The notes under the pieces are model-generated. The model made no database searches. It worked only from the letters and a program-made list of their open reading frames with translations, and had not been told where the DNA came from. Below, one piece after another: positions 1 through 64,000 of a stretch of DNA of 64,000 bases. Position 1 is the first letter of the stretch; every line of letters starts with the position of its first letter. Source of the stretch: an uncultured Anaerolineae bacterium (lineage in GTDB: Bacteria; Chloroflexota; Anaerolineae; J036; Brachytrichaceae). The translations under genes were made by a program, and so were the position numbers. Where the stretch lies: the NCBI GenBank assembly GCA_938034415.1, contig CALHLE010000029.1:1-64000 (forward strand), in the 5' to 3' direction.

Positions 1-1483
1 GCTCGGTCGTGCCCGGCTGGTCGTAGAGCAACCGCCGCCCTGTGCCGTCCATGTTCACCACATAGAGGCCGTAGTCCTGGTTAATGTCGTTCGCCCACGA
101 CACGATCAGTTTGCCGTTGGGCAGCACCTCCGGCTCGGTGAAGTATTCGCCCCTGAAGATGCCGTAGGAGCTGTTGTTGTAGTTAGGGCAATAGTAGTAA
201 GTGCGGCTGGAAAGGTCCAGGTCAGTCACGCCCATCAGCCGCACATATCGCTGCCCGCCGCGGCGGTAGAGGCGCAACCCGCCGAAGCCGGCCGCCTCGG
301 TCATGTTGTACATCGGGAAGAAGTTGGCGACGAATTCGCCGTTTGCTGTGAACGTCCCGCCGTAGGCGTGGTTGGCTTCCTCATTGCGGAAGAAGCCGCT
401 CCACATCTGCAAGTCCGTGCCGTCGGGGTTGATGGACGCCAGGTGCCAGGCGTTGCGCCAGAGCAGGTCGGCGTATTGCGGCTCGCCGGTGAGTTGGGTG
501 TTGCGGTCGGTCGTCAAGCCGTCCTTGCGGATGTAGCCGCCGCGCGGGTCGGTCACGGTGCTCATGTCGTTGATGGCGAAGCGGTAGTTGCGCCACCAGC
601 GCGCGAACACGATTTTGCCCGTCAACGGATCCACCGCCGGCCGGTCGGCGCCGTTGCGCTCGGAGGTGATGCGGCGCAGGTTGCTGCCGTCGGCGTTGAC
701 GACGAACAGGTTCGTCGTTCGGACGCCGCTGTACTGCGCATAGCTGGGATAGCGCGTGGATGCGAAGACGATGCGGCCGTCGGGCAGCCAGGCGGGATCG
801 GTGTCGTCATATCCGCCCAGGCTCGCCGGCAGCCCGCGGCTGGCCAGGTCCAGGTTCATGTCGGATCGCGTGACTTGCCGCAGGCCGCTGCCGTCCACGT
901 TAATGGTGTAAATGCGCCAGGCGCCGGGGTTGTTGGCCGGACCGAGGTTGTAGCTGCCCTGCGGCAGGCCGGCAAACACGATCCGCGTGCCGTCATAGGA
1001 GACGTCCGGCGCGTTCACGTCAATCAGGTATAGCGAGGCCGCCGTTGGGTTCGAGCCGTCCACCAGCGTGCGGATCGTGCCGTTCGGCTCGCGCACCAGC
1101 AGCTTGCCGGGCGCTGCCACACGGAAGCGGCTATGCGGGCCGACGCCCGGCTGGTCTTTGGCCGACGCGTAGTAGATGCTGCCGCGATCCGGTATCTGGC
1201 GCGACACGAACACCACCGGCCAGTTGACATCGGCGTCGAATTGGGCGGCGCTCACGATCGGCACATACGCCCGCGGCGTCAGCTCGGCGGCCGCGTTTGC
1301 CGTCGCAGCTCCGCCCTCAGGTCGCATGGCGGCTGTTTGCGAGATGGCGGTCTCGGCCGGGGCGACGAACGCAAGCGCGCAGCCGATGGCCAGGGTCAGC
1401 GAAACCGTGGTTGCAACAAGCCGCCGGATGTGCGCGACAGGTTGGCTCTCTGGATAAGCGTTATCGGTGGAATAGGACTGCAT
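1..1483 (-). CDS. Secreted TolB/PD40-like beta-propeller protein, C-terminus cut off by the window edge
   Basis: The frame stays open from an ATG at 1483 down to base 1, giving 494 residues with no stop. A GAGG Shine-Dalgarno site lies about 10 nt upstream. The N-terminus has a hydrophobic stretch (residues about 20-45, TTVSLTLAIGCALAFVAPA), read as a signal peptide or anchor. The body repeats propeller-like units: an Asp-Gly-Thr/Ser turn, then a strand (NVDGSGLRQVT, NADGSNLRRIT, NPDGTDLQMWS, NMDGTGRRLLY), alternating with 'DPAWLPDGRIVFAST'-type strands. This is the WD40-like PD40/TolB pattern, so a secreted or periplasmic-side propeller is likely. No catalytic motif is visible in the part present, and the substrate is unknown. 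Confidence 0.8.
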   Translation of the reverse strand, partial: MQSYSTDNAYPESQPVAHIRRLVATTVSLTLAIGCALAFVAPAETAISQTAAMRPEGGAATANAAAELTPRAYVPIVSAAQFDADVNWPVVFVSRQIPDRGSIYYASAKDQPGVGPHSRFRVAAPGKLLVREPNGTIRTLVDGSNPTAASLYLIDVNAPDVSYDGTRIVFAGLPQGSYNLGPANNPGAWRIYTINVDGSGLRQVTRSDMNLDLASRGLPASLGGYDDTDPAWLPDGRIVFASTRYPSYAQYSGVRTTNLFVVNADGSNLRRITSERNGADRPAVDPLTGKIVFARWWRNYRFAINDMSTVTDPRGGYIRKDGLTTDRNTQLTGEPQYADLLWRNAWHLASINPDGTDLQMWSGFFRNEEANHAYGGTFTANGEFVANFFPMYNMTEAAGFGGLRLYRRGGQRYVRLMGVTDLDLSSRTYYYCPNYNNSSYGIFRGEYFTEPEVLPNGKLIVSWANDINQDYGLYVVNMDGTGRRLLYDQPGTTE

Positions 1484-1527
1484 CTTTTCTTACCTCGCTT
1501 GATACAGACAGGCGTAACCGGGGTATT

Positions 1528-2013
1528 CTAGTATCGCTCGCGCAAAGCGCGTTGAATATCCCGTTCGGCATCGCGTTTGGCGGTGGCCTGCCGCTTATCG
1601 TATAGCTTCTTGCCCTTCGCCAGTGCGATCTCGACTTTTGCGCGTCCGCGCTTGAGATACGCCTTGGTCGCAATTGCGGTGTAGCCTTTGCGCTCGACGC
1701 CGCGCGCCAGTTCGAGGATCTCCTTCTTGTGCAACAGCAACTTGCGATCACGGCGTTCGCCATCCTGCGCTGCCGCGCGCGCGAAGCCCGTGGCGAGATC
1801 GTAGGTCGGGATGTAGGCGTTGAGCAACCACGCTTCACCGTCGCGGATTTGCACGAACGCATCGCGCAAATCCATTTTGCCCGCCCGAACCGACTTGATC
1901 TCCCCTCCGGTCAAGACGATGCCCGCCTCGAAACGCTCCTCGAGGGCGTAGTCGAAGGTTGCCCGACGATTGGATGCGACGATTTTTATCGAGTTGTCAT
2001 CGGCTTTGCTCAT
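1528..2013 (-). CDS. smpB: SsrA-binding protein SmpB
   Basis: 161 residues, the usual length. SmpB binds tmRNA and brings it to stalled ribosomes for trans-translation. Conserved blocks are visible: NRRATFDYALEERFEAGIVL near the N-terminus, the GGEIKSVRAGKMDLRDAF block, the LLLHKKEI block, and a basic C-terminal tail (DKRQATAKRDAERDIQRAL) that would enter the decoding centre. An in-frame ATG 135 nt further upstream exists, but the family N-terminus and an AGGTGGAG site just ahead of 2013 select this start. No tmRNA gene was seen nearby. Confidence 0.95.
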   Translation of the reverse strand: MSKADDNSIKIVASNRRATFDYALEERFEAGIVLTGGEIKSVRAGKMDLRDAFVQIRDGEAWLLNAYIPTYDLATGFARAAAQDGERRDRKLLLHKKEILELARGVERKGYTAIATKAYLKRGRAKVEIALAKGKKLYDKRQATAKRDAERDIQRALRERY

Positions 2014-2157
2014 CGTAACTCCACCTGCGAGGGCGACGATCTGACCATTACGCGACCCGCTCGCTGCTCGATGCGCATCGCAAAGAATAACAGATTGCAG
2101 GCATCGTCGCATTGCTCCCAGGGCGCGGAGACTCAACGCGCGCGACAACCGGCCGGA

Positions 2158-5100
2158 TCAGCGCGCGTCTGTCCCCATCATCGCCGCGGCGCGCGGCGCA
2201 ACTTCGTAGATCGTGACTCCCGGGTTCTGATAAGCGATGCGCAGGTCGCCGGCTTCGACCATCGCGTCAAATTTGTCGAGGCCGGCCGGATCGTTATACA
2301 GCCGCTCCATCTCGCCCACAATCACGTAACGCACGTCGTAGCGGCGAAGCAACCGGCGCGCGCGCGCGATGTCGGTTGTGCTGTAGAACTCGCGCACATC
2401 GGCGACGCGGTCTTCGACGACCGGCGCGCCGAGCGCCGCGCGCTGCTGCCGCTGATGCCATTCCCAGCCGACAACAGCCGGCAGGCCGGTGTAGATCGAG
2501 AAGCGCGCGCTCCAGCGATACTGATTCCCGCCGGCAGCGCCTTCCTCGATGATCGTCGGCGAACCTTCGACGTTGTCCTGCATCCAGCGGATGGCATCGT
2601 AGTCGTGTTGCAACGGGAACTCGGCCCGGCGGCCGGCGAACTCCTCGCTGCGCACCGCATACGGCATGTAGGCCATGCCGTCCAGGCCGCGCGGCGCCGC
2701 GCGCACGTAGCGATCGTCCACCTTGGCCGGTATGGCAAAGGCCGGATACAACATCGCCAGGAAGAAAGCCACGGCAAAGGCCGCCGTGAAGGCCACACGC
2801 CAGAAGACCTGCGAGAGACGCGGCGCGGTTGCGCGCTCGCCGGCAAACAGCGCCTCGACCGACCAGACCAGCGCAACCGCCGCCGAGACGCTCAACAGCA
2901 GCCAAGCCTGAATGTAGAGCTTGAACTGCGTGTTCATGCGCCCGATGTCGCCGCGCAGCGTGAACAGCTCGACGAACAAGGTGAGCGCGAACGCGCCCGC
3001 CGTCATCAGCCACAGCAGGCGAGTCGGCGACGAACGACCCGGCAGCCAGGCGGATGCGAAGGCCAGCGCCATCGCCGGCGCCGCGATGAAAGCCACCAGC
3101 GCTTCGCTCGGCGCCAGCAGCGCACCGATGGCGCAGCCGACGACCGCGGCAGCGCCCAGCATGATGCGCAGCGCCCGCTCCCCGACGAACAGCCCGCGCA
3201 GCAGGTAGAAGCCGATCGGGATGAGGAACAGGCCATAGATCGTGATGTAGGTTTCCAGCCGCGTGCGGTCGCCGCCCCAGGGATCAAGCTCGTTGTAGGC
3301 AGAGCCGTAGTTCACCAGGTAGGGCGCCATCGCCAAGCGCGTGAGCGCGACGAACGCGACAACCGACGGCAGCGCCCGGATGAGCGCAGACGGCAGCCGG
3401 CGCAGGTCGCACGTCTGGCCCTCATCGGATGCGAGCTGCCCCAGCGCCAGGCCGGCGACGACCAGCAGCAGGTAGGACGGATAGTCCCATGAGTTCGTCG
3501 GCCACAGCATGCCCACCGATGCTGCGCCGAGGGCGATGGCCGACCAATGCCGCGCGCCGGCGGCGAACGCCAGCCCAAATGCCAGCGCCAGATACGCCAG
3601 AGGCATCGCCATCATGTGCGCGTGCAGGTCAGCGTAGAGGAAGGTGAAAAGCGGGAACTCGGCGATCATCACCTCGGACGCCGGACGGGTCGGGTTCCAA
3701 TACGGCCACCAGGGCGCGATGGGCAGCGGCGCTCCCCCTAGCCACTTCAGCAGGCCGGTCACGAAAGCCACCGGCGCGGCGACGCCCTGCTCGATCCCCC
3801 CCAGCTTTTGCCATGCCGGGCCGACCACGCGAATCTGGTCGCCGTTGCCGATGAAGACAGCGAAGGTCGCAGCGATCAAACCAGTAGCGACGGCGCGCCG
3901 GAGCGCAGGGGCATTGCCGCCTTTGTGCGCTGCGTAGAACGATGCGCCCAGGCCGAACGCGCCGCACGCCGTCATGGCAAACAGCGTGGGAATGGCGAGG
4001 TTGTAGGCGACGGCCGGGTCAATGCCCAGCGCCTTGATCGGCGCGCCAACCATGACGAAGCCGTAGTAGTAATAGTTGATCGCCCCGCCGGCGAACCACG
4101 GGTCTTGCGGCGGAAAGTAGGTCGCTTTCAGCACGGCGTTGAGGTAGGCGAAGTCCATCGGCTTCTCGCCGCCGAAGAACGGGTGCCATAGGTCGGGATT
4201 GCCAGCGCGCACGAGCAGGAAAAGCGCGAAGGCGGTCAGGAACAGGGCCTCGCCGGCGAGCAGCACCGGCCAGCGTGCGCGCGCCAGCGCAATGATGGCA
4301 TTGCGGTGGAGATGGCCGACCGTCGCCGCAAGCGCGATGACGGCCAGGACCACCGCCCAGATCACGCCCGGCGTGAACGGCGCGATGCGCAGGCTGGCCA
4401 ACCACCACGCGATGAACGATGTGATCAGCAGGCCGAACACCTTCCCAAACGCATATCCGCCATCAACGAGAGATGCGCAAACCGGAAGCTGCGCGCCGGC
4501 GGAGCCATCTCGCATCCGAGCCGCCGCCCCCTGGCGCTGCGTCACGGCCGCCAGCACTATGAACCCCGCGATGCCCAGCGCCTCGATCAGCGCCAACCAG
4601 GCGAGGACGGCAAGCAATGGCGACCGATTCAGCGGCGAAGCGCGCGGGAAGAGGTCGCGCCATGTGCCGCCGGCCTGCTGCGCCTCGAGCGTATGCGGAT
4701 CGAGCAGCAGGCCGCCCGGCGCATTGCTGGCGCGCAGGGCGGTCTGGCGCAGCGTGCGGCGGTCTGCGTGCGGGCTGAGGGCCTGCTCGACGAGTGCGGA
4801 GGAATAGGCCGGCGTCTTCTTGAAGATCAGCACGCGCGGGTGGTCGTAGACCGAGAACGCCTCTTCGGCCTTGGGATAAGGCACTTCGATGCCCGGCGGC
4901 GTGCCCTGTACGCCTTCCGGACGCGCCAGGCGCTGCGGCATCTCCTGATCGTTGAAGATGAACGGGCCGATGCGCGGGAAGCGATTGAAATCGGCGCACA
5001 GCGCGAAGCCCAGCTCGCCGCCCATCAACGCGCGGTAGTAGGCGTTCGTCATGGGAAAGCGCCAGGGTAAGCGCGCCACTGACCCGTAGTGCCGGTTGCT

Positions 5101-7272
5101 GTTCAGCACGATGTAATCCGCCTCGTCCAGCGCGCGCAGGAACATCTCGTACTTGGCCGGATCGTCTTCGTTGTACACCGGCATATCGCCCCATGGGGTG
5201 CTGCTCAGCCCTCGGTAGTACCAGCCGAAGCCATCCTTGCCCTCGATGCGGAAGGGGATGCCTTCGTCGAAGTGCTGATTGGCGATGACGCTGGTGCGCG
5301 CGCGCACGCCGGGGCCGTCCAGCAGCGTCAACTCGAGCGTGTAGTCGGCGTCAGGCTCGATCACAGCCTCGTCGAAGAGGATGGTGGACGCATCGGGGCC
5401 GATGCGTTGCTGGGCCACGCCTAGCTCGGCCCAATTCAGCGCCTTCCACAGCCGGGCCCGGACTAACCCCTCGCCTTCCACATAGTTCAACGTGAAACGT
5501 GGCCGCCGCAACGGCGCGCCGACGCCGTCGGCCCGGGCGCTCACGCGAACCGTTGCGACGAAAGGCTCGCCCGGCTGTAGCGCGATGTCCTTGATCGGCA
5601 GTTGCACTTGGCGCGTCTGGCCAGCGGCGTCCCCCGAAAGCGTCAGCGCCGTCGGCACATGTGCGTAGATCCAGCGCGACGCCTCGGTGCGCGTCAGTTC
5701 GCCGTCGTAGATGCGCATGAACGCCAGCGTCCAAGCCAGCGCGCCGGCCAGCACGATGGCCATGAGCGCTGCGGGCAGATGGGACATTGGTCTGCGCCCC
5801 CCGCGTTCCGCCGGCCACCCCTTCCTCCACAGCGCCAATAAGACCACTGCCGCCGCGATGCACAGCATGGGGTAGATGGGCAACTGGTAGCGGAGGGATT
5901 TGACGAACTGCGTGCCCTGATACAGGAAGAAGCCGAAGATCCACAGCGCCGGCACGAGATAGGCATATCGGCGCCGGCCGCGCAGCAGCCGGCCAAGCAG
6001 GTAGAACGCGCCGATCACGGCGGTCACCCCCAGCGGCACGCCCAGCCCATAGAACACGATGTTGACGAGCGGAAAGAGGATCGGCGCGCGGTTGGCCCAC
6101 TGCCAGCCCCAGGGCGGATCGGCGGCGCCGGAGGACTGCGCTGCGGCAAACTGCAACTCGGCGATCCAGCGCGCCGACGGCGCGATGACCGGGCGAAGAA
6201 AAGCCGGGATGCGCTCGACGAGACGCGCCAGGGTTTCGGGCATCGGCGGCGTCTGCTGGCAAATTTGGAACTGTTCGGGATCGGTCAGCGTTTCGCAGGC
6301 GCGGATGGTATAGGCCCACTCGACCTCGCTGTTGCCCACAAAGCCGTAGGGCTGCGCCAGTCGGAAGCCGGCAAAGGCGGTCAATCCCGCTATCACCACG
6401 GCGACTAGCGCAGTGAGCACGGCCGGGCCGGTAGCGCGGCGATCGCGCATCATGGCGGTTGCGACGGCGACCACGGTAAGCGCCGCAGTTGGCCAGGCGC
6501 TGATCTTGCTGGCGACGGCCAGGCCGGAGCAAAGGCCGGCCAGCGCAGCGGTGACCCATAGCGCATACGCCCCGCGCCGGGAATGGATCTGCATCGTCGC
6601 CAGGCGCGCGCAGAAATAGAGGCACGCCGCGACGAACATCGTCAACGCGCTCTCGACGACGAAGAACTTGCTGTGCTGGATTTGCAGCACGGCCAGGGCG
6701 CTGAACGCCGCAGCCAGCAGGCCGACGCGCCAGCCGAACAGCCGCCGGCCGGTGAGATACACGATCAGCACAGTGAGCGTATCGGCCAGCATAGAGAGTA
6801 AGCGCCCGACCAGCCGGATGTGCTCATAGCCGGTGAAGAAGCCCTGGGTGCAATCGGCGACAGCCGCCCCAAAGAGCAACCGCCCAAGCAGCGCAGGGAT
6901 GGCGGCATTCGTCGGCGCACAGCCCTGATCGAGGAACTCGGCAACCGCCCGCCCGCCGAAAAGCGGCAGTGTGCCATACACCCAGCTCTGCCGGTTGTTG
7001 TAGGGATTGAGCGGCGACTGAGCCGGGTCGAGATATTCGCCCAGGTCGCTCGGCATCTGCAACGCCGAGACCACGTTCGTCACGTGGCGCTCGTCGGGGT
7101 GGTTATATTGGCTCTGGTCCCAGTTGAGGTCGTGAAAGCGCAGCGCCGAGGCGACGACGAGGATGACGAACAAAGCGACCGGGTGCAGGTATCGCCGCGG
7201 GGGGGTGCGCCGGTCGCTTGAGGAGATGGAGCTTGCTTCGGCGGGAGCGGCCTCGGTCAACTCCGTAGACAT
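2158..7272 (-). CDS. Giant membrane protein: GT-C glycosyltransferase-like N-half fused to a DUF2298 (Chlor_Arch_YYY) C-half
   Basis: 1704 residues with many hydrophobic segments. The N-terminal half looks like a PMT/ArnT-type GT-C transferase: a first membrane segment at residues 31-44, then an acidic loop motif NHPDERH (Asp60-Glu61) where such enzymes carry catalytic acids. Around residue 1065 lies the tyrosine run INYYYYGF, typical of the TIGR03662 Chlor_Arch_YYY family known from Chloroflexi and Archaea. The C-terminal part has soluble segments such as DYDAIRWMQDNV and ends in a cytoplasm-like domain. The likely role is transfer of a lipid-linked sugar to an envelope component; donor and acceptor are unknown. 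It is monocistronic with its own TATAAT 11 nt before the ATG. Confidence 0.85.
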   Translation of the reverse strand: MSTELTEAAPAEASSISSSDRRTPPRRYLHPVALFVILVVASALRFHDLNWDQSQYNHPDERHVTNVVSALQMPSDLGEYLDPAQSPLNPYNNRQSWVYGTLPLFGGRAVAEFLDQGCAPTNAAIPALLGRLLFGAAVADCTQGFFTGYEHIRLVGRLLSMLADTLTVLIVYLTGRRLFGWRVGLLAAAFSALAVLQIQHSKFFVVESALTMFVAACLYFCARLATMQIHSRRGAYALWVTAALAGLCSGLAVASKISAWPTAALTVVAVATAMMRDRRATGPAVLTALVAVVIAGLTAFAGFRLAQPYGFVGNSEVEWAYTIRACETLTDPEQFQICQQTPPMPETLARLVERIPAFLRPVIAPSARWIAELQFAAAQSSGAADPPWGWQWANRAPILFPLVNIVFYGLGVPLGVTAVIGAFYLLGRLLRGRRRYAYLVPALWIFGFFLYQGTQFVKSLRYQLPIYPMLCIAAAVVLLALWRKGWPAERGGRRPMSHLPAALMAIVLAGALAWTLAFMRIYDGELTRTEASRWIYAHVPTALTLSGDAAGQTRQVQLPIKDIALQPGEPFVATVRVSARADGVGAPLRRPRFTLNYVEGEGLVRARLWKALNWAELGVAQQRIGPDASTILFDEAVIEPDADYTLELTLLDGPGVRARTSVIANQHFDEGIPFRIEGKDGFGWYYRGLSSTPWGDMPVYNEDDPAKYEMFLRALDEADYIVLNSNRHYGSVARLPWRFPMTNAYYRALMGGELGFALCADFNRFPRIGPFIFNDQEMPQRLARPEGVQGTPPGIEVPYPKAEEAFSVYDHPRVLIFKKTPAYSSALVEQALSPHADRRTLRQTALRASNAPGGLLLDPHTLEAQQAGGTWRDLFPRASPLNRSPLLAVLAWLALIEALGIAGFIVLAAVTQRQGAAARMRDGSAGAQLPVCASLVDGGYAFGKVFGLLITSFIAWWLASLRIAPFTPGVIWAVVLAVIALAATVGHLHRNAIIALARARWPVLLAGEALFLTAFALFLLVRAGNPDLWHPFFGGEKPMDFAYLNAVLKATYFPPQDPWFAGGAINYYYYGFVMVGAPIKALGIDPAVAYNLAIPTLFAMTACGAFGLGASFYAAHKGGNAPALRRAVATGLIAATFAVFIGNGDQIRVVGPAWQKLGGIEQGVAAPVAFVTGLLKWLGGAPLPIAPWWPYWNPTRPASEVMIAEFPLFTFLYADLHAHMMAMPLAYLALAFGLAFAAGARHWSAIALGAASVGMLWPTNSWDYPSYLLLVVAGLALGQLASDEGQTCDLRRLPSALIRALPSVVAFVALTRLAMAPYLVNYGSAYNELDPWGGDRTRLETYITIYGLFLIPIGFYLLRGLFVGERALRIMLGAAAVVGCAIGALLAPSEALVAFIAAPAMALAFASAWLPGRSSPTRLLWLMTAGAFALTLFVELFTLRGDIGRMNTQFKLYIQAWLLLSVSAAVALVWSVEALFAGERATAPRLSQVFWRVAFTAAFAVAFFLAMLYPAFAIPAKVDDRYVRAAPRGLDGMAYMPYAVRSEEFAGRRAEFPLQHDYDAIRWMQDNVEGSPTIIEEGAAGGNQYRWSARFSIYTGLPAVVGWEWHQRQQRAALGAPVVEDRVADVREFYSTTDIARARRLLRRYDVRYVIVGEMERLYNDPAGLDKFDAMVEAGDLRIAYQNPGVTIYEVAPRAAAMMGTDAR

Positions 7273-7283
7273 CGCTGCGCGCG

Positions 7284-7289
7284 ATTATA
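7284..7289 (-). promoter_or_regulatory. -10 box of the DUF2298 gene
   Basis: Perfect TATAAT on the minus strand, 11 nt before the ATG at 7272. The predicted transcript has only about 4 nt of leader. No convincing -35 is visible. Confidence 0.6.
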
Positions 7290-7343
7290 TCGGGCAGGCG
7301 GCGATGGCCAGGATCACAAAGGCCGAACAATCGGGCAGATGCG

Positions 7344-7381
7344 AAAAAACAAGAACCCGAAGCCTATTGAGGCTTCGGGTT
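7344..7381 (-). terminator. Rho-independent terminator of the initiator tRNA gene
   Basis: Perfect 12-bp inverted repeat (7354-7365 with 7370-7381, 4-nt loop). On the minus strand it is followed within 4 nt by six T residues (7349-7344). It begins 8 nt after the tRNA 3' end and also shields the DUF2298 promoter downstream. Confidence 0.9.
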
Positions 7382-7389
7382 TCACAAGA

Positions 7390-7461
7390 TAGCGGGAGTA
7401 GGATTCGAACCTACGACCTTCAGGTTATGAGCCTGACGAGCTGCCACTGCTCTATCCCGCA
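7390..7461 (-). tRNA. tRNA-Met (CAU), initiator type
   Basis: A 72-nt cloverleaf with anticodon CAT in the loop CTCATAA. The T-arm is GTAGG-TTCGAAT-CCTAC and the D-stem begins GAGC, the AGAGCAG pattern of initiator rather than elongator tRNA-Met. The 1:72 position is a U-U mismatch, matching the unpaired end that marks initiators. The anticodon stem is TCAGG/CCTGA, so the first of the usual three G:C pairs is A:U. CCA is not encoded. Confidence 0.93.
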
Positions 7462-7463
7462 TC

Positions 7464-7653
7464 GGCGCTTGTGATTATATGCACAACTGAATTTTGGTCA
7501 AGGGTATGTGCTGAGGCAAGCGCATTCCTCCGCGGGGACGGGAGCGCTGGAAGTCTTCCCATCCCTAAGTCGGCGAAGGGAGCGCCCCAGGTTTGCCTGA
7601 TGCAATCGCTAGAGCCGGCGGCGCGTATAATCTCGGCCTAGAACAAACGTCCT
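7464..7653 (+). promoter_or_regulatory. gyrA upstream region with TATAAT at 7626-7631
   Basis: A perfect TATAAT lies 22 nt before the gyrA ATG, giving a leader of roughly 15 nt. No clear -35 sits at 17 nt spacing. Nothing else coding is recognised in this gap. Confidence 0.55.
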
Positions 7654-10350
<2,697 letters not shown>

Positions 10351-10372
10351 CGCGAGCGGCCAGATCGGGGAT

Positions 10373-10403
10373 GGTTAGGCGGAGGTGTTGCCTCCGCATA
10401 ACC
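10373..10403. terminator. Hairpin between convergent gyrA and desaturase genes
   Basis: GGTTA and GCGGAGG pair with CCTCCGC and TAACC around a TGTTG loop, with one bulged pair. It lies in the 62-nt gap between the two stop codons. There is no T-run, so a bidirectional terminator role is plausible rather than proven. Confidence 0.5.
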
Positions 10404-10412
10404 TCAACACAA

Positions 10413-11651
10413 TCATGCGGGTTGCCGGCCAAACTCCCGCAGCGATTGCCAGTGGTTCTTCAGCGCGGCGCGGAAAGTGGGATAGCAACGATAGGTCAGG
10501 CCAAACTCCTCGCACGTCGCCTTCACGATCGGCGCGATCTTCGGATACACCAGATGGCACATGTGCGGAAAGAGGTGATGCTCGATCTGGTAGTTCAAGC
10601 CGCCCACATACCAATTCAGAACGGGATTGTTCGGCGCAAAGTTGCTCGTGGTCTGCACCTCGTGGATCGCCCACTCATTCTCGATCTTGAGCGGGTCGCC
10701 CGTCGGCTCGGGGAACTCCACATCGTCCATCACGTGCGCCATCTGCAAGATGACGGCCATGACGAAGCCGGTGACGATGGACGTGACGGCAAAGATAACC
10801 AGCGCCCCGCCGACGCCGAACACCAGCGCCGGCAACACCAGATACACCATCAAGTTGATCAAGCGGCCGATCCAGAACACGATTTTGTCGTTGCGCGACA
10901 TGGGCGGATATCGAAAGGTGTCGCCCGACTTGCCGGTGAAATACACCCGGAAGTTGCGGCCGATCAGTAGACCGACGCCGGCCAGCGCATACACGATCGG
11001 CGCATACAGATGCTGGAAGCGGTGAATCGGCTTCCAGATGTCGCGCGGGCTGTTGCGCACCCAGCCGTCCATCTCCAACCCCTCGTCCAGGCCGGCGATA
11101 TTGGTATAGGTGTGATGCCAAATGTTGTGTTGCTGCCGCCAAATGAAGTTGCTCAGCCCAACCAGCTCGACGGTCAAGCCGAGCAAACGGTTCACCCACG
11201 GCCGATTGGAGTAGCCGTTATGGTTGGCGTCGTGCATGATGTTGAAGCCGATGCCGCTCGTCGCCAGCCCAAATGAGATCGCGAAGAACAGCGTGACGAG
11301 AAAGTGCCAGCCGGCGACGCCGCTATAGAGCATCAACCCATAGCTGATCGCCCACCAGCTCAGGCAGATGGCCGACTTGACGTACATGGCCGGCAAGTCA
11401 CGCGCGCGCAGATTGTTCTCCTTCAGGAAGGTTTCGACGCGCTGCACCACCGTTCGGCGAAAGCCGTACTGCTTGGTGAAGGGCACGGATCGAACGGGGG
11501 TTTGCTTGACTGCCGGGATGACCGGAGATTCGAACGTCGTCTTCGATAAGGTTGAAGCGGATTGGATAAGTGACACGGCGACCTGATTTACCTGCCTTTC
11601 GTAGTTGTTCCTCGGTGACTCAACATGCGCCGTCGTAGGGCCGTCGGTCAA
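10413..11651 (-). CDS. Membrane fatty acid desaturase, front-end (acyl-lipid delta-6-like) type
   Basis: 412 residues with paired hydrophobic segments and three histidine boxes: HDANH (140-144), HNIWHH (175-180) and QIEHH (355-359). Glutamine in place of the first His of box 3 is the mark of front-end desaturases, which insert a double bond between an existing one and the carboxyl end. There is no cytochrome b5 domain, so ferredoxin-type electron supply, as in cyanobacterial DesD, is likely. The start is uncertain: the longest frame begins with TTG at 11651, and a GTG at 11576 would still leave the fold intact. Neither has a good Shine-Dalgarno site. Confidence 0.88.
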   Translation of the reverse strand: MTDGPTTAHVESPRNNYERQVNQVAVSLIQSASTLSKTTFESPVIPAVKQTPVRSVPFTKQYGFRRTVVQRVETFLKENNLRARDLPAMYVKSAICLSWWAISYGLMLYSGVAGWHFLVTLFFAISFGLATSGIGFNIMHDANHNGYSNRPWVNRLLGLTVELVGLSNFIWRQQHNIWHHTYTNIAGLDEGLEMDGWVRNSPRDIWKPIHRFQHLYAPIVYALAGVGLLIGRNFRVYFTGKSGDTFRYPPMSRNDKIVFWIGRLINLMVYLVLPALVFGVGGALVIFAVTSIVTGFVMAVILQMAHVMDDVEFPEPTGDPLKIENEWAIHEVQTTSNFAPNNPVLNWYVGGLNYQIEHHLFPHMCHLVYPKIAPIVKATCEEFGLTYRCYPTFRAALKNHWQSLREFGRQPA

Positions 11652-11674
11652 GAGGGATGTATCTTGACTCAGAC

Positions 11675-11698
11675 GTTACCACAGGTTGGTGTGGCAAC
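11675..11698. repeat. Inverted repeat upstream of the desaturase gene
   Basis: GTTACCACA and TGTGGCAAC form a 9-bp arm (one G:U-type mismatch) around a 6-nt spacer, 24 nt upstream of the longest desaturase frame. It could be an operator for the desaturase or a 3' hairpin of the upstream membrane-protein operon. No T-run follows. Confidence 0.4.
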
Positions 11699-11753
11699 GC
11701 TAAGCGCGTCGCATCGGCGCGCGCAAAAGCCGCGCGGTCGCGTCGCGCGGGCG

Positions 11754-12263
11754 TCAACTCATCTGGCGCTTGGCCAGCGCGCCGCCCACGATGCCGAGGA
11801 TCCAGCCGAACAGCAAGGCGAAGAGCAAATAGCCGAAGATGTAACTGACGTCCTGCCCGCGAAAGAACTCCGCGCCGAGCACGACGTTGAACTGTTCCAT
11901 CATCGCGATCTGATCCGGCGTGAGTTCGGCGGCGCGCTCGGCCACGGCCTGATCGTTCACGCTGAGGTAACGGGCGAAGTTGTAGAGCATGAACGGCAGG
12001 GCATAGCCCAGCGCGGCATAGATGCCGCCGGTGACGCCGGCGGAGCGGAAGGACTGCGGCTCGATCGGGATGGCTGCGCGCGCTGCGGCAATGCCGCCCG
12101 ACAAAGCGACGGCTGCCGCAACGACGCAATGCAGCGCCAAGAACGTGCTGGACAACAGCAGCATGATGACGCCGACGGCGGCGCCGATCGTCGCGACGAA
12201 CAGCGCGCGCTTGCGAGCCGTCGCCGCCGCCTCGACCTGTGACGGGGTGCGAACCTTCTTCAT
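11754..12263 (-). CDS. Small multi-pass membrane protein, last gene of the moxR-VWA operon
   Basis: 169 residues with about four hydrophobic segments (near 20-40, 45-65, 75-95, 140-162) and a polar loop AVAERAAELTPDQIAMMEQFN between the third and fourth. Spacing (6 nt) and strand put it in one operon with the gene at 12270..12794. The loop and topology resemble that neighbour (RLQAEVAQQLSPMQFRQMEA), so the two look like diverged duplicates. I do not recognise the family. Confidence 0.75.
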   Translation of the reverse strand: MKKVRTPSQVEAAATARKRALFVATIGAAVGVIMLLLSSTFLALHCVVAAAVALSGGIAAARAAIPIEPQSFRSAGVTGGIYAALGYALPFMLYNFARYLSVNDQAVAERAAELTPDQIAMMEQFNVVLGAEFFRGQDVSYIFGYLLFALLFGWILGIVGGALAKRQMS

Positions 12264-12269
12264 AGTTGC

Positions 12270-12794
12270 TTATGCTTGAGAGCGATGGTTGCGCATTGCG
12301 CCGCTCGCGCCGCCCAAGGCGCCCAGCGTCAGGCCCGCGATCGGGAAGCCCAGCCCACAGCAGGCAACGCTCAGCGCCAGCGAGAACTGCGTGAGGGTGC
12401 GCAGGTCAATGTTCGCCGCTTCCATTTGTCGGAACTGCATCGGGGAGAGCTGCTGCGCGACTTCGGCCTGCAATCGCTCGATGTTTGCCGGGTCGAACGA
12501 CTGGAGCAGCGAAGCCGCGACGAAGGCGCAAGAGACGCACAGGCCGGCGATCAGCCCGCTCAGGGCGCCGACGCTGTAGCCCGCGTTGCGGTGCAGCGCG
12601 CCGCTGCGACGAGCGGCGAAATAGCCGGCAATGCCGAACCCCATCATGATGATGAACGTGCCCAGCGCGCGCATGCCGGGCGACGAAGGCGCTTGCTGCG
12701 CGATGGCGGCCAGCGCCAAGGTCAGGCCGGCAATTACTCCCACGCGCAACGCCGGCCGAAGGTTGTGCGGCGATGTCTGCGATGAGCCGGTCAC
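12270..12794 (-). CDS. Small multi-pass membrane protein translationally coupled to the VWA gene
   Basis: 174 residues with about four hydrophobic segments and a polar loop LSPMQFRQMEAANIDL. The GTG start overlaps the VWA stop codon in a GTGA, so translation is probably coupled. It pairs with the following gene of similar size, topology and loop. Function unknown; the context suggests a membrane partner or target of the MoxR-VWA pair. Confidence 0.75.
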   Translation of the reverse strand: MTGSSQTSPHNLRPALRVGVIAGLTLALAAIAQQAPSSPGMRALGTFIIMMGFGIAGYFAARRSGALHRNAGYSVGALSGLIAGLCVSCAFVAASLLQSFDPANIERLQAEVAQQLSPMQFRQMEAANIDLRTLTQFSLALSVACCGLGFPIAGLTLGALGGASGAMRNHRSQA

Positions 12795-14176
12795 CGGTTT
12801 TGGAACAAATCGTCAATCGCGTCGGCCAATTGCTTGAGCGTCGCCACCTGGTGCACGGCGTGGCATAGCGGCGCGTAGGCCAGCATGTCGCTGTCGCCGT
12901 GCCCCCACTGGTAGGGCGGCTCCGGGTTGAACCAGATCACCCTGCGCGCGCGCATGCGCAGCATCTGCACCAGATCGGCGCGCGGGTCGTTGTAGTTGTT
13001 GCGTCCATCGCCCACGAAGATCAGCGTGGTGCGGCTGTCCACTGAATCGGAGAACTTCTCGCAGAACGTGCTCAGGCTGTGACCCAAATCGGTGTTGTAG
13101 TAGCCGGGCGGCAGCTCGCGCAGGACGATCTCGACCGCGTCCTGCGGCCGGTTCTCGGCAAAGATCATGCTGATCTCGTGCATGTCGCTGATGAAGGCGA
13201 ACGAGCGCGCCTTGCTGATCTGATCCTGCATCTCGTAGACCATGCGCAGCATGAACTCGGCCACCGGCCGCATGGAGGTCGAGACGTCCACGATGACCGT
13301 GAGCTTGGGCTTGAGGTGGCGGCGTTTCATCTTCAGCTCGATCGGCACGCCCAGGTTGCGCTGGTTGTAGCGGATGGTGCCCTTGGCGTCGAAGTGGCCC
13401 TGTTTGCCGCGACGCATGCGCAGCGCAGCCCGCGAGCGCAGCCGGGCCACCAGTCGGCGCACGTGGTTGCGCAGCTCGTCCGCTTCGGCCTCGCTCAGCG
13501 AAGACAACGGCCGGTTCATCAGGTCGTCAATGCGCTGCCGGCGCGGATTGTCGTCCGGCTGGTTGAGCAGGCTCTGCCCGACGAAGCGCGCCACCTGCTC
13601 GCGCAGCGCCTCGGCGTTGCCTTCCACCGTCTCGCGCACTTCTTGCCGGCCTTCGGCGCTCATGCCCTGTTGTTTGAGCTGCTTCATCAGCGCTTCGAGC
13701 GCGTCCTTGACCTGTTCAGGCGTCAGCCCCATCTGGCGCAGCATCCGCTCGGTCAGCCATTCCTGCACCTGCCGGTTGCCGCGCATGCCACGATTGATGC
13801 CGGCCTTCTGGGCGAACTGTTGCATCTGTTCGCGCGTGGGCTGTTGCCCTTGGGCCAGCATCTGCATCAGTTGGCGGAGCTGCTCGCGCAGTTGCTCGAT
13901 GGCGCGGCGGAGCTGCTCCTGCTGCTCTTGGCTCAGGCCCTGCGGCGGTTGCATGGGCGGGCCTTCGTGGCCGAAGTACAGCGGAAAGAGCTGCTCGAAC
14001 GACGGCACATCCGCCGGTTCTTTGACCAACGTCGCCTTCAGCGCGTTCTTGAACGTCTGGCGATCCATCACCCCGACGGCGCTGATGGCCTTCATCGCGT
14101 CGGCCGATTCGGCCAGCGACACGCGCACGCCGCTTGAGCGCAGCGCGCTGATGAATTCGACTATTCTCTCTTCCAT
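12791..14176 (-). CDS. CoxE-like VWA-domain protein, partner of MoxR ATPase
   Basis: 461 residues. The N-terminal part (RIVEFISALRSSGVRVSLAE) is typical of CoxE-like proteins. A Gln/Met-rich coiled region follows at about 80-215, then a von Willebrand A domain whose MIDAS motif is DVSTS (residues 297-301). In this family a MoxR-type AAA+ ATPase and a VWA protein act together as a metal-insertion or complex-assembly chaperone. The gene sits 45 nt downstream of moxR and overlaps the next gene. No cox or nitric-oxide reductase genes are nearby, so the client is unknown. Confidence 0.88.
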   Translation of the reverse strand: MEERIVEFISALRSSGVRVSLAESADAMKAISAVGVMDRQTFKNALKATLVKEPADVPSFEQLFPLYFGHEGPPMQPPQGLSQEQQEQLRRAIEQLREQLRQLMQMLAQGQQPTREQMQQFAQKAGINRGMRGNRQVQEWLTERMLRQMGLTPEQVKDALEALMKQLKQQGMSAEGRQEVRETVEGNAEALREQVARFVGQSLLNQPDDNPRRQRIDDLMNRPLSSLSEAEADELRNHVRRLVARLRSRAALRMRRGKQGHFDAKGTIRYNQRNLGVPIELKMKRRHLKPKLTVIVDVSTSMRPVAEFMLRMVYEMQDQISKARSFAFISDMHEISMIFAENRPQDAVEIVLRELPPGYYNTDLGHSLSTFCEKFSDSVDSRTTLIFVGDGRNNYNDPRADLVQMLRMRARRVIWFNPEPPYQWGHGDSDMLAYAPLCHAVHQVATLKQLADAIDDLFQNR

Positions 14177-14221
14177 CTCTTGCCAAAATTAAGGGCCAGG
14201 GGCTGATGTGCCCCCTGCCAA

Positions 14222-15148
14222 CTACCTCACGCCAAGGTCTTGTCCGCGCTTGCCGCCGCTCAGGGCGCGCCGGGCGCGTTGAATATCGCTCTCGTGCTTC
14301 AAGATGACCGTCAGCGTGTCGTTCAGCGTCTTCTCGTCGAGGTGCTTAGCGTTGATGGCGACGAGCGCTTTGGCCCAGTCCACCGTCTCGGCGACGCTGG
14401 GCGCCTTCTTTAAGTCCAGTCCGCGCAGGCGTTGCACGATCTCCACGCATTGCCGGGCCACTTGCGGCGCCAGGTCCGGCGCGCGCATCTGCACGATCCG
14501 CAGCTCCGACTCGAACGAAGGGTAATCCACGAAGAGATACAGCGCGCGGCGCTTGAGCGCTTCGCTCAGCTCGCGCGTGTTGTTGCTGGTCAGCACGACC
14601 ATCGGCTGGTGGTTGGCTTTGATCGTGCCCAGCTCCGGCACACTCACCTGGAAGTCGCTGAGGATCTCTAACAGGAAGGCCTCGAACTCCGCGTCGGCGC
14701 GGTCAATTTCGTCAATCAGCAGCACCACCGGCTTGTCGTTCATCAGCGCGCGCAACAGCGGGCGGGGCAACAAAAAGCGCCGGGAGAAGAAGACGTTTTC
14801 CTCTTTGCTCAGCGCGTCGGCAGCTTCGGCGAGCGTGGTGGCCTCTCCCATGATTTGACTCAGCTTATCGCGCAACAGTTGGGTATAGAGCATCTGCTTG
14901 GAGTACTCCCATTCGTAGAGCGCTTTGGATTCGTCCAGGCCCTCGTAGCATTGCAGGCGGATCAACTCGCGCCCGCTGGCCGCAGCCCAGGCCTTGGCCA
15001 GTTCAGTCTTGCCCACGCCGGCCGGCCCCTCGGCCAGGATCGGCTTGCCCATCTGCTCGGCCAAAAAGACCACCGTCGCGATTTCGTCTGATGCGATGTA
15101 GCGCTGCTCCAACAACCCCTGTTTAACATCTGCGATCTGCTTGAACAT
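14222..15148 (-). CDS. MoxR-family AAA+ ATPase
   Basis: 308 residues. Walker A is GPAGVGKTE (41-49) and Walker B is LLIDEID (143-149). The sensor-1 region carries TSNNTRELSEALKRR, with the arginine-finger area after it. It opens the operon moxR-VWA-membrane-membrane. A GGAGG site lies about 13 nt before the ATG. The operon is separated from upstream clpC by a strong terminator, so it should have its own promoter (a TAACAT is at 15178-15173). MoxR proteins couple ATP hydrolysis to maturation of partner complexes. Confidence 0.9.
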   Translation of the reverse strand: MFKQIADVKQGLLEQRYIASDEIATVVFLAEQMGKPILAEGPAGVGKTELAKAWAAASGRELIRLQCYEGLDESKALYEWEYSKQMLYTQLLRDKLSQIMGEATTLAEAADALSKEENVFFSRRFLLPRPLLRALMNDKPVVLLIDEIDRADAEFEAFLLEILSDFQVSVPELGTIKANHQPMVVLTSNNTRELSEALKRRALYLFVDYPSFESELRIVQMRAPDLAPQVARQCVEIVQRLRGLDLKKAPSVAETVDWAKALVAINAKHLDEKTLNDTLTVILKHESDIQRARRALSGGKRGQDLGVR

Positions 15149-15182
15149 GATAAGGAAAGGCCTCCGCGAGGGATGTTACCAG

Positions 15183-15226
15183 AAATAGAAAAGAAACTTC
15201 CGAAATCCTTGCGGTTTCGGAAGTTT
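15183..15226 (-). terminator. Rho-independent terminator of clpC
   Basis: 12-bp perfect stem (15194-15205 with 15215-15226, 9-nt loop), followed on the minus strand by a T-rich tract (CTTTTCTATTTC). It starts 32 nt after the clpC stop and isolates clpC from moxR. Confidence 0.88.
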
Positions 15227-15257
15227 GATCGCGCGGCGACGTGGCGCGGCAGTCTGA

Positions 15258-17795
<2,538 letters not shown>

Positions 17796-18088
17796 GTTCG
17801 ATCAAGCTCAAGGAGATCGGGGATCAGGGGTCAGGGATCGGAGCCGTTTGACAGCCGAGGATCGATGACCGGTGATCCAACTTCCCAAACACCACAAATC
17901 ACACTACACTACATCACTCTACACAAGCAGCACATTCCCGCTCGCGCACACCGCTCCGACGCCGTTGTCGGCCGTTCGCTCGCAAGCATCCGGCGCAGCG
18001 ACGGTGTGTGCTGCGTTACAGTCACGAGGATTATAGCGACCGGCATTAGTGAAACGTCAGAGGTCGGTTGGAGCGCCATTAGCGACGC
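17796..18088. other. Non-coding region upstream of clpC: G-rich iterations, AC-rich tract and a -10 box
   Basis: Bases 17815-17843 hold four loose iterations of GATCRGGG (gatcgggg, atcagggg, tcaggg, atcgg). Bases 17885-17930 are an AC-rich, G-poor tract. A TATAAT on the minus strand at 18035-18030 could start a clpC transcript with a leader of about 230 nt. No CIRCE or CtsR-type operator was found by eye, and no gene is seen. Confidence 0.5.
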
Positions 18089-18370
18089 TCAGCCCTCGCC
18101 CCGGCCGATGTTGCGCAGCACGCAGACGAAGTGGTCGGGGTCGTCGTCGGCGAGGAAGGAATAGGTGAGGTGGTAACCGTTGCCGAACGGCAGGTCCCAC
18201 ACGTCACACTCGGTCTTGCGGGGGTCGGGATCACTGACGATGCGCGCGTCGCGCGAGGGTTGGCGAGGCGACTGCGCGAAGCCGCGCAAGGCCAACAGCG
18301 CCTGCGCCTGCGTCCGCGCGTCGAGCGCGTCGAAGGCCTGCAAAAAGCGGGCAGTGACGCGGAAGATCAC
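18089..18370 (-). CDS. Putative RelE/ParE-like toxin
   Basis: 93 residues. The pattern resembles the RelE/ParE fold: an N-terminal strand and helix (FRVTARFLQAFDALDARTQAQALLALRGFAQSP), a middle WDLPFGNGYHLTYSF strand pair, and a final strand ending VCVLRNIGRGEG, where family members have an 'xxNIGxH' ending. The GTG start overlaps the stop of the upstream gene in a GTGA, the usual antitoxin-toxin arrangement. Catalytic residues cannot be assigned by eye. Confidence 0.6.
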   Translation of the reverse strand: MIFRVTARFLQAFDALDARTQAQALLALRGFAQSPRQPSRDARIVSDPDPRKTECDVWDLPFGNGYHLTYSFLADDDPDHFVCVLRNIGRGEG

Positions 18371-18741
18371 CGGCGCCTCCTATACCGGCGCAGCGCCGTT
18401 GCCAGACGATCGGCCTGCTCCAACTGCGCGGTGGGGTCGTTCTGCTTCAGAACAGCGATCAGGCTCTCTATGCTCGCGAAGTCCTGGTAGCGGCCGGCCT
18501 TTAGGTCGTCTTCGACATCGCGCTCGGCGCGACGCCACTCGGCGGTGTAGAACCAGGCATCCTTAGGGTTGATGCGGCGGGGACGCGGTGGCTGCAGCGC
18601 GAACTCGATCGCGTCTATCAGGCCGATCAACGCCCACAGTGGGTTGCCGAACCGGTCGAACATCGCTTCGGCTCGAAGTATCGCCGAATTCGCTAGTCCA
18701 ATGTCCGGTCGTAGGATGCGCCTCATCCAAGATTCACCCAT
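18367..18741 (-). CDS. Putative antitoxin partner of the RelE/ParE-like protein
   Basis: 124 residues. The C-terminal half is charged and helical (RRAERDVEDDLKAGRYQDFASIESLIAVLKQ), resembling the toxin-wrapping tail of type II antitoxins. The N-terminal half carries a hydrophobic helix (PLWALIGLIDAIEFAL) rather than a recognisable ribbon-helix-helix. It is longer than common antitoxins, so a later ATG (18726) is possible. The assignment rests mainly on the 4-nt overlap with the toxin-like gene. Confidence 0.5.
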   Translation of the reverse strand: MGESWMRRILRPDIGLANSAILRAEAMFDRFGNPLWALIGLIDAIEFALQPPRPRRINPKDAWFYTAEWRRAERDVEDDLKAGRYQDFASIESLIAVLKQNDPTAQLEQADRLATALRRYRRRR

Positions 18742-18813
18742 GTAGCCACTTCTCCGGTGTCATCCGGCCTGTCGTGGCGGCGGTCGGTCGCGATGTCCCA
18801 GCCGTCCCTTCGT

Positions 18814-19947
18814 TCACTTGAGCCAGCGATCCAGCCAGGCGAATGCTTCCTCCTGCATCTTGACGTTGAACTGGTGCGGCGCGTCGTAGAAGCGACAGGC
18901 GAAACGCTCGCACAGGCCGGCCTTGGCGTAGAGCGCGGCGAGCCGGTCGCACGTGTGCTGCATGCCCGCCAGCGGAAAGAGCGCATCCTGGGCGCACTGT
19001 TGCACCATCAGCGCGCCGGGCATGCCCATCGCGGCCACGTCGCTCAGCTCCAGCCAGCCGGCCAGGCCGGGCACGTATTGCGCCCAGGAGTGCCGCGCGA
19101 TGTGCTCTGGCAGCAGCTCGCGCCAGTCGGTCATCCAGCCGACCGAGACGGCAACCTTGACGCGCGAGTCGGCGCCAAACAGCCAATTTGCGCGCATGGC
19201 GCCCATGGAGAAGCCAATGCAGCCGATGCGCTCGCGGTCCACCTCCGGGCGTGAGGCCAAATAGTCCACGCTGGCGCGGTCGTCGTGGGCCAGGATGCCC
19301 ATCCACGTCGCCCCGGCGGCGACGATGTGTCGCATCACCAGTTCCTCCAGCAGGCTGTAGGTTTCGTTCACGCCGGCTACGCCGGTCTTGAATTGCGCGC
19401 GGCGCTGCATCTCTTTCACCAGCTCCGGCGGCGCCTGTTGCAAATCCAGCCGGCGTTCGCCCCAGTAGAACGCATCAATGACGATCACGACGTAGCCGCG
19501 CCGGACCAGCGCGTCGGCGAACGCGCGCCCGCCGTAACCGCTCTGGCGATAGGCGACCAAGTGCGGCGACTCTCGCTCGGTCTCCACCAGCTTCTCTTTG
19601 CCGTGCACGTAGTAGCCGCCATGGTCGTGCAACGCGACGATGGCGGGCGCGGGCGCGCTTAGCCCTTTAGGGATCAACACGTAGGCCGGCACGCGCGACC
19701 AGGGCGCACTGGAGAAGAGCACCTTCTCGCGCACATAGTCGCCCTTGTCCACCACTTCGATCACCTGAGGATTAGGCTGGACGGGCGGCGGCGCATAGCG
19801 CAGCAACTCCAGCGCCTTGGCGCGCGCTGCCTGGCGCCAAGCGTGCAAGTCGGTGAACCATGGGTTGAGGAAAGACAGCGTCGGTGAATGGCCCTCGGCG
19901 ATGGCCGAGATAAAAGGGTGCAAGTTGCCGAGAGGGGGATGGGACAT
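18814..19947 (-). CDS. Alpha/beta hydrolase of the dienelactone hydrolase/acetyl-xylan esterase type
   Basis: 377 residues. The oxyanion strand PAIVALHDHGGYYVHGKEKL precedes the nucleophile elbow GFSMG (Ser catalytic). The acid is probably the Asp in VQQCAQDALFPL, and the His lies in APHQFN near the C-terminus. No signal peptide is visible, so it is probably cytoplasmic. Substrate unknown; ester hydrolysis is the safe call. A GATAAT on the minus strand lies 16 nt before the ATG. Its 3' end is 72 nt from the antitoxin start, so co-transcription is possible. Confidence 0.8.
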   Translation of the reverse strand: MSHPPLGNLHPFISAIAEGHSPTLSFLNPWFTDLHAWRQAARAKALELLRYAPPPVQPNPQVIEVVDKGDYVREKVLFSSAPWSRVPAYVLIPKGLSAPAPAIVALHDHGGYYVHGKEKLVETERESPHLVAYRQSGYGGRAFADALVRRGYVVIVIDAFYWGERRLDLQQAPPELVKEMQRRAQFKTGVAGVNETYSLLEELVMRHIVAAGATWMGILAHDDRASVDYLASRPEVDRERIGCIGFSMGAMRANWLFGADSRVKVAVSVGWMTDWRELLPEHIARHSWAQYVPGLAGWLELSDVAAMGMPGALMVQQCAQDALFPLAGMQHTCDRLAALYAKAGLCERFACRFYDAPHQFNVKMQEEAFAWLDRWLK

Positions 19948-20034
19948 CGCGCCTTCGGCGCAGATTATCGGCTATTTCGCTGATGCGTTCACACTTGCGC
20001 CGATTGCAGCTGCAGCCAGGGCGCGCGAAGCATC

Positions 20035-20065
20035 GTGCGTCCCGCCGGGGGCCGGCGGGACGCAC
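20035..20065 (-). terminator. Strong hairpin downstream of the MFS efflux gene
   Basis: GTGCGTCCCGCC (20035-20046) pairs perfectly with GGCGGGACGCAC (20054-20065) over a 7-nt G/C loop, 9 nt after the MFS stop. There is no T-run, so termination is inferred from position and stability. Confidence 0.55.
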
Positions 20066-20074
20066 GGTATGCTA

Positions 20075-21343
20075 TTACTTCCCGGCCACTTGTATGCCGA
20101 CCGCAGACCGCGCAGGCGCGCCTTGCGCACTCAGCGTCGCCCGCTTGCTGCCGATGACCAGCGCCAGCGCAATTGCGATGAAGATCGCGCCGGTCCAGTA
20201 GGGGGCGCCGATGCCGATGGTGTCGAAGACGAGGCCAGCCCATAGCGGACCAAACACGCGGGTGAGCGCGTTGAGCGATTGCGTCACCCCCAGGATGCTG
20301 CCTTGCTCCTGATGCGATACCTGATTCGACACCATGCCGGTCAACGTCGGCGTGGTCAAGCCATTGCCGACGCTCAGCGCGCCGAGCACTGGGAAGAGCA
20401 TCCAGGCCTGTGGCGCAAAGGCGATCAGCATGTAGGTGACTGCCTGTAAGCCCATGCCGAAGATGGCCAGCCGACGATCGCCAAAACGCGGCACCAAGCG
20501 CCGGACGATGGCCGCTTGCATGATCACCCCGACCACCCCGACGAAGCTAAACAAGATCGCGTTCTCATTCGGCCCCCAGTCAAATCGCTCCAGCGTGAAG
20601 AGCGAAAAGTTGTTTTGCAAGCCGGAGAAGGCAAAGTTGAAACCGAACACAGCCAGCAGCAGCGCCGTCAGGTTGGGGCGTTTGAGCGCGTCCCACAGCG
20701 CGCCGGCGGGGTTGACCTTAGCCAAGGCAAAAGGTTCGCGCGTGCGCTGCTCAACGGGCAGCGACTCGGGTAGGATGAAGTAACCCAGCGCGACGTTGGC
20801 CAGGGCCAGCGCGCCCGCGAAGTAAGCCGGCGCAGAAAGGCTGATGTTGCTCAGCGCGCCGCCCAGCGCCGGGCCGATGATGAAGCCCAGTCCAAAAGCA
20901 GCGCCGATCAGGCCGAAGGCCTTGGAGCGATCCTTTGGCGGCGTGACGTCGGCGATGAACGCCTGCGCGATCGAGATGTTGCCGCCGGTGATGCCGTCAA
21001 TGATGCGGGCCAGGAACAGCAGCCAGAGCGCGCCGGCCGCGCCGAAGACGAAATAGCCGATCGCCGTGCCGAACAGGCTGAGCAGCAACACCGGCCGTCG
21101 GCCGTAGCGATCGCTGAGCCAGCCCAGCAACGGCGCCGCAGCAAACTGGAAGAGCGAATATGAGGCGCTGAGCAAGGCCACGGTCAGCGCGTCGGTGTTG
21201 AATTGACGCACAATAAACGGGGTAATCGGGATGAGGATGCCTACCCCCAGCAGGTCAATGAAAACCGTGATGAAGATAAACGTCAACGCGCCGCGTCCGA
21301 CGCTGTTATTTGATTGCGCAGGATTAACCTTTCTGTTAAGCAT
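20075..21343 (-). CDS. MFS efflux transporter, TetA-like drug:proton antiporter
   Basis: 422 residues with 12 predicted membrane segments. The MFS signature [16 protein letters not shown] lies in loop 2-3, and motif-C-like [12 protein letters not shown] is in segment 5. These place it with the 12-segment DHA1/TetA group. The start at 21343 (MLNRKVNP) is chosen because GAGGAG lies about 8 nt upstream; the longer frame adds a non-membrane, non-conserved stretch. It lies 70 nt downstream of a tetR-type gene on the same strand, so repression by that regulator is likely. The exported compound is unknown. Confidence 0.88.
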
Positions 21344-21413
21344 CGTATGCTCTCCTCTCGCGTCCTCGGGAATCAGATGGAAAGATGAAACCGATTTCTG
21401 TCCTATGAGCTTG

Positions 21414-22055
21414 CTAAGCCTGCCGCGCACCGGCCACGCCATGGAAGAACGTTTCGAGCAGCGCGCGGGTCAACGTCGCGCGATCCTCGTCGGGGGATGA
21501 GCCACTTGACTCGGTGAACAGCCGGCGAAAGGCCAAGGCGATGACCTCCGGGTCTATGGCGCGCAGCTCGCCCGCAGCGATGCCCTCCTTCACCAGTTGA
21601 AGCAGCGGCTCGTTGAGCTGCGCGAACGCTTCCCGCAACTGCGCTTGCTGCTCTGCGCTCAACTGGCGCATCGCGGCGTCCATCATGGCGGCGTTGTAAG
21701 TGGCAGCCAGCGGCCGGCGTTGCCGTTCCATCGCCAAGCGCTCCAGGCGCTGGCGCGCGCTGAGCGACCGGTCGTTGACGATGCGCTCGATGTCGCGCCG
21801 CACGCGACGCAGAAGGTCTAGCGCGCCTGCGGTGAGCAGGTCGGCCTTGCTCGGAAAGTGGTAGTACAGCGTCGCCTTGGTCAGCCCGGCCGCGCGCGCA
21901 ATGTCGCTCATAGAAACTGCCTCGTAACCGCGCTCGTTGATCAGGCGCATGGCGTGCTGGAAGATGGCGCGTCGGGTATCCTCTGCGCTGCCCAGCGCGA
22001 CGGGCTGCCTGCCTGGTCTGCGCCTGCTTACACCGATGATCGACGCCTGACTCAC
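21414..22055 (-). CDS. TetR-family transcriptional repressor
   Basis: 213 residues from a GTG at 22055. The N-terminal helix-turn-helix is clear (AIFQHAMRLINERGYEAVSM, then DIARAAGLTKATLYYHFPSK), followed by a helical ligand domain. The longer frame upstream is rejected because family members begin about 20-25 residues before the HTH and the extra sequence is low-complexity. It precedes the MFS gene, the common regulator-efflux order, and an inverted repeat lies just upstream. Confidence 0.88.
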   Translation of the reverse strand: MSQASIIGVSRRRPGRQPVALGSAEDTRRAIFQHAMRLINERGYEAVSMSDIARAAGLTKATLYYHFPSKADLLTAGALDLLRRVRRDIERIVNDRSLSARQRLERLAMERQRRPLAATYNAAMMDAAMRQLSAEQQAQLREAFAQLNEPLLQLVKEGIAAGELRAIDPEVIALAFRRLFTESSGSSPDEDRATLTRALLETFFHGVAGARQA

Positions 22056-22061
22056 AATCAG

Positions 22062-22085
22062 ACTGACCGGTATGATTAATTCAGT
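22062..22085. promoter_or_regulatory. Candidate TetR operator
   Basis: ACTGA (22062-22066) and TCAGT (22081-22085) form an inverted repeat with a 14-nt spacer, 6 nt upstream of the tetR GTG. The AT-rich spacer lies where the promoter should be. Binding is inferred from position only. Confidence 0.4.
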
Positions 22086-22378
22086 TGTCTTAATGCCATA
22101 TGAACGTTTGCACAGTTTTTGTTTAATGTCACTTCCCAGATGCCGCCTGCTTACTCGAATCGCGCAACGCGCGCAGTTTCGCGGCAGACCACCTCGCGGT
22201 GCCTCGCACGCAAACGAACCGCGCGAGCGCATCCTTGTCGCCATGGATGAAGCGCACCAGGGCTTCGCTCCGGTTTGGGCGATCCGTTTGGCGCGCATGC
22301 GGTCGGGCAGTTTCTCGTGAAATTGCTGAGTCCGCGATGAAAGATGCGCATCCTAATGTATGATGCGTAGCATCGCGC
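22086..22378. other. Gap between tetR and the next gene; no gene recognised
   Basis: About 290 nt. The minus strand can be read as a coding-like stretch (ALVRFIHGDKDALARF and onward to 22129), but it has no start signal or family match and may be a decayed gene end. On the plus strand a TATGAT at 22359-22364 could serve the gene at 22379. Confidence 0.35.
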
Positions 22379-23098
22379 ATGAAACGCAGGCAATTTATGA
22401 AGGGCATTGGCTGGTTGACGCTGCTCCTGGGCAGCGCAGGCGCATTGCTGTGGTTGTGGCAACGGAACAGCGGCGAAGAGCGGCGCATGGCGGAGATGCT
22501 GGGGTTGTCGCCCACGGGGGACGGCGCCTGGGAGGATGTGGACGAACCGTCCAGAGCAGTCGCGCTCCGCAAGCAGCGCCCCACCTTGCGCGGCTCGATC
22601 CATGGTTACACCGCCTCCGTCTGGCAGCGCGCCTATTATCTTCAGCAAGGCGACTCGCGCCCCTATCTGCGCGCGCCGTTCTATGCGCTTGCGTTCGAGC
22701 TTCCGGCTCCGGCGCCGGTGAAGCTGACCATCGAACCCACAGGGCTTCAGGAGGATGTGCCCTCGCTGGCGAGCCGATGGCCGGAAGTGCTCACCGGCGA
22801 CTTAGCCTTCGATGCCGAGGCGCGCGTGACCAGCCCGCAACCCACCGAGGCCGGCGCGTACTTGTCACCCGAACTGCGCCGCGCCGTACTGGACTTCTTC
22901 GCGCGTTTCGCTTGTGACAATGCCACCGACCATCGGCCTGACCTGCGCAGGGCGGTGCTCGGCTGGTTCGAGGTTGAACCCTCGCGCGTTACTTACACCA
23001 CGTTCTGCCTGCCCGAGAAGCTCGGCGCAGGCGCAGGACGCATGCAGTGCGCCCTGCCGCTGCTGGACGCGCTGGCGCAAGCGGCCACGCCCACGTAG
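22379..23098 (+). CDS. Hypothetical protein with twin-Arg-like N-terminal membrane anchor
   Basis: 239 residues. MKRRQFMKGIGWLTLLLGSAGALLWLW resembles a Tat-type or signal-anchor N-terminus; the rest is soluble and presumably outside the membrane. A YTASVWQRAYYLQQ segment and two cysteines (CDNATDHR, TTFCLPEK) stand out. I do not recognise the family. It stands alone between the divergent tetR and the next plus-strand gene. Confidence 0.6.
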   Translation: MKRRQFMKGIGWLTLLLGSAGALLWLWQRNSGEERRMAEMLGLSPTGDGAWEDVDEPSRAVALRKQRPTLRGSIHGYTASVWQRAYYLQQGDSRPYLRAPFYALAFELPAPAPVKLTIEPTGLQEDVPSLASRWPEVLTGDLAFDAEARVTSPQPTEAGAYLSPELRRAVLDFFARFACDNATDHRPDLRRAVLGWFEVEPSRVTYTTFCLPEKLGAGAGRMQCALPLLDALAQAATPT

Positions 23099-23142
23099 CG
23101 CCGCTCCATCGCCATCCGAGGGCGCTGGACGTGATGCAGGCG

Positions 23143-23148
23143 TAGAAT
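23143..23148 (+). promoter_or_regulatory. -10 box TAGAAT, near-leaderless start of the first amidohydrolase
   Basis: TAGAAT ends 9 nt before the ATG at 23158, predicting a leader of about 2 nt. Confidence 0.55.
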
Positions 23149-23157
23149 TGCCGTATC

Positions 23158-24399
23158 ATGTCCGCCTCTTCACTGAACCCACAGCGCACCATCGCCGACC
23201 TGCGCGAGCTAGCGGCTTTGACTTCCGATGAGCGCGGCGCGCAACGTGTGGCCTGGACACCCACCTGGGCCAAGGCGCGCGACTGGTATCGCCGCAAGCT
23301 GGCCGAACTACCGGTGACGGTCGAACAAGACGAAGCCGGCAACCTTTGGGCGACCTTGCCCGGCGCATCGCCTCGCGCGCTGATCATCGGCAGCCACCTC
23401 GACAGCGTGCCGAACGGCGGCTGGCTGGATGGTTGCCTGGGGGTGCTGGCCGGCCTGGAGGTGCTCCGGCGCATCGCCGGCCAGGGCGCGCCGCCAGTCA
23501 CCGTGCGCCTAGTGGACTGGGCCGACGAGGAAGGCGCGCGCTTCGGCCGTAGCCTCTTCGGCTCCAGCGCCGTCGCCGGCCGGTTGAACCTCGAATGGGT
23601 CAGCCGACTGACCGACACCGACGGCGTACGGCTGCCCGACGCCGTGCAAGCCTACGGGGTGGACTTGATGACGGCAGAGCAGGCCCATCGGCAAATTGCC
23701 GACGCCGGCGCCTATCTGGAGATGCACGTTGAGCAGGGGCCGGTGCTGGAGTCACTGGGCTTGCCGCTCGGCGCGGTGACCGGCTGCTATGGCATCGAGC
23801 GGCATCAGCTCACGTTCAGCGGCATGGCCGCTCACGCCGGCGGGTTTCCTATGCACCTGCGGCGCGACGCTTTTCTGGCCGCGGCGCGCTTTGCGCTGGA
23901 GGTGCGCGAGATCGCCAAGCGCTACGGCGGCGTGGGCACGAACGGCCGCGTGCGCAACACGCCCGACATTCCCACCGCCGTGGCCGGTGAATGCGCGCTC
24001 ACCTTGGACATGCGCCACATTGACGCCGCTCAGTTGCGGGCGATGGTGGACGATGCGCGCGCGGCCGGCGCGCGCATCGCTGAGGAAGAAGGCGTGGATG
24101 TGACCTGGCGCACGATCTACCAGTCGCCCCCGCAGCTCTTCCACCCGCACCTGGTGGACCTGTGCGACGAGGCGATCCGCGAGGTGAACGCCGGCGCTTC
24201 GCATCGCATGCCCAGTGGCCCCGGCCACGACGCGATCGAGATGGCCTGGGCCGGCGTGCCCACTGTCATGTTGTTCGTGCAAAGCCTGCGCGGCCTCTCG
24301 CACAATAAGGACGAGGACACGCCGGTCGAGCACATCGAACTCTCCGTGCGCGCCCTCGACCGGCTGGCCAATAAGGTAATGGCCTGGTTGGCGGCTTAG
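23158..24399 (+). CDS. Zn-dependent M20-type amidohydrolase (N-carbamoyl-L-amino acid hydrolase/allantoate amidohydrolase family), copy 1
   Basis: 413 residues. The family's metal ligands are visible: GSHLDSVPNGGWLDG (His and bridging Asp), DEEGARFG (Glu pair), EMHVEQGPVLE (His) and SGPGHDA near the C-terminus (His). A dimerisation/lid domain with GMAAHAGGFPMHLRRDA lies between. The family cleaves N-carbamoyl or ureido groups from amino acids, allantoate or ureidoglycine; the substrate cannot be fixed here. A close paralog lies 2.2 kb downstream (26612..27859), with the ArsR-SulP operon between. No hydantoinase or allantoinase gene is nearby. Confidence 0.88.
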   Translation: MSASSLNPQRTIADLRELAALTSDERGAQRVAWTPTWAKARDWYRRKLAELPVTVEQDEAGNLWATLPGASPRALIIGSHLDSVPNGGWLDGCLGVLAGLEVLRRIAGQGAPPVTVRLVDWADEEGARFGRSLFGSSAVAGRLNLEWVSRLTDTDGVRLPDAVQAYGVDLMTAEQAHRQIADAGAYLEMHVEQGPVLESLGLPLGAVTGCYGIERHQLTFSGMAAHAGGFPMHLRRDAFLAAARFALEVREIAKRYGGVGTNGRVRNTPDIPTAVAGECALTLDMRHIDAAQLRAMVDDARAAGARIAEEEGVDVTWRTIYQSPPQLFHPHLVDLCDEAIREVNAGASHRMPSGPGHDAIEMAWAGVPTVMLFVQSLRGLSHNKDEDTPVEHIELSVRALDRLANKVMAWLAA

Positions 24400-24422
24400 G
24401 CGGGCGACGCGCGCGGCGTGGC

Positions 24423-26111
24423 TCACGCTGCGCCGAGCCGGCGGTTCGCCTCGATGATGGCGGCATCGGCGGCCCAGAAGATGTTGTGCGCGCCGATCTC
24501 CTCGGTCAGCCGCGAGCGGTCGAGCATCTCGCGCACGGCCGGCTGCACGGCGCAGAGCATCAATTCGCCGCCACATGCGTGTTGCGCCTCAAGCACCTCC
24601 TCGATCAGCTCCAGTCCGCTCACGTCAATCAGCGGCACGCCGCGCATTGAGAGGATGAGCACCCGCGCGCATTGATGTTCGCCGAACTCGCGGCGGAAGG
24701 CTTGCACCGCTGCAAAGAACAGCGGGCCGGTGATGTACACCACCTGAATATCGGGATGCGTGTTGTCAATCGCGTGGCCGCGCGCCTGCAGCATCTTCAC
24801 GTCCACCTCTTTGCGCGTCACCGAGACGTTGCTGGAGCGATAGATGTAGAACAACGCGCTCAACGCGACGCCGATGATGATGGCCTGCGTCAGGTCGAGC
24901 AGCGCCGTAGCCAACATAGTGACGAAGAACAACGCAATGGCGCTCTTGAAGCGGTGGCGGAACATCCAGCGGATCTCCTCCCACTCGTTCATCTTGATCG
25001 CCGTGGCCATGAGCACGCCGGCCAGCGCCGCCAGCGGCACGCGCGCCAGCACCGGCCCGAGGAAGCGCGCGCAGAGCAGCAGAAACACGCCGTGCAGGAT
25101 GCTGACCAGGCGGGTTTGCCCGCCGCTGTTGATCGCCACGCTCGTGCGGGCGATGGCCGCCGTAGCCGGCACGCCGCCGAACAGCGGGATGAGCAGGTTG
25201 CCGATGCCCTGCGCGATCAGCTCTTGGTCGCCGTCCATCTTCTTGCCGGTAGCCTTGCTGCCTACCGCGCCGCAGAGCAACGACTCGATCGCGCCCAGCG
25301 CAGCCACGCTGAGCGCCGGAACGACCAGCGCCGGCGCCTCCTGCGACAGCGAGGCATCCAACCGCAGGCGCTGGTCGAGGATGATGCTGCGCGGAATCTC
25401 GCCGATCACCGGCTCCTGCCATCCGAAGGCCAGCACGATGAGCGAAGCGACGATCAGGCCGATCAACGATCCGGGCACGCGCTTGCTAATCGGCTTCGGC
25501 AGCAAGAAGATCATGGCGATCACGATGCCGGCCGTCGCCATCGTCTGCCAGTTGATCGGGTAATCGAAGCGCAGGAAGCCGAGCAGCTTGAGCACCGTGC
25601 TCTCCTCGCTCACGCCCAACGCGGCTAGCCAGGGGATGTCGGCCGGTTCGACCTTCGCGCCGAAGAAGTTCCCCAATTGCCCAACGAAGATGATGATAGC
25701 GATGCCGCTGGTGAAGCCGGTGATCACCGGCCGCGGGATCAGCAGCACAGTGCGCCCCAGCTTGAACAACCCGATCAGCAGGATGATCGCGCCGGCCATC
25801 ACGCCCACCAACAACAGCGCCTGCGGGCCGTACTGGTTGGCGACCAAGATGAGCACGGCCGACATTGCGCCGGTCGGCCCGCTGATCTGGAACGGCGCGC
25901 CCGATAGGCCGCCGATCACGATGCCGGCGATGATGGCGGTGACCAGGCCGGCGGCCGGCGTGCTGCCGGAAGCGATGCCGAACGCTAACGCCAGCGGCAA
26001 CGCCACCGCCGCTACCGTCAGCGCGGCCAGCAGGTCTTTTTGAAATACGGCCCAACTGTAGCGCTCGAACTCTTCACGCAACATGCGAACGAACGACGAG
26101 AGCAAAGACAT
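24423..26111 (-). CDS. SulP/SLC26-family anion transporter with STAS domain
   Basis: 562 residues. The N-terminal membrane domain begins with the family-typical DLLAALTVAAVALPLALAFG and GGLSGAPFQISGPTGAM segments. A cytoplasmic STAS domain follows at about residues 440-555 (VYITGPLFFAAVQAF, VLILSMRGVPLIDVSGLELI). SulP proteins carry sulfate, bicarbonate or other anions. The gene lies 52 nt downstream of an arsR-type regulator on the same strand. A GGxxG-type motif and SVAINSGGQTR support the transporter call; the substrate is open. Confidence 0.9.
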   Translation of the reverse strand: MSLLSSFVRMLREEFERYSWAVFQKDLLAALTVAAVALPLALAFGIASGSTPAAGLVTAIIAGIVIGGLSGAPFQISGPTGAMSAVLILVANQYGPQALLLVGVMAGAIILLIGLFKLGRTVLLIPRPVITGFTSGIAIIIFVGQLGNFFGAKVEPADIPWLAALGVSEESTVLKLLGFLRFDYPINWQTMATAGIVIAMIFLLPKPISKRVPGSLIGLIVASLIVLAFGWQEPVIGEIPRSIILDQRLRLDASLSQEAPALVVPALSVAALGAIESLLCGAVGSKATGKKMDGDQELIAQGIGNLLIPLFGGVPATAAIARTSVAINSGGQTRLVSILHGVFLLLCARFLGPVLARVPLAALAGVLMATAIKMNEWEEIRWMFRHRFKSAIALFFVTMLATALLDLTQAIIIGVALSALFYIYRSSNVSVTRKEVDVKMLQARGHAIDNTHPDIQVVYITGPLFFAAVQAFRREFGEHQCARVLILSMRGVPLIDVSGLELIEEVLEAQHACGGELMLCAVQPAVREMLDRSRLTEEIGAHNIFWAADAAIIEANRRLGAA

Positions 26112-26163
26112 AGGGAAGACCTCTGAAGAATCGAGTGAAGTGTCCGACCAAGCGCAGCGCGCG

Positions 26164-26508
26164 TCATCCGGTCCGGCTGCGCGACTCGTTCCTCAATTGC
26201 CGCAGCAATGCCTGCCGATCCACCAATTGGTTGTTGAAAATCTTCTTGGCGACATCCATCAGCTCGAAGATGGCCGGATCGCGCACGGCGTAATACGTCG
26301 TCGTGCCTTCCTTGCGCGCCTGGACCAGGTCGCTCCTGCGCAAGCGCGCCAGGTGTTGGGAGATTGTGGGTTGGTCGGCGTTCAGGCTCGCTTGCAGCTC
26401 GCCCACGCTCTTCTCCCCGGAGCGCAGTTGCTCCAGGATGGCCAAGCGCGCCGGGTGGGCCAGCGCCTTGAAGAATTCCGCTTTGAACTGGTGAATCAAT
26501 TGATTCAT
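26164..26508 (-). CDS. ArsR/SmtB-family repressor without cysteines
   Basis: 114 residues from the ATG at 26508. A winged helix is clear: FFKALAHPARLAILEQL, VGELQASLNADQPTISQHLARLRRSDLV, then the wing ARKEGTTTYYAV. The protein has no cysteine, so it lacks both the thiolate metal sites of ArsR/SmtB and the Cys pair of the persulfide sensors BigR/SqrR. The longer upstream frame is rejected because it would run through the operator and promoter. It forms an operon with sulP and probably controls it from the operator at 26524-26551. Confidence 0.88.
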   Translation of the reverse strand: MNQLIHQFKAEFFKALAHPARLAILEQLRSGEKSVGELQASLNADQPTISQHLARLRRSDLVQARKEGTTTYYAVRDPAIFELMDVAKKIFNNQLVDRQALLRQLRNESRSRTG

Positions 26509-26520
26509 CGGGCGATAAGC

Positions 26521-26551
26521 ATTATATACGAATATCTGTATATTCATATAT
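26521..26551 (-). promoter_or_regulatory. Promoter of arsR-sulP overlapped by a 12-4-12 ArsR operator
   Basis: ATATACGAATAT (26524-26535) and ATATTCATATAT (26540-26551) form an inverted repeat with one mismatch and a 4-nt centre. The minus-strand -10 TATAAT (26526-26521) overlaps its edge, 12 nt before the arsR ATG. It is an AT island in GC-rich DNA, typical of ArsR/SmtB sites. Confidence 0.8.
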
Positions 26552-26598
26552 TGCTGAGATGGGGCGCTCATGCGCTTTGCAGTTATCGGGCGCGGCGC

Positions 26599-26604
26599 TA
26601 GAAT
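26599..26604 (+). promoter_or_regulatory. Leaderless promoter of the second amidohydrolase
   Basis: TAGAAT lies exactly 7 nt before the ATG at 26612. A weak -35 TTTGCA (26576-26581) sits at 17 nt spacing. Transcription should begin at the start codon itself. Confidence 0.7.
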
Positions 26605-26611
26605 GCCCGCC

Positions 26612-27859
26612 ATGAGCACCCTAGACCCTAAACGCACCGTCCAAGAATTGCAGGAGCTGCGCGCGCTGACCAGCGACCCCAACACCGGCGGCGCGATGCG
26701 CGTGGCATGGACCGATACCTGGTTGAAAGCGCGCGATTGGCTGCGCGAAAAGGCCAGCGGAATGCCCTTAGAGATTCACAACGACGAAGCCGGCAACACC
26801 TGGTACACCTTGCCCGGCAAGAGCAAGCAGGCGCTGCTGATCGGCGGGCACATGGACAGCGTGCCGAACGGCGGCTGGCTGGATGGCTGCCTGAATGTGC
26901 TCGCCGGCCTAGAGGTGCTGCGCCGCATCAACGACCAGTATCAGGGCAAGCCGCCGGTCACCGTGCGGTTGGTGGACTGGGCCGACGAGGAAGGCGCGCG
27001 CTTCGGGCGCAGCCTGCTCGGTTCCAGCGCTTGCAGCGGGCACGGCACGCCCAACGAAGACCGCAACCGCACCGACAAAGACGGCATCCGACTCGAAGAC
27101 GCCCTGCGGCGCTGCGGCGTGGATATTGACCAGATGGGCAAAAGCAAGAAAGAGCTGAAGAACGCCGCCGCCTACTTGGAGCTGCACATCGAGCAAGGGC
27201 CGGTCTTGGAGAGCTTGGGGTTGCCGCTGGGCGCTGTGCTGGGCACGTTTGGCGTCGAGCGTCATGCCATCAAATTCGTCGGCCAGGCGGCCCATTCCGG
27301 CAGCACGCCAATGGACAAGCGCCGCGACGCGCTCGCAGCGGCGGCCAAGCTGGCGCTGGAAATTCGCCCCATCGCCAACAAATACGGCGGCGTGTGCACC
27401 GTCGGCAGTTGCGTCACCAAGCCCGGCATCGTCACTGCCGTCGTCGGCGAGTGCGATATCACCCTCGATCAGCGCAACTTGAGCGCGAGCAAGTTGGCGC
27501 GCATGTATAACGATGCCGTCAAGGCCAGCAAGCGCTTCGCCAAAGAGGAGAAGTGCGAGGTGAGCTGGAGCCACATCTGGAGCATCGAGCCCATCCTCTT
27601 CAACAAAGACCTGATCAAGATGTGCTACGACAGCTGCGTGGAGGTGGCCGGCGCAGCGCACAAGATGCCCAGCGGGCCCTTGCACGATGCGGCTGAGGTC
27701 GCCCGCGCCGGCGTGCCGACCGTGATGATGTTCGTGCAGAGCCTGCGCGGCATCTCACACAACGCCATCGAGGACACCAAGCTGGAGCACATCGAGATGA
27801 GCGTGCGCGCCATGGACAAACTGGCCGATAAAGCCATGGCCTGGATCCAGCGCAGTTGA
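26612..27859 (+). CDS. Zn-dependent M20-type amidohydrolase, copy 2 (paralog of 23158..24399)
   Basis: 415 residues, aligning with copy 1 over its whole length, with identical blocks such as DSVPNGGWLDG, LAGLEVLRRI and VTVRLVDWADEEGARFGRS. All metal-ligand motifs are present: GGHMDSVPNGGWLDG, DEEGARFG, ELHIEQGPVLE and SGPLHDA. The start at 26612 fits the promoter; the frame could open at 26570, but that ATG lies upstream of the -10 box. Divergence in the lid and in the GSC...TKPGIV strand suggests a different substrate from copy 1. Confidence 0.88.
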   Translation: MSTLDPKRTVQELQELRALTSDPNTGGAMRVAWTDTWLKARDWLREKASGMPLEIHNDEAGNTWYTLPGKSKQALLIGGHMDSVPNGGWLDGCLNVLAGLEVLRRINDQYQGKPPVTVRLVDWADEEGARFGRSLLGSSACSGHGTPNEDRNRTDKDGIRLEDALRRCGVDIDQMGKSKKELKNAAAYLELHIEQGPVLESLGLPLGAVLGTFGVERHAIKFVGQAAHSGSTPMDKRRDALAAAAKLALEIRPIANKYGGVCTVGSCVTKPGIVTAVVGECDITLDQRNLSASKLARMYNDAVKASKRFAKEEKCEVSWSHIWSIEPILFNKDLIKMCYDSCVEVAGAAHKMPSGPLHDAAEVARAGVPTVMMFVQSLRGISHNAIEDTKLEHIEMSVRAMDKLADKAMAWIQRS

Positions 27860-27865
27860 CCCGCG

Positions 27866-27901
27866 TAAAAGGGTGGGCGAAGGCGGTGACTTCGCCCACC
27901 C
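27866..27901 (-). terminator. Terminator of asnS between convergent genes
   Basis: GGGTGGGCGAAG (27871-27882) pairs with CTTCGCCCACCC (27890-27901). On the minus strand the stem is followed directly by TTTT. It may also stop the amidohydrolase transcript from the other side. Confidence 0.8.
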
Positions 27902-27938
27902 AGGGTGTTGCCTTCGCCTGGCCCCGTTCGCTACAGCG

Positions 27939-29321
27939 CTAGGGATACAAACGATTGAGCAGTCGCGGGAAGGGCGACGCCTCGCGCACGTGCTCGATGC
28001 CGCAGATCCAGGCCACCGTGCGCTCGACCCCCAAGCCGAATCCGCTGTGCGGCACGCTGCCGTATTTGCGCAGCTCGACATACCATTTGTAAGGCTCGAT
28101 CGGCAAACCGTGTTCTCGGATGCGTCGCTCGAGCAGCGCGCCATCGCTGATGCGCTCGCTGCCGCCGATGATTTCGCCGTAGCCTTCGGGGGCGAGTAGG
28201 TCGGCGCTCTTGCACACTTCCGGCCGGTCGGGATACGGTTCCATGTAAAACGCCTTCACCGCGCTGGGGAAGCCGGTGACGAACACCGGCCTATCGTAGA
28301 GCTGCGTCAGCGCAGTCTCATGCGGGCTGCCGAAGTCCATGCCCCAGGTGATGCGCAGCAGGTCTGGGTCCTCGATGCCCTGCAGCGGCGCGCCATCGTA
28401 GGCGACGACAGTCTCGCCGGCCATCAGCCGGGCGTGCATCTCTTGCAGCGTTCGCACGGCGTCGTCGTAGGTGATGCGCGGGAAGGGCGGGATGACGCGC
28501 TGCAGCCGGCTCACGTCACGGCCGAGCAGCTTGAGTTCATTGGCGTTCTCGCGCAGGCATGTCTGCACGATGTGGCTGACGAATTCCTCCTCGATCGCCA
28601 AAAGCTGGTCGAGGTCGCAGAATGCGATTTCCGGCTCCACCATCCAGAACTCGGTCAGGTGGCGGCGGGTTTTGCTCTTCTCAGCGCGGAAGGTCGGCCC
28701 AAAGCAATACACCCGCCCAAAGGCGAAAATGCCGGCCTCGTTGTAGAGCTGGCCGGTTTGCGCCAGATAGGCCTTCTCATCGAAGTAGGCCACCTCGAAC
28801 AAGTTCGTCGTGCCTTCGGCGGCGCTAGGGGTGAGGATGGGCGTGCTCACCTCGATGAAGCCGTGGCTGTCCAACCAGGCGCGGATGGCGCGCATGACCG
28901 TGGCGCGCACGCGCAACACGGCCCACTGCCGCGATGAGCGAATCCACAGGTGGCGGTGGTCCATCAAGAATTCGACGCCGTGTTCCTTCGGGCCAATCGG
29001 GTAGTCCTCGGCGCGTTGGACGACCTGCAGCGATTGCACGTCCAGCTCGTAGCCGCCCGGCACACCCGGCGCGCGCGCGTCGGCACGGACGGCGCCGGTC
29101 ACGATCAAGCTGCTTTCTTGCGGCAGCTTGTCGGCGATGGCGAAAGTCTCGTCGCCGACGTTGGGCCGGAAGACCACGCATTGGCAGATGCCGCTGCCGT
29201 CGCGCACCTGCAAGAAGGCCAGCTTGCCTTTGCCGGTCTTGTTGTAGAGCCAGCCGCGCAGCGTGACGACCTGGCCGACGTGTTGCGAAAGCGCAGCGAT
29301 AGGGACGATTGGCGCGTGCAT
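27939..29321 (-). CDS. asnS: Asparaginyl-tRNA synthetase
   Basis: 460 residues. An N-terminal OB-fold ([24 protein letters not shown]) precedes a class II core. Motif 2 is visible as [25 protein letters not shown] and motif 3 as [15 protein letters not shown]. The [10 protein letters not shown]...[11 protein letters not shown] segment and the AFYM block fit AsnRS rather than AspRS. It charges tRNA-Asn with asparagine. The gene is monocistronic, with a leaderless promoter. Confidence 0.93.
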
Positions 29322-29328
29322 GAGCGCG

Positions 29329-29334
29329 ATTCTA
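29329..29334 (-). promoter_or_regulatory. Leaderless promoter of asnS
   Basis: TAGAAT on the minus strand ends 7 nt before the ATG at 29321. Confidence 0.7.
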
Positions 29335-29425
29335 TACGCGCTTGCGTTCGGTGCAGATTGCCTGCCTCAGCGGGATGCTTACCCACCGGCAGTTGTTCAT
29401 TTCACAGGCGCGGCATGCCTACCCA

Positions 29426-31999
29426 TCACACCACCCGCGCAACGCTGCCGCGCGGGGTCTTGCGCACTTCGATCTGCGCCGGGAAGGCGTCCTTCAGCTC
29501 GTCAATGTGGGTGATGACGAAGATGCGCTCGAAGTCATTCTCGATCGCTTTGATCGCCTCGATCAATCGTTCTCGACCTTGTGCGTCTTGTGTGCCAAAG
29601 CCCTCGTCTATGAACAGCGTCTGTAGCCGGGCGTTGGCGCGGTGGGCTAGCAAACGGCTCAGCGCAATGCGAATGGCGAAGTTCACCCGAAAGGCCTCGC
29701 CGCCGCTGAACATCTCGTAGGCGCGCTCGCCCAGTTCGTCGCTGATGCGAATTTCGAGCGTCTCAGTGGTCTCGCCTTTTTGCGTCAGCCGCTGCGTCTC
29801 GAAGCGCACGTTCATCCGGCCGTTCGTCATGCGGCCCAGCAAGGCATTGGCGGCAGCCTCTAGCTCCGGCAGCACACTCTCGATGATCATGGCCGGCACG
29901 CCGTTCTTGCCGAAGGCGGCGCGCAGTTCCTCGAAGAGGGCTTGCCGCTTCTTGCAAGCGGCCAGTTCAGCGGACAGCTGGTCGCGCACGTCGCGCATGG
30001 CCTGCGCCGACTGCACACGCTGATTGGCTTCGCCCACCTTGCGTTGCGCGCGTGAGAAATCGTCGCGGGCGCGCTCTAGCGTCGCCCTCACCTGTGGTTC
30101 GCGCCGCAGCGCGCGATCGCAATCGGCAAGCGCGGTTTGCAGTTCCGCGCGCGCTTTCTCCTCTTCAGCCTGTTGTTCCCGCAGCGTCGCCTCGCGCAAG
30201 TCGAGCGCGTCCAGGGCGCGCTGCTCACTTTCGATGGCGATCTCGGCTCGGTCGAGCTGCGCCTTGCGCTCGGCATACGGCGCCAGGCGCGCCTGAATGT
30301 CCTGGCGCAGCCGGTCGTGCACCGCAGCGTCGTAGCCCAGCTCGGCGAGTTCCTGCATCACTTCCGCCAAGGCGCGATGCGCGTCGTGTGCATAGTCGCG
30401 CTGCTCCAGCTGCTCCGTCAGCTCATCCACTTTTGCCTGGGCGGCCGGCAGTTGCGCTTCGGCTTCCTGGGCGCGCGCGATGCGGTCGGCTAACGCGGCA
30501 TGCTCGCGCTGAAGGGCCGGCAGTTCGCGCAGCGCGTGGTCGAGTGCAGCGATCTGCGCTTCCAGTTCGGCGCGTTGCTCGTTAAGCTGCTTGACCAGCG
30601 CTTCGTTGGCGCGGTAGGCATCGCCGCGCTCCTTGCCGCGCGCTTGCCATTCCGCCAGCAGGCGCGCGCGGTCTTCTTCGGACAACTCGCGTCCACAAGT
30701 CGGACAGATCGCCCCCACCTGGCTGAGCGCGTCAATGCGCGCTTTGAGTTCGCGCATTTCTTGGCGCAGGACTTCGTTCTGCGCCCTCGCTGCGCCCTGC
30801 CGCTCGCGCGCCTCGCTCAATTGGCGCTGGCGTTCTTCGCGCTCGCGCTGGTTGGCCATCAGCTGGTCTAGTTTTTCGCTCATCATGCGCTGCTTCGCTT
30901 CCAGCGACGGGTCGGCGGTCAATTCGCGCAGCTCGTTCAGCCGCCGGCGCGCCTCGGCCAGTTCACGTTCCAGGGCATGGCGCGCCTCGGCGATGAGGCG
31001 TTCGGCGGCGTATTTGCGCTCGTTCAGCCCGGCCATGCTGGCCAGCTTCAGGTTGAGCGCCTCGTTCAGCGCGCGCGCCTGCTCCAGCTCGGCGAAACCG
31101 CGCTCGATCTCCTCGCGCTGGCTTAGCGCGCTCTGATACTGCCGGAGCAGTGCCTTATGCTGATCGCGCTCGGCGCACAGCTTGTCGAATTCGGCTTTTA
31201 GGCCACGCAGGCGGGCCTCGACCTGCGTCTGCTGCGCGCGCAGCGTCCGGGCGCGTTCGCGCTGGCGCTCGATCTCGGTCACGTCGGCCTCGGCCTGCTG
31301 CATGATGCGTTCTGCCTCTTGTGCGACGGCCTGGGCTTCTTGCAGCGCGCGCTCGTATTCGGGCAAGCGGGCGATCTCGGCTTCAGCCTGTTCGAGTTCG
31401 GCCTTAAGCTTGAGTTGATCTTCCTCCAGGGCTGCAAGACGCTCCCTGGCGCGCGCCTCGTATATCTGCCAGATGTCGAGGTTAAGAATTTCGCTCAACA
31501 CGGCTTTGCGCTGGGCCGGCGGCTTAAGCGTGAATTCGTCGGCGCGACCCTGCTTGAGGTAAGCCGAGTTGATGAACGTCTCGTAAGTCAGATTGAGCGT
31601 GCGGGTGATCTTCTCCTGTGTGTCAGCGATGCGCGCTTCGGTGAGCGTAATCCAGCCATTGTCGGCGGTTTTCACAAAGAAGTCGAGCGTGCCGCTGGAG
31701 GTCGGCACTTTGCCTTTGGCGGCTTTGCCAATCCTGCGCGTGCGCACGACCTGGTAGATGTGCTCGCCCTCGCTGAAGGTCAGGGCGACGCGCATCTCGG
31801 TCGCGCCCTGGTGGATCAGCTCATCGTCGCGCTTCGCGCGGGCCTGTCCCCAGAGCGCCCAGGTGATCGCATCGAGCAATGTGCTCTTGCCGGCGCCGTT
31901 CTCGCCGGTGAGCACCGCGACATGCAGCCCGCTGAAGTCCAGCGGCTCCGCGTCGCGGTAGGCCATGAAGTTCTTCAGCTCGAGCTTCAGTGGAATCAT
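29426..31999 (-). CDS. sbcC: SbcC/Rad50-like SMC-type ATPase
   Basis: 857 residues. Walker A is GENGAGKSTLLDAITWALWG near residue 35, and the C-terminal lobe carries the signature FSGGEAFRVNFAIRIALSRLL with Walker B LQTLFIDEGFGTQD. Two long coiled coils flank a zinc hook CPTCGREL (Cys about 431 and 434). Rad50/SbcC works with the Mre11/SbcD nuclease in double-strand-break and hairpin processing. The ATG overlaps the stop of the upstream phosphodiesterase (ATGA), so the two are translationally coupled. No sbcD-length gene is present. Confidence 0.92.
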   Translation of the reverse strand: MIPLKLELKNFMAYRDAEPLDFSGLHVAVLTGENGAGKSTLLDAITWALWGQARAKRDDELIHQGATEMRVALTFSEGEHIYQVVRTRRIGKAAKGKVPTSSGTLDFFVKTADNGWITLTEARIADTQEKITRTLNLTYETFINSAYLKQGRADEFTLKPPAQRKAVLSEILNLDIWQIYEARARERLAALEEDQLKLKAELEQAEAEIARLPEYERALQEAQAVAQEAERIMQQAEADVTEIERQRERARTLRAQQTQVEARLRGLKAEFDKLCAERDQHKALLRQYQSALSQREEIERGFAELEQARALNEALNLKLASMAGLNERKYAAERLIAEARHALERELAEARRRLNELRELTADPSLEAKQRMMSEKLDQLMANQREREERQRQLSEARERQGAARAQNEVLRQEMRELKARIDALSQVGAICPTCGRELSEEDRARLLAEWQARGKERGDAYRANEALVKQLNEQRAELEAQIAALDHALRELPALQREHAALADRIARAQEAEAQLPAAQAKVDELTEQLEQRDYAHDAHRALAEVMQELAELGYDAAVHDRLRQDIQARLAPYAERKAQLDRAEIAIESEQRALDALDLREATLREQQAEEEKARAELQTALADCDRALRREPQVRATLERARDDFSRAQRKVGEANQRVQSAQAMRDVRDQLSAELAACKKRQALFEELRAAFGKNGVPAMIIESVLPELEAAANALLGRMTNGRMNVRFETQRLTQKGETTETLEIRISDELGERAYEMFSGGEAFRVNFAIRIALSRLLAHRANARLQTLFIDEGFGTQDAQGRERLIEAIKAIENDFERIFVITHIDELKDAFPAQIEVRKTPRGSVARVV

Positions 32000-32661
32000 G
32001 GCGAACTCGGCGTCATTGTCTCAGCGTCAGGCGATGCGACGGCGTCGAGCGCCTGCCATTCGTAGTCCACACGTCCATCCTCGTGCAAGGTCAGCCGGCC
32101 GATGCGCGGCGACTCTTTGGAGCGCCGCTCCGCCGAGGCAGAGATGGCGCCGGGGTTGAAATATAGCGCGCCATCCCGCTGCACTGCGCAGCTCAAATGC
32201 GAATGTCCGAACACGACAATCGTCGCCTCGGGCGGCTTCAGGCGCGCCAACCGGGCGATTAATTTTTGGTTAATGTGGGAGAGCGCATGTCGTCCGCCGA
32301 TGCCGGCAAACTTGTCGAGCACGGAGTGGGCGAAGCTGATGTGCCCGTGCGTCATCCAAATCACGTGCCGACCTGTGCGCAGCGTCACGCACAGCGGCAG
32401 GTCTTGATCGTGCAGGCCGGTGCTGAACTGCCAGTGCAAGTTGCCGCGCACGGCGTAAGTCGGCGCGATGGCTTGCAGCGGCGGCAGGATGTCTGGCGTC
32501 TCCAAGTCGCCGGCGTGGAGGATGACATCGCTGCCGCGCAGCAGCTCGTACACCCGCGACGGCATCTCGCTCAATCGGTGTGGGATGTGCGTGTCGGCCA
32601 GTATGCCGATGCGCCGACAGCCGGTCAGCTCGATCGGCGGCGGATGAAGTGCGTCATTCAC
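31996..32661 (-). CDS. YfcE/MJ0936-like metallophosphodiesterase coupled to sbcC
   Basis: 221 residues from a GTG. The calcineurin-like metal sites are visible: GILADTHIPHR (Asp and His), ILHAGDLE (Asp), AVRGNLHW (Asn), MTHGHISF (His) and VFGHSHLS (His pair). The size and motifs fit YfcE/MJ0936, which hydrolyse phosphodiesters. SbcD/Mre11 would be about 380 residues or more and carry extra capping domains that are absent here. Its stop overlaps the sbcC start, so it is probably a functional partner of SbcC. It is divergent from trpC. Confidence 0.85.
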   Translation of the reverse strand: MNDALHPPPIELTGCRRIGILADTHIPHRLSEMPSRVYELLRGSDVILHAGDLETPDILPPLQAIAPTYAVRGNLHWQFSTGLHDQDLPLCVTLRTGRHVIWMTHGHISFAHSVLDKFAGIGGRHALSHINQKLIARLARLKPPEATIVVFGHSHLSCAVQRDGALYFNPGAISASAERRSKESPRIGRLTLHEDGRVDYEWQALDAVASPDAETMTPSSP

Positions 32662-32714
32662 AGTTCGACGCGTGATGTTACCATTGCTGGCATATCACCC
32701 ATTCGGACGCAGTC

Positions 32715-33578
32715 ATGACGCATCGCGACAAGCGCTCGATCCTAGAGACCATCCTCGAACACAAGCGCAATGACGAACTGCCTCAACGCAAACGTCAGGT
32801 GCCGCTGGCTGAAGTGCGTCGCCTGGCCGAGACGACCGGCGCGCCCGCGCGTGATTTCGCCGCAGCGTTGCGTCGAGCCGATGGGCGGGTCGCCCTCATC
32901 GCCGAGATCAAGCGCGCCTCGCCCTCCAAAGGGGAGCTGGCGCGGGGCGCATTTCGGCCGGAAGCGCTGGCGCGCATCTATGCGGCTAACGGCGCATCGG
33001 CCATCAGCGTGTTGACCGATGAACGCTTCTTTAAGGGGTCGCTGGATCACCTGAGGGAGGTGCGCGCTGTGGCGGATGTGCCGCTGTTGCGCAAAGATTT
33101 CATCCTCGATCCCTATCAGATCTACGAGGCGCGCGCGGCCGGCGCCGATGCGGCGCTGTTGATCGTCGCCGCGCTTGATGACGCTGCGCTGCGCGACCTA
33201 TTTGCGCTGGCGCGCGAACTCGGCTTGACGCCGCTGGTCGAAGTGCACGACGAGCGTGAGACCGACCGCGCGCTGGCCGTCGGCGCGCGAGTGATCGGCG
33301 TCAACAACCGCGACTTGCGCACGTTCGTCACCGACATTGAGACCACGGCGCGATGCGCGGCGCGCGTCCTAAGCGCCGGCTCGCGCGCCGACGACTACAC
33401 ACTCGTCTCCGAGAGCGGCATCTTCACCACCGACGACGTTGTGCGCGTCGCCGCCATGGGCGCACATGCGATCCTGGTCGGCGAATCCATCATCACGTCG
33501 GACGACGTGGCGGCGCAGGTTCGGGCCCTGTCGGGAGTGGTCAGACCGGCTGCCGCGCAAGGCAGCCGGTCTGTGTAA
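32715..33578 (+). CDS. trpC: Indole-3-glycerol phosphate synthase
   Basis: 287 residues, a TIM barrel. Active-site segments: LIAEIKRASPSKGEL (catalytic Lys), LLRKDFILDPYQIYEARAAG (Lys/Glu region), VIGVNNRDLRTF and VSESGIFT. It converts carboxyphenylamino-deoxyribulose phosphate to indole-3-glycerol phosphate in tryptophan synthesis. No other trp gene is in the window. The last 11 codons are written by a perfect hairpin. Confidence 0.95.
   Translation: MTHRDKRSILETILEHKRNDELPQRKRQVPLAEVRRLAETTGAPARDFAAALRRADGRVALIAEIKRASPSKGELARGAFRPEALARIYAANGASAISVLTDERFFKGSLDHLREVRAVADVPLLRKDFILDPYQIYEARAAGADAALLIVAALDDAALRDLFALARELGLTPLVEVHDERETDRALAVGARVIGVNNRDLRTFVTDIETTARCAARVLSAGSRADDYTLVSESGIFTTDDVVRVAAMGAHAILVGESIITSDDVAAQVRALSGVVRPAAAQGSRSV
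33542..33573. terminator. 13-bp perfect hairpin inside the last trpC codons
   Basis: CAGACCGGCTGCC (33542-33554) pairs with GGCAGCCGGTCTG (33561-33573) over a 6-nt loop. It ends 2 nt before the trpC stop. Five T residues follow only after 12 nt (33586-33590). It lies between convergent trpC and mscL, so a dual-use coding/terminator element is likely. Confidence 0.6.
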
Positions 33579-33581
33579 GGC

Positions 33582-33989
33582 TCACTTTTTCTCGAGCAGG
33601 TCGCGAATTTCGGTGAGCAATTTGATTTCTGCCGGCGGTTCGGCGGGGGGCGGGGCCGGCTGCTTGTAGATCTTGTTCACTGCGCGCACCAGAAAGAACA
33701 TCGCGACGGCGATGACTAGGAAGTTGATCACCGTCTGGAGAAACTGCCCCCAGGCGATCACCGGTGCGCCGCTTTCCTGCGCAGCCACGAGCGAGACATA
33801 CTGCCTTCCATCGAGCACAATGAACAAATCAGAGAAATTGACACCGCCTAGGAGCAAGCCGATGGGTGGCATGACGATGTCGTTGACGAGCGAGTTCACG
33901 ATCGCCCCGAACGCGGCGCCCATGATCAAACCGACGGCCAAGTCCACAACACTGCCACGGGCGATGAACTCTCGGAACTCTTTCCACAT
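33582..33989 (-). CDS. mscL: Large-conductance mechanosensitive channel MscL
   Basis: 135 residues. It begins MWKEFREFIARGSVVDLAVGLIMGAAFGAIVNSLVNDIVMPPIG, the family's S1 helix and TM1 with the gate. A periplasmic loop, TM2 (TVINFLVIAVAMFFLVRAVN) and a C-terminal helix (EIKLLTEIRDLL) follow. It acts as an emergency valve in hypo-osmotic shock. A strong GGAGGAGAAGGAG site lies ahead of the ATG, and a minus-strand TATAAC lies upstream near 34050. Confidence 0.95.
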   Translation of the reverse strand: MWKEFREFIARGSVVDLAVGLIMGAAFGAIVNSLVNDIVMPPIGLLLGGVNFSDLFIVLDGRQYVSLVAAQESGAPVIAWGQFLQTVINFLVIAVAMFFLVRAVNKIYKQPAPPPAEPPAEIKLLTEIRDLLEKK

Positions 33990-34132
33990 GGTGCTCCTTC
34001 TCCTCCTGTCTCGATGTCGTCTGTGAGATTGCTGAATCGGCGTGCGTTATATCATCGCCGAGCCACTAGGGCCGACTGCGCAAAAGCAGTCTGAAGGAGG
34101 TGCATTTCTTAACAGGGGCAAGCGGCCTTCCA

Positions 34133-34156
34133 TAGGCGAGCTTGTTCGCTCGCCTA
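34133..34156 (-). terminator. Hairpin downstream of gyrB
   Basis: TAGGCGAGC (34133-34141) pairs with GCTCGCCTA (34148-34156), 7 nt after the gyrB stop. There is no T-run. Confidence 0.5.
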
Positions 34157-34163
34157 CTCAGGT

Positions 34164-36245
<2,082 letters not shown>

Positions 36246-36337
36246 TTAGGCCAGGACTCAAGCGCATCCGCTCTCATCAATCACAAACCTATCGCCTGTA
36301 GCCTTTAGCTCGCAACGTGCAACCAAACGAGGTGAAC

Positions 36338-36709
36338 ATGATCCAAGCAAAGAACGTCCTGGGAACCGACCTGAAGACATGCAGCACGGCGCCGATGACC
36401 GGCTGGTACCGCGATGGCTGCTGCAACACCGGACCCGGCGATACCGGCCTGCACCTGGTGTGCGCACAAATGACCCGCGAGTTTCTGGAGTTCTCACGTG
36501 CGATGGGCAACGACCTCATCACCCCACGGCCGGAGTTCGCCTTCCCCGGCCTCAAGCCGGGCGACCGATGGTGCTTATGCGTGTCGCGCTGGGTCGAGGC
36601 CTACAAAGCCGGCTGCGCACCCTTGGTGGACCTGGAGGCCACCCACATCTCCGTGCTGGAGTTCGTAGATTTGGACGTGCTGAGGGAATATGCACTGGAT
36701 AGCGCCTGA
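36338..36709 (+). CDS. DUF2237-family protein
   Basis: 123 residues, nearly all family core: NVLGTDLKTCSTAPMTGWYRDGCCNTGPGD, then LHLVCAQMTREFLEFSRAMGNDL, PRPEFAFPGLKPGDRWCLC and LEATH. The conserved cysteines (CST, GCC, VCA, CLC) could bind a metal, but no activity is known to me. GAGGTG ahead of the ATG at 36338 selects this start over one 21 nt upstream. It converges with the sulfurtransferase gene, with 8 nt between stops. Confidence 0.85.
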   Translation: MIQAKNVLGTDLKTCSTAPMTGWYRDGCCNTGPGDTGLHLVCAQMTREFLEFSRAMGNDLITPRPEFAFPGLKPGDRWCLCVSRWVEAYKAGCAPLVDLEATHISVLEFVDLDVLREYALDSA

Positions 36710-36717
36710 GCGCCCTG

Positions 36718-37566
36718 TTATTCGATAGGGCGGCTGTCGTCGTTGCCCCAGTCCTTCCACGAGCCATCATAGACGGCGCTGTGGGCGAAGCCGGCCACCC
36801 GCAGCGCCAGCAAGCCGAACGATGCGCTCACGCCGGCGTTGCAATACGTCACGATCTCCGACGCACGCCCATCTATGCCGGCCTGGGCGAACTTCTCGCG
36901 CAGCGCCTCCGGCGGCAACAGCGTGCCATCTGGCGCTACGAGCGAAGCCCTCGGCACATTCACCGCGCCGGGGATGTGGCCAAACCGCTTAGCGCGAGAT
37001 TGCTCGCCGTTGAACTCTTGCGGCGAGCGCATGTCCACCAGCTTGACCGATGTGTTCAAAGCCGCCATCACCTGGTCGCCGGTGCGAATCCACGCCAGTT
37101 GTGGGCGCGGCGTAAAGCGCGCCGGCGCAACGCGCGGAACTTCGGCGGTCGTCGGTCGGCCCTCGGCGATCCACTTGTTCCAGCCGCCGTCGAGCACAGC
37201 CGATGCCGCATGGCCGTAGTAGTTCAAGGCCCACCACAGCCGCGCGGCGAACATGCCAGCGGCATCGTCGTAGGCCACCACAAACGTATCGTCGCCGATA
37301 CCGCATCGGCGCATCACTGCGGCGAAACGCTCCGGCGGCGCAATGCGCGCATGACGCGGGTCAGCCGGGTCGGTGATCTCATGCACCCAGTCCACGAAGA
37401 CCGCGCCGGGGATATGCCGCTCCACATAGTCATCGTAGTGATTGAAATAGTGCGGCGGCGGCTCGGTCGGCGGGAGGACATGGCCGCGAATGTCCACGAT
37501 GCGGATATGGCCATCGCGCAAGTGCGCGTGTAGCCAGTCGGTGGTGACGAGCGGATGTTCGGCCAT
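36718..37566 (-). CDS. Two-domain rhodanese (thiosulfate/3-mercaptopyruvate sulfurtransferase)
   Basis: 282 residues. The N-terminal inactive rhodanese domain has the HIPGAVFVDW signature. The C-terminal active domain has HIPGAVNVP and the catalytic loop TYCNAGVSA (Cys242). A CNAGVSA loop is unlike the CGSGVTA of mercaptopyruvate sulfurtransferases, so the donor is uncertain. The start is placed at 37566 because GATAAT lies 6 nt upstream; the frame extends 51 nt further across that box. Confidence 0.88.
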   Translation of the reverse strand: MAEHPLVTTDWLHAHLRDGHIRIVDIRGHVLPPTEPPPHYFNHYDDYVERHIPGAVFVDWVHEITDPADPRHARIAPPERFAAVMRRCGIGDDTFVVAYDDAAGMFAARLWWALNYYGHAASAVLDGGWNKWIAEGRPTTAEVPRVAPARFTPRPQLAWIRTGDQVMAALNTSVKLVDMRSPQEFNGEQSRAKRFGHIPGAVNVPRASLVAPDGTLLPPEALREKFAQAGIDGRASEIVTYCNAGVSASFGLLALRVAGFAHSAVYDGSWKDWGNDDSRPIE

Positions 37567-37572
37567 AGCGGT

Positions 37573-37578
37573 ATTATC
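37573..37578 (-). promoter_or_regulatory. Leaderless-type promoter of the sulfurtransferase
   Basis: GATAAT on the minus strand ends 6 nt before the ATG at 37566. The divergent npdG start is 59 nt away. Confidence 0.6.
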
Positions 37579-37625
37579 TACGCTCGGATATTCGTCCCCA
37601 AACCCCATCGGAAACAAGGAGGATC

Positions 37626-38273
37626 ATGAAGATCGCAGTCTTAGGCGGCACCGGCAAGGAAGGATCAGGGCTGGCCCTGCGTTGGGCGCATGCCGGACAC
37701 GAGGTCATCATCGGCTCGCGCGACGCCGAGAAAGCGCGTCGCGTCGCCGAGGAGTTGAACCTGGCGCTCGGCGATGGGCGCATCAGCGGCGCAGACAACG
37801 CCGGCGCCGCGCGCGATGCAGAAGTCGTCGTGCTCACCGTACCATACGCCGCCCACAAAGACACCCTGGCGAGCGTGAAAGACGCCGTTCAAGGCAAGGT
37901 GCTGGTGGATGTGACCGTGCCGATCAACCCGGACGACTTCACACGGGTAGCCGTGCCGCCGGGCGGCTCGGCATCAAAGGAGGCGCAGGCCATCCTCGGC
38001 CAGGGCGTCAAGGTGGTGACAGCCTTCCAGAACATCTCGGCGACGCACCTGAAGAAGCTCGACGCCGTGATTGACTGCGACGTATTGGTGTGCGGCGACG
38101 ATGACGCCGCCAAGCGCATCGGCATGCAGTTGGTCGCCGACGCCGGCATGAGGGCCTGGGATGCCGGCCCGCTCGATAACGCCGTGGTCGTCGAGGGCCT
38201 GACCCCAATCCTGCTCGGCATCAACAAGCGCCACAAGGTCAAAGGCGCCGGCATCCGCATCACCGGCGCCTAG
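37626..38273 (+). CDS. npdG: F420H2:NADP oxidoreductase (NADPH-dependent F420 reductase)
   Basis: 215 residues. A Rossmann start MKIAVLGGTGKEGSGLALRWA (GGTGKEG at 8-14) and the NADP-type loop IIGSRDAEKAR are typical of archaeal Fno and bacterial NpdG. The segments VVLTVPYAA and KVVTAFQNISATHL are also family-like. It moves hydride between NADPH and coenzyme F420. AAGGAGG lies 7 nt before the ATG. It opens a cluster with cofE and a nitroreductase, supporting an F420 role. Confidence 0.88.
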   Translation: MKIAVLGGTGKEGSGLALRWAHAGHEVIIGSRDAEKARRVAEELNLALGDGRISGADNAGAARDAEVVVLTVPYAAHKDTLASVKDAVQGKVLVDVTVPINPDDFTRVAVPPGGSASKEAQAILGQGVKVVTAFQNISATHLKKLDAVIDCDVLVCGDDDAAKRIGMQLVADAGMRAWDAGPLDNAVVVEGLTPILLGINKRHKVKGAGIRITGA

Positions 38274-38306
38274 GCCCTGCATAGCGCGCAGAGGAAAGCA
38301 TCACGC

Positions 38307-39065
38307 GTGACCTGCCCTGCCCTGCAGCTCTTCCCGGTCAACGGCTTACCGATCGTTCGGCCCGGCGACGACCTGGCCGCGCTGCTCGCAACTGCCATCG
38401 CGCCATTGCGCCCTCAAGCCGGCGATGTGCTGGTTGTCACGTCCAAGGTGGTGGCCAAGGCCGAGGGCCGCTTCGTCAACCTGCGCGAGGTGGCCCCCTC
38501 CGCGCGTGCCATCGAACTCGCGGCGATCACCCAAAAAGACCCGCGCCTGGTCGAGGTGATCCTGCGTGAGTCGTCGGAGGTGTCGCGCGCAGCACCTAAC
38601 GTGCTGGTCACGCGCCACCGGCTCGGCTTCGTCTCGGCCAACGCGGCGATTGACCATTCCAACGTGTCGCCCGACCCCGACGTGGTGCTGCTCATGCCGG
38701 ACGATCCCGACGCCAGCGCTCGCCGCATCGCCGAGCGGCTCCGCGCAGCTTTTGCATGCGCGATCCCGGTTGTGATCTGCGATAGCCACGGCCGGCCGCA
38801 TCGCCTGGGCACGGTCGGCGTCGCCGTCGGCGTGGCCGGCATGCCCGGCGTGGAAGACTGGCGCGGGCGCGAAGACCTGTTCGGTTATCGGCTGCAGCAC
38901 ACCGAGATCGGCCTGGCCGACATGGTGGCCAGCGCAGCGACGTTGGTGATGGGCCAGGCGGCCGAAGGCACGCCGGCGGCGCTGGTGCGCGGTTTGCGCT
39001 TTGCGCCGCGCGAGGGCAGCGCGGCCGAGATCATCCGGCCGGCACACCTCGACTTGTATCATTAG
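38307..39065 (+). CDS. cofE: Coenzyme F420-0:L-glutamate ligase
   Basis: 252 residues from a GTG. Family blocks are visible: VNGLPIVRPGDDLAALL, GDVLVVTSKVVAKAEGR, VLVTRHRLGFVSANAAIDHSNV, VVICDSHGRPHRLGTVGVAVGVAGM and LVMGQAAEGTPAALVRGL. It adds glutamate to F420-0 to build the poly-gamma-glutamate tail. It is stand-alone, lacking the nitroreductase domain fused in actinobacterial FbiB; that domain is encoded separately 6 nt downstream. GAGGAAAG lies about 12 nt before the start. Confidence 0.9.
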   Translation: MTCPALQLFPVNGLPIVRPGDDLAALLATAIAPLRPQAGDVLVVTSKVVAKAEGRFVNLREVAPSARAIELAAITQKDPRLVEVILRESSEVSRAAPNVLVTRHRLGFVSANAAIDHSNVSPDPDVVLLMPDDPDASARRIAERLRAAFACAIPVVICDSHGRPHRLGTVGVAVGVAGMPGVEDWRGREDLFGYRLQHTEIGLADMVASAATLVMGQAAEGTPAALVRGLRFAPREGSAAEIIRPAHLDLYH

Positions 39066-39071
39066 CGCAGC

Positions 39072-39665
39072 ATGAACGTCATCGTCCGCCGTCGCATGAT
39101 CCGCCGCTATACCGACCGGCCGGTGCCGCACGAAATGGTGGTCACGCTCCTGGAAGCGGCCACGCGCGCGCCCTCGCCGCACAACCGCCAGCCGTGGCGG
39201 TTCGCCGTGCTGGTCGGCGCTGCGCGCGTCCGGCTTGCGACTGCGATGGGTGAGCGCCTGCGTGAGGACTTGGCGCGCGACGGCGTCGCGCCGGAGCTGA
39301 TCGCGCGCGACGTGTCGCGCTCGTATCAACGCATCACATCTGCGCCGGTCTGCATCCTCGCCTGCATGACGCTGCGCGACATGGACGCGTATCCCGACGA
39401 CCAACGCAACGCCGCCGAGCGCTGGATGGCCGGACAAGCCGTCGCCGCAGCGCTGCAAAACATCCTGCTGGCCGCAACCGATCTGGGCCTCGGGGCGTGC
39501 TGGATGTGCGCGCCGCTGTTTTGCCCGCAGGCAGTTGTTCAGACGCTCGGCTTGCCAGGCGACTGGGAGCCGCAGGCGTTGATCACGCTCGGCTACCCCG
39601 CCGACGCCGGCAAACCGCGCGACCGGCATCCGGTGGAGGAAGTGACAATCTGGTTGGACAATTGA
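39072..39665 (+). CDS. Nitroreductase-family FMN protein, likely counterpart of the FbiB C-terminal domain
   Basis: 197 residues. The N-terminal RRMIRRYTDRPVP and APSPHNRQPWRF segments are the FMN-binding signature of the nitroreductase fold. GQAVAAALQNILLAATDLGLGACWMCAP is the second FMN/dimer block. It starts 6 nt after cofE. In actinobacteria and Thermomicrobia this domain, fused to CofE as FbiB, reduces dehydro-F420-0. The same role is inferred here from gene order. Confidence 0.85.
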   Translation: MNVIVRRRMIRRYTDRPVPHEMVVTLLEAATRAPSPHNRQPWRFAVLVGAARVRLATAMGERLREDLARDGVAPELIARDVSRSYQRITSAPVCILACMTLRDMDAYPDDQRNAAERWMAGQAVAAALQNILLAATDLGLGACWMCAPLFCPQAVVQTLGLPGDWEPQALITLGYPADAGKPRDRHPVEEVTIWLDN

Positions 39666-39692
39666 GTCCACCCATTTAAGGAGGTGACACAC

Positions 39693-40283
39693 ATGGCATT
39701 TACGCTTCAACTGGGCGAAAAGGCCCCCGATTTTGAGCTGCCGGCAACAGACGGCAAGACCTATCGCCTTTCCGACTTCGACGACTCCCCCGTGCTCGTG
39801 ATCTTCTTCACGTGCAACCATTGTCCCTACGTGAAGGGTTCGGACGAGGTGACGCGACAAACAGCGCTGCGTTTCATGCCGCAGGGCGTGCGCTTCGTCG
39901 CCATCAATTCAAACAGCGAGAACACCTACGCCGAGGATAGCTTTGAACACATGGTGAAGCGGATGGAGGAGCACAAGTTCCCCTGGGTGTACTTGCGCGA
40001 CAAATCGCAACAGGTAGCGTGGGCCTATGGAGCGCTGCGCACACCACACTTCTACGTGTTCGACAAAGCGCGCCGGCTCATCTACACCGGCCGCGGCGTA
40101 GATAACCCGCTCGAGGCCGAAAAGAGCACGGTGAACGACCTGGCCAATGCGCTGGAAGACCACCTGGCCGGCCGCCCCGTGCGCGTGCCCATCACCAACC
40201 CAATCGGCTGCAACGTCAAGTGGGAGGGCCGCGAGGCACACTGGATGCCGCCCGAAGCCTGCGACCTTGTGCCCCGCGCATGA
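39693..40283 (+). CDS. Redoxin-domain (AhpC/TSA-thioredoxin-like) protein
   Basis: 196 residues. The thioredoxin fold is clear: [23 protein letters not shown], then [16 protein letters not shown] with a CNHC redox pair (41-44), and [22 protein letters not shown]. It is probably a cytoplasmic thiol oxidoreductase or peroxiredoxin relative. AAGGAGGTGA sits ideally before the ATG at 39693; a GTG 9 nt earlier lies inside that site. It is the last gene of the F420 operon (27-nt gap), with no proven link to F420. Confidence 0.88.
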
Positions 40284-40410
40284 GGCCAACCGCTCGCGCC
40301 TGGAGGGCGGGCGTCCCATTGCCCATCGGTTCGGCAAAAGCGCCGCCCTTGGCTGACCAATTTCGCTGCGTCGCCCCAGTTTTGGAGTCGCCGCCTCCAG
40401 GCCGCCGGCG

Positions 40411-41565
40411 TTACGAATACACGCGCTCCTTCCAGGTCACCCCGCGCTTGAAGAACACCTGCAGCGTCCCGCGCACGACGATGGCCAGATAGATTAGCCA
40501 GCCAACCGGCGCCAGCAGCGCCGTCCATGCCGGCAGCGCGTACCAGCGGCGATAGCGAACGGCCCAGAACCCGAGCACGGTCAACCCAGCTACCGCCGCG
40601 ACGGCCAGCGCCGGCCAGACATACGGCATAGCCGGTTGCGCGATTGCCTGCGAGAGGCAAAACGCCAGCAGCGGCCAGGGGGCCAGCAACGTCAGCGACA
40701 TGCGCAACACCGCCCAGAACGCGCGCCAACCGCTGGCGCGCCGGCCAGCGGCGGCGTGCTTACCCAGACCTTGAACCACCTCGCGCAGGCCGCGATACAT
40801 GCGCACGCGCAACTGGCCGAACGCCGTCGCCAGCCCGACCCGATAGCCGGCCCGCCGCAGCGCCTGCGCCAGTTCGATGTCCTCGAGCACTTTGTCCCTC
40901 ACCGCCTCGTGCCCGCCTACCGACCAATATGCCGAAGACCGCACAATCAGGCACTGACCGTTCGCGATGACGGCGCTGGCCGGCGCTTCCACCGAAAGGT
41001 TCTTCTGCAAAGGGAAGGCGGTGAGCGCGAACTGATAGAAGACCGGCAGCACCAGTCGTTCGGACCAGGTGACCAGCTCGTTGAACGGGAAGACGCTGGC
41101 CACGTCGAGCCGGTTGCGTTCGACGAACGCCATCAGCGCGCTCAGCAGCGCCGGTTGCGGCGCAGTGTCGGCATCCAGGAAAAGCAACCACTCGCCATTC
41201 GCGTGATGCGCCCCGTGCAGGCAAGCGTTGCACTTGCCCACCCAGCCCGGCGGCAAGGGGCGCCCGCGAATCACGCGCAGCCGGCCAGCGCAGCGCGCCT
41301 CGTATTCGCGCAGGATGCGCGGCGTCGCGTCCGTCGAGCCATCATCCACGACGATCACCTCGTACGAGGGATAGCGCTGGTCGAGCGCGCCATCCAGACA
41401 CCGCGCGATGTTGTTCTCCTCGTTGCGCGCCGGGATGATCACCGAGATGCGCGGCGCGGCCTGGGGCGCCGCATCGTCGTCCAGGGCCGGCAACCGACGG
41501 ATGCGCCAGGCATCGCGGGCGATGAGCAGGACGACGAGGCAAGCGACCAAGATCAACGACAACAT
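40411..41565 (-). CDS. Family 2 glycosyltransferase, HpnB/CrtQ-like membrane type
   Basis: 384 residues. An N-terminal membrane anchor (MLSLILVACLVVLLIA) precedes a GT-A domain: ISVIIPARNEENNIARCLDG, VIVVDDGSTDATP, LPPGWVGKCNACLHGA, LFLDADTAP (DxD) and DKVLEDIELAQALRRAGYRV. C-terminal membrane segments follow. The LPPGWVGK motif is shared with hopanoid- and carotenoid-linked transferases. Acceptor unknown. The start at 41565 follows a minus-strand TATACT by 14 nt; the longer frame runs through that promoter. Confidence 0.85.
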   Translation of the reverse strand: MLSLILVACLVVLLIARDAWRIRRLPALDDDAAPQAAPRISVIIPARNEENNIARCLDGALDQRYPSYEVIVVDDGSTDATPRILREYEARCAGRLRVIRGRPLPPGWVGKCNACLHGAHHANGEWLLFLDADTAPQPALLSALMAFVERNRLDVASVFPFNELVTWSERLVLPVFYQFALTAFPLQKNLSVEAPASAVIANGQCLIVRSSAYWSVGGHEAVRDKVLEDIELAQALRRAGYRVGLATAFGQLRVRMYRGLREVVQGLGKHAAAGRRASGWRAFWAVLRMSLTLLAPWPLLAFCLSQAIAQPAMPYVWPALAVAAVAGLTVLGFWAVRYRRWYALPAWTALLAPVGWLIYLAIVVRGTLQVFFKRGVTWKERVYS

Positions 41566-41705
41566 CGGGATGCGACGAAAGTATAATCCGGGGTATTCCT
41601 CAAGACGAAAGCAAACTTGGTCATCATCGGCCGCGCTGCTGCGAGACGCGCGCGGGCGTGCAACTGCAGCGCATCTGCCGGTAGTTCGGTCTGGCGCTTT
41701 CATCC

Positions 41706-42287
41706 ATGAACACGAAAAGCCTTCGCGTACTGATTGCCGACGACGAATCCATCATCCGCATGGGTCTGCGCGCCATACTGACGGAGCTGGGCCATACGGT
41801 CTACAGCGCCGCCGATGGCGTGGAAGCCGTCTCACTAGCGCAGCGTGAGCAGCCGGACATCGCGCTGCTCGACGTGCGCATGCCGTTCCGCGACGGCCTG
41901 GAGGTTGCTGCGGAGATCCTCAAGCAACGGCCGATCCCCATCATCATCCTCACCGCCTACAACGAAACGTCGCTGCTCGACCGGGCGACGGAACTGCCCG
42001 TCCAGGGCTACCTGATCAAGCCGGTCAAGCGCGACGACCTGATCAGCACCATGCGCGTCGCCATCGCCACTTTCAACGAGCGCCGCAACCTGAGCGAGAA
42101 GGTGGACGAGCTGGAAGAGAAGCTCACCGCGCGCAAGCTGATCGAACGCGCTAAGGGCATCTTGATGAAAGGCGGCATGGGCGAAGAAGAGGCCTATCAC
42201 CACATCCAGATGACTGCGCGCTCGCGCCGCACAACGATGAGCAAGGTCGCTCAAGAGATCATCGATCGTACAATGAAAGAGGGCTGA
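41706..42287 (+). CDS. Response regulator with ANTAR RNA-binding output domain
   Basis: 193 residues. The receiver domain has the acidic pair DD (12-13), phosphoacceptor Asp56 (IALLDVRMP), Thr in IILTAYNE and Lys in LIKPVKR. A coiled linker leads to the ANTAR domain (LTARKLIERAKGILMKGGMGEEEAYHHIQMTARSRRTTMSKVAQEII), which binds paired hairpins to prevent transcription termination. No histidine kinase is adjacent. The 3' end overlaps the rluD-like gene by 29 nt on the opposite strand. Confidence 0.92.
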   Translation: MNTKSLRVLIADDESIIRMGLRAILTELGHTVYSAADGVEAVSLAQREQPDIALLDVRMPFRDGLEVAAEILKQRPIPIIILTAYNETSLLDRATELPVQGYLIKPVKRDDLISTMRVAIATFNERRNLSEKVDELEEKLTARKLIERAKGILMKGGMGEEEAYHHIQMTARSRRTTMSKVAQEIIDRTMKEG

Positions 42288-43224
42288 GTTCCGTCAGCAC
42301 GCGCCGCATGTCCGCCGGCAGCGGCGCGTGCAATTTCACCTGGCATCCCGAAGCCGGTGAGACGAATGTGATTTCGCTCGCGTGCAGCATGTGCCGCGGC
42401 TTCAGCCGGCGCGTGAGTTCATCCTTGCGCAGCCCATACAGCGCATCCCCCACAATGGGATGACCCATCGAGGCGAAATGCACGCGCAACTGGTGCGTGC
42501 GCCCGGTCAGCGGATGCGCGCGCACCAGCGAGTAACGCAGGTCGGTCTTGCCGTCCAGCGCAAACACCTCGGCCAGGCTGTACTCCGTCACGGCTTCGCG
42601 CCCGCCGGGGACAATCGCCATGCGTCGGCGATTGGCCGGGTCACGCGCAATCGGGCGGTTGATCACGCCGCGCTCGGGACAGATGTGACCCACGCACAAG
42701 GCCAAATATGTCTTCTGGATGGTGCGCGCTTTGAACTGCGACTGCAACGCACGTAGCGCAGCCTCTTGGCGTGCGATCAGCAACAAGCCGCTGGTCTCCT
42801 TATCCAGCCGATGAACGATGCCGGGGCGATGCGCGTCGCCCACCATCTGCACTTCGGGCGCGTAGGACAGCACGGCGTTCACCACCGTCCCGCTGAGGTT
42901 GCCGGGCGCAGGATGCGCCACAATGCCGGCCGGCTTGTTGATGACGATCACACTTGCGTCCTCGTAGAGAATCTCGAGGGGGATCGGCTCGGCCTGGGGG
43001 GCATCCGGCAACGGCGCCGGCAAATTCACCGTTATCGCCTGTCCTGTCTGCACCCGATAGTCGGCGTCGCGGGCGACGCCATCCACTTGCACGCGCCCCT
43101 GTGCGATCAGACGCTGCGCCGCGCTTCGGCTGAGTTCCGGCAGGAGCGCGACGACGACCTTGTCCAGGCGATCCGTTCGCGTCGCAGTGAGCGTGATGAG
43201 ACCGACGGTCACATCGCCTATCAT
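42259..43224 (-). CDS. RluA/RluD-family 23S rRNA pseudouridine synthase
   Basis: Up to 321 residues. An N-terminal S4 domain (RLDKVVVALLPELSRSAAQRLIAQGRVQVDG) precedes the catalytic HRLDKETSGLLL (Asp141). TGRTHQLRVHFASMGHPIVGDALYG completes the pattern. The family isomerises uridines in 23S rRNA helix 69 or tRNA. The outer ATG at 43224 lies within a minus-strand TATGAT; a GTG at 43212, exactly 7 nt after that box, is probably the true leaderless start. The 3' end overlaps the ANTAR gene. Confidence 0.9.
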   Translation of the reverse strand: MIGDVTVGLITLTATRTDRLDKVVVALLPELSRSAAQRLIAQGRVQVDGVARDADYRVQTGQAITVNLPAPLPDAPQAEPIPLEILYEDASVIVINKPAGIVAHPAPGNLSGTVVNAVLSYAPEVQMVGDAHRPGIVHRLDKETSGLLLIARQEAALRALQSQFKARTIQKTYLALCVGHICPERGVINRPIARDPANRRRMAIVPGGREAVTEYSLAEVFALDGKTDLRYSLVRAHPLTGRTHQLRVHFASMGHPIVGDALYGLRKDELTRRLKPRHMLHASEITFVSPASGCQVKLHAPLPADMRRVLTELSPLSLYDR

Positions 43225-43225
43225 A
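43220..43225 (-). promoter_or_regulatory. Leaderless-type promoter of the RluD-like gene
   Basis: TATGAT on the minus strand ends 7 nt before the in-frame GTG at 43212. Confidence 0.55.
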
Positions 43226-43301
43226 ACGCGCCGCCGGTCAATTTGTTTTGAGGCTATCGGCGGCGAGACCGCTGCGTGCCGCGATGAAGATGCGTGACAA
43301 C

Positions 43302-43336
43302 AAAACGCCCGGCGCTCCGCTATTGAAGCGCCGGGC
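43302..43336 (-). terminator. Terminator of the infC-rpmI-rplT operon
   Basis: GCCCGGCGCT (43307-43316) pairs with AGCGCCGGGC (43327-43336). On the minus strand GTTTTGTTGT follows. It lies 32 nt after the rplT stop. Confidence 0.88.
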
Positions 43337-43367
43337 TTTACGCCAACGTCGGGGTCTTTGCGCGACC

Positions 43368-43715
43368 TCAGGCTTGCACGGCCTTGACGACCGCGGCGAA
43401 CGCATCGGCATCGCGCACTGCCAAATCGGCCAGGATCTTGCGATCGAGCCGCACATCAGCAGCTTTCAAAGCCTGAATAAGCCTGCTGTAGGTCGTGCCG
43501 TTGAGGCGAGCTGCGGCGTTGATGCGCGTGATCCACAGGCTGCGCAGCTCGCGGCGGCGATTGCGCCGGTCGCGCGTGGCGTAGGCCATCGCATGCAAGC
43601 GCGCCTCGTTGGCCTTGCGGAAGTGCTTGTGCCGCGCGCCGAACTGGCCTTTGGTCGCGGCGAGCACGCGGTTGTGGCGTCGGCGTGTCTTCACGCCGCC
43701 CTTTACTCTAGCCAT
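43368..43715 (-). CDS. rplT: 50S ribosomal protein L20
   Basis: 115 residues. MARVKGGVKTRRRHNRVLAATKGQFGARHKHFRKANEARLHAMAYATRDRRNRRRELRSLWI is the long basic L20 N-terminus. The globular C-terminal domain (YSRLIQALKAADVRLDRKILADLAV) follows. L20 is an early assembly protein on 23S rRNA and represses its own operon in several bacteria. It is last in infC-rpmI-rplT. Confidence 0.96.
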   Translation of the reverse strand: MARVKGGVKTRRRHNRVLAATKGQFGARHKHFRKANEARLHAMAYATRDRRNRRRELRSLWITRINAAARLNGTTYSRLIQALKAADVRLDRKILADLAVRDADAFAAVVKAVQA

Positions 43716-43753
43716 TTCCCTGCTACTCCTTTACTCTGCTGTGCTTCGCTGCT

Positions 43754-43963
43754 CTACTTGTTCTTCAGATACGGGGCGAGTTTGCGAATGCGCTTCTGGA
43801 TGCCCTTGCCCTCCACTTCGGTCATCTCGACGAAAAGCGCCTTCACGCGCGCCGGCTTCTTGCGCCGAAAGTGGCTTTTGCCTTGGCGGGTGCGCATGAG
43901 CTTGCCGCTTCCCGTCACTTTGAAGCGCTTGGACGTGGACTTATGCGTCTTGATCTTGCCCAT
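43754..43963 (-). CDS. rpmI: 50S ribosomal protein L35
   Basis: 69 residues. MGKIKTHKSTSKRFKVTGSGKLMRTRQGKSH is the conserved basic L35 start; it ends IRKLAPYLKNK. It lies between infC and rplT, the classical order, and GAGGAG precedes the ATG. Confidence 0.96.
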   Translation of the reverse strand: MGKIKTHKSTSKRFKVTGSGKLMRTRQGKSHFRRKKPARVKALFVEMTEVEGKGIQKRIRKLAPYLKNK

Positions 43964-43990
43964 GATGTGCTCCTCAGCTTACCTTCACGA

Positions 43991-44020
43991 TTTCGCCGCA
44001 GCCGGGAGACTGCGGCGAAA
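43991..44020 (-). promoter_or_regulatory. 11-bp hairpin between infC and rpmI
   Basis: TTTCGCCGCAG (43991-44001) pairs perfectly with CTGCGGCGAAA (44010-44020), 28 nt before the rpmI ATG. No T-run follows, so it is not a plain terminator. In other bacteria L20 represses rpmI-rplT through RNA structures in this operon; a similar role is inferred. Confidence 0.5.
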
Positions 44021-44057
44021 CATCAAACTAGTATCAGAATCGGCGCGCGGGGTGAAC

Positions 44058-44882
44058 CTATGGCAGCCCGAACTGCTCGTTGGCCCGCTTCTGCGCCAGC
44101 TTCTCGCGATTCTGGCGCCGGCGCAGCTCTGCCGCTTGCGCTTTGCTCGACAACTTAGCACCCTCAACCGCGACCGGCTCGGTCGCGCGTCCGTTCAACG
44201 CCGTTTCCTCGGACTCGCCGTCCTCGGCATCCTCGGCTTCCTCGATCTCCTCCTCTTCTTCATTGTAACCCGCGGCGCGGTCGGCGGCGCGCTCGGCCTC
44301 GATGCGCTGTTGCGTTGACTTCAGGTGCGCCGCTGCCAGCGTTGCCGGCGTCGGCGCGATGACGGCGATCAGCGCCTTGCCTTCGAGATTCGGCGCGACT
44401 TCCACGAAGCCGATGTCCAACAACTCCTGCACAAACCGGTCGATCAGCTTGAGCGCCACATGCTGGTTGGCGACTTCGCGACCACGAAAGCGCAGATTGA
44501 GCTTGACTTTGTTGCCCGCTTGGAGGAAGCGCCGCGCCGCGCGAATCTTGAACGCCAGATGATGTTCGGTCGTCTTAGGGCGCAGTTGCACCCCTTTCAC
44601 CTCAATGGTCTTTTGGCTTTTCTTCGCTGCGCGCTCCTTCTTCTCCCTTTCGTATATGAAGCGCCCGTAGTCTATGATGCGACAGACCGGTGGGTCGGCA
44701 TTCGGCGCGACCTCGATAAGATCCATGCGCATGTTGCGCGCCAGCTCCAGCGCGTCGCGCGTGTCCAGGATGCCCTTGTTTGTGCCATCCGGCATAATCA
44801 CGCGCACCTGCGGCGCACGGATTTGGTTGTTGATTCGAAAGCTCTGCTGCGACGACGCTCGATTCGATCTTTGCTGCGCGAT
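44058..44882 (-). CDS. infC: Translation initiation factor IF-3 with probable AUC start
   Basis: 274 residues from the proposed ATC at 44882. The N-domain begins FRINNQIRAPQVRVIMPDGTNKGIL; the linker and C-domain follow (IDYGRFIYEREKKERAAKKSQ, EVKGVQLRPKTTEHHLAFKIRAARRFL, LEGKALIAVIAP). The conserved N-terminus reads through without any ATG, GTG or TTG: the first such codon in frame is a GTG after QIRAPQ, inside the domain. ATC lies 9 nt after GGAGG, recalling the AUU start of E. coli infC, which IF3 uses to regulate itself. The C-terminus carries an extra tail of about 80 residues, acidic (NEEEEEIEEAEDAEDGESEE) then basic. Confidence 0.9.
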   Translation of the reverse strand: MAQQRSNRASSQQSFRINNQIRAPQVRVIMPDGTNKGILDTRDALELARNMRMDLIEVAPNADPPVCRIIDYGRFIYEREKKERAAKKSQKTIEVKGVQLRPKTTEHHLAFKIRAARRFLQAGNKVKLNLRFRGREVANQHVALKLIDRFVQELLDIGFVEVAPNLEGKALIAVIAPTPATLAAAHLKSTQQRIEAERAADRAAGYNEEEEEIEEAEDAEDGESEETALNGRATEPVAVEGAKLSSKAQAAELRRRQNREKLAQKRANEQFGLP

Positions 44883-44896
44883 ACTCTCATTCCTCC

Positions 44897-44909
44897 CCCG
44901 CCAGGCGGG
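44897..44909 (-). promoter_or_regulatory. Small hairpin touching the infC Shine-Dalgarno site
   Basis: CCCGC and GCGGG pair over a 3-nt loop immediately before GGGGAGG on the infC leader RNA. A short reading frame ATG AGA ATG ... GAA TGA (44922-44887) runs through it and ends inside the Shine-Dalgarno/start region. Either could tune infC translation; both are inference. Confidence 0.4.
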
Positions 44910-44935
44910 ACTGCATTCTCATCGGACGGACGGGC

Positions 44936-44963
44936 ATTATAACCAGTTATCCCCGTAGTTCAA
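44936..44963 (-). promoter_or_regulatory. Promoter of infC-rpmI-rplT
   Basis: Minus strand TTGAAC (44963-44958), 16-nt spacer, TATAAT (44941-44936). The predicted leader before the ATC start is about 47 nt. Confidence 0.8.
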
Positions 44964-45041
44964 GGTCGGCGGACGTTTGGACGTTTGACTTTCCGACCAT
45001 TCCTAGACATTGGGGATGCGGCCACGCCTCACCGCCAAACC

Positions 45042-46379
45042 CTACGGATACAACCCGCGCGTCTGGGTTGCCTCGGCCACTCGGCCGATGCCGAGCACCA
45101 GCGCGCTTGTGCGCAGGTCCAGGTTCATGCGGATGGACTGCTCGTACACGTCGTGGAAGCTGCGCACCATGATGCGCTCCAGGCGATGGGTGACGTCGTC
45201 TTCTTCCCAGAACAATTGCTGCAGGCTTTGCACCCACTCGAAGTAACTCACGACGACGCCGCCGGCGTTGCACAAGATGTCGGGGATGACGAGCACATTG
45301 TTCGCCATCAAGATTTCGTCGGCTTCGGGCGTGGTCGGGCCGTTCGCGCCCTCGGCCACGACGCGGGCTTTGATCCTGTCGGCGTTGGCGCGCGTGATTT
45401 GGTTCTCCATGGCGGCCGGCACCAGCACATCACACGGCAGCTCGAGCAGTTCGGCATTGGTGATCCTATCGCCGCCGTCGAATCCCTGCACGGTCGAATG
45501 TTCGCGCATATAGCGGCGCAGGCGCGGGATGTCCAAGCCTTTGGGATTGTAGATGCCGCCCTCGACATCGCTCACTGCGATCACCTTGCAGCCCATCTCA
45601 TACGCCGTCTGCGCCGTGACCGAGCCGACGTTGCCAAAGCCCTGCACCACCACGCTGATGCCGTCGAAGTCCCAGCCAAAGGTGCGGTAGGCCTCGCGCG
45701 TGGTGAACATGATGCCCCGACCGGTCGCCTCGAAACGCCCGGCCGAGCCGCCGATGTTGATCGGCTTGCCGGTGACGATGGCCGGCACGGAGTAGCCGCG
45801 ATGCATGGAATAGGTGTCCATGATCCAGGCCATGATCTGCGGGTTGGTGCCCATGTCCGGCGCGGGAATGTCGCCTTCTGGGCCGATGAATGGGGAAATT
45901 TCAGTCGTGTAACGGCGCGTCAACCCCTCCAGCTCGCGCGGCGAAAGCTCTTTTGGATTGCACACGACGCCGCCCTTCGCGCCGCCATACGGGATGTTCA
46001 CCACGGCGCACTTCCACGTCATCCACATGGCCAGCGCGCGCACCTCATCCAGGTCAACGGTCGGCGCGTAGCGGATGCCGCCCTTCGTCGGCCCGCGCGC
46101 CGTGTTGTGATGGACGCGGTAGCCCGTAAAGCGGCGGACTTCGCCGTTGTCCATCTTCACCGGGAAGTTGACGGTGAGTTCGCGTTTGCAGGAACGCAGC
46201 GTGTCGGCCAGACCAGGGTCTAGGTTGAGGATTTGAGCAGCGCGGTCGAACTGTGCGAGCGCCGTCGCATACGCGCTCTCTCGCTTTTCGGTTGCCCGAC
46301 GCTGCGATAGCGGGGACAACTCGGCGCCATTGGTCTTCAGCGATGCCGAAGGCGGGCGCGACGGGTCAACGATCGTCAT
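45042..46379 (-). CDS. Glutamate dehydrogenase (Glu/Leu/Phe/Val dehydrogenase family)
   Basis: 445 residues. Substrate-binding blocks: [38 protein letters not shown] (catalytic Lys) and [14 protein letters not shown]. The Rossmann segment is [15 protein letters not shown], followed by AMENQIT and [13 protein letters not shown]. It interconverts glutamate and 2-oxoglutarate plus ammonia. The residue after the Rossmann beta-2 strand (AVSDVEGG) is Asp, which favours NAD. GGAGGGTGATCC precedes the ATG. It is monocistronic and divergent from the P450 gene. Confidence 0.92.
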
Positions 46380-46522
46380 GGATCACCCTCCGAATTGCTT
46401 GTGGATGGCATCTCAATCGCGCGGCGCGTTCTGCCGCGCAGGTCGCTCGTGCATCTCGGCACGGCGCTTTAAGATTTTATTACATCCAAATAATCAAAGC
46501 ACTAGCGCGGCCCGCATGCCGA

Positions 46523-46528
46523 TATACT
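46523..46528 (+). promoter_or_regulatory. Leaderless-type promoter of the P450 gene
   Basis: TATACT lies 7 nt before the GTG at 46536 and 10 nt before the ATG at 46539. The in-frame ATG at 46530 is too close to be transcribed. Confidence 0.6.
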
Positions 46529-46535
46529 GATGGGC

Positions 46536-47771
46536 GTGATGCACTTGACTGTGCGCGACGGAAGCATCCGGCTGAATCCGCGCGATCCGCACTTCTATAA
46601 CAACCCCTATCCTTACTACGACGCCATGCGGCAACTGCCGCAGCCGTTCCGCTGGGAAGACTTCGACCTGTGGTGCTTTGCGAACTGGGAGGACGTGAAC
46701 GCCCTGCTGCGCGACCGGCGCTTCGGTCGTCAGATCACGCACTTGCGCACGCGCGAGGAGCTGGGCTGGCCGCCCATCCCGGAGGCGCTCCGACCGTTCT
46801 ACGACGTGGACAACGCCACCATGATCCAAATGGAACCGCCCGAACACACCCGGCTGCGCGGACTGGTGCAGAAAGCCTTCATGGCGCGACAAATCGAGAG
46901 CTTGCGCCCGCGCATTCAGGCGCTGTGCGATCAGCTCATTGACGCGATGCTCGCCCAGGGAGAAGTGGACCTCCTGCCGGCCTACGCCACGCCGATCCCC
47001 GTCGTCACCATCGCCAACATGCTCGGCGTGCCGGTCGAGATGAGCGACCATCTGCTGAGCTGGTCGCACGCGATGGTCGCGATGTACGAGCTGGGCCGAA
47101 CCGCCGAACAGGAACGCCGCGCGGTGCAGGCGACGCAAGAGTTCTACGCCTACCTGAGCGAGCTGGTGCAGGCGCGCCGCCGCAAACCGACCGACGACCT
47201 GATCACCCGGCTGATCGAAGCCGAGGATCAGGGAAATCGGCTGACCGAACACGAGCTGATCTCCGGTTGCATGCAACTGCTGAACGCCGGCCATGAAGCC
47301 ACAGTAAACGTGATCGGCAACGGCGTATTCGCCTTGCTGACGCACCGCGACCAGTGGGAGAAGCTGGTCGCCGACCCGTCGCTGAGCCGGCTTGCCGCCG
47401 AGGAGCTGATGCGCTTCGACACGCCGCTGCACCTGTTCACGCGCTGGGTGCTGGACGATTTGAGCTGGAACGGGCACAACTTCAAGTTCGGCGACACGAT
47501 CGCGCTGTTGCTCGGCGCCGCCAACCGCGACCCGCGACGCTTTGCGAATCCCGATACGTTGGACATCACGCGCGCCGACAACCCTCACGTCGCGTTCGGC
47601 GGCGGCATCCACTTCTGCGTGGGCGCGCCGCTGGCTCGGCTGGAACTGGACGTGGCGCTGAGCGCGCTGGCGAAGCGCGTCCCGCATCTGGAACTGCTCG
47701 AGCAGCCGGAATATCGCAACGCCTATCACTTCCACGGGCTAAAGTCGCTGCGCGTGCGTGTGGCGCACTAA
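46536..47771 (+). CDS. Cytochrome P450
   Basis: 411 residues, a soluble bacterial P450. Key motifs: the I-helix LLNAGHEATVN (oxygen activation), the K-helix EELMR (ExxR), and the heme loop FGGGIHFCVGAPLAR (Cys about 361). It begins LNPRDPHFYNNPYPYYDAMR, as in CYP107-like enzymes. It hydroxylates an unknown small molecule and needs ferredoxin or flavodoxin partners that are not encoded nearby. The start is taken as the GTG or ATG directly behind the -10 box. Confidence 0.9.
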   Translation: MMHLTVRDGSIRLNPRDPHFYNNPYPYYDAMRQLPQPFRWEDFDLWCFANWEDVNALLRDRRFGRQITHLRTREELGWPPIPEALRPFYDVDNATMIQMEPPEHTRLRGLVQKAFMARQIESLRPRIQALCDQLIDAMLAQGEVDLLPAYATPIPVVTIANMLGVPVEMSDHLLSWSHAMVAMYELGRTAEQERRAVQATQEFYAYLSELVQARRRKPTDDLITRLIEAEDQGNRLTEHELISGCMQLLNAGHEATVNVIGNGVFALLTHRDQWEKLVADPSLSRLAAEELMRFDTPLHLFTRWVLDDLSWNGHNFKFGDTIALLLGAANRDPRRFANPDTLDITRADNPHVAFGGGIHFCVGAPLARLELDVALSALAKRVPHLELLEQPEYRNAYHFHGLKSLRVRVAH

Positions 47772-47874
47772 CCGGCCATCCCCAAGCCTGCGACGCTCTC
47801 TGTCTCATTAGGCAGTTTGCGCACGCGCCGACGAAGCAGCAGGGTCAAGCGCCAACGCGCCAAACTGAGTTGCG

Positions 47875-49353
47875 CTACGTCCCCGGCCGGATCACCTTTC
47901 GGCGCAGCACATCCAACACTTGCAGCGCCGTCAAATTGCGCTGGTTGTAGCCGTATTGCAGATAGTCCGGCGTGAACCACGCGCTGCGGTTGTCGCTGGG
48001 GTAGTTGTAGTGAAAGCCGTCGCCGATGGTGCCGCCGTTGGGCAGGCGCTGCACCACTTGGCGCAGGTTCAGCAGCGGAACTTGATACTCGCTCGCCAAC
48101 TGAGCGATCTTGCCGTTGATGTAGCCGTAGGGCGCGTTGTTATCGCGCGATTCCAGGTCGTCGGCTTTGGTGATCAGCACCGGGATCACGCCCATGTTGA
48201 TCGAAATCTCGATGATGCGCCGGTAATTGCTCTCGAAGCTCTGCCAGGTGTGCTGATCGCCGGTGCCGAGCAGGATGAGCGCGACGCTGGGGCGGGTTCG
48301 GTTGTATTCGCATTCCAGCGGCGACTGGCCGTTGCAATAGGCCGGCGCATGCGCGGGATCGAGCACCTTGGCCGTGTTGAAGCCGCCGGCCGCCGCCGGG
48401 CTGTCGTGGGCGAACGAGCCGCGAAAGAAGTCCACCGTCGGCTGCAAGTAAGCGTAGCCGCCCAGGTTGTAGTTGCCCCAATCGAACGGCTTGAGGAAGG
48501 CGGGATGCTGCGAGTTGCTGTCGCCGACCACCGAGAAGGCGTTGGGGCGGTTGCCGCGCGCCTGGCCGACCTGAAAGATCTGATACACGCGCGGCGAGAT
48601 GTCGGAGAGATACGGGTATTCGAGCGGGCCGGCTGCAGCTTCAGGAGGCGGCGGCGCGTCCACAGCCGGCGAGGTCGGCAGCGCCGTCGCGCCGCCGATG
48701 CTCACGTAACGCGCGTCCACATAGCCCTCCGTGCCGCTGGGCGTGATCACCTTTAACCAGCTTTGCCCGGCTACCTGGCCGAGGATCTTCAGCGCGGTGT
48801 TTGGCCCCAGCCGCGTGATGACGCGGCTTTCGTAGCTCGGGCCGGCGCGCAGGCGCAACCCGCCGGCATCAGGCAGCACCTGCCCCATCACGAAGTCATC
48901 GGGCGCCGGCGGCTGCGGCTGGGGCGGTGCCGCAGTCGGCAGCGGCCGCGGCCGAGGCGGCGGGACGAAATCCGCGCCGGGGATGTTGATGATCTGTCCG
49001 AGCGAGAGGAAGTCGGGGTTGATGCCGGGGTTCGCGGCGATGATCGGATCGAGCGTGGCGAAGCCGAAGCGGATGGCGATGTCCCACAGCGTGTCGTTCG
49101 GCTGCACGACGTATTGCGTCACGCGCGGCGTGGGCGTCGGCTCGACGGTCGGCGTCGCTGTGGGCGCGGCGATCTGCGGCAGGGGCGTGGGCGTCGGAAG
49201 CGGCCGCGTCGGGTAGATGGTCACCGCAATAGCGCCGGCCGGAGCAGGCGCGGCGCGGTTGAGGGCGGCTGCAATGAGCGCCGCGCCGGTCAACGCCAGC
49301 AGGGCAAACAGCAGGGCGACGGCCGGTGACGGCGCGCGCGGGCGAGGCTGCAT
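47875..49353 (-). CDS. LysM-SH3b-SGNH-like cell envelope protein
   Basis: 492 residues. Order: N-terminal membrane anchor (VALLFALLALTGAALIAAAL), Pro/Thr-rich linker, LysM (QYVVQPNDTLWDIAIRFGF), a second Pro-rich linker, SH3b (LRLRAGPSYESRVITRLGPNTALKILG), then an SGNH-hydrolase-like domain. In that domain block I is VVGDSNSQ (Ser kept), block III is LLGTGDQ where GTND is expected (Asn lost), and block V is DGFH. It probably binds peptidoglycan or a glycan outside the cell. The start at 49353 lies 7 nt after TACAAT. It is paralogous to 49792..50739. Confidence 0.85.
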   Translation of the reverse strand: MQPRPRAPSPAVALLFALLALTGAALIAAALNRAAPAPAGAIAVTIYPTRPLPTPTPLPQIAAPTATPTVEPTPTPRVTQYVVQPNDTLWDIAIRFGFATLDPIIAANPGINPDFLSLGQIINIPGADFVPPPRPRPLPTAAPPQPQPPAPDDFVMGQVLPDAGGLRLRAGPSYESRVITRLGPNTALKILGQVAGQSWLKVITPSGTEGYVDARYVSIGGATALPTSPAVDAPPPPEAAAGPLEYPYLSDISPRVYQIFQVGQARGNRPNAFSVVGDSNSQHPAFLKPFDWGNYNLGGYAYLQPTVDFFRGSFAHDSPAAAGGFNTAKVLDPAHAPAYCNGQSPLECEYNRTRPSVALILLGTGDQHTWQSFESNYRRIIEISINMGVIPVLITKADDLESRDNNAPYGYINGKIAQLASEYQVPLLNLRQVVQRLPNGGTIGDGFHYNYPSDNRSAWFTPDYLQYGYNQRNLTALQVLDVLRRKVIRPGT

Positions 49354-49360
49354 CGCGCGC

Positions 49361-49366
49361 ATTGTA
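49361..49366 (-). promoter_or_regulatory. Leaderless promoter of the LysM-SGNH gene
   Basis: TACAAT on the minus strand ends 7 nt before the ATG at 49353. It faces a divergent -10 box 21 nt away. Confidence 0.7.
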
Positions 49367-49387
49367 TCGAACCCCTGCGGCCAGTGA

Positions 49388-49393
49388 TACGAT
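49388..49393 (+). promoter_or_regulatory. Leaderless promoter of the small lipoprotein gene
   Basis: TACGAT ends 7 nt before the ATG at 49401. Confidence 0.65.
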
Positions 49394-49400
49394 GCGCGCC

Positions 49401-49799
49401 ATGCGCAAGATCAGCAAGACGATCGCAGCGGCCCTGGGGCTGAGCACTGCGCTGGCCGCCTGCGGCGGCGCGCCCGCCGGTGATCCGGCTCAGCGCATCG
49501 AAGCGTATCTCCAAGCACGAGTGAAGGGCGAGGTAGAGCGCATGATCGCCCTCTCGTGCGCAGCTTGGGAGCCAAACGCGCGCCTAGAAGCGACTTCGAT
49601 CCGAGGGCGCAGCCCATCGCTAGACGCGCTTGCCTGCCGAACTGACGCAACCGAGGGGAACACGGCGTTTGTCGCTTGTAGCGGCAAAATCATCACCAAT
49701 TACGACGGCGAGCGCCGCGAATTCGACCTGGCCGAGCGCCAGTTCAAGGCGATCCAAGAAGGCGGCGAATGGCGGATGTGCGGGTATCGCGCTACCTGA
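49401..49799 (+). CDS. Small lipoprotein of unknown function
   Basis: 132 residues. MRKISKTIAAALGLSTALAACGG is a lipoprotein signal with lipobox LAAC (Cys at about 21). The mature part has four further cysteines (SCAAW, ACRTD, ACSGK, MCGY) that could form two disulfides outside the membrane. It has the look of an NTF2-like small domain (EAYLQARVKGEVERMIAL), but this is weak. The 3' end overlaps the convergent SGNH gene by 8 nt. Confidence 0.75.
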   Translation: MRKISKTIAAALGLSTALAACGGAPAGDPAQRIEAYLQARVKGEVERMIALSCAAWEPNARLEATSIRGRSPSLDALACRTDATEGNTAFVACSGKIITNYDGERREFDLAERQFKAIQEGGEWRMCGYRAT

Positions 49800-50739
49800 C
49801 CACCCGCAACACCGCGTCCAACGCCTGTAGCGTCACCAGGTTGCGCACGGTAAAGCCGTAGCGCAGGTGTTCAGACGAAAAGACATCCACACGACCATCC
49901 GGCGGCACGCTGAGGTGCGTCGTGTCCTGGGGGTCCACGCCCTGGTTGGGCAACGCGGCCAGCGCGCGGTTCAGGTTGACCAAGGGCGCGCCGTAGTCCT
50001 GCGCCACCTTCGCCACGATCTGGTTGAGCTGCCGAGTCTTGGCGGGGTTCTCCGGCCGCGTGGGAAAGGTGTTCAAGATCGGGATGACGCCGGCGTCAAG
50101 CATCTGGCTGATGATCATGCGCAGATAGAAGTCATAGGTCGCCAGGTCGGTGGTGTTCACGTCGTTGGTGCCGAACATGACAACGGCGAAGGCCGGCTTG
50201 GAGACGCGCAACTCGCACTGCAGCGGCGACTCGTCGGCGGCGCACCATTCGGGGTTCGACCACGTCGGGTCGAGCGGACCGGCCACATTGAAGCCGCCGG
50301 CCGCGGCCAGGCCGGGAGTGGCGAACGAGTCCTTGTCCCACGGCCGACCGCCGTTGGCCCGCGCCGGAACGCCCAGGAAGTGTTCGAGCGTCGGCCGGAG
50401 CGCCGCGTAGTCACCCAATTCGTAACGTCCGGCGCTGAGCGGTGCCAGGAAGTGATCGTTCTCGGTCATACAGTCGCCGAGCTTGGCGAACACGCGCGGA
50501 TTGTTGCCTTTGGCCAGGCCGGCCCGGTAGACCGCGCGCAGCGACTCCGCCATCGTCGGCGTGATCTCCGGCAGCACCGGCAGGGCGTCCACGTCAATAT
50601 CGCGTGTGATAGCCGGGTCGAACCGGCCGAAGACCGGCGGCGCAGGGCGACGCGGCGAGTTTTGGCCGGCATCTTGCACAGGCGCACAGGCCATCAGCAG
50701 CGCGCAGGCCATAGCCGCCCAAACGGCTTTCGCGTTCAC
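49792..50739 (-). CDS. SGNH-hydrolase-like lipoprotein with Ser-to-Cys change
   Basis: 315 residues from a GTG. The signal ends in lipobox LMAC (Cys18). The body aligns with the C-terminal half of the LysM protein at 47875..49353: shared AAAGGFN, SPLQCE/SPLECE, and the GVIPIL/GVIPVL strand. Block I is KLGDCMTEN (Cys where SGNH enzymes have Ser), block III FGTND is intact, and block V DTTH is intact. It may be a thiol variant or a non-catalytic binding protein. The GTG follows a minus-strand TAAAAT by exactly 7 nt. Confidence 0.82.
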   Translation of the reverse strand: MNAKAVWAAMACALLMACAPVQDAGQNSPRRPAPPVFGRFDPAITRDIDVDALPVLPEITPTMAESLRAVYRAGLAKGNNPRVFAKLGDCMTENDHFLAPLSAGRYELGDYAALRPTLEHFLGVPARANGGRPWDKDSFATPGLAAAGGFNVAGPLDPTWSNPEWCAADESPLQCELRVSKPAFAVVMFGTNDVNTTDLATYDFYLRMIISQMLDAGVIPILNTFPTRPENPAKTRQLNQIVAKVAQDYGAPLVNLNRALAALPNQGVDPQDTTHLSVPPDGRVDVFSSEHLRYGFTVRNLVTLQALDAVLRVVR

Positions 50740-50746
50740 GCGCGCG

Positions 50747-50752
50747 ATTTTA
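50747..50752 (-). promoter_or_regulatory. Leaderless promoter of the SGNH lipoprotein gene
   Basis: TAAAAT on the minus strand ends 7 nt before the GTG at 50739. Confidence 0.65.
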
Positions 50753-50805
50753 ACGTGCCAGTCGCGCTATGGCCGCGCGTTCAAAGCGCAGTGCTGAACA
50801 TCATG

Positions 50806-50811
50806 GATAAT
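50806..50811 (+). promoter_or_regulatory. Leaderless-type promoter of the M42 peptidase gene
   Basis: GATAAT ends 6 nt before the ATG at 50818. Confidence 0.6.
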
Positions 50812-50817
50812 CGCGGC

Positions 50818-51882
<1,065 letters not shown>

Positions 51883-51895
51883 CACCGGAGCATGC

Positions 51896-53935
51896 TCATC
51901 GCCCCGGCGTCGGCACACTGCCGGCGTTGCCCATGACGCGCACGTAGCGCGCGGAGATCCAGGCCGGCCGCCCGCCGAACTCGATCTGCCACCACAGACC
52001 ATCGGCGCTGCGCCCGATGATCGGCGCCGACTGGCGCGCAAGCATCTGGCCGACGATGTCGAAGGTGAGGCCGGGGCCGCTGCGCACGTTCACCACGTTG
52101 CCGGCCGGGATGACGATGCGCGGCGCGTCGAGATTGGGCAGCATCTGCGCTTGCACCTCGTCGCCTTCCGCGACCATCGTCTGGAAGTAGCCTTTGACCT
52201 GCACAACGTTCTTGTTCACCCAGGCCAGCCGGCCGGTGCCCGGCATCTGGAACTGCAGCCAGTGGCCGTCCACGCTGCGGCCGAGGATCGCGCTGCTGAA
52301 CCCGCCGCGCAACTGACCCAGGCGGCGTGAGCGCACGGTCGGCGCGCTGCGGATGTTGACGATGTCGCCCGGCGGCACCAGGAAGGTCGGCGGCGCGACC
52401 TCCGGCGGCGCAGGGGGCGTTGTGGCTGCCGCCGCCGGGTCGAGCAGCGCCGTTGCGGTGACCACAACGGCGGCTTGCTGGTTGAGCGACTCGGCTACGG
52501 CCTGGGTCATGTGCGCGGTATCCGTGACGACGACCGAGGCCTGCAAAGGCCGTAGCGCTTCCTCCGAAGCAGTTTCCTGTGGTTTGACCGGCTGACTGCC
52601 CGCCGCTGCCAGCGACTTGGCGTAGTAGCAGGTGTTGAAGTCGGGCCCTACGACGATGGTGAAGCGCGGACCGTCGGGGTTTGGCTCGGCGACGACGTGC
52701 TTCGGGTTGATGTTGAACGCGCGCAGCAAGAGCGGCAGCGGGCTGCCCTTCTTGGTCGTCGTGTGGTCAAGCACCATCGTGCGCGCGTAGCGCTGCCCGG
52801 CCGGCTCGATGGCCGTCACCACAAGGCCCAACTCTTTCAGGCGATCCGCCGCCGCCAATGCAAAGCCTGAGTCGCCGACGCCGTCCAGCACCTTGATTGG
52901 GATGCCGTCGTTGATGCGCTGGTTGAGGGCGACGTTCAAAGCCTTCTGAAGATAGTCCGACCGGTCATTCCAGTTGACCGACGCGCCGTCCAGCGCAGCG
53001 CCGCTCGCGTCGTAGCCCATCAGATAGCGGCTGCGCACCACGGCATCGCCGATCTTGTCAATCATCAGGGCGTAGCGCAGGATGCTCTCCAGCGTCAAGT
53101 CGGTTTCGACGTCGTTGCGCAAGGCGTGATAAAGCTCGGTGAGCTTGGTGAGCGAACCGACCTGGCGGGCCTTGGCCAGCAAGGCGCGCACGATGCGCTG
53201 CTCGCGCCGACCTCGGTCTACATCGCCGCCGGGGACGTTGTAGCGCGCGCGCACGTATGCCAGCGCTTGCAAGCCGTTCAAGCGATACACGCCGGGCTTC
53301 GGCAGGTCTATGCGCAGCAGCGGCACGCGCGAGCCGGCCGGCCACACCTCGCCGGTGAACGTATCCACGTAGTCCTTCGCCACGATGCTGCCGCCCATGT
53401 AATAGGGGTCGCGCGGGAAGTTGTGCTGAATCGGGCAGGTGACGATCACATCCACGCCCCCCAGCGCATCCACGGCGCGCACCAGCCCGGCGAAGTTCAC
53501 CATGGCGTAATTCGCGACGTCCAGGCCGAAGTTGTAGCGGATGGTTTCTTTGAAGAGATCCGGGCCGCCCAGGGCGTAAGCCTGGTTGACTTTTCTAATG
53601 CCAACGCCGGGGATGTATACCGGCGTGTCGCGCGGGATCGAGAGCAGGGTGACGATCGGCACATCGGGGTTGACGCTGGCGATGATGATGGCGTCGGTGT
53701 TCATGAAACCGCGATCCGGCCGCTTGTCAATGCCCAGCAAGGCGATGTTGAACGCGCCGGGCGGCAGCGCAATCTTGCGCGCCGGTGGCGGAATGGGTAT
53801 CGGCGTCGGGGTGGGAGGATGAGGCGGTTGTCGGTCCTGCGCATGCGCCGCGCTGAGCGCCGGCGCGGCGACGCCAAGCAGCGTGACCAGGAGCGCGCCT
53901 ACAAGCCTGTAGGGCGAGCAAGTCCACCTCATCAT
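51896..53935 (-). CDS. LytR-CpsA-Psr (LCP) protein with two C-terminal SH3b domains
   Basis: 679 residues. A signal peptide (VGALLVTLLGVAAPALSAAHA) and a Pro-rich linker precede the LCP domain: LLGIDKRPDRGFMNTDAIIIASVNP, VTLLSIPRDTPV, VNQAYALGG and YVRARYNVPGGDVDRGRREQRIV. A LytR_C-like domain follows near 390-470, then two SH3b domains (VNIRSAPTVRSRRLGQL and VNVRSGPGLTFDIVGQM). LCP enzymes attach lipid-linked glycopolymers to the cell wall. SH3b modules probably anchor it at the wall. It sits beside other envelope genes. Confidence 0.92.
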   Translation of the reverse strand: MMRWTCSPYRLVGALLVTLLGVAAPALSAAHAQDRQPPHPPTPTPIPIPPPARKIALPPGAFNIALLGIDKRPDRGFMNTDAIIIASVNPDVPIVTLLSIPRDTPVYIPGVGIRKVNQAYALGGPDLFKETIRYNFGLDVANYAMVNFAGLVRAVDALGGVDVIVTCPIQHNFPRDPYYMGGSIVAKDYVDTFTGEVWPAGSRVPLLRIDLPKPGVYRLNGLQALAYVRARYNVPGGDVDRGRREQRIVRALLAKARQVGSLTKLTELYHALRNDVETDLTLESILRYALMIDKIGDAVVRSRYLMGYDASGAALDGASVNWNDRSDYLQKALNVALNQRINDGIPIKVLDGVGDSGFALAAADRLKELGLVVTAIEPAGQRYARTMVLDHTTTKKGSPLPLLLRAFNINPKHVVAEPNPDGPRFTIVVGPDFNTCYYAKSLAAAGSQPVKPQETASEEALRPLQASVVVTDTAHMTQAVAESLNQQAAVVVTATALLDPAAAATTPPAPPEVAPPTFLVPPGDIVNIRSAPTVRSRRLGQLRGGFSSAILGRSVDGHWLQFQMPGTGRLAWVNKNVVQVKGYFQTMVAEGDEVQAQMLPNLDAPRIVIPAGNVVNVRSGPGLTFDIVGQMLARQSAPIIGRSADGLWWQIEFGGRPAWISARYVRVMGNAGSVPTPGR

Positions 53936-54157
53936 CTATCGCGCCGAAACATTGCTAACGAGAAGTGATGAAAAGGCTCAAGACAGCAGGCCGCGATGCG
54001 ATTGGACTACGGGCCCCTCTTGACCTCTCTTCTTGGAATCGCCCCGCCATTCTCACCTGGACTTGTTCCTATGTCAACCGCGAACGATGCGCGTCCAGAC
54101 ACCCAGCACGCGCCGATCCACCGAATCAGCGGCGAGCTGCATTGCTTTGTAAAGCGA
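53936..54157. other. Gap between the LCP gene and the tRNA-Leu promoter
   Basis: About 220 nt. Short open frames exist on both strands but none has a family match or start signal. Nothing further is recognised. Confidence 0.4.
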
Positions 54158-54186
54158 TTGATACACCGCGCCTTGGCTGATATAAT
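54158..54186 (+). promoter_or_regulatory. Consensus promoter of tRNA-Leu
   Basis: TTGATA (54158-54163), 17-nt spacer, TATAAT (54181-54186). It is the best full -35/-10 pair in the window, 10 nt before the tRNA 5' end. Confidence 0.9.
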
Positions 54187-54196
54187 TTGCTCACGC

Positions 54197-54278
54197 GCCC
54201 AGGTGGTGGAATTGGCAGACACGCTATCTTGAGGGGGTAGTGCCGAAAGGCTTGCAGGTTCAAATCCTGTCCTGGGCA
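54197..54278 (+). tRNA. tRNA-Leu (GAG)
   Basis: 82 nt. The acceptor stem GCCCAGG/CCTGGGC, class II variable arm (TGCCGAAAGGCT) and T-arm GCAGG-TTCAAAT-CCTGT are clear. The anticodon stem CTATC/GGTAG holds the loop TTGAGGG, with anticodon GAG reading CUC/CUU. CCA is not encoded. Confidence 0.95.
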
Positions 54279-54284
54279 TGCGAA

Positions 54285-54322
54285 GCGCCTTGGCTGCTTT
54301 GCGCAACCAAGGCGCGTTTTTT
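54285..54322 (+). terminator. Terminator of tRNA-Leu
   Basis: GCGCCTTGG (54285-54293) pairs with CCAAGGCGC (54307-54315), followed by G and six T residues. Confidence 0.92.
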
Positions 54323-54401
54323 ACCGACGTGCTGCGCGATACACATCCTCACACCTGATCCATCCCGGCGGCTGCGCAGGTCGGCCTGGTGATAAAAAAG
54401 T

Positions 54402-54613
54402 ATGCAACCTACATTCTATGCCTTCGTTGGCACTTACACCAACGGCCGACGAGAGGGGATTTTCACCTTCCCCTTCGACGCGGAACGCAGGACAGCGCAA
54501 CCGCCATCACGCTCTTCGCCGTGGACGAAGCAACCGGCCAGCTTGCGGCGCGCGATCAGCTTCACGTGCCCAAGCCGGTTTGCGTGAAGTCCGTCATCAT
54601 GGGAGGCGGCTAA
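54402..54613 (+). pseudogene. Remnant of a 6-phosphogluconolactonase-type beta-propeller lactonase gene
   Basis: The first part reads FYAFVGTYTNGRREGIFTFPFD, the typical start of lactonase-family propellers. Then the frame shifts and the continuing text is ITLFAVDEATGQLAARDQLHVPKPVCVK, the typical C-terminal blade of the same family (xxVFxIDExTGxLxxxxxVxVPxPVCVKF). An intact gene would have roughly 340 residues; only the two ends survive. A stop follows at about 54613. It is inactive as a lactonase. Confidence 0.75.
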
Positions 54614-54692
54614 TCGAACAACATCTCCGGCATATCGGAGGAAAGCCACGTGCCGTCCTGCCCTCAAGGTGCGTTTTCACCTATCTCGCAAC

Positions 54693-57600
54693 ATGAACGC
54701 CGGCGCGTCATCTGCTTTTCATTTGGAGTTCCGGGTGTTCGGCCCGCCGCGCTTGATCGCCGACCAGCGCGAACTCGCCTTCCGCCGGCGCCAGCCGCTG
54801 GCGATTTTGTCGGTGTTAGCGCTGAACGAGCGGCCGATCACGCGCGATGAGCTGTGCTATCTCTTGTGGCCTGACGCCCCTCAAGATGTCGCCCGCCAGC
54901 GTCTGCGTCGCTCGCTATCCGAACTGCGCTGCGCGATCGGACAGCCGGCGACGCGGCTGCTCTCCGGCGCGACAGGCGGGAGCAGCATTCTGCTCAAGCT
55001 CAACCCGCACGTGTGCCGCGTGGACGCGCGCGATTTCATCCAGCTCTCCACGCAAGCGCATCACATGCCCGACCCATCGGGCCTGCGCGCCGCCGAACAG
55101 GCCGCGCGCATCAGCGCTGAACCGCTCTTGAAGGGATTTGAACTCGACGACGCGCCAGAATTCGAGAACTGGTTGCTGGAGCAGCGCGAACGCTTCGCGC
55201 GCCTCAAGATGGACACGCTGCGCCGCATGATCAGGGGGTATGTGACCCTCAAAGACTATCCCCTCGCGGCCACCACCGTCGAGCAAGCCCTGGCGCTCGA
55301 TGAGCTTGCGGAAGACCTCCACCGCAAGGCCATCTGGCTGTATGCCGCGATCGGCCGACGCAGCGAGGCCGTCCGCCAATTCGCCTGGTGCGCCAGCCTG
55401 CTGGAGCGCGAATTGGCCGTCGAGCCAGACGAAGCGACGCGCGCCGTGTATCAGGCCGTGCTGGAAGGGCAGATTGACGCAGTGCGCCCACTGGCTTTTG
55501 GTCTGCCGCCAAGCGACGCGGACAGCCGCCCCATCTGGCTCGCGCCCTCGCCCGACGCCAGCCCGCCGCCTTCGCCGGCGCATCGCCTGCGCTTGGCAGA
55601 CATCGCCCCACACGCCGAGGTCGCCGAGCGTGAGCTTGCCGAAGCCGTCGCCCAGGCGCTGCAGCACACGGCCGGCGTGCTGTGGATACAAGGGCCGACC
55701 GGCGCCGGCAAGCGCACCCTAGTTGAGCAAGCCTTGAAGACGGTGCGCAAGCGACAGGCGGATGTGAACGTCTGGGAGGTCAGCAGCCACGCCGCAGCAG
55801 CGGATGCGCCGCTCGATCTCATGCGCCTCCTGCTCGATGCCGCCGCGCGCGAACACCTGGCGCATGCGCGCGAGTCCGCCACGTTTGACGCAACGCCGCT
55901 CAACCTTTGGATGAGCGAAGCCGTGCGCCTACTGCCGGAACTGCGCGCGATCTTCCCCCAACTCCCTCACCCGTCCGCCCTGACCGAGGGGCCATCGCCG
56001 ACGACGGCATCGCGCCGGCTGTTGCAAGCCCTGCCGCGGGCGTTGTTGGCGTTGACGGATGGCCGCCCGACCGCTGTGGTGTTGAGCGATGTGGATTGCG
56101 CCGACGCAGCATCGGTCGAAGCCATCGGCTGGTTGGCGCGCGGCCTCGTCGGCAGCCACTTGGCGCTGATCATCACCTGTCGCGATACCGCCCAAGCCGC
56201 GCCTGAGGCGTTGGGGGCATTGCTCGGCAACCTGCAAGCGCAGGACATGCTGCGCATGTGGCGCCTGCCGCCCCTCAGCCGCGCCACTCTCGCTACCCTG
56301 GTGCAGCGCTGCGGCCTGCCGGCCGACTTTGCCGACACGATCTGGACTTGCACCGGCGGCGCGCCGCGCGGCGCGCTGGACATGCTGCGCGCCGCCTCAA
56401 CGCCCAACGCCAAGTTGCCGGATTCATGGCGCGCCGCGATACAAATCAACCTGACTGCCCTCGACTCGACCTCGCGCCAAGTATTGGAGGCTTTGGCCAT
56501 CTTCGGCAGCGGCGCCGTGCCCGCGCTGGAGCGCTTGAGCCGACGCAGCCTGGACGACGTGGAGCGCGCGTGTGAAACGTTGACCGCAGAATGGCACTGG
56601 CTCACCTGCTGCGGCAACCGGTATGCCATCGCCGCGCCGGAAATACAGCGCGCGGTGCTGGACGCGCTCTCCCCTGCGCGCCGCCAGCAATTGCATCGGC
56701 AAGCCGCCGCCCTGCTCCATCAGCATCACGCCGATCCCAGCCGCATTGCGCATCACCTGGAGGCCGCCGGCCAACCCAACCGCGCGGCCGCGCTATGGCT
56801 GGAGGCCGCCCGCCGCGCGCGCGAGCGCTACGCTTATCCGGCGGCGCTCGGCGCCATCCAGCGCGGCCTGGCCCTGGCGCGCAAGCCCGAGCTCCAGTTC
56901 GACCTGCTATGCTTGCAGGAAAGCCTGCTGCGCGAGAGCGGCCAACACGAACGGCAAGCCGCCGCTCTTTCCGCCCTGCGCCAACTCGCCGGCGCCATGC
57001 CTCATCGCTCCGAGTGGCAGGCGGAAGCGCACTACCGACAAGGGCAAGACGCCCTGGCGCGCGGCGCGTGGGACGAAGCCATAGACGCGCTGCAACGCGC
57101 CTCGGCATGCACGCTGCACGGCGACAGCCGCATCCTGATGGCCCTGGGGCGCGCCCTGGCACAACGCCATCGCTGGCCAGAAGCCGAGTCCGCCTTCCAA
57201 CAAGCGCTGACGTCGGCCCGGCAAGGCGAACCCAACGCTCAAGCGCAAGTCTGGCTGACCTGGGCAGAGATCGAACAACTGCGCGAACGCTACGATGCGG
57301 CGGAAGCCGCGCTGAACCAGGCAGTCGCTCTGGCCGGCGCGCGTTCGCCGCTGCTGCCAAAGCTCATGCTCGCGCGAGGCACGCTGGCTTCGGTTCGGGG
57401 GGACTTCGCCACCGCTTTGACCTACGGCCAGGAAGCGTCGCGGCTGTTCGTCCAGCGCGGCCTGCCCGACGCCGAAGCCAACGCCCAGACGCTGATCGCC
57501 CGCGCATGCGCCCGCCTGGGCCGGCTCGACGAAGCGCTGGCCGCCTACGCCGCCGCTTACGCAGGCTATGCCGCGCTCGACCTGCGCCAGGGCATGGCCG

Positions 57601-58292
57601 CCGCGCGCGTCAACGCCAGCACGCTCGCCCTGCGCCAAGGCAACTTTGAACAAGGCGTCGCCTTGGCGCACGAGGCATACGCGCTGTTTGAGGCGATTCA
57701 GGACGCACGTGGGTTGTGCGTGGCGGCCAGCAACATCGGCGCGGCATGCGTCTGGCTGGGTCAGGGCCACGAAGGCGAGCGTTGGCTGCGCGAGTCGTAT
57801 GCGCGCGCCCGCGAGGTCAATCTGCCGGCGCAACAGGCCGCCGCGCTGGCCAACCTGGGCGCCGCGCTGCTGCAACAGGGCCGGCTGGACGAAGCGCGCG
57901 ATTGCATGGAGCAGGGCTTGGCGCTGCGCAGCGCACAGGGCCACCTGGACGTGAGCGTTGACCGCGCCTTCCTGGCGATTGCCTGCCTGCGCCTGGGCGA
58001 CCTGCCGGCTGCCGACGCTCACAGCGCCCAGGCCATCGCCGACGCGCAGCGCCTGCCCAACGTGGAGAACCCGCAGCAGATCTGGTTCGCGCGCGCTCAG
58101 GTGCTGCGCGCGCTGGGCCGGACGGACGAGGCGCGCGCTGCGCTGGACGAGGCGACACACAGTTTGCGTCGCCTGAAAGACGCGCTCCCGCCGGAGCAGC
58201 ATGAGCGTTATCTCTCCGCCTTTGCCTTCAATCGAGCCATCCTGTGCGCCGGCGCCGAAGACATCTGGCCCGATCCGCCGGCGCTGGTGTAA
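54693..58292 (+). CDS. SARP-type regulator: winged helix-BTAD-AAA-TPR
   Basis: 1199 residues. An OmpR-like winged helix (FRVFGPPRLIADQRELAFRRRQPLAILSVL, DELCYLLWPD, ARQRLRRSLSELR) precedes a BTAD domain (ENWLLEQRERFARLKMDTLRRM, then EDLHRKAIWLYAAIGRRSEAVRQFAWC). A STAND/AAA ATPase follows with Walker A GPTGAGKRTL near residue 335 and Walker B AVVLSDVD. The C-terminal half is a long run of TPR repeats. Such proteins activate transcription after sensing a signal through the TPRs. The start is uncertain; 54693 is chosen over 54669 to match family length. The direct target is unknown. Confidence 0.88.
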   Translation: MNAGASSAFHLEFRVFGPPRLIADQRELAFRRRQPLAILSVLALNERPITRDELCYLLWPDAPQDVARQRLRRSLSELRCAIGQPATRLLSGATGGSSILLKLNPHVCRVDARDFIQLSTQAHHMPDPSGLRAAEQAARISAEPLLKGFELDDAPEFENWLLEQRERFARLKMDTLRRMIRGYVTLKDYPLAATTVEQALALDELAEDLHRKAIWLYAAIGRRSEAVRQFAWCASLLERELAVEPDEATRAVYQAVLEGQIDAVRPLAFGLPPSDADSRPIWLAPSPDASPPPSPAHRLRLADIAPHAEVAERELAEAVAQALQHTAGVLWIQGPTGAGKRTLVEQALKTVRKRQADVNVWEVSSHAAAADAPLDLMRLLLDAAAREHLAHARESATFDATPLNLWMSEAVRLLPELRAIFPQLPHPSALTEGPSPTTASRRLLQALPRALLALTDGRPTAVVLSDVDCADAASVEAIGWLARGLVGSHLALIITCRDTAQAAPEALGALLGNLQAQDMLRMWRLPPLSRATLATLVQRCGLPADFADTIWTCTGGAPRGALDMLRAASTPNAKLPDSWRAAIQINLTALDSTSRQVLEALAIFGSGAVPALERLSRRSLDDVERACETLTAEWHWLTCCGNRYAIAAPEIQRAVLDALSPARRQQLHRQAAALLHQHHADPSRIAHHLEAAGQPNRAAALWLEAARRARERYAYPAALGAIQRGLALARKPELQFDLLCLQESLLRESGQHERQAAALSALRQLAGAMPHRSEWQAEAHYRQGQDALARGAWDEAIDALQRASACTLHGDSRILMALGRALAQRHRWPEAESAFQQALTSARQGEPNAQAQVWLTWAEIEQLRERYDAAEAALNQAVALAGARSPLLPKLMLARGTLASVRGDFATALTYGQEASRLFVQRGLPDAEANAQTLIARACARLGRLDEALAAYAAAYAGYAALDLRQGMAAARVNASTLALRQGNFEQGVALAHEAYALFEAIQDARGLCVAASNIGAACVWLGQGHEGERWLRESYARAREVNLPAQQAAALANLGAALLQQGRLDEARDCMEQGLALRSAQGHLDVSVDRAFLAIACLRLGDLPAADAHSAQAIADAQRLPNVENPQQIWFARAQVLRALGRTDEARAALDEATHSLRRLKDALPPEQHERYLSAFAFNRAILCAGAEDIWPDPPALV

Positions 58293-58563
58293 CGCAGTCG
58301 CCGCCTGAAAGGCAGATTGGGTTCCCGCCTGGGCGGGAACGCCCCCTTCCCTGTCACATCCCCGCAAGGTCGGCAGTGCCGGCAGGCCCTGTCCCCATCG
58401 CACTGACACAAGCCTACCATAAGGGCAATCGTTGAAGACTGCGGGCCTATTCACTGCTGCGCCGCGCCGATGTGGACGTTTTGTGGACGCCCGCGCATTA
58501 GGGTAGGCGCCATCTTTGGCAAGCACTGAAGCAAAAACCAAACTTACTTATGGAGAATTTGAA
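58293..58563. other. Gap upstream of the beta-helix gene
   Basis: It contains a 9-bp palindrome, GTTCCCGCCTGGGCGGGAAC at 58321-58340, which resembles a REP-type or factor-independent stop element but has no T-run. GGAG at about 58550 is the ribosome site of the next gene. No gene was recognised. Confidence 0.5.
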
Positions 58564-60429
58564 ATGAAGCGAGTAACTCAAACGTTTTGGATGGCTCTCC
58601 TTGCGCTGGGCGTATGTTGGTTGTGGCTGAGCGCCCGGCCGGCCCGGGCGCAGGAAATACCGCCCCAGGAGCGGGTGATCGTTCGTCCCGATTTGGCCTA
58701 TCCAACCGAATATCCGGTCGAGAGCGCGGAGCGGCGCGCCGAAGAGACCCCGACAGGGGAGCGACCGACGCCGGCCTCGTTGCCAAGCGCTCGACGGGCA
58801 ATCCCGACGCGCGCATGGGTGCAGCCTGCCCCGGACTGGTCATCCATCCCGCTGGCCGGAGCGCCGGCAGGCGCGGGGCGCTTTGCGCCGGCCGGGCCGG
58901 CCGCCCCTCTGGTCGGCAATCTGGTAGTCAATAGCACAGCGGATAACAACCTTCCTGACTCTGTGCTGACGCTGCACGAGGCGCTCCTGGTTGCGAACGG
59001 CACGATTATCGGGCCGTTTACGGCTGCGGAGCAGGCGCAGATGTCAGGATGCACTTTCAACGGTTCGGGGTATATCACCGGCGGCTGCGGCGCGAACATC
59101 CAGGACAACATCTTCTTCGCCCCTGCGCTGGGGTTCCGGCCGATCATCACACTGGCCGCGCCATTGCCGCCGATCAGCGACACAAAGCCCACGCTGCTGC
59201 TGGGCGCGTTCCCTCTCTTTTTCAACAACGTGCAGCCGGTGATCAACGCGCAGAACCTCAGCGGCAGCACGCCGGGCCTGGTGGTCAACTCAAACGAGAA
59301 CCAGATCGTCGCGGTCTCGGTCATCAACGGCCCCGCGGAAGGCATCCGGCTGAACGGCAATCAAAACCTGGTGGGGACGTGGACGATGGTGCGCAACAAC
59401 AGCGGCCACGGTATCTATATCGCCGGGCTGACCAACACGGTCAGCAACAGCTACATCGGGGTGTTCTCCAACACGCTCACGAACCAGTTCGACTGCGCCG
59501 GCAACGCTTTCGAGGGAATTTCTCTGGCGCCGAACGCGCGCGCCACCACCATTCAGAAGAACCAGATCGGCTGCAACGGCCAGGCCGGAATCTTCATCCG
59601 ATCCACTGACAATCTGATCGGCGGGCCGACCTACATCACGCACAGCAATTCGATTTACAGCAATACGCTGGAGGGCATCTACATCTACGGCATTGATGCG
59701 CGCCGCAACGTGATCCAGAGCAATGACATCACGAACAACGGCACATCCGGCGTGAGGATCAATGCCGGCCGGCAGAACACCATCACCAGTGGCCTATCCA
59801 GTCTTGATGACTACAACCTTATCAGCTCCAACGGCCTCGATGGCGCGCTGTTTCAATCGGGCGCGCAAAACAACCTGCTGGCCGGCGCAAGGATCGGGTT
59901 CAACGGCCGGCACGGCGTGAACCTGGTGATCACAGACACCACCGGCAACCTGATTACGCGAACCGTGATCTACAACAACGGGCGCGATGGCATTCGCCAG
60001 GACCCCTACGCGGCAGCAAACATCTGGCGTGAAGTGTCCATCTCCTACAACGGCGGGCTGGGCATTGATATCAACGCCGCCGACGACAGCTCCAACACGC
60101 CCAATCCGCCCTATGTCTTTATCACCTCGGTGAACCCGAACACCGGCCTGGTGCAGGGCAAGGCCAACGGCACGACCTTGCTGATAATCACGACGGTGGA
60201 CCTGTATCGCATCGCGCTCGATCCCAGCGGTTTCGGTGAGGGCTACGAATTTGTGGGATCGGACACCACCGACGTGAACGGCAACTGGAGCATCACCGAT
60301 CCGAACCCATCCCTGTCGCGCGGCTGCTACACCGCCGTGGTGCGCGGCCTGGCGATTGTGTTGCCTTACGCCACCGAGTTCAGCCGCAGCAACTGCTCGG
60401 TCTTTGCGCCGATCACGCGCAAGCCCTGA
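58564..60429 (+). CDS. Secreted right-handed beta-helix protein with CSLREA-like region
   Basis: 621 residues. The N-terminus (MKRVTQTFWMALLALGVCWLWLSARPARAQ) is a signal peptide with an AxA site. The region VVNSTADNNLPDSVLTLHEALLVAN matches the CSLREA-type repeat found before secreted parallel beta-helices. The body is a series of NosD/PbH1-like turns rich in Asn: NGPAEGIRLNGNQNLV, NNSGHGIYIAGLTNTVSNSYIG and SNTLEGIYIYGIDARRNVIQSN. A surface polysaccharide or adhesion role is plausible; no catalytic residues are seen. GGAG lies 8 nt before the ATG. It follows the SARP gene by 271 nt. Confidence 0.85.
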   Translation: MKRVTQTFWMALLALGVCWLWLSARPARAQEIPPQERVIVRPDLAYPTEYPVESAERRAEETPTGERPTPASLPSARRAIPTRAWVQPAPDWSSIPLAGAPAGAGRFAPAGPAAPLVGNLVVNSTADNNLPDSVLTLHEALLVANGTIIGPFTAAEQAQMSGCTFNGSGYITGGCGANIQDNIFFAPALGFRPIITLAAPLPPISDTKPTLLLGAFPLFFNNVQPVINAQNLSGSTPGLVVNSNENQIVAVSVINGPAEGIRLNGNQNLVGTWTMVRNNSGHGIYIAGLTNTVSNSYIGVFSNTLTNQFDCAGNAFEGISLAPNARATTIQKNQIGCNGQAGIFIRSTDNLIGGPTYITHSNSIYSNTLEGIYIYGIDARRNVIQSNDITNNGTSGVRINAGRQNTITSGLSSLDDYNLISSNGLDGALFQSGAQNNLLAGARIGFNGRHGVNLVITDTTGNLITRTVIYNNGRDGIRQDPYAAANIWREVSISYNGGLGIDINAADDSSNTPNPPYVFITSVNPNTGLVQGKANGTTLLIITTVDLYRIALDPSGFGEGYEFVGSDTTDVNGNWSITDPNPSLSRGCYTAVVRGLAIVLPYATEFSRSNCSVFAPITRKP

Positions 60430-60448
60430 GCGGAGCTTGTTGCAGCGT

Positions 60449-60481
60449 CGGGAGTCGGACTTCTGAGAAATCCGACTCCCG
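60449..60481. repeat. 11-bp inverted repeat after the beta-helix gene
   Basis: CGGGAGTCGGA and TCCGACTCCCG flank an 11-nt loop, 20 nt after the stop. Probably a transcript-end hairpin; no T-run. Confidence 0.55.
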
Positions 60482-60668
60482 ATGCGGCCGGGCCGGTTGG
60501 GGCAGGCGCTGAGGATCATCAGGCGCGCGAGCCACGCGCTCGGCGCCGCGCGAGTGGGAAAGATCGTGCGTCGCGCATGTTGTACACTGCCTGCGCGTCG
60601 TTTGCGCGCAGGGCGGCAGCCCATCCGTTGCAGCAACCGACACAGTTCCATCACGATCAGGTTTACCC

Positions 60669-61721
60669 ATGCGCATTCTCACCCATCCTTTCGGCCATCT
60701 GCCCGACGGCGCCGCAGTCGAGCAGCACACGCTCGAAAACGACAACGGCATGAGCGTGCAGATCATCACCTACGGCGGCATCATCACGGCGCTGCGCGTC
60801 CCCGATCGCGCCGGCAACCTCGACGACGTGGTGCTGGGATTCGATAGCCTGGACGGCTATCTGGCCGGCCATCCGTATTTCGGCTGCATCGTGGGGCGCT
60901 TCGCCAACCGCATCGCCGGCGGGCGCTTCACCCTGGACGGCCTGACGTATCAGCTCGCCGTGAACAACGGCCCGAATCACCTGCACGGCGGCCTGGCCGG
61001 CTTCGACAAGAAGCTGTGGCGCGCATCCACCGGCAGCAGCGACGGCGCGGTCAGCCTGGCGCTGTCCTACCTCAGCCCGGACGGCGAGGAGAACTATCCG
61101 GGCAACCTACATGTGACGGTGACCTATACGCTGACGCGCGACAACGCACTGCACATCGGCTACCTGGCGCGCACCGACAAGCCCACCATCCTCAACCTCA
61201 CCAACCACACCTATTTCAACCTCGCCGGCCGAGGCGACGTCCTCGACCACGAGATCATGATCAACGCCGACCGCTTCACGCCGGTGAACGAGGCGCTCAT
61301 CCCCACCGGCGAGCTGCAGCCGGTCGAGGGCACGCCGCTGGACTTTCGGCAGCCGATGCGCATCGGCGCGCGGATTGACGATCCGCACGAGCAAATCGCC
61401 CGCGCCGGCGGCTACGACCACAACTTCGTCATAAACGGCGCGATGGGCGAACTGCGCTTCGCCGCGCGCGTTTACGAGCCGTCCAGCGGCCGCATGTTGG
61501 AGGTGCACACCACCGAGCCTGGCATGCAGTTCTACAGCGGCAACTTCCTGCCTAGCGCGATCGCCGGCAAAGGCGGCAGGGTCTACGGCCGACGCGCCGG
61601 CCTGTGCCTGGAGACGCAGCACTTCCCCGATTCGCCCAACCAGCCGGGCTTCCCAAGCGTCGTGCTGCGGCCGGGCGAACGCTTCGCATCCACGACGGTC
61701 TTCCGGTTCTCCGCGCGCTGA
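60669..61721 (+). CDS. galM: Aldose 1-epimerase (mutarotase)
   Basis: 350 residues. Active-site His in NHLHGG (His104/His106) and NHTYFNL (His180), with catalytic Glu315 in CLETQHFPD. The core has GYDHNFV and MQFYSGNFL. It interconverts alpha and beta anomers of hexoses such as galactose. No gal or xyl genes are adjacent. A possible TACACT -10 lies at 60583-60588. Confidence 0.93.
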   Translation: MRILTHPFGHLPDGAAVEQHTLENDNGMSVQIITYGGIITALRVPDRAGNLDDVVLGFDSLDGYLAGHPYFGCIVGRFANRIAGGRFTLDGLTYQLAVNNGPNHLHGGLAGFDKKLWRASTGSSDGAVSLALSYLSPDGEENYPGNLHVTVTYTLTRDNALHIGYLARTDKPTILNLTNHTYFNLAGRGDVLDHEIMINADRFTPVNEALIPTGELQPVEGTPLDFRQPMRIGARIDDPHEQIARAGGYDHNFVINGAMGELRFAARVYEPSSGRMLEVHTTEPGMQFYSGNFLPSAIAGKGGRVYGRRAGLCLETQHFPDSPNQPGFPSVVLRPGERFASTTVFRFSAR

Positions 61722-61776
61722 TCCACCGGCCCTGCGCGTTTGCCCGACGCGCAGGGCCAGCGTAGCGTGACCCGGC

Positions 61777-62299
61777 TCAGCAGAAAACCATGCCGCCGTA
61801 GAGCGCAAGCGAGCCGAGCAAGCCCACCTCGCCGGCCTCCACATTGGCGAGATGGGGCAACGTAAACAGTCGTCTGCAAGGGAATCAACACAAGCCCGAT
61901 GGCAAGATAGGGCCAAAAGTCGGCCGACACGCCGTTAAAGGCGTAGCGAGCGGGGTATAGAACCGCCTCAACGGCCGACGCCAGGGCCGAAATCGCCACC
62001 CAGAGCGCGCTGGCGGCGATCATCCGCGTCCAGCTCAGCCGCGCGAACGGCGTGGTCAGGCTGCGCACCGAGCGCCCGTGCAACAAGCGGTTGCAGAGCC
62101 AAGTTCCCAAGAGCAGGAAAGCAAAAGAGGCTAAACCCAGCGCGAAGCCGGGCATGCTTCTTTCGTCGAGCGCACCGACGGCAACGAGGACAAAAGCGGT
62201 TCCCACTTGCCAAAAGACGAAGATCCCCGCAGCACCAAGCGCATAGCGCCACCAGGCATTTTTGCCTTGTTGTGTTTGCGCGAGAAAGAGGTTTTGCAT
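61777..62299 (-). pseudogene. Broken CPBP-family intramembrane protease gene
   Basis: From the ATG at 62299 the frame gives four hydrophobic segments and the stretch VLIPLQT, where CPBP proteins continue into the EExxxR active-site motif. Here the text instead jumps, with a frame change, to CLFTLPHLANVEAG, the conserved LFxxxH segment two helices further on, and stops at 61777. The EExxxR part is therefore deleted. It is the same type of internal loss as in the lactonase remnant. Confidence 0.7.
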
Positions 62300-62326
62300 G
62301 ATTAGGTCTCCAAAGGCGAAGTTGTG

Positions 62327-62704
62327 TCACGCCTCGGTCGTCGCAGCGCCCGACGGATGCCCCATGACGAACAGGCGGTACTTCTTGCGCCCAGGCGCCG
62401 GCGGCTGCGCCTCCAGCGATTGCAGTAGGCGGTAGATTGCCTCACGGGCCTGGATAAACTCCTGCTCGGTGGCATAGAACACGTGGCCGCGGACGGCGAT
62501 ATCCTGGACGCGCAGTTCGCTGCGCGACAAGATGTAGCGCACAAGCGCCTGCGCCACGCCGTTGCCGTAGAGTTGCACATGGTCGGCGAATTGCTCCAGG
62601 CTCTCCGCTCGGCGGAGGTCCTCCGGCGCGATCAGCTCCTTAGCCGCCGCGAAGAAGCATTCCTCGATGCCGTTGACCGAGCGCGTGTGGGCGACCGTGA
62701 TCAC
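62327..62704 (-). CDS. Hypothetical protein
   Basis: 125 residues from a GTG at 62704. It is mixed helix/strand, with a TRSVNGIEECFFAAAKEL start and a C-terminal RKKYRLFVMGHP strand. It has no signal peptide or membrane segment. I do not recognise the family. Its neighbour on the same strand is the broken CPBP gene, 27 nt downstream. The start is uncertain: a longer frame exists, but it crosses the divergent promoter. Confidence 0.55.
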   Translation of the reverse strand: MITVAHTRSVNGIEECFFAAAKELIAPEDLRRAESLEQFADHVQLYGNGVAQALVRYILSRSELRVQDIAVRGHVFYATEQEFIQAREAIYRLLQSLEAQPPAPGRKKYRLFVMGHPSGAATTEA

Positions 62705-62740
62705 GCCGGCCTCGAGCGGCTGAGCGCATCCCGCTTTGTT

Positions 62741-62746
62741 TAGAAT
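62741..62746 (+). promoter_or_regulatory. -10 box TAGAAT of the following small gene
   Basis: TAGAAT lies 10 nt before the GTG at 62757, in the gap between divergent genes. Confidence 0.45.
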
Positions 62747-62756
62747 GGCCCGAGTT

Positions 62757-63167
62757 GTGCAAGGCTTGATCGCTCGGCGCGCGCTCGGCATCGCGCTGCG
62801 CGCCTGGTTAGCGCTGGTGATGCTGTATGCGCCGGTCGTGTGCCTGACGTTTTGCCGGGTGACGCACGCGGCGCGCGACCATGCCGCAACGCAGAGCGGC
62901 TGGCAGCGCGAATGGGCGATGCGGCACCTGCCGGCGCATCTAGCGGAATCCCGCTTTCAGCTCGATGCGCCTCGCGAGCCTTTCCTCACCCAACTCCGCG
63001 AGCTTATCCACTCGCTGACCGATGTTGCGCCGAGGCCGCCTGCGCTCCCAGTCGCGCCTCTTACGTTGACAAGTTTGCTCGTGCGCGCGCGAGTAACACA
63101 CGCGAGCATCCCCCTCGAAGTGCCCCACCCGCCGCCGCGCGCGCCGGAGCCGCTCCGGCGCGCGTGA
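62757..63167 (+). CDS. Hypothetical membrane-anchored protein
   Basis: About 136 residues. An N-terminal hydrophobic segment (ALRAWLALVMLYAPVVCLTFC) is followed by a His- and Pro-rich soluble tail ending in a PHPPPRAPEPLRRA-type stretch. Three His/Cys-bearing spots (CLTFC, THAARDHAA, MRHLPAH) might bind metal, but this is weak. A start at the GTG 62757 is preferred over 62736, which lies upstream of the -10 box. It precedes a Crp/Fnr-type gene. Confidence 0.5.
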   Translation: MQGLIARRALGIALRAWLALVMLYAPVVCLTFCRVTHAARDHAATQSGWQREWAMRHLPAHLAESRFQLDAPREPFLTQLRELIHSLTDVAPRPPALPVAPLTLTSLLVRARVTHASIPLEVPHPPPRAPEPLRRA

Positions 63168-63383
63168 GCGCGCGTTTGTGGATGAGTCGGCGCGGGCGGG
63201 TTATGCGCCTCGCAGCGATGCGTCGCACACTCGGGCGTCGGGCATCCGCCGAGCGCATCCTCCATTCGATCGATCCTTTACTGCTGGCCGGCTGCAATCG
63301 CGTTCGGGCGTTGAGCCGCAGCCGTGCCTGTCACACCCCCGCATGGCGTCGCCATCGCAGGACGAAACAATGACACCTCTGCC

Positions 63384-64000
63384 ATGTTGCAAAAGCTATA
63401 CGAGGTTGACCTGTTTCGGGGGCTGCCGGCCGAGGGCTTTCATGACGCGCTGTCGGCGGCCCTGCCGCCGCAGCGCTTGCCGGCAGGTCACATGCTCTTC
63501 AGACAAGGCGAGCCGGCCGAGGCGTGCTACGCGCTGCTCAGCGGGTCGGCGCACCTCATCCAGCAAGACCTCAACGGCCACGAGGTGGTGCTGGCCACGA
63601 TGCCGGCCGGGCGCGTGGTGGGCGTCACGGCGCTGCTCGAGGAGGGCGCTTACTCGACCGGCGCGCAGATCGCGCAACCCGCGACGGCGCTGGCATGGAC
63701 GCGGTCGGAGATCCAGCGCCTGGCGAAGAAGTATCCGATCATTCTGCACAACGCGCTGCGCGTCGCCATGGCGCGCTATGTGGAGTTGCAACAGAGCTAC
63801 CAAGACCTGGCCTTTCACAGCGTGAGCCACCGCCTGGCGCGCGCGCTGGTCAAGCTGGCCCGCGCGCAGCCGGCTCGGCCCGACGGCGGCATCCTCATCA
63901 CCGTAACGCGCGAGCACCTGGCCGCCATGGCGGTGACGACGATCTTCACCGCCTCGCGCTTGCTCAGCGAGTGGGAACGGCAGGGCATCATCGCCTCGCA
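63384..64000 (+). CDS. Crp/Fnr-family transcriptional regulator, C-terminus cut off by the window edge
   Basis: 205 residues visible. The cyclic-nucleotide-binding-like barrel is present (LFRGLPAEGFHDALSAAL, LFRQGEPAEACYALLSGSAHLIQQD, GRVVGVTALLEEGAYSTGAQ), then the dimer helix and the start of the winged helix (ITVTREHLAAMAVTTIFTASRLLSEWERQGIIAS), with the recognition helix included. No Fnr-type N-terminal cysteine cluster is seen. The effector is unknown. Confidence 0.9.
   Translation, partial: MLQKLYEVDLFRGLPAEGFHDALSAALPPQRLPAGHMLFRQGEPAEACYALLSGSAHLIQQDLNGHEVVLATMPAGRVVGVTALLEEGAYSTGAQIAQPATALAWTRSEIQRLAKKYPIILHNALRVAMARYVELQQSYQDLAFHSVSHRLARALVKLARAQPARPDGGILITVTREHLAAMAVTTIFTASRLLSEWERQGIIAS

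What the first reader, a model, noticed from the sequence alone, without database searches (positions are those of the whole stretch)
44880..44922. infC probably starts at AUC behind a strong Shine-Dalgarno site
The conserved IF3 N-terminus continues upstream of the first in-frame GTG (44807) through 25 codons with no ATG, GTG or TTG. An ATC at 44882 lies 9 nt after GGAGG. The nearby ATG at 44890 is 1 nt from the Shine-Dalgarno site and runs into a stop in another frame. E. coli infC uses AUU, so that IF3 discriminates against its own start. A different rare codon in a distant phylum would be convergent or conserved autoregulation.
Basis: partly seen in the sequence, partly recalled or inferred. 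Interest (0 to 1): 0.65.

Follow-up and report, generated by a model that had tools for sequence, protein, structure and literature searches.

The report
IF3 gene starts at AUC codon
In this Roseilinea-like Chloroflexota bacterium the gene for translation factor IF3 almost certainly starts at the rare codon AUC, and nearly all of about 200 relatives across its phylum also avoid the three normal start codons there, extending to this phylum a self-limiting switch known from E. coli, Streptomyces and Staphylococcus.

Summary
infC lies on the minus strand. Its frame has a TGA stop at 44921-44919, then no ATG, GTG or TTG before GTG 44807, which lies inside the conserved IF3_N domain. ATC 44882-44880 stands 9 nt after GGAGG. 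All 25 intact infC genes of the window's family have ATC (15) or ATA (10) at that place. Across the phylum (200 distinct loci), in-frame codons at Shine-Dalgarno distance are ATC/ATA/ATT in 164 of 555 cases and ATG in none. In the same loci rpmI (54/54) and rplT (33/33) use normal starts. The start codon changed at least 23 times on the IF3 tree, never to ATG. Selection keeps the start non-canonical, not AUC itself. IF3 self-repression at its own start, known from E. coli, is the best explanation but was not tested here. AUC (Streptomyces) and AUA (S. aureus) infC starts are published, so this is a new member of a known kind. Two additions appear unreported in what I could search: a covarying hairpin abutting the Shine-Dalgarno site, confined to this family, and an apparent ACG start in another Chloroflexota family (17/17 genomes).

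The parts
44880..44882 (-). ATC, proposed infC start codon
   Evidence: Only table-11 start-like codon between the in-frame stop and the IF3_N domain that also has an SD. Homologous position is ATC or ATA in 25/25 intact family loci.
44892..44896 (-). Shine-Dalgarno GGAGG, 9 nt before the ATC
   Evidence: GGAGG is invariant in the 22-sequence family alignment.
44896..44910 (-). Hairpin TCCCGC-CTG-GCGGGG abutting (and by one G overlapping) the SD; core stem CCCGC/GCGGG 44909-44905 / 44901-44897
   Evidence: Present in 20/25 family loci directly before the SD against 0-3/25 at positions shifted 10-40 nt; 4/134 in other families. 4 of 5 pairs change on both sides; 18 such cells against 6.4 in shuffles.
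44936..44941 (-). -10 box TATAAT
   Evidence: Promoter scan 10/12 matches, 0.0 expected in shuffles. TATAAT lies upstream of infC in 23/25 family loci.
44958..44963 (-). -35-like TTGAAC, spacer 16
44919..44921 (-). In-frame TGA stop that limits the infC frame upstream
44058..44882 (-). infC coding sequence, 274 codons from ATC (IF3_N residues 17-86, IF3_C residues 93-177, then a ~95-residue acidic/basic tail)
   Evidence: Pfam PF05198 E 2e-29, PF00707 E 1.6e-26; TIGR00168 200.7 bits against cut-off 60.
43754..43963 (-). rpmI (L35), second gene, normal ATG start
   Evidence: Pfam PF01632 E 1.9e-12.
43368..43715 (-). rplT (L20), third gene, normal ATG start
   Evidence: Pfam PF00453 E 1.9e-38.

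Best explanation
infC starts at AUC 44882, reached through the strong SD GGAGG, and the first amino acid is presumably formyl-methionine from the initiator tRNA. The codon is kept non-canonical by selection because IF3, which discriminates against start codons other than AUG/GUG/UUG, then represses its own synthesis when abundant and lets it rise when scarce. Shown here: the position, the lack of alternatives, conservation as AUC/AUA in the family and AUH in the phylum, and repeated turnover of the third base without ATG. Inferred: that the codon is used in the cell, that IF3 acts on it, and that the purpose is homeostasis. A short hairpin abutting the SD in this family probably keeps the SD single-stranded and free of pairing with the leader, so that a weak codon still gives enough protein. 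That role is a guess from its position.
For: Frame and SD; domain would be cut by the GTG start. Family: 25/25 intact loci ATC/ATA. Phylum: ATH 164/555 against 95/2304 background, ATG 0/555 at SD distance. Controls in the same loci: rpmI 54/54 and rplT 33/33 canonical. At least 23 changes of start codon on a tree of 84 IF3 proteins; the only canonical state is one TTG, although ATA to ATG is a single transition. E. coli positive control: GGAGGAATAAGGT-ATT. IF3 columns invariant against E. coli include Y72 and Y77 of the window protein (E. coli Y70, Y75 by my count) and R131. Literature: IF3 represses non-canonical starts and autoregulates; infC is ATC in Streptomyces (PMC5472188); AUA in S. 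aureus mapped by Ribo-Ret (PMC13009471); ATT proven by peptides in Xanthomonas (PMC5559785). The initiation region folds less than its shuffles, z +2.3.
Against: No protein, ribosome-profiling or reporter data exist for this organism. A few loci in the phylum may use GTG or TTG (L099, L136, L173, L195), so the rule is not absolute. Codons between ATC and the domain evolve almost without third-position bias (40/47/50 changes at positions 1/2/3), so the coding signal there is weak. Loci are related and genomes anonymous.
Confidence: 0.85

Rival explanations
1. Translation starts at GTG 44807 and the upstream conservation is accidental.
For: It is the first canonical codon in frame and what a standard gene caller reports.
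Against: It removes the first positions of IF3_N, including the RIN..IR motif that is invariant up to E. coli. The sequence before it, AACCAAATCCGTGCGCCGCAG, holds no SD. Relatives have ATC/ATA at SD distance.
Confidence: 0.02
2. Translation starts at ATG 44890 and a frameshift, programmed or by sequencing error, joins it to infC.
For: In one relative (G023, L025) the ATG frame runs into infC for part of the gene.
Against: The ATG is 1 nt from the SD. It is absent in L007 (GGAGGAATAAG) and in all other genera of the family. G023 has a second frame break at residues 120-123 and looks like an error-prone assembly.
Confidence: 0.02
3. AUC is used, but the reason is simply low constitutive IF3 output, without feedback by IF3.
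For: Non-canonical codons lower yield in any case (about 10% of AUG in S. aureus reporters, PMC13009471). A weak codon would then be tuned to demand.
Against: Low output could be had by a weak SD, yet strong SDs are kept. Feedback is demonstrated in E. coli (Butler 1987, cited in PMC5472188).
Confidence: 0.15
4. The SD-abutting hairpin is itself an operator bound by a product of the operon (IF3 or L20).
For: Covariation and strict position in the family; the operon is infC-rpmI-rplT and L20 leaders exist in other phyla.
Against: Only 5-7 bp with variable loop of 3-6 nt and no conserved unpaired bases; no Rfam leader match. Absent in genus g2 of the family.
Confidence: 0.12

Closest known systems
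E. coli infC, AUU start with IF3 autorepression
   Same: Operon order infC-rpmI-rplT, strong SD, ATH start, near-identical spacer (GGAGGAATAAGGTATT against GGAGGAATGAGAGTATC; GGAGGAATAAGAGTATC in L007).
   Different: AUU rather than AUC; thrS directly upstream in E. coli, glutamate dehydrogenase here; no SD-abutting hairpin seen in the E. coli stretch read here; feedback proven only in E. coli.
Streptomyces infC, ATC start (PMC5472188)
   Same: Same start codon; IF3 shown there to repress another non-canonical start (sigR GTC).
   Different: Different phylum; leader architecture not compared here.
Staphylococcus aureus infC, AUA start (PMC13009471)
   Same: ATA is the other codon used in the window's family; extended SD.
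   Different: Initiation mapped by experiment there, by comparison here.
Xanthomonas euvesicatoria infC, ATT start (PMC5559785)
   Same: Same logic: no canonical codon between stop and domain, GC-rich genome.
   Different: Peptide evidence there.

Membership tests
IF3 (infC, TIGR00168) | Both IF3 domains above curated cut-offs | tested here: met
infC genes with a non-canonical start | No ATG/GTG/TTG between in-frame stop and IF3_N domain | tested here: met
infC genes with a non-canonical start | AUH codon at normal distance from a strong SD, conserved in relatives | tested here: met
infC genes with a non-canonical start | Initiation at that codon shown by peptides or ribosome profiling | not testable with these tools
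   No experimental data for this organism are held.
IF3 start-codon autoregulation (E. coli type) | Change to AUG derepresses and abolishes response to IF3 | not testable with these tools
   Needs reporter fusions.
L20 leader (Rfam RF00558) or other catalogued leader | Covariance-model match upstream of infC | tested here: not met
   No match in the window at gathering score or in L001, L009 at E 0.1.

The most novel reading that the evidence does not exclude
In the Roseilinea family the infC leader carries a two-part initiation control element: a covarying hairpin abutting the SD, working together with an obligatorily non-canonical start codon. In Chloroflexota at large, infC start codons drift freely over AUC, AUA, AUU, CUG and even ACG, as long as they are codons that IF3 rejects.
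Probability: 0.35. Interest if true: 0.55.

Novelty: new member of a known kind. Interest (0 to 1): 0.4.

Why it matters
It shows that what evolution preserves at the IF3 gene in a whole phylum is the property of being a poor start codon, not a given codon. That is strong comparative evidence that IF3 self-control is old and widely kept. It also means that gene callers probably truncate IF3 in most Chloroflexota genomes. The apparent ACG start in one family offers a natural case for testing how weak a start codon an essential gene can bear.

Tried and rejected
Rfam search for a known leader in the window and 20 loci: none upstream of infC. A general RNA fold of the initiation region shows less structure than shuffles, so no large leader structure is claimed. 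RNAalifold on the leader gave only three pairs; the hairpin was instead tested with named pairs and with position-shift controls. Other SD-ATH ORFs in the window were checked: 40418 is antisense to a Pfam-less frame and overlaps a plus-strand gene. Coding signal by codon position between ATC and the domain was inconclusive. The Myxococcus dsg paper is not held. An automatic start caller gave false CTG/GTG calls at some loci (for example L095, L138, L144, L161), which were read by eye.

Full report
What is there. infC is on the minus strand with rpmI and rplT behind it. Reading the infC frame upstream, the first stop is TGA 44921-44919. Between it and GTG 44807 there is no ATG, GTG or TTG. ATC 44882-44880 lies 9 nt after GGAGG 44896-44892. 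Pfam IF3_N aligns from its first position at residue 17 of the ATC product, so the GTG start would lose the beginning of the domain. A promoter (TTGAAC, 16 nt, TATAAT at 44941-44936) lies just upstream, with 0.0 such sites expected in shuffles. This implies a leader of about 45 nt and therefore no room for a large leader RNA.

Who it belongs to. The nearest named relatives, at 85-92% IF3 identity, are Candidatus Roseilinea and Thermoflexales bacteria, Anaerolineae, Chloroflexota.

Family test. Of 28 genomes in the family, which also make up the whole order held here, 26 gave infC. Twenty-five are intact. At the homologous place they have ATC (15) or ATA (10), 4-9 nt after GGAGG, and no canonical codon at that distance that could replace it. 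The out-of-frame ATG 44890 is missing from L007 and from all other genera. The one genome in which that ATG is in frame (G023) has two frame breaks in the gene and is probably a poor assembly.

Phylum test. I took infC loci from 145 class and 161 phylum genomes, choosing across families, and anchored them on the IF3_N motif. A test blind to codon identity asked which in-frame codons stand 4-11 nt after an SD match of at least 5 bases. ATC, ATA and ATT were 71, 53 and 40 of 555, against 31, 31 and 33 of 2304 elsewhere in the same stretch. ATG was 0 of 555, GTG 2, TTG 3. One hundred and sixty of 200 distinct loci have an ATH there and 5 a canonical codon; many of the rest have a weaker SD but still an ATH. 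In the same loci rpmI starts with ATG/GTG/TTG in 54 of 54 and rplT in 33 of 33. On a tree of 84 IF3 proteins the start codon changes at least 23 times among ATC, ATA, ATT and one TTG, never to ATG, although ATA to ATG is a single transition. This is what selection for 'anything IF3 rejects' would give.

Mechanism. E. coli infC, read here as a control, has GGAGGAATAAGGT-ATT. Published work says that IF3 represses non-canonical starts and so its own AUU start, that Streptomyces infC starts with ATC (PMC5472188), and that S. aureus infC starts with AUA by ribosome profiling (PMC13009471). Xanthomonas infC starts with ATT by peptides (PMC5559785). A survey of genes preferring non-AUG starts (Gvozdjak and Samanta 2020) is cited in PMC9845219 but was not held. 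From my own knowledge it includes infC, and Myxococcus dsg starts at AUC. The same feedback is the best explanation here; it was not tested.

An extra part. In 20 of 25 family loci a hairpin of at least 5 bp ends directly at the SD. At positions shifted by 10-40 nt such hairpins occur in 0-3 of 25, and in other Chloroflexota families 4 of 134 have one at the SD. Its stem changes sequence but keeps pairing (CCCGC/GCGGG, TCTGC/GCAGA, CTACCC/GGGTAG). Four of five pairs show changes on both sides, 18 cells against 6.4 in shuffles, 0 of 500 shuffles as high; slid controls are lower. Genus g2 and probably g3 lack it. A role in keeping the SD open is my guess.

Beyond the family. In family f59 (17 of 17 genomes that cover the start, four genera) infC reads GGAGG-CT-TGA-TCC-ACG-GCA-TTT, with a stop two codons before ACG. 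The ACG lies where family f49 has ATC. Family f54 has CTG at SD distance in 8 of 8 loci read. These are readings of sequence only.

Verdict. The finding is right, its mechanism is likely, and its kind is known. The phylum-wide rule, the hairpin and the ACG family are what add to knowledge.

Noticed in passing
L241-L257 (family f59), e.g. L250 minus strand, codon 6 before the RIN motif: infC appears to start at ACG, 8 nt after GGAGG, with an in-frame TGA two codons upstream, in 17/17 genomes of four genera; the same position is ATC in family f49.
   Followed up: partly
L241-L257, about 110 nt before the ACG (L247:1342-1494): Conserved infC leader: -10-like TATACT, AGAGAGGCTGTCC..CTCTCACCT..GAGGT..GGGGAC with a possible pseudoknot, then a terminator hairpin with a T-run ending about 10 nt before the SD; looks like an L20-type attenuator but has no Rfam match.
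   Followed up: partly
L218, L220, L224, L259-L263 (family f54); L205: infC start appears to be CTG at SD distance.
   Followed up: partly
window 44058-44345, minus strand: IF3 carries a C-terminal tail of about 95 residues (acidic stretch, then basic), conserved in the family; E. coli IF3 lacks it and Myxococcus IF3 has an unrelated-looking 66-residue one.
   Followed up: no
L025/L027 (G023): infC broken by two frame changes in one relative with long contigs, probably sequencing indels.
   Followed up: partly
L007 and L240:3100-3170: SD-to-start spacer of infC is nearly the same in a Roseilinea relative (GGAGGAATAAGAGTATC) and E. coli (GGAGGAATAAGGTATT); chance or shared constraint unknown.
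   Followed up: no
L145:1145-1168: A CRISPR repeat family match (RF01356, 41.5 bits) in the infC locus of another Chloroflexota genome.
   Followed up: no
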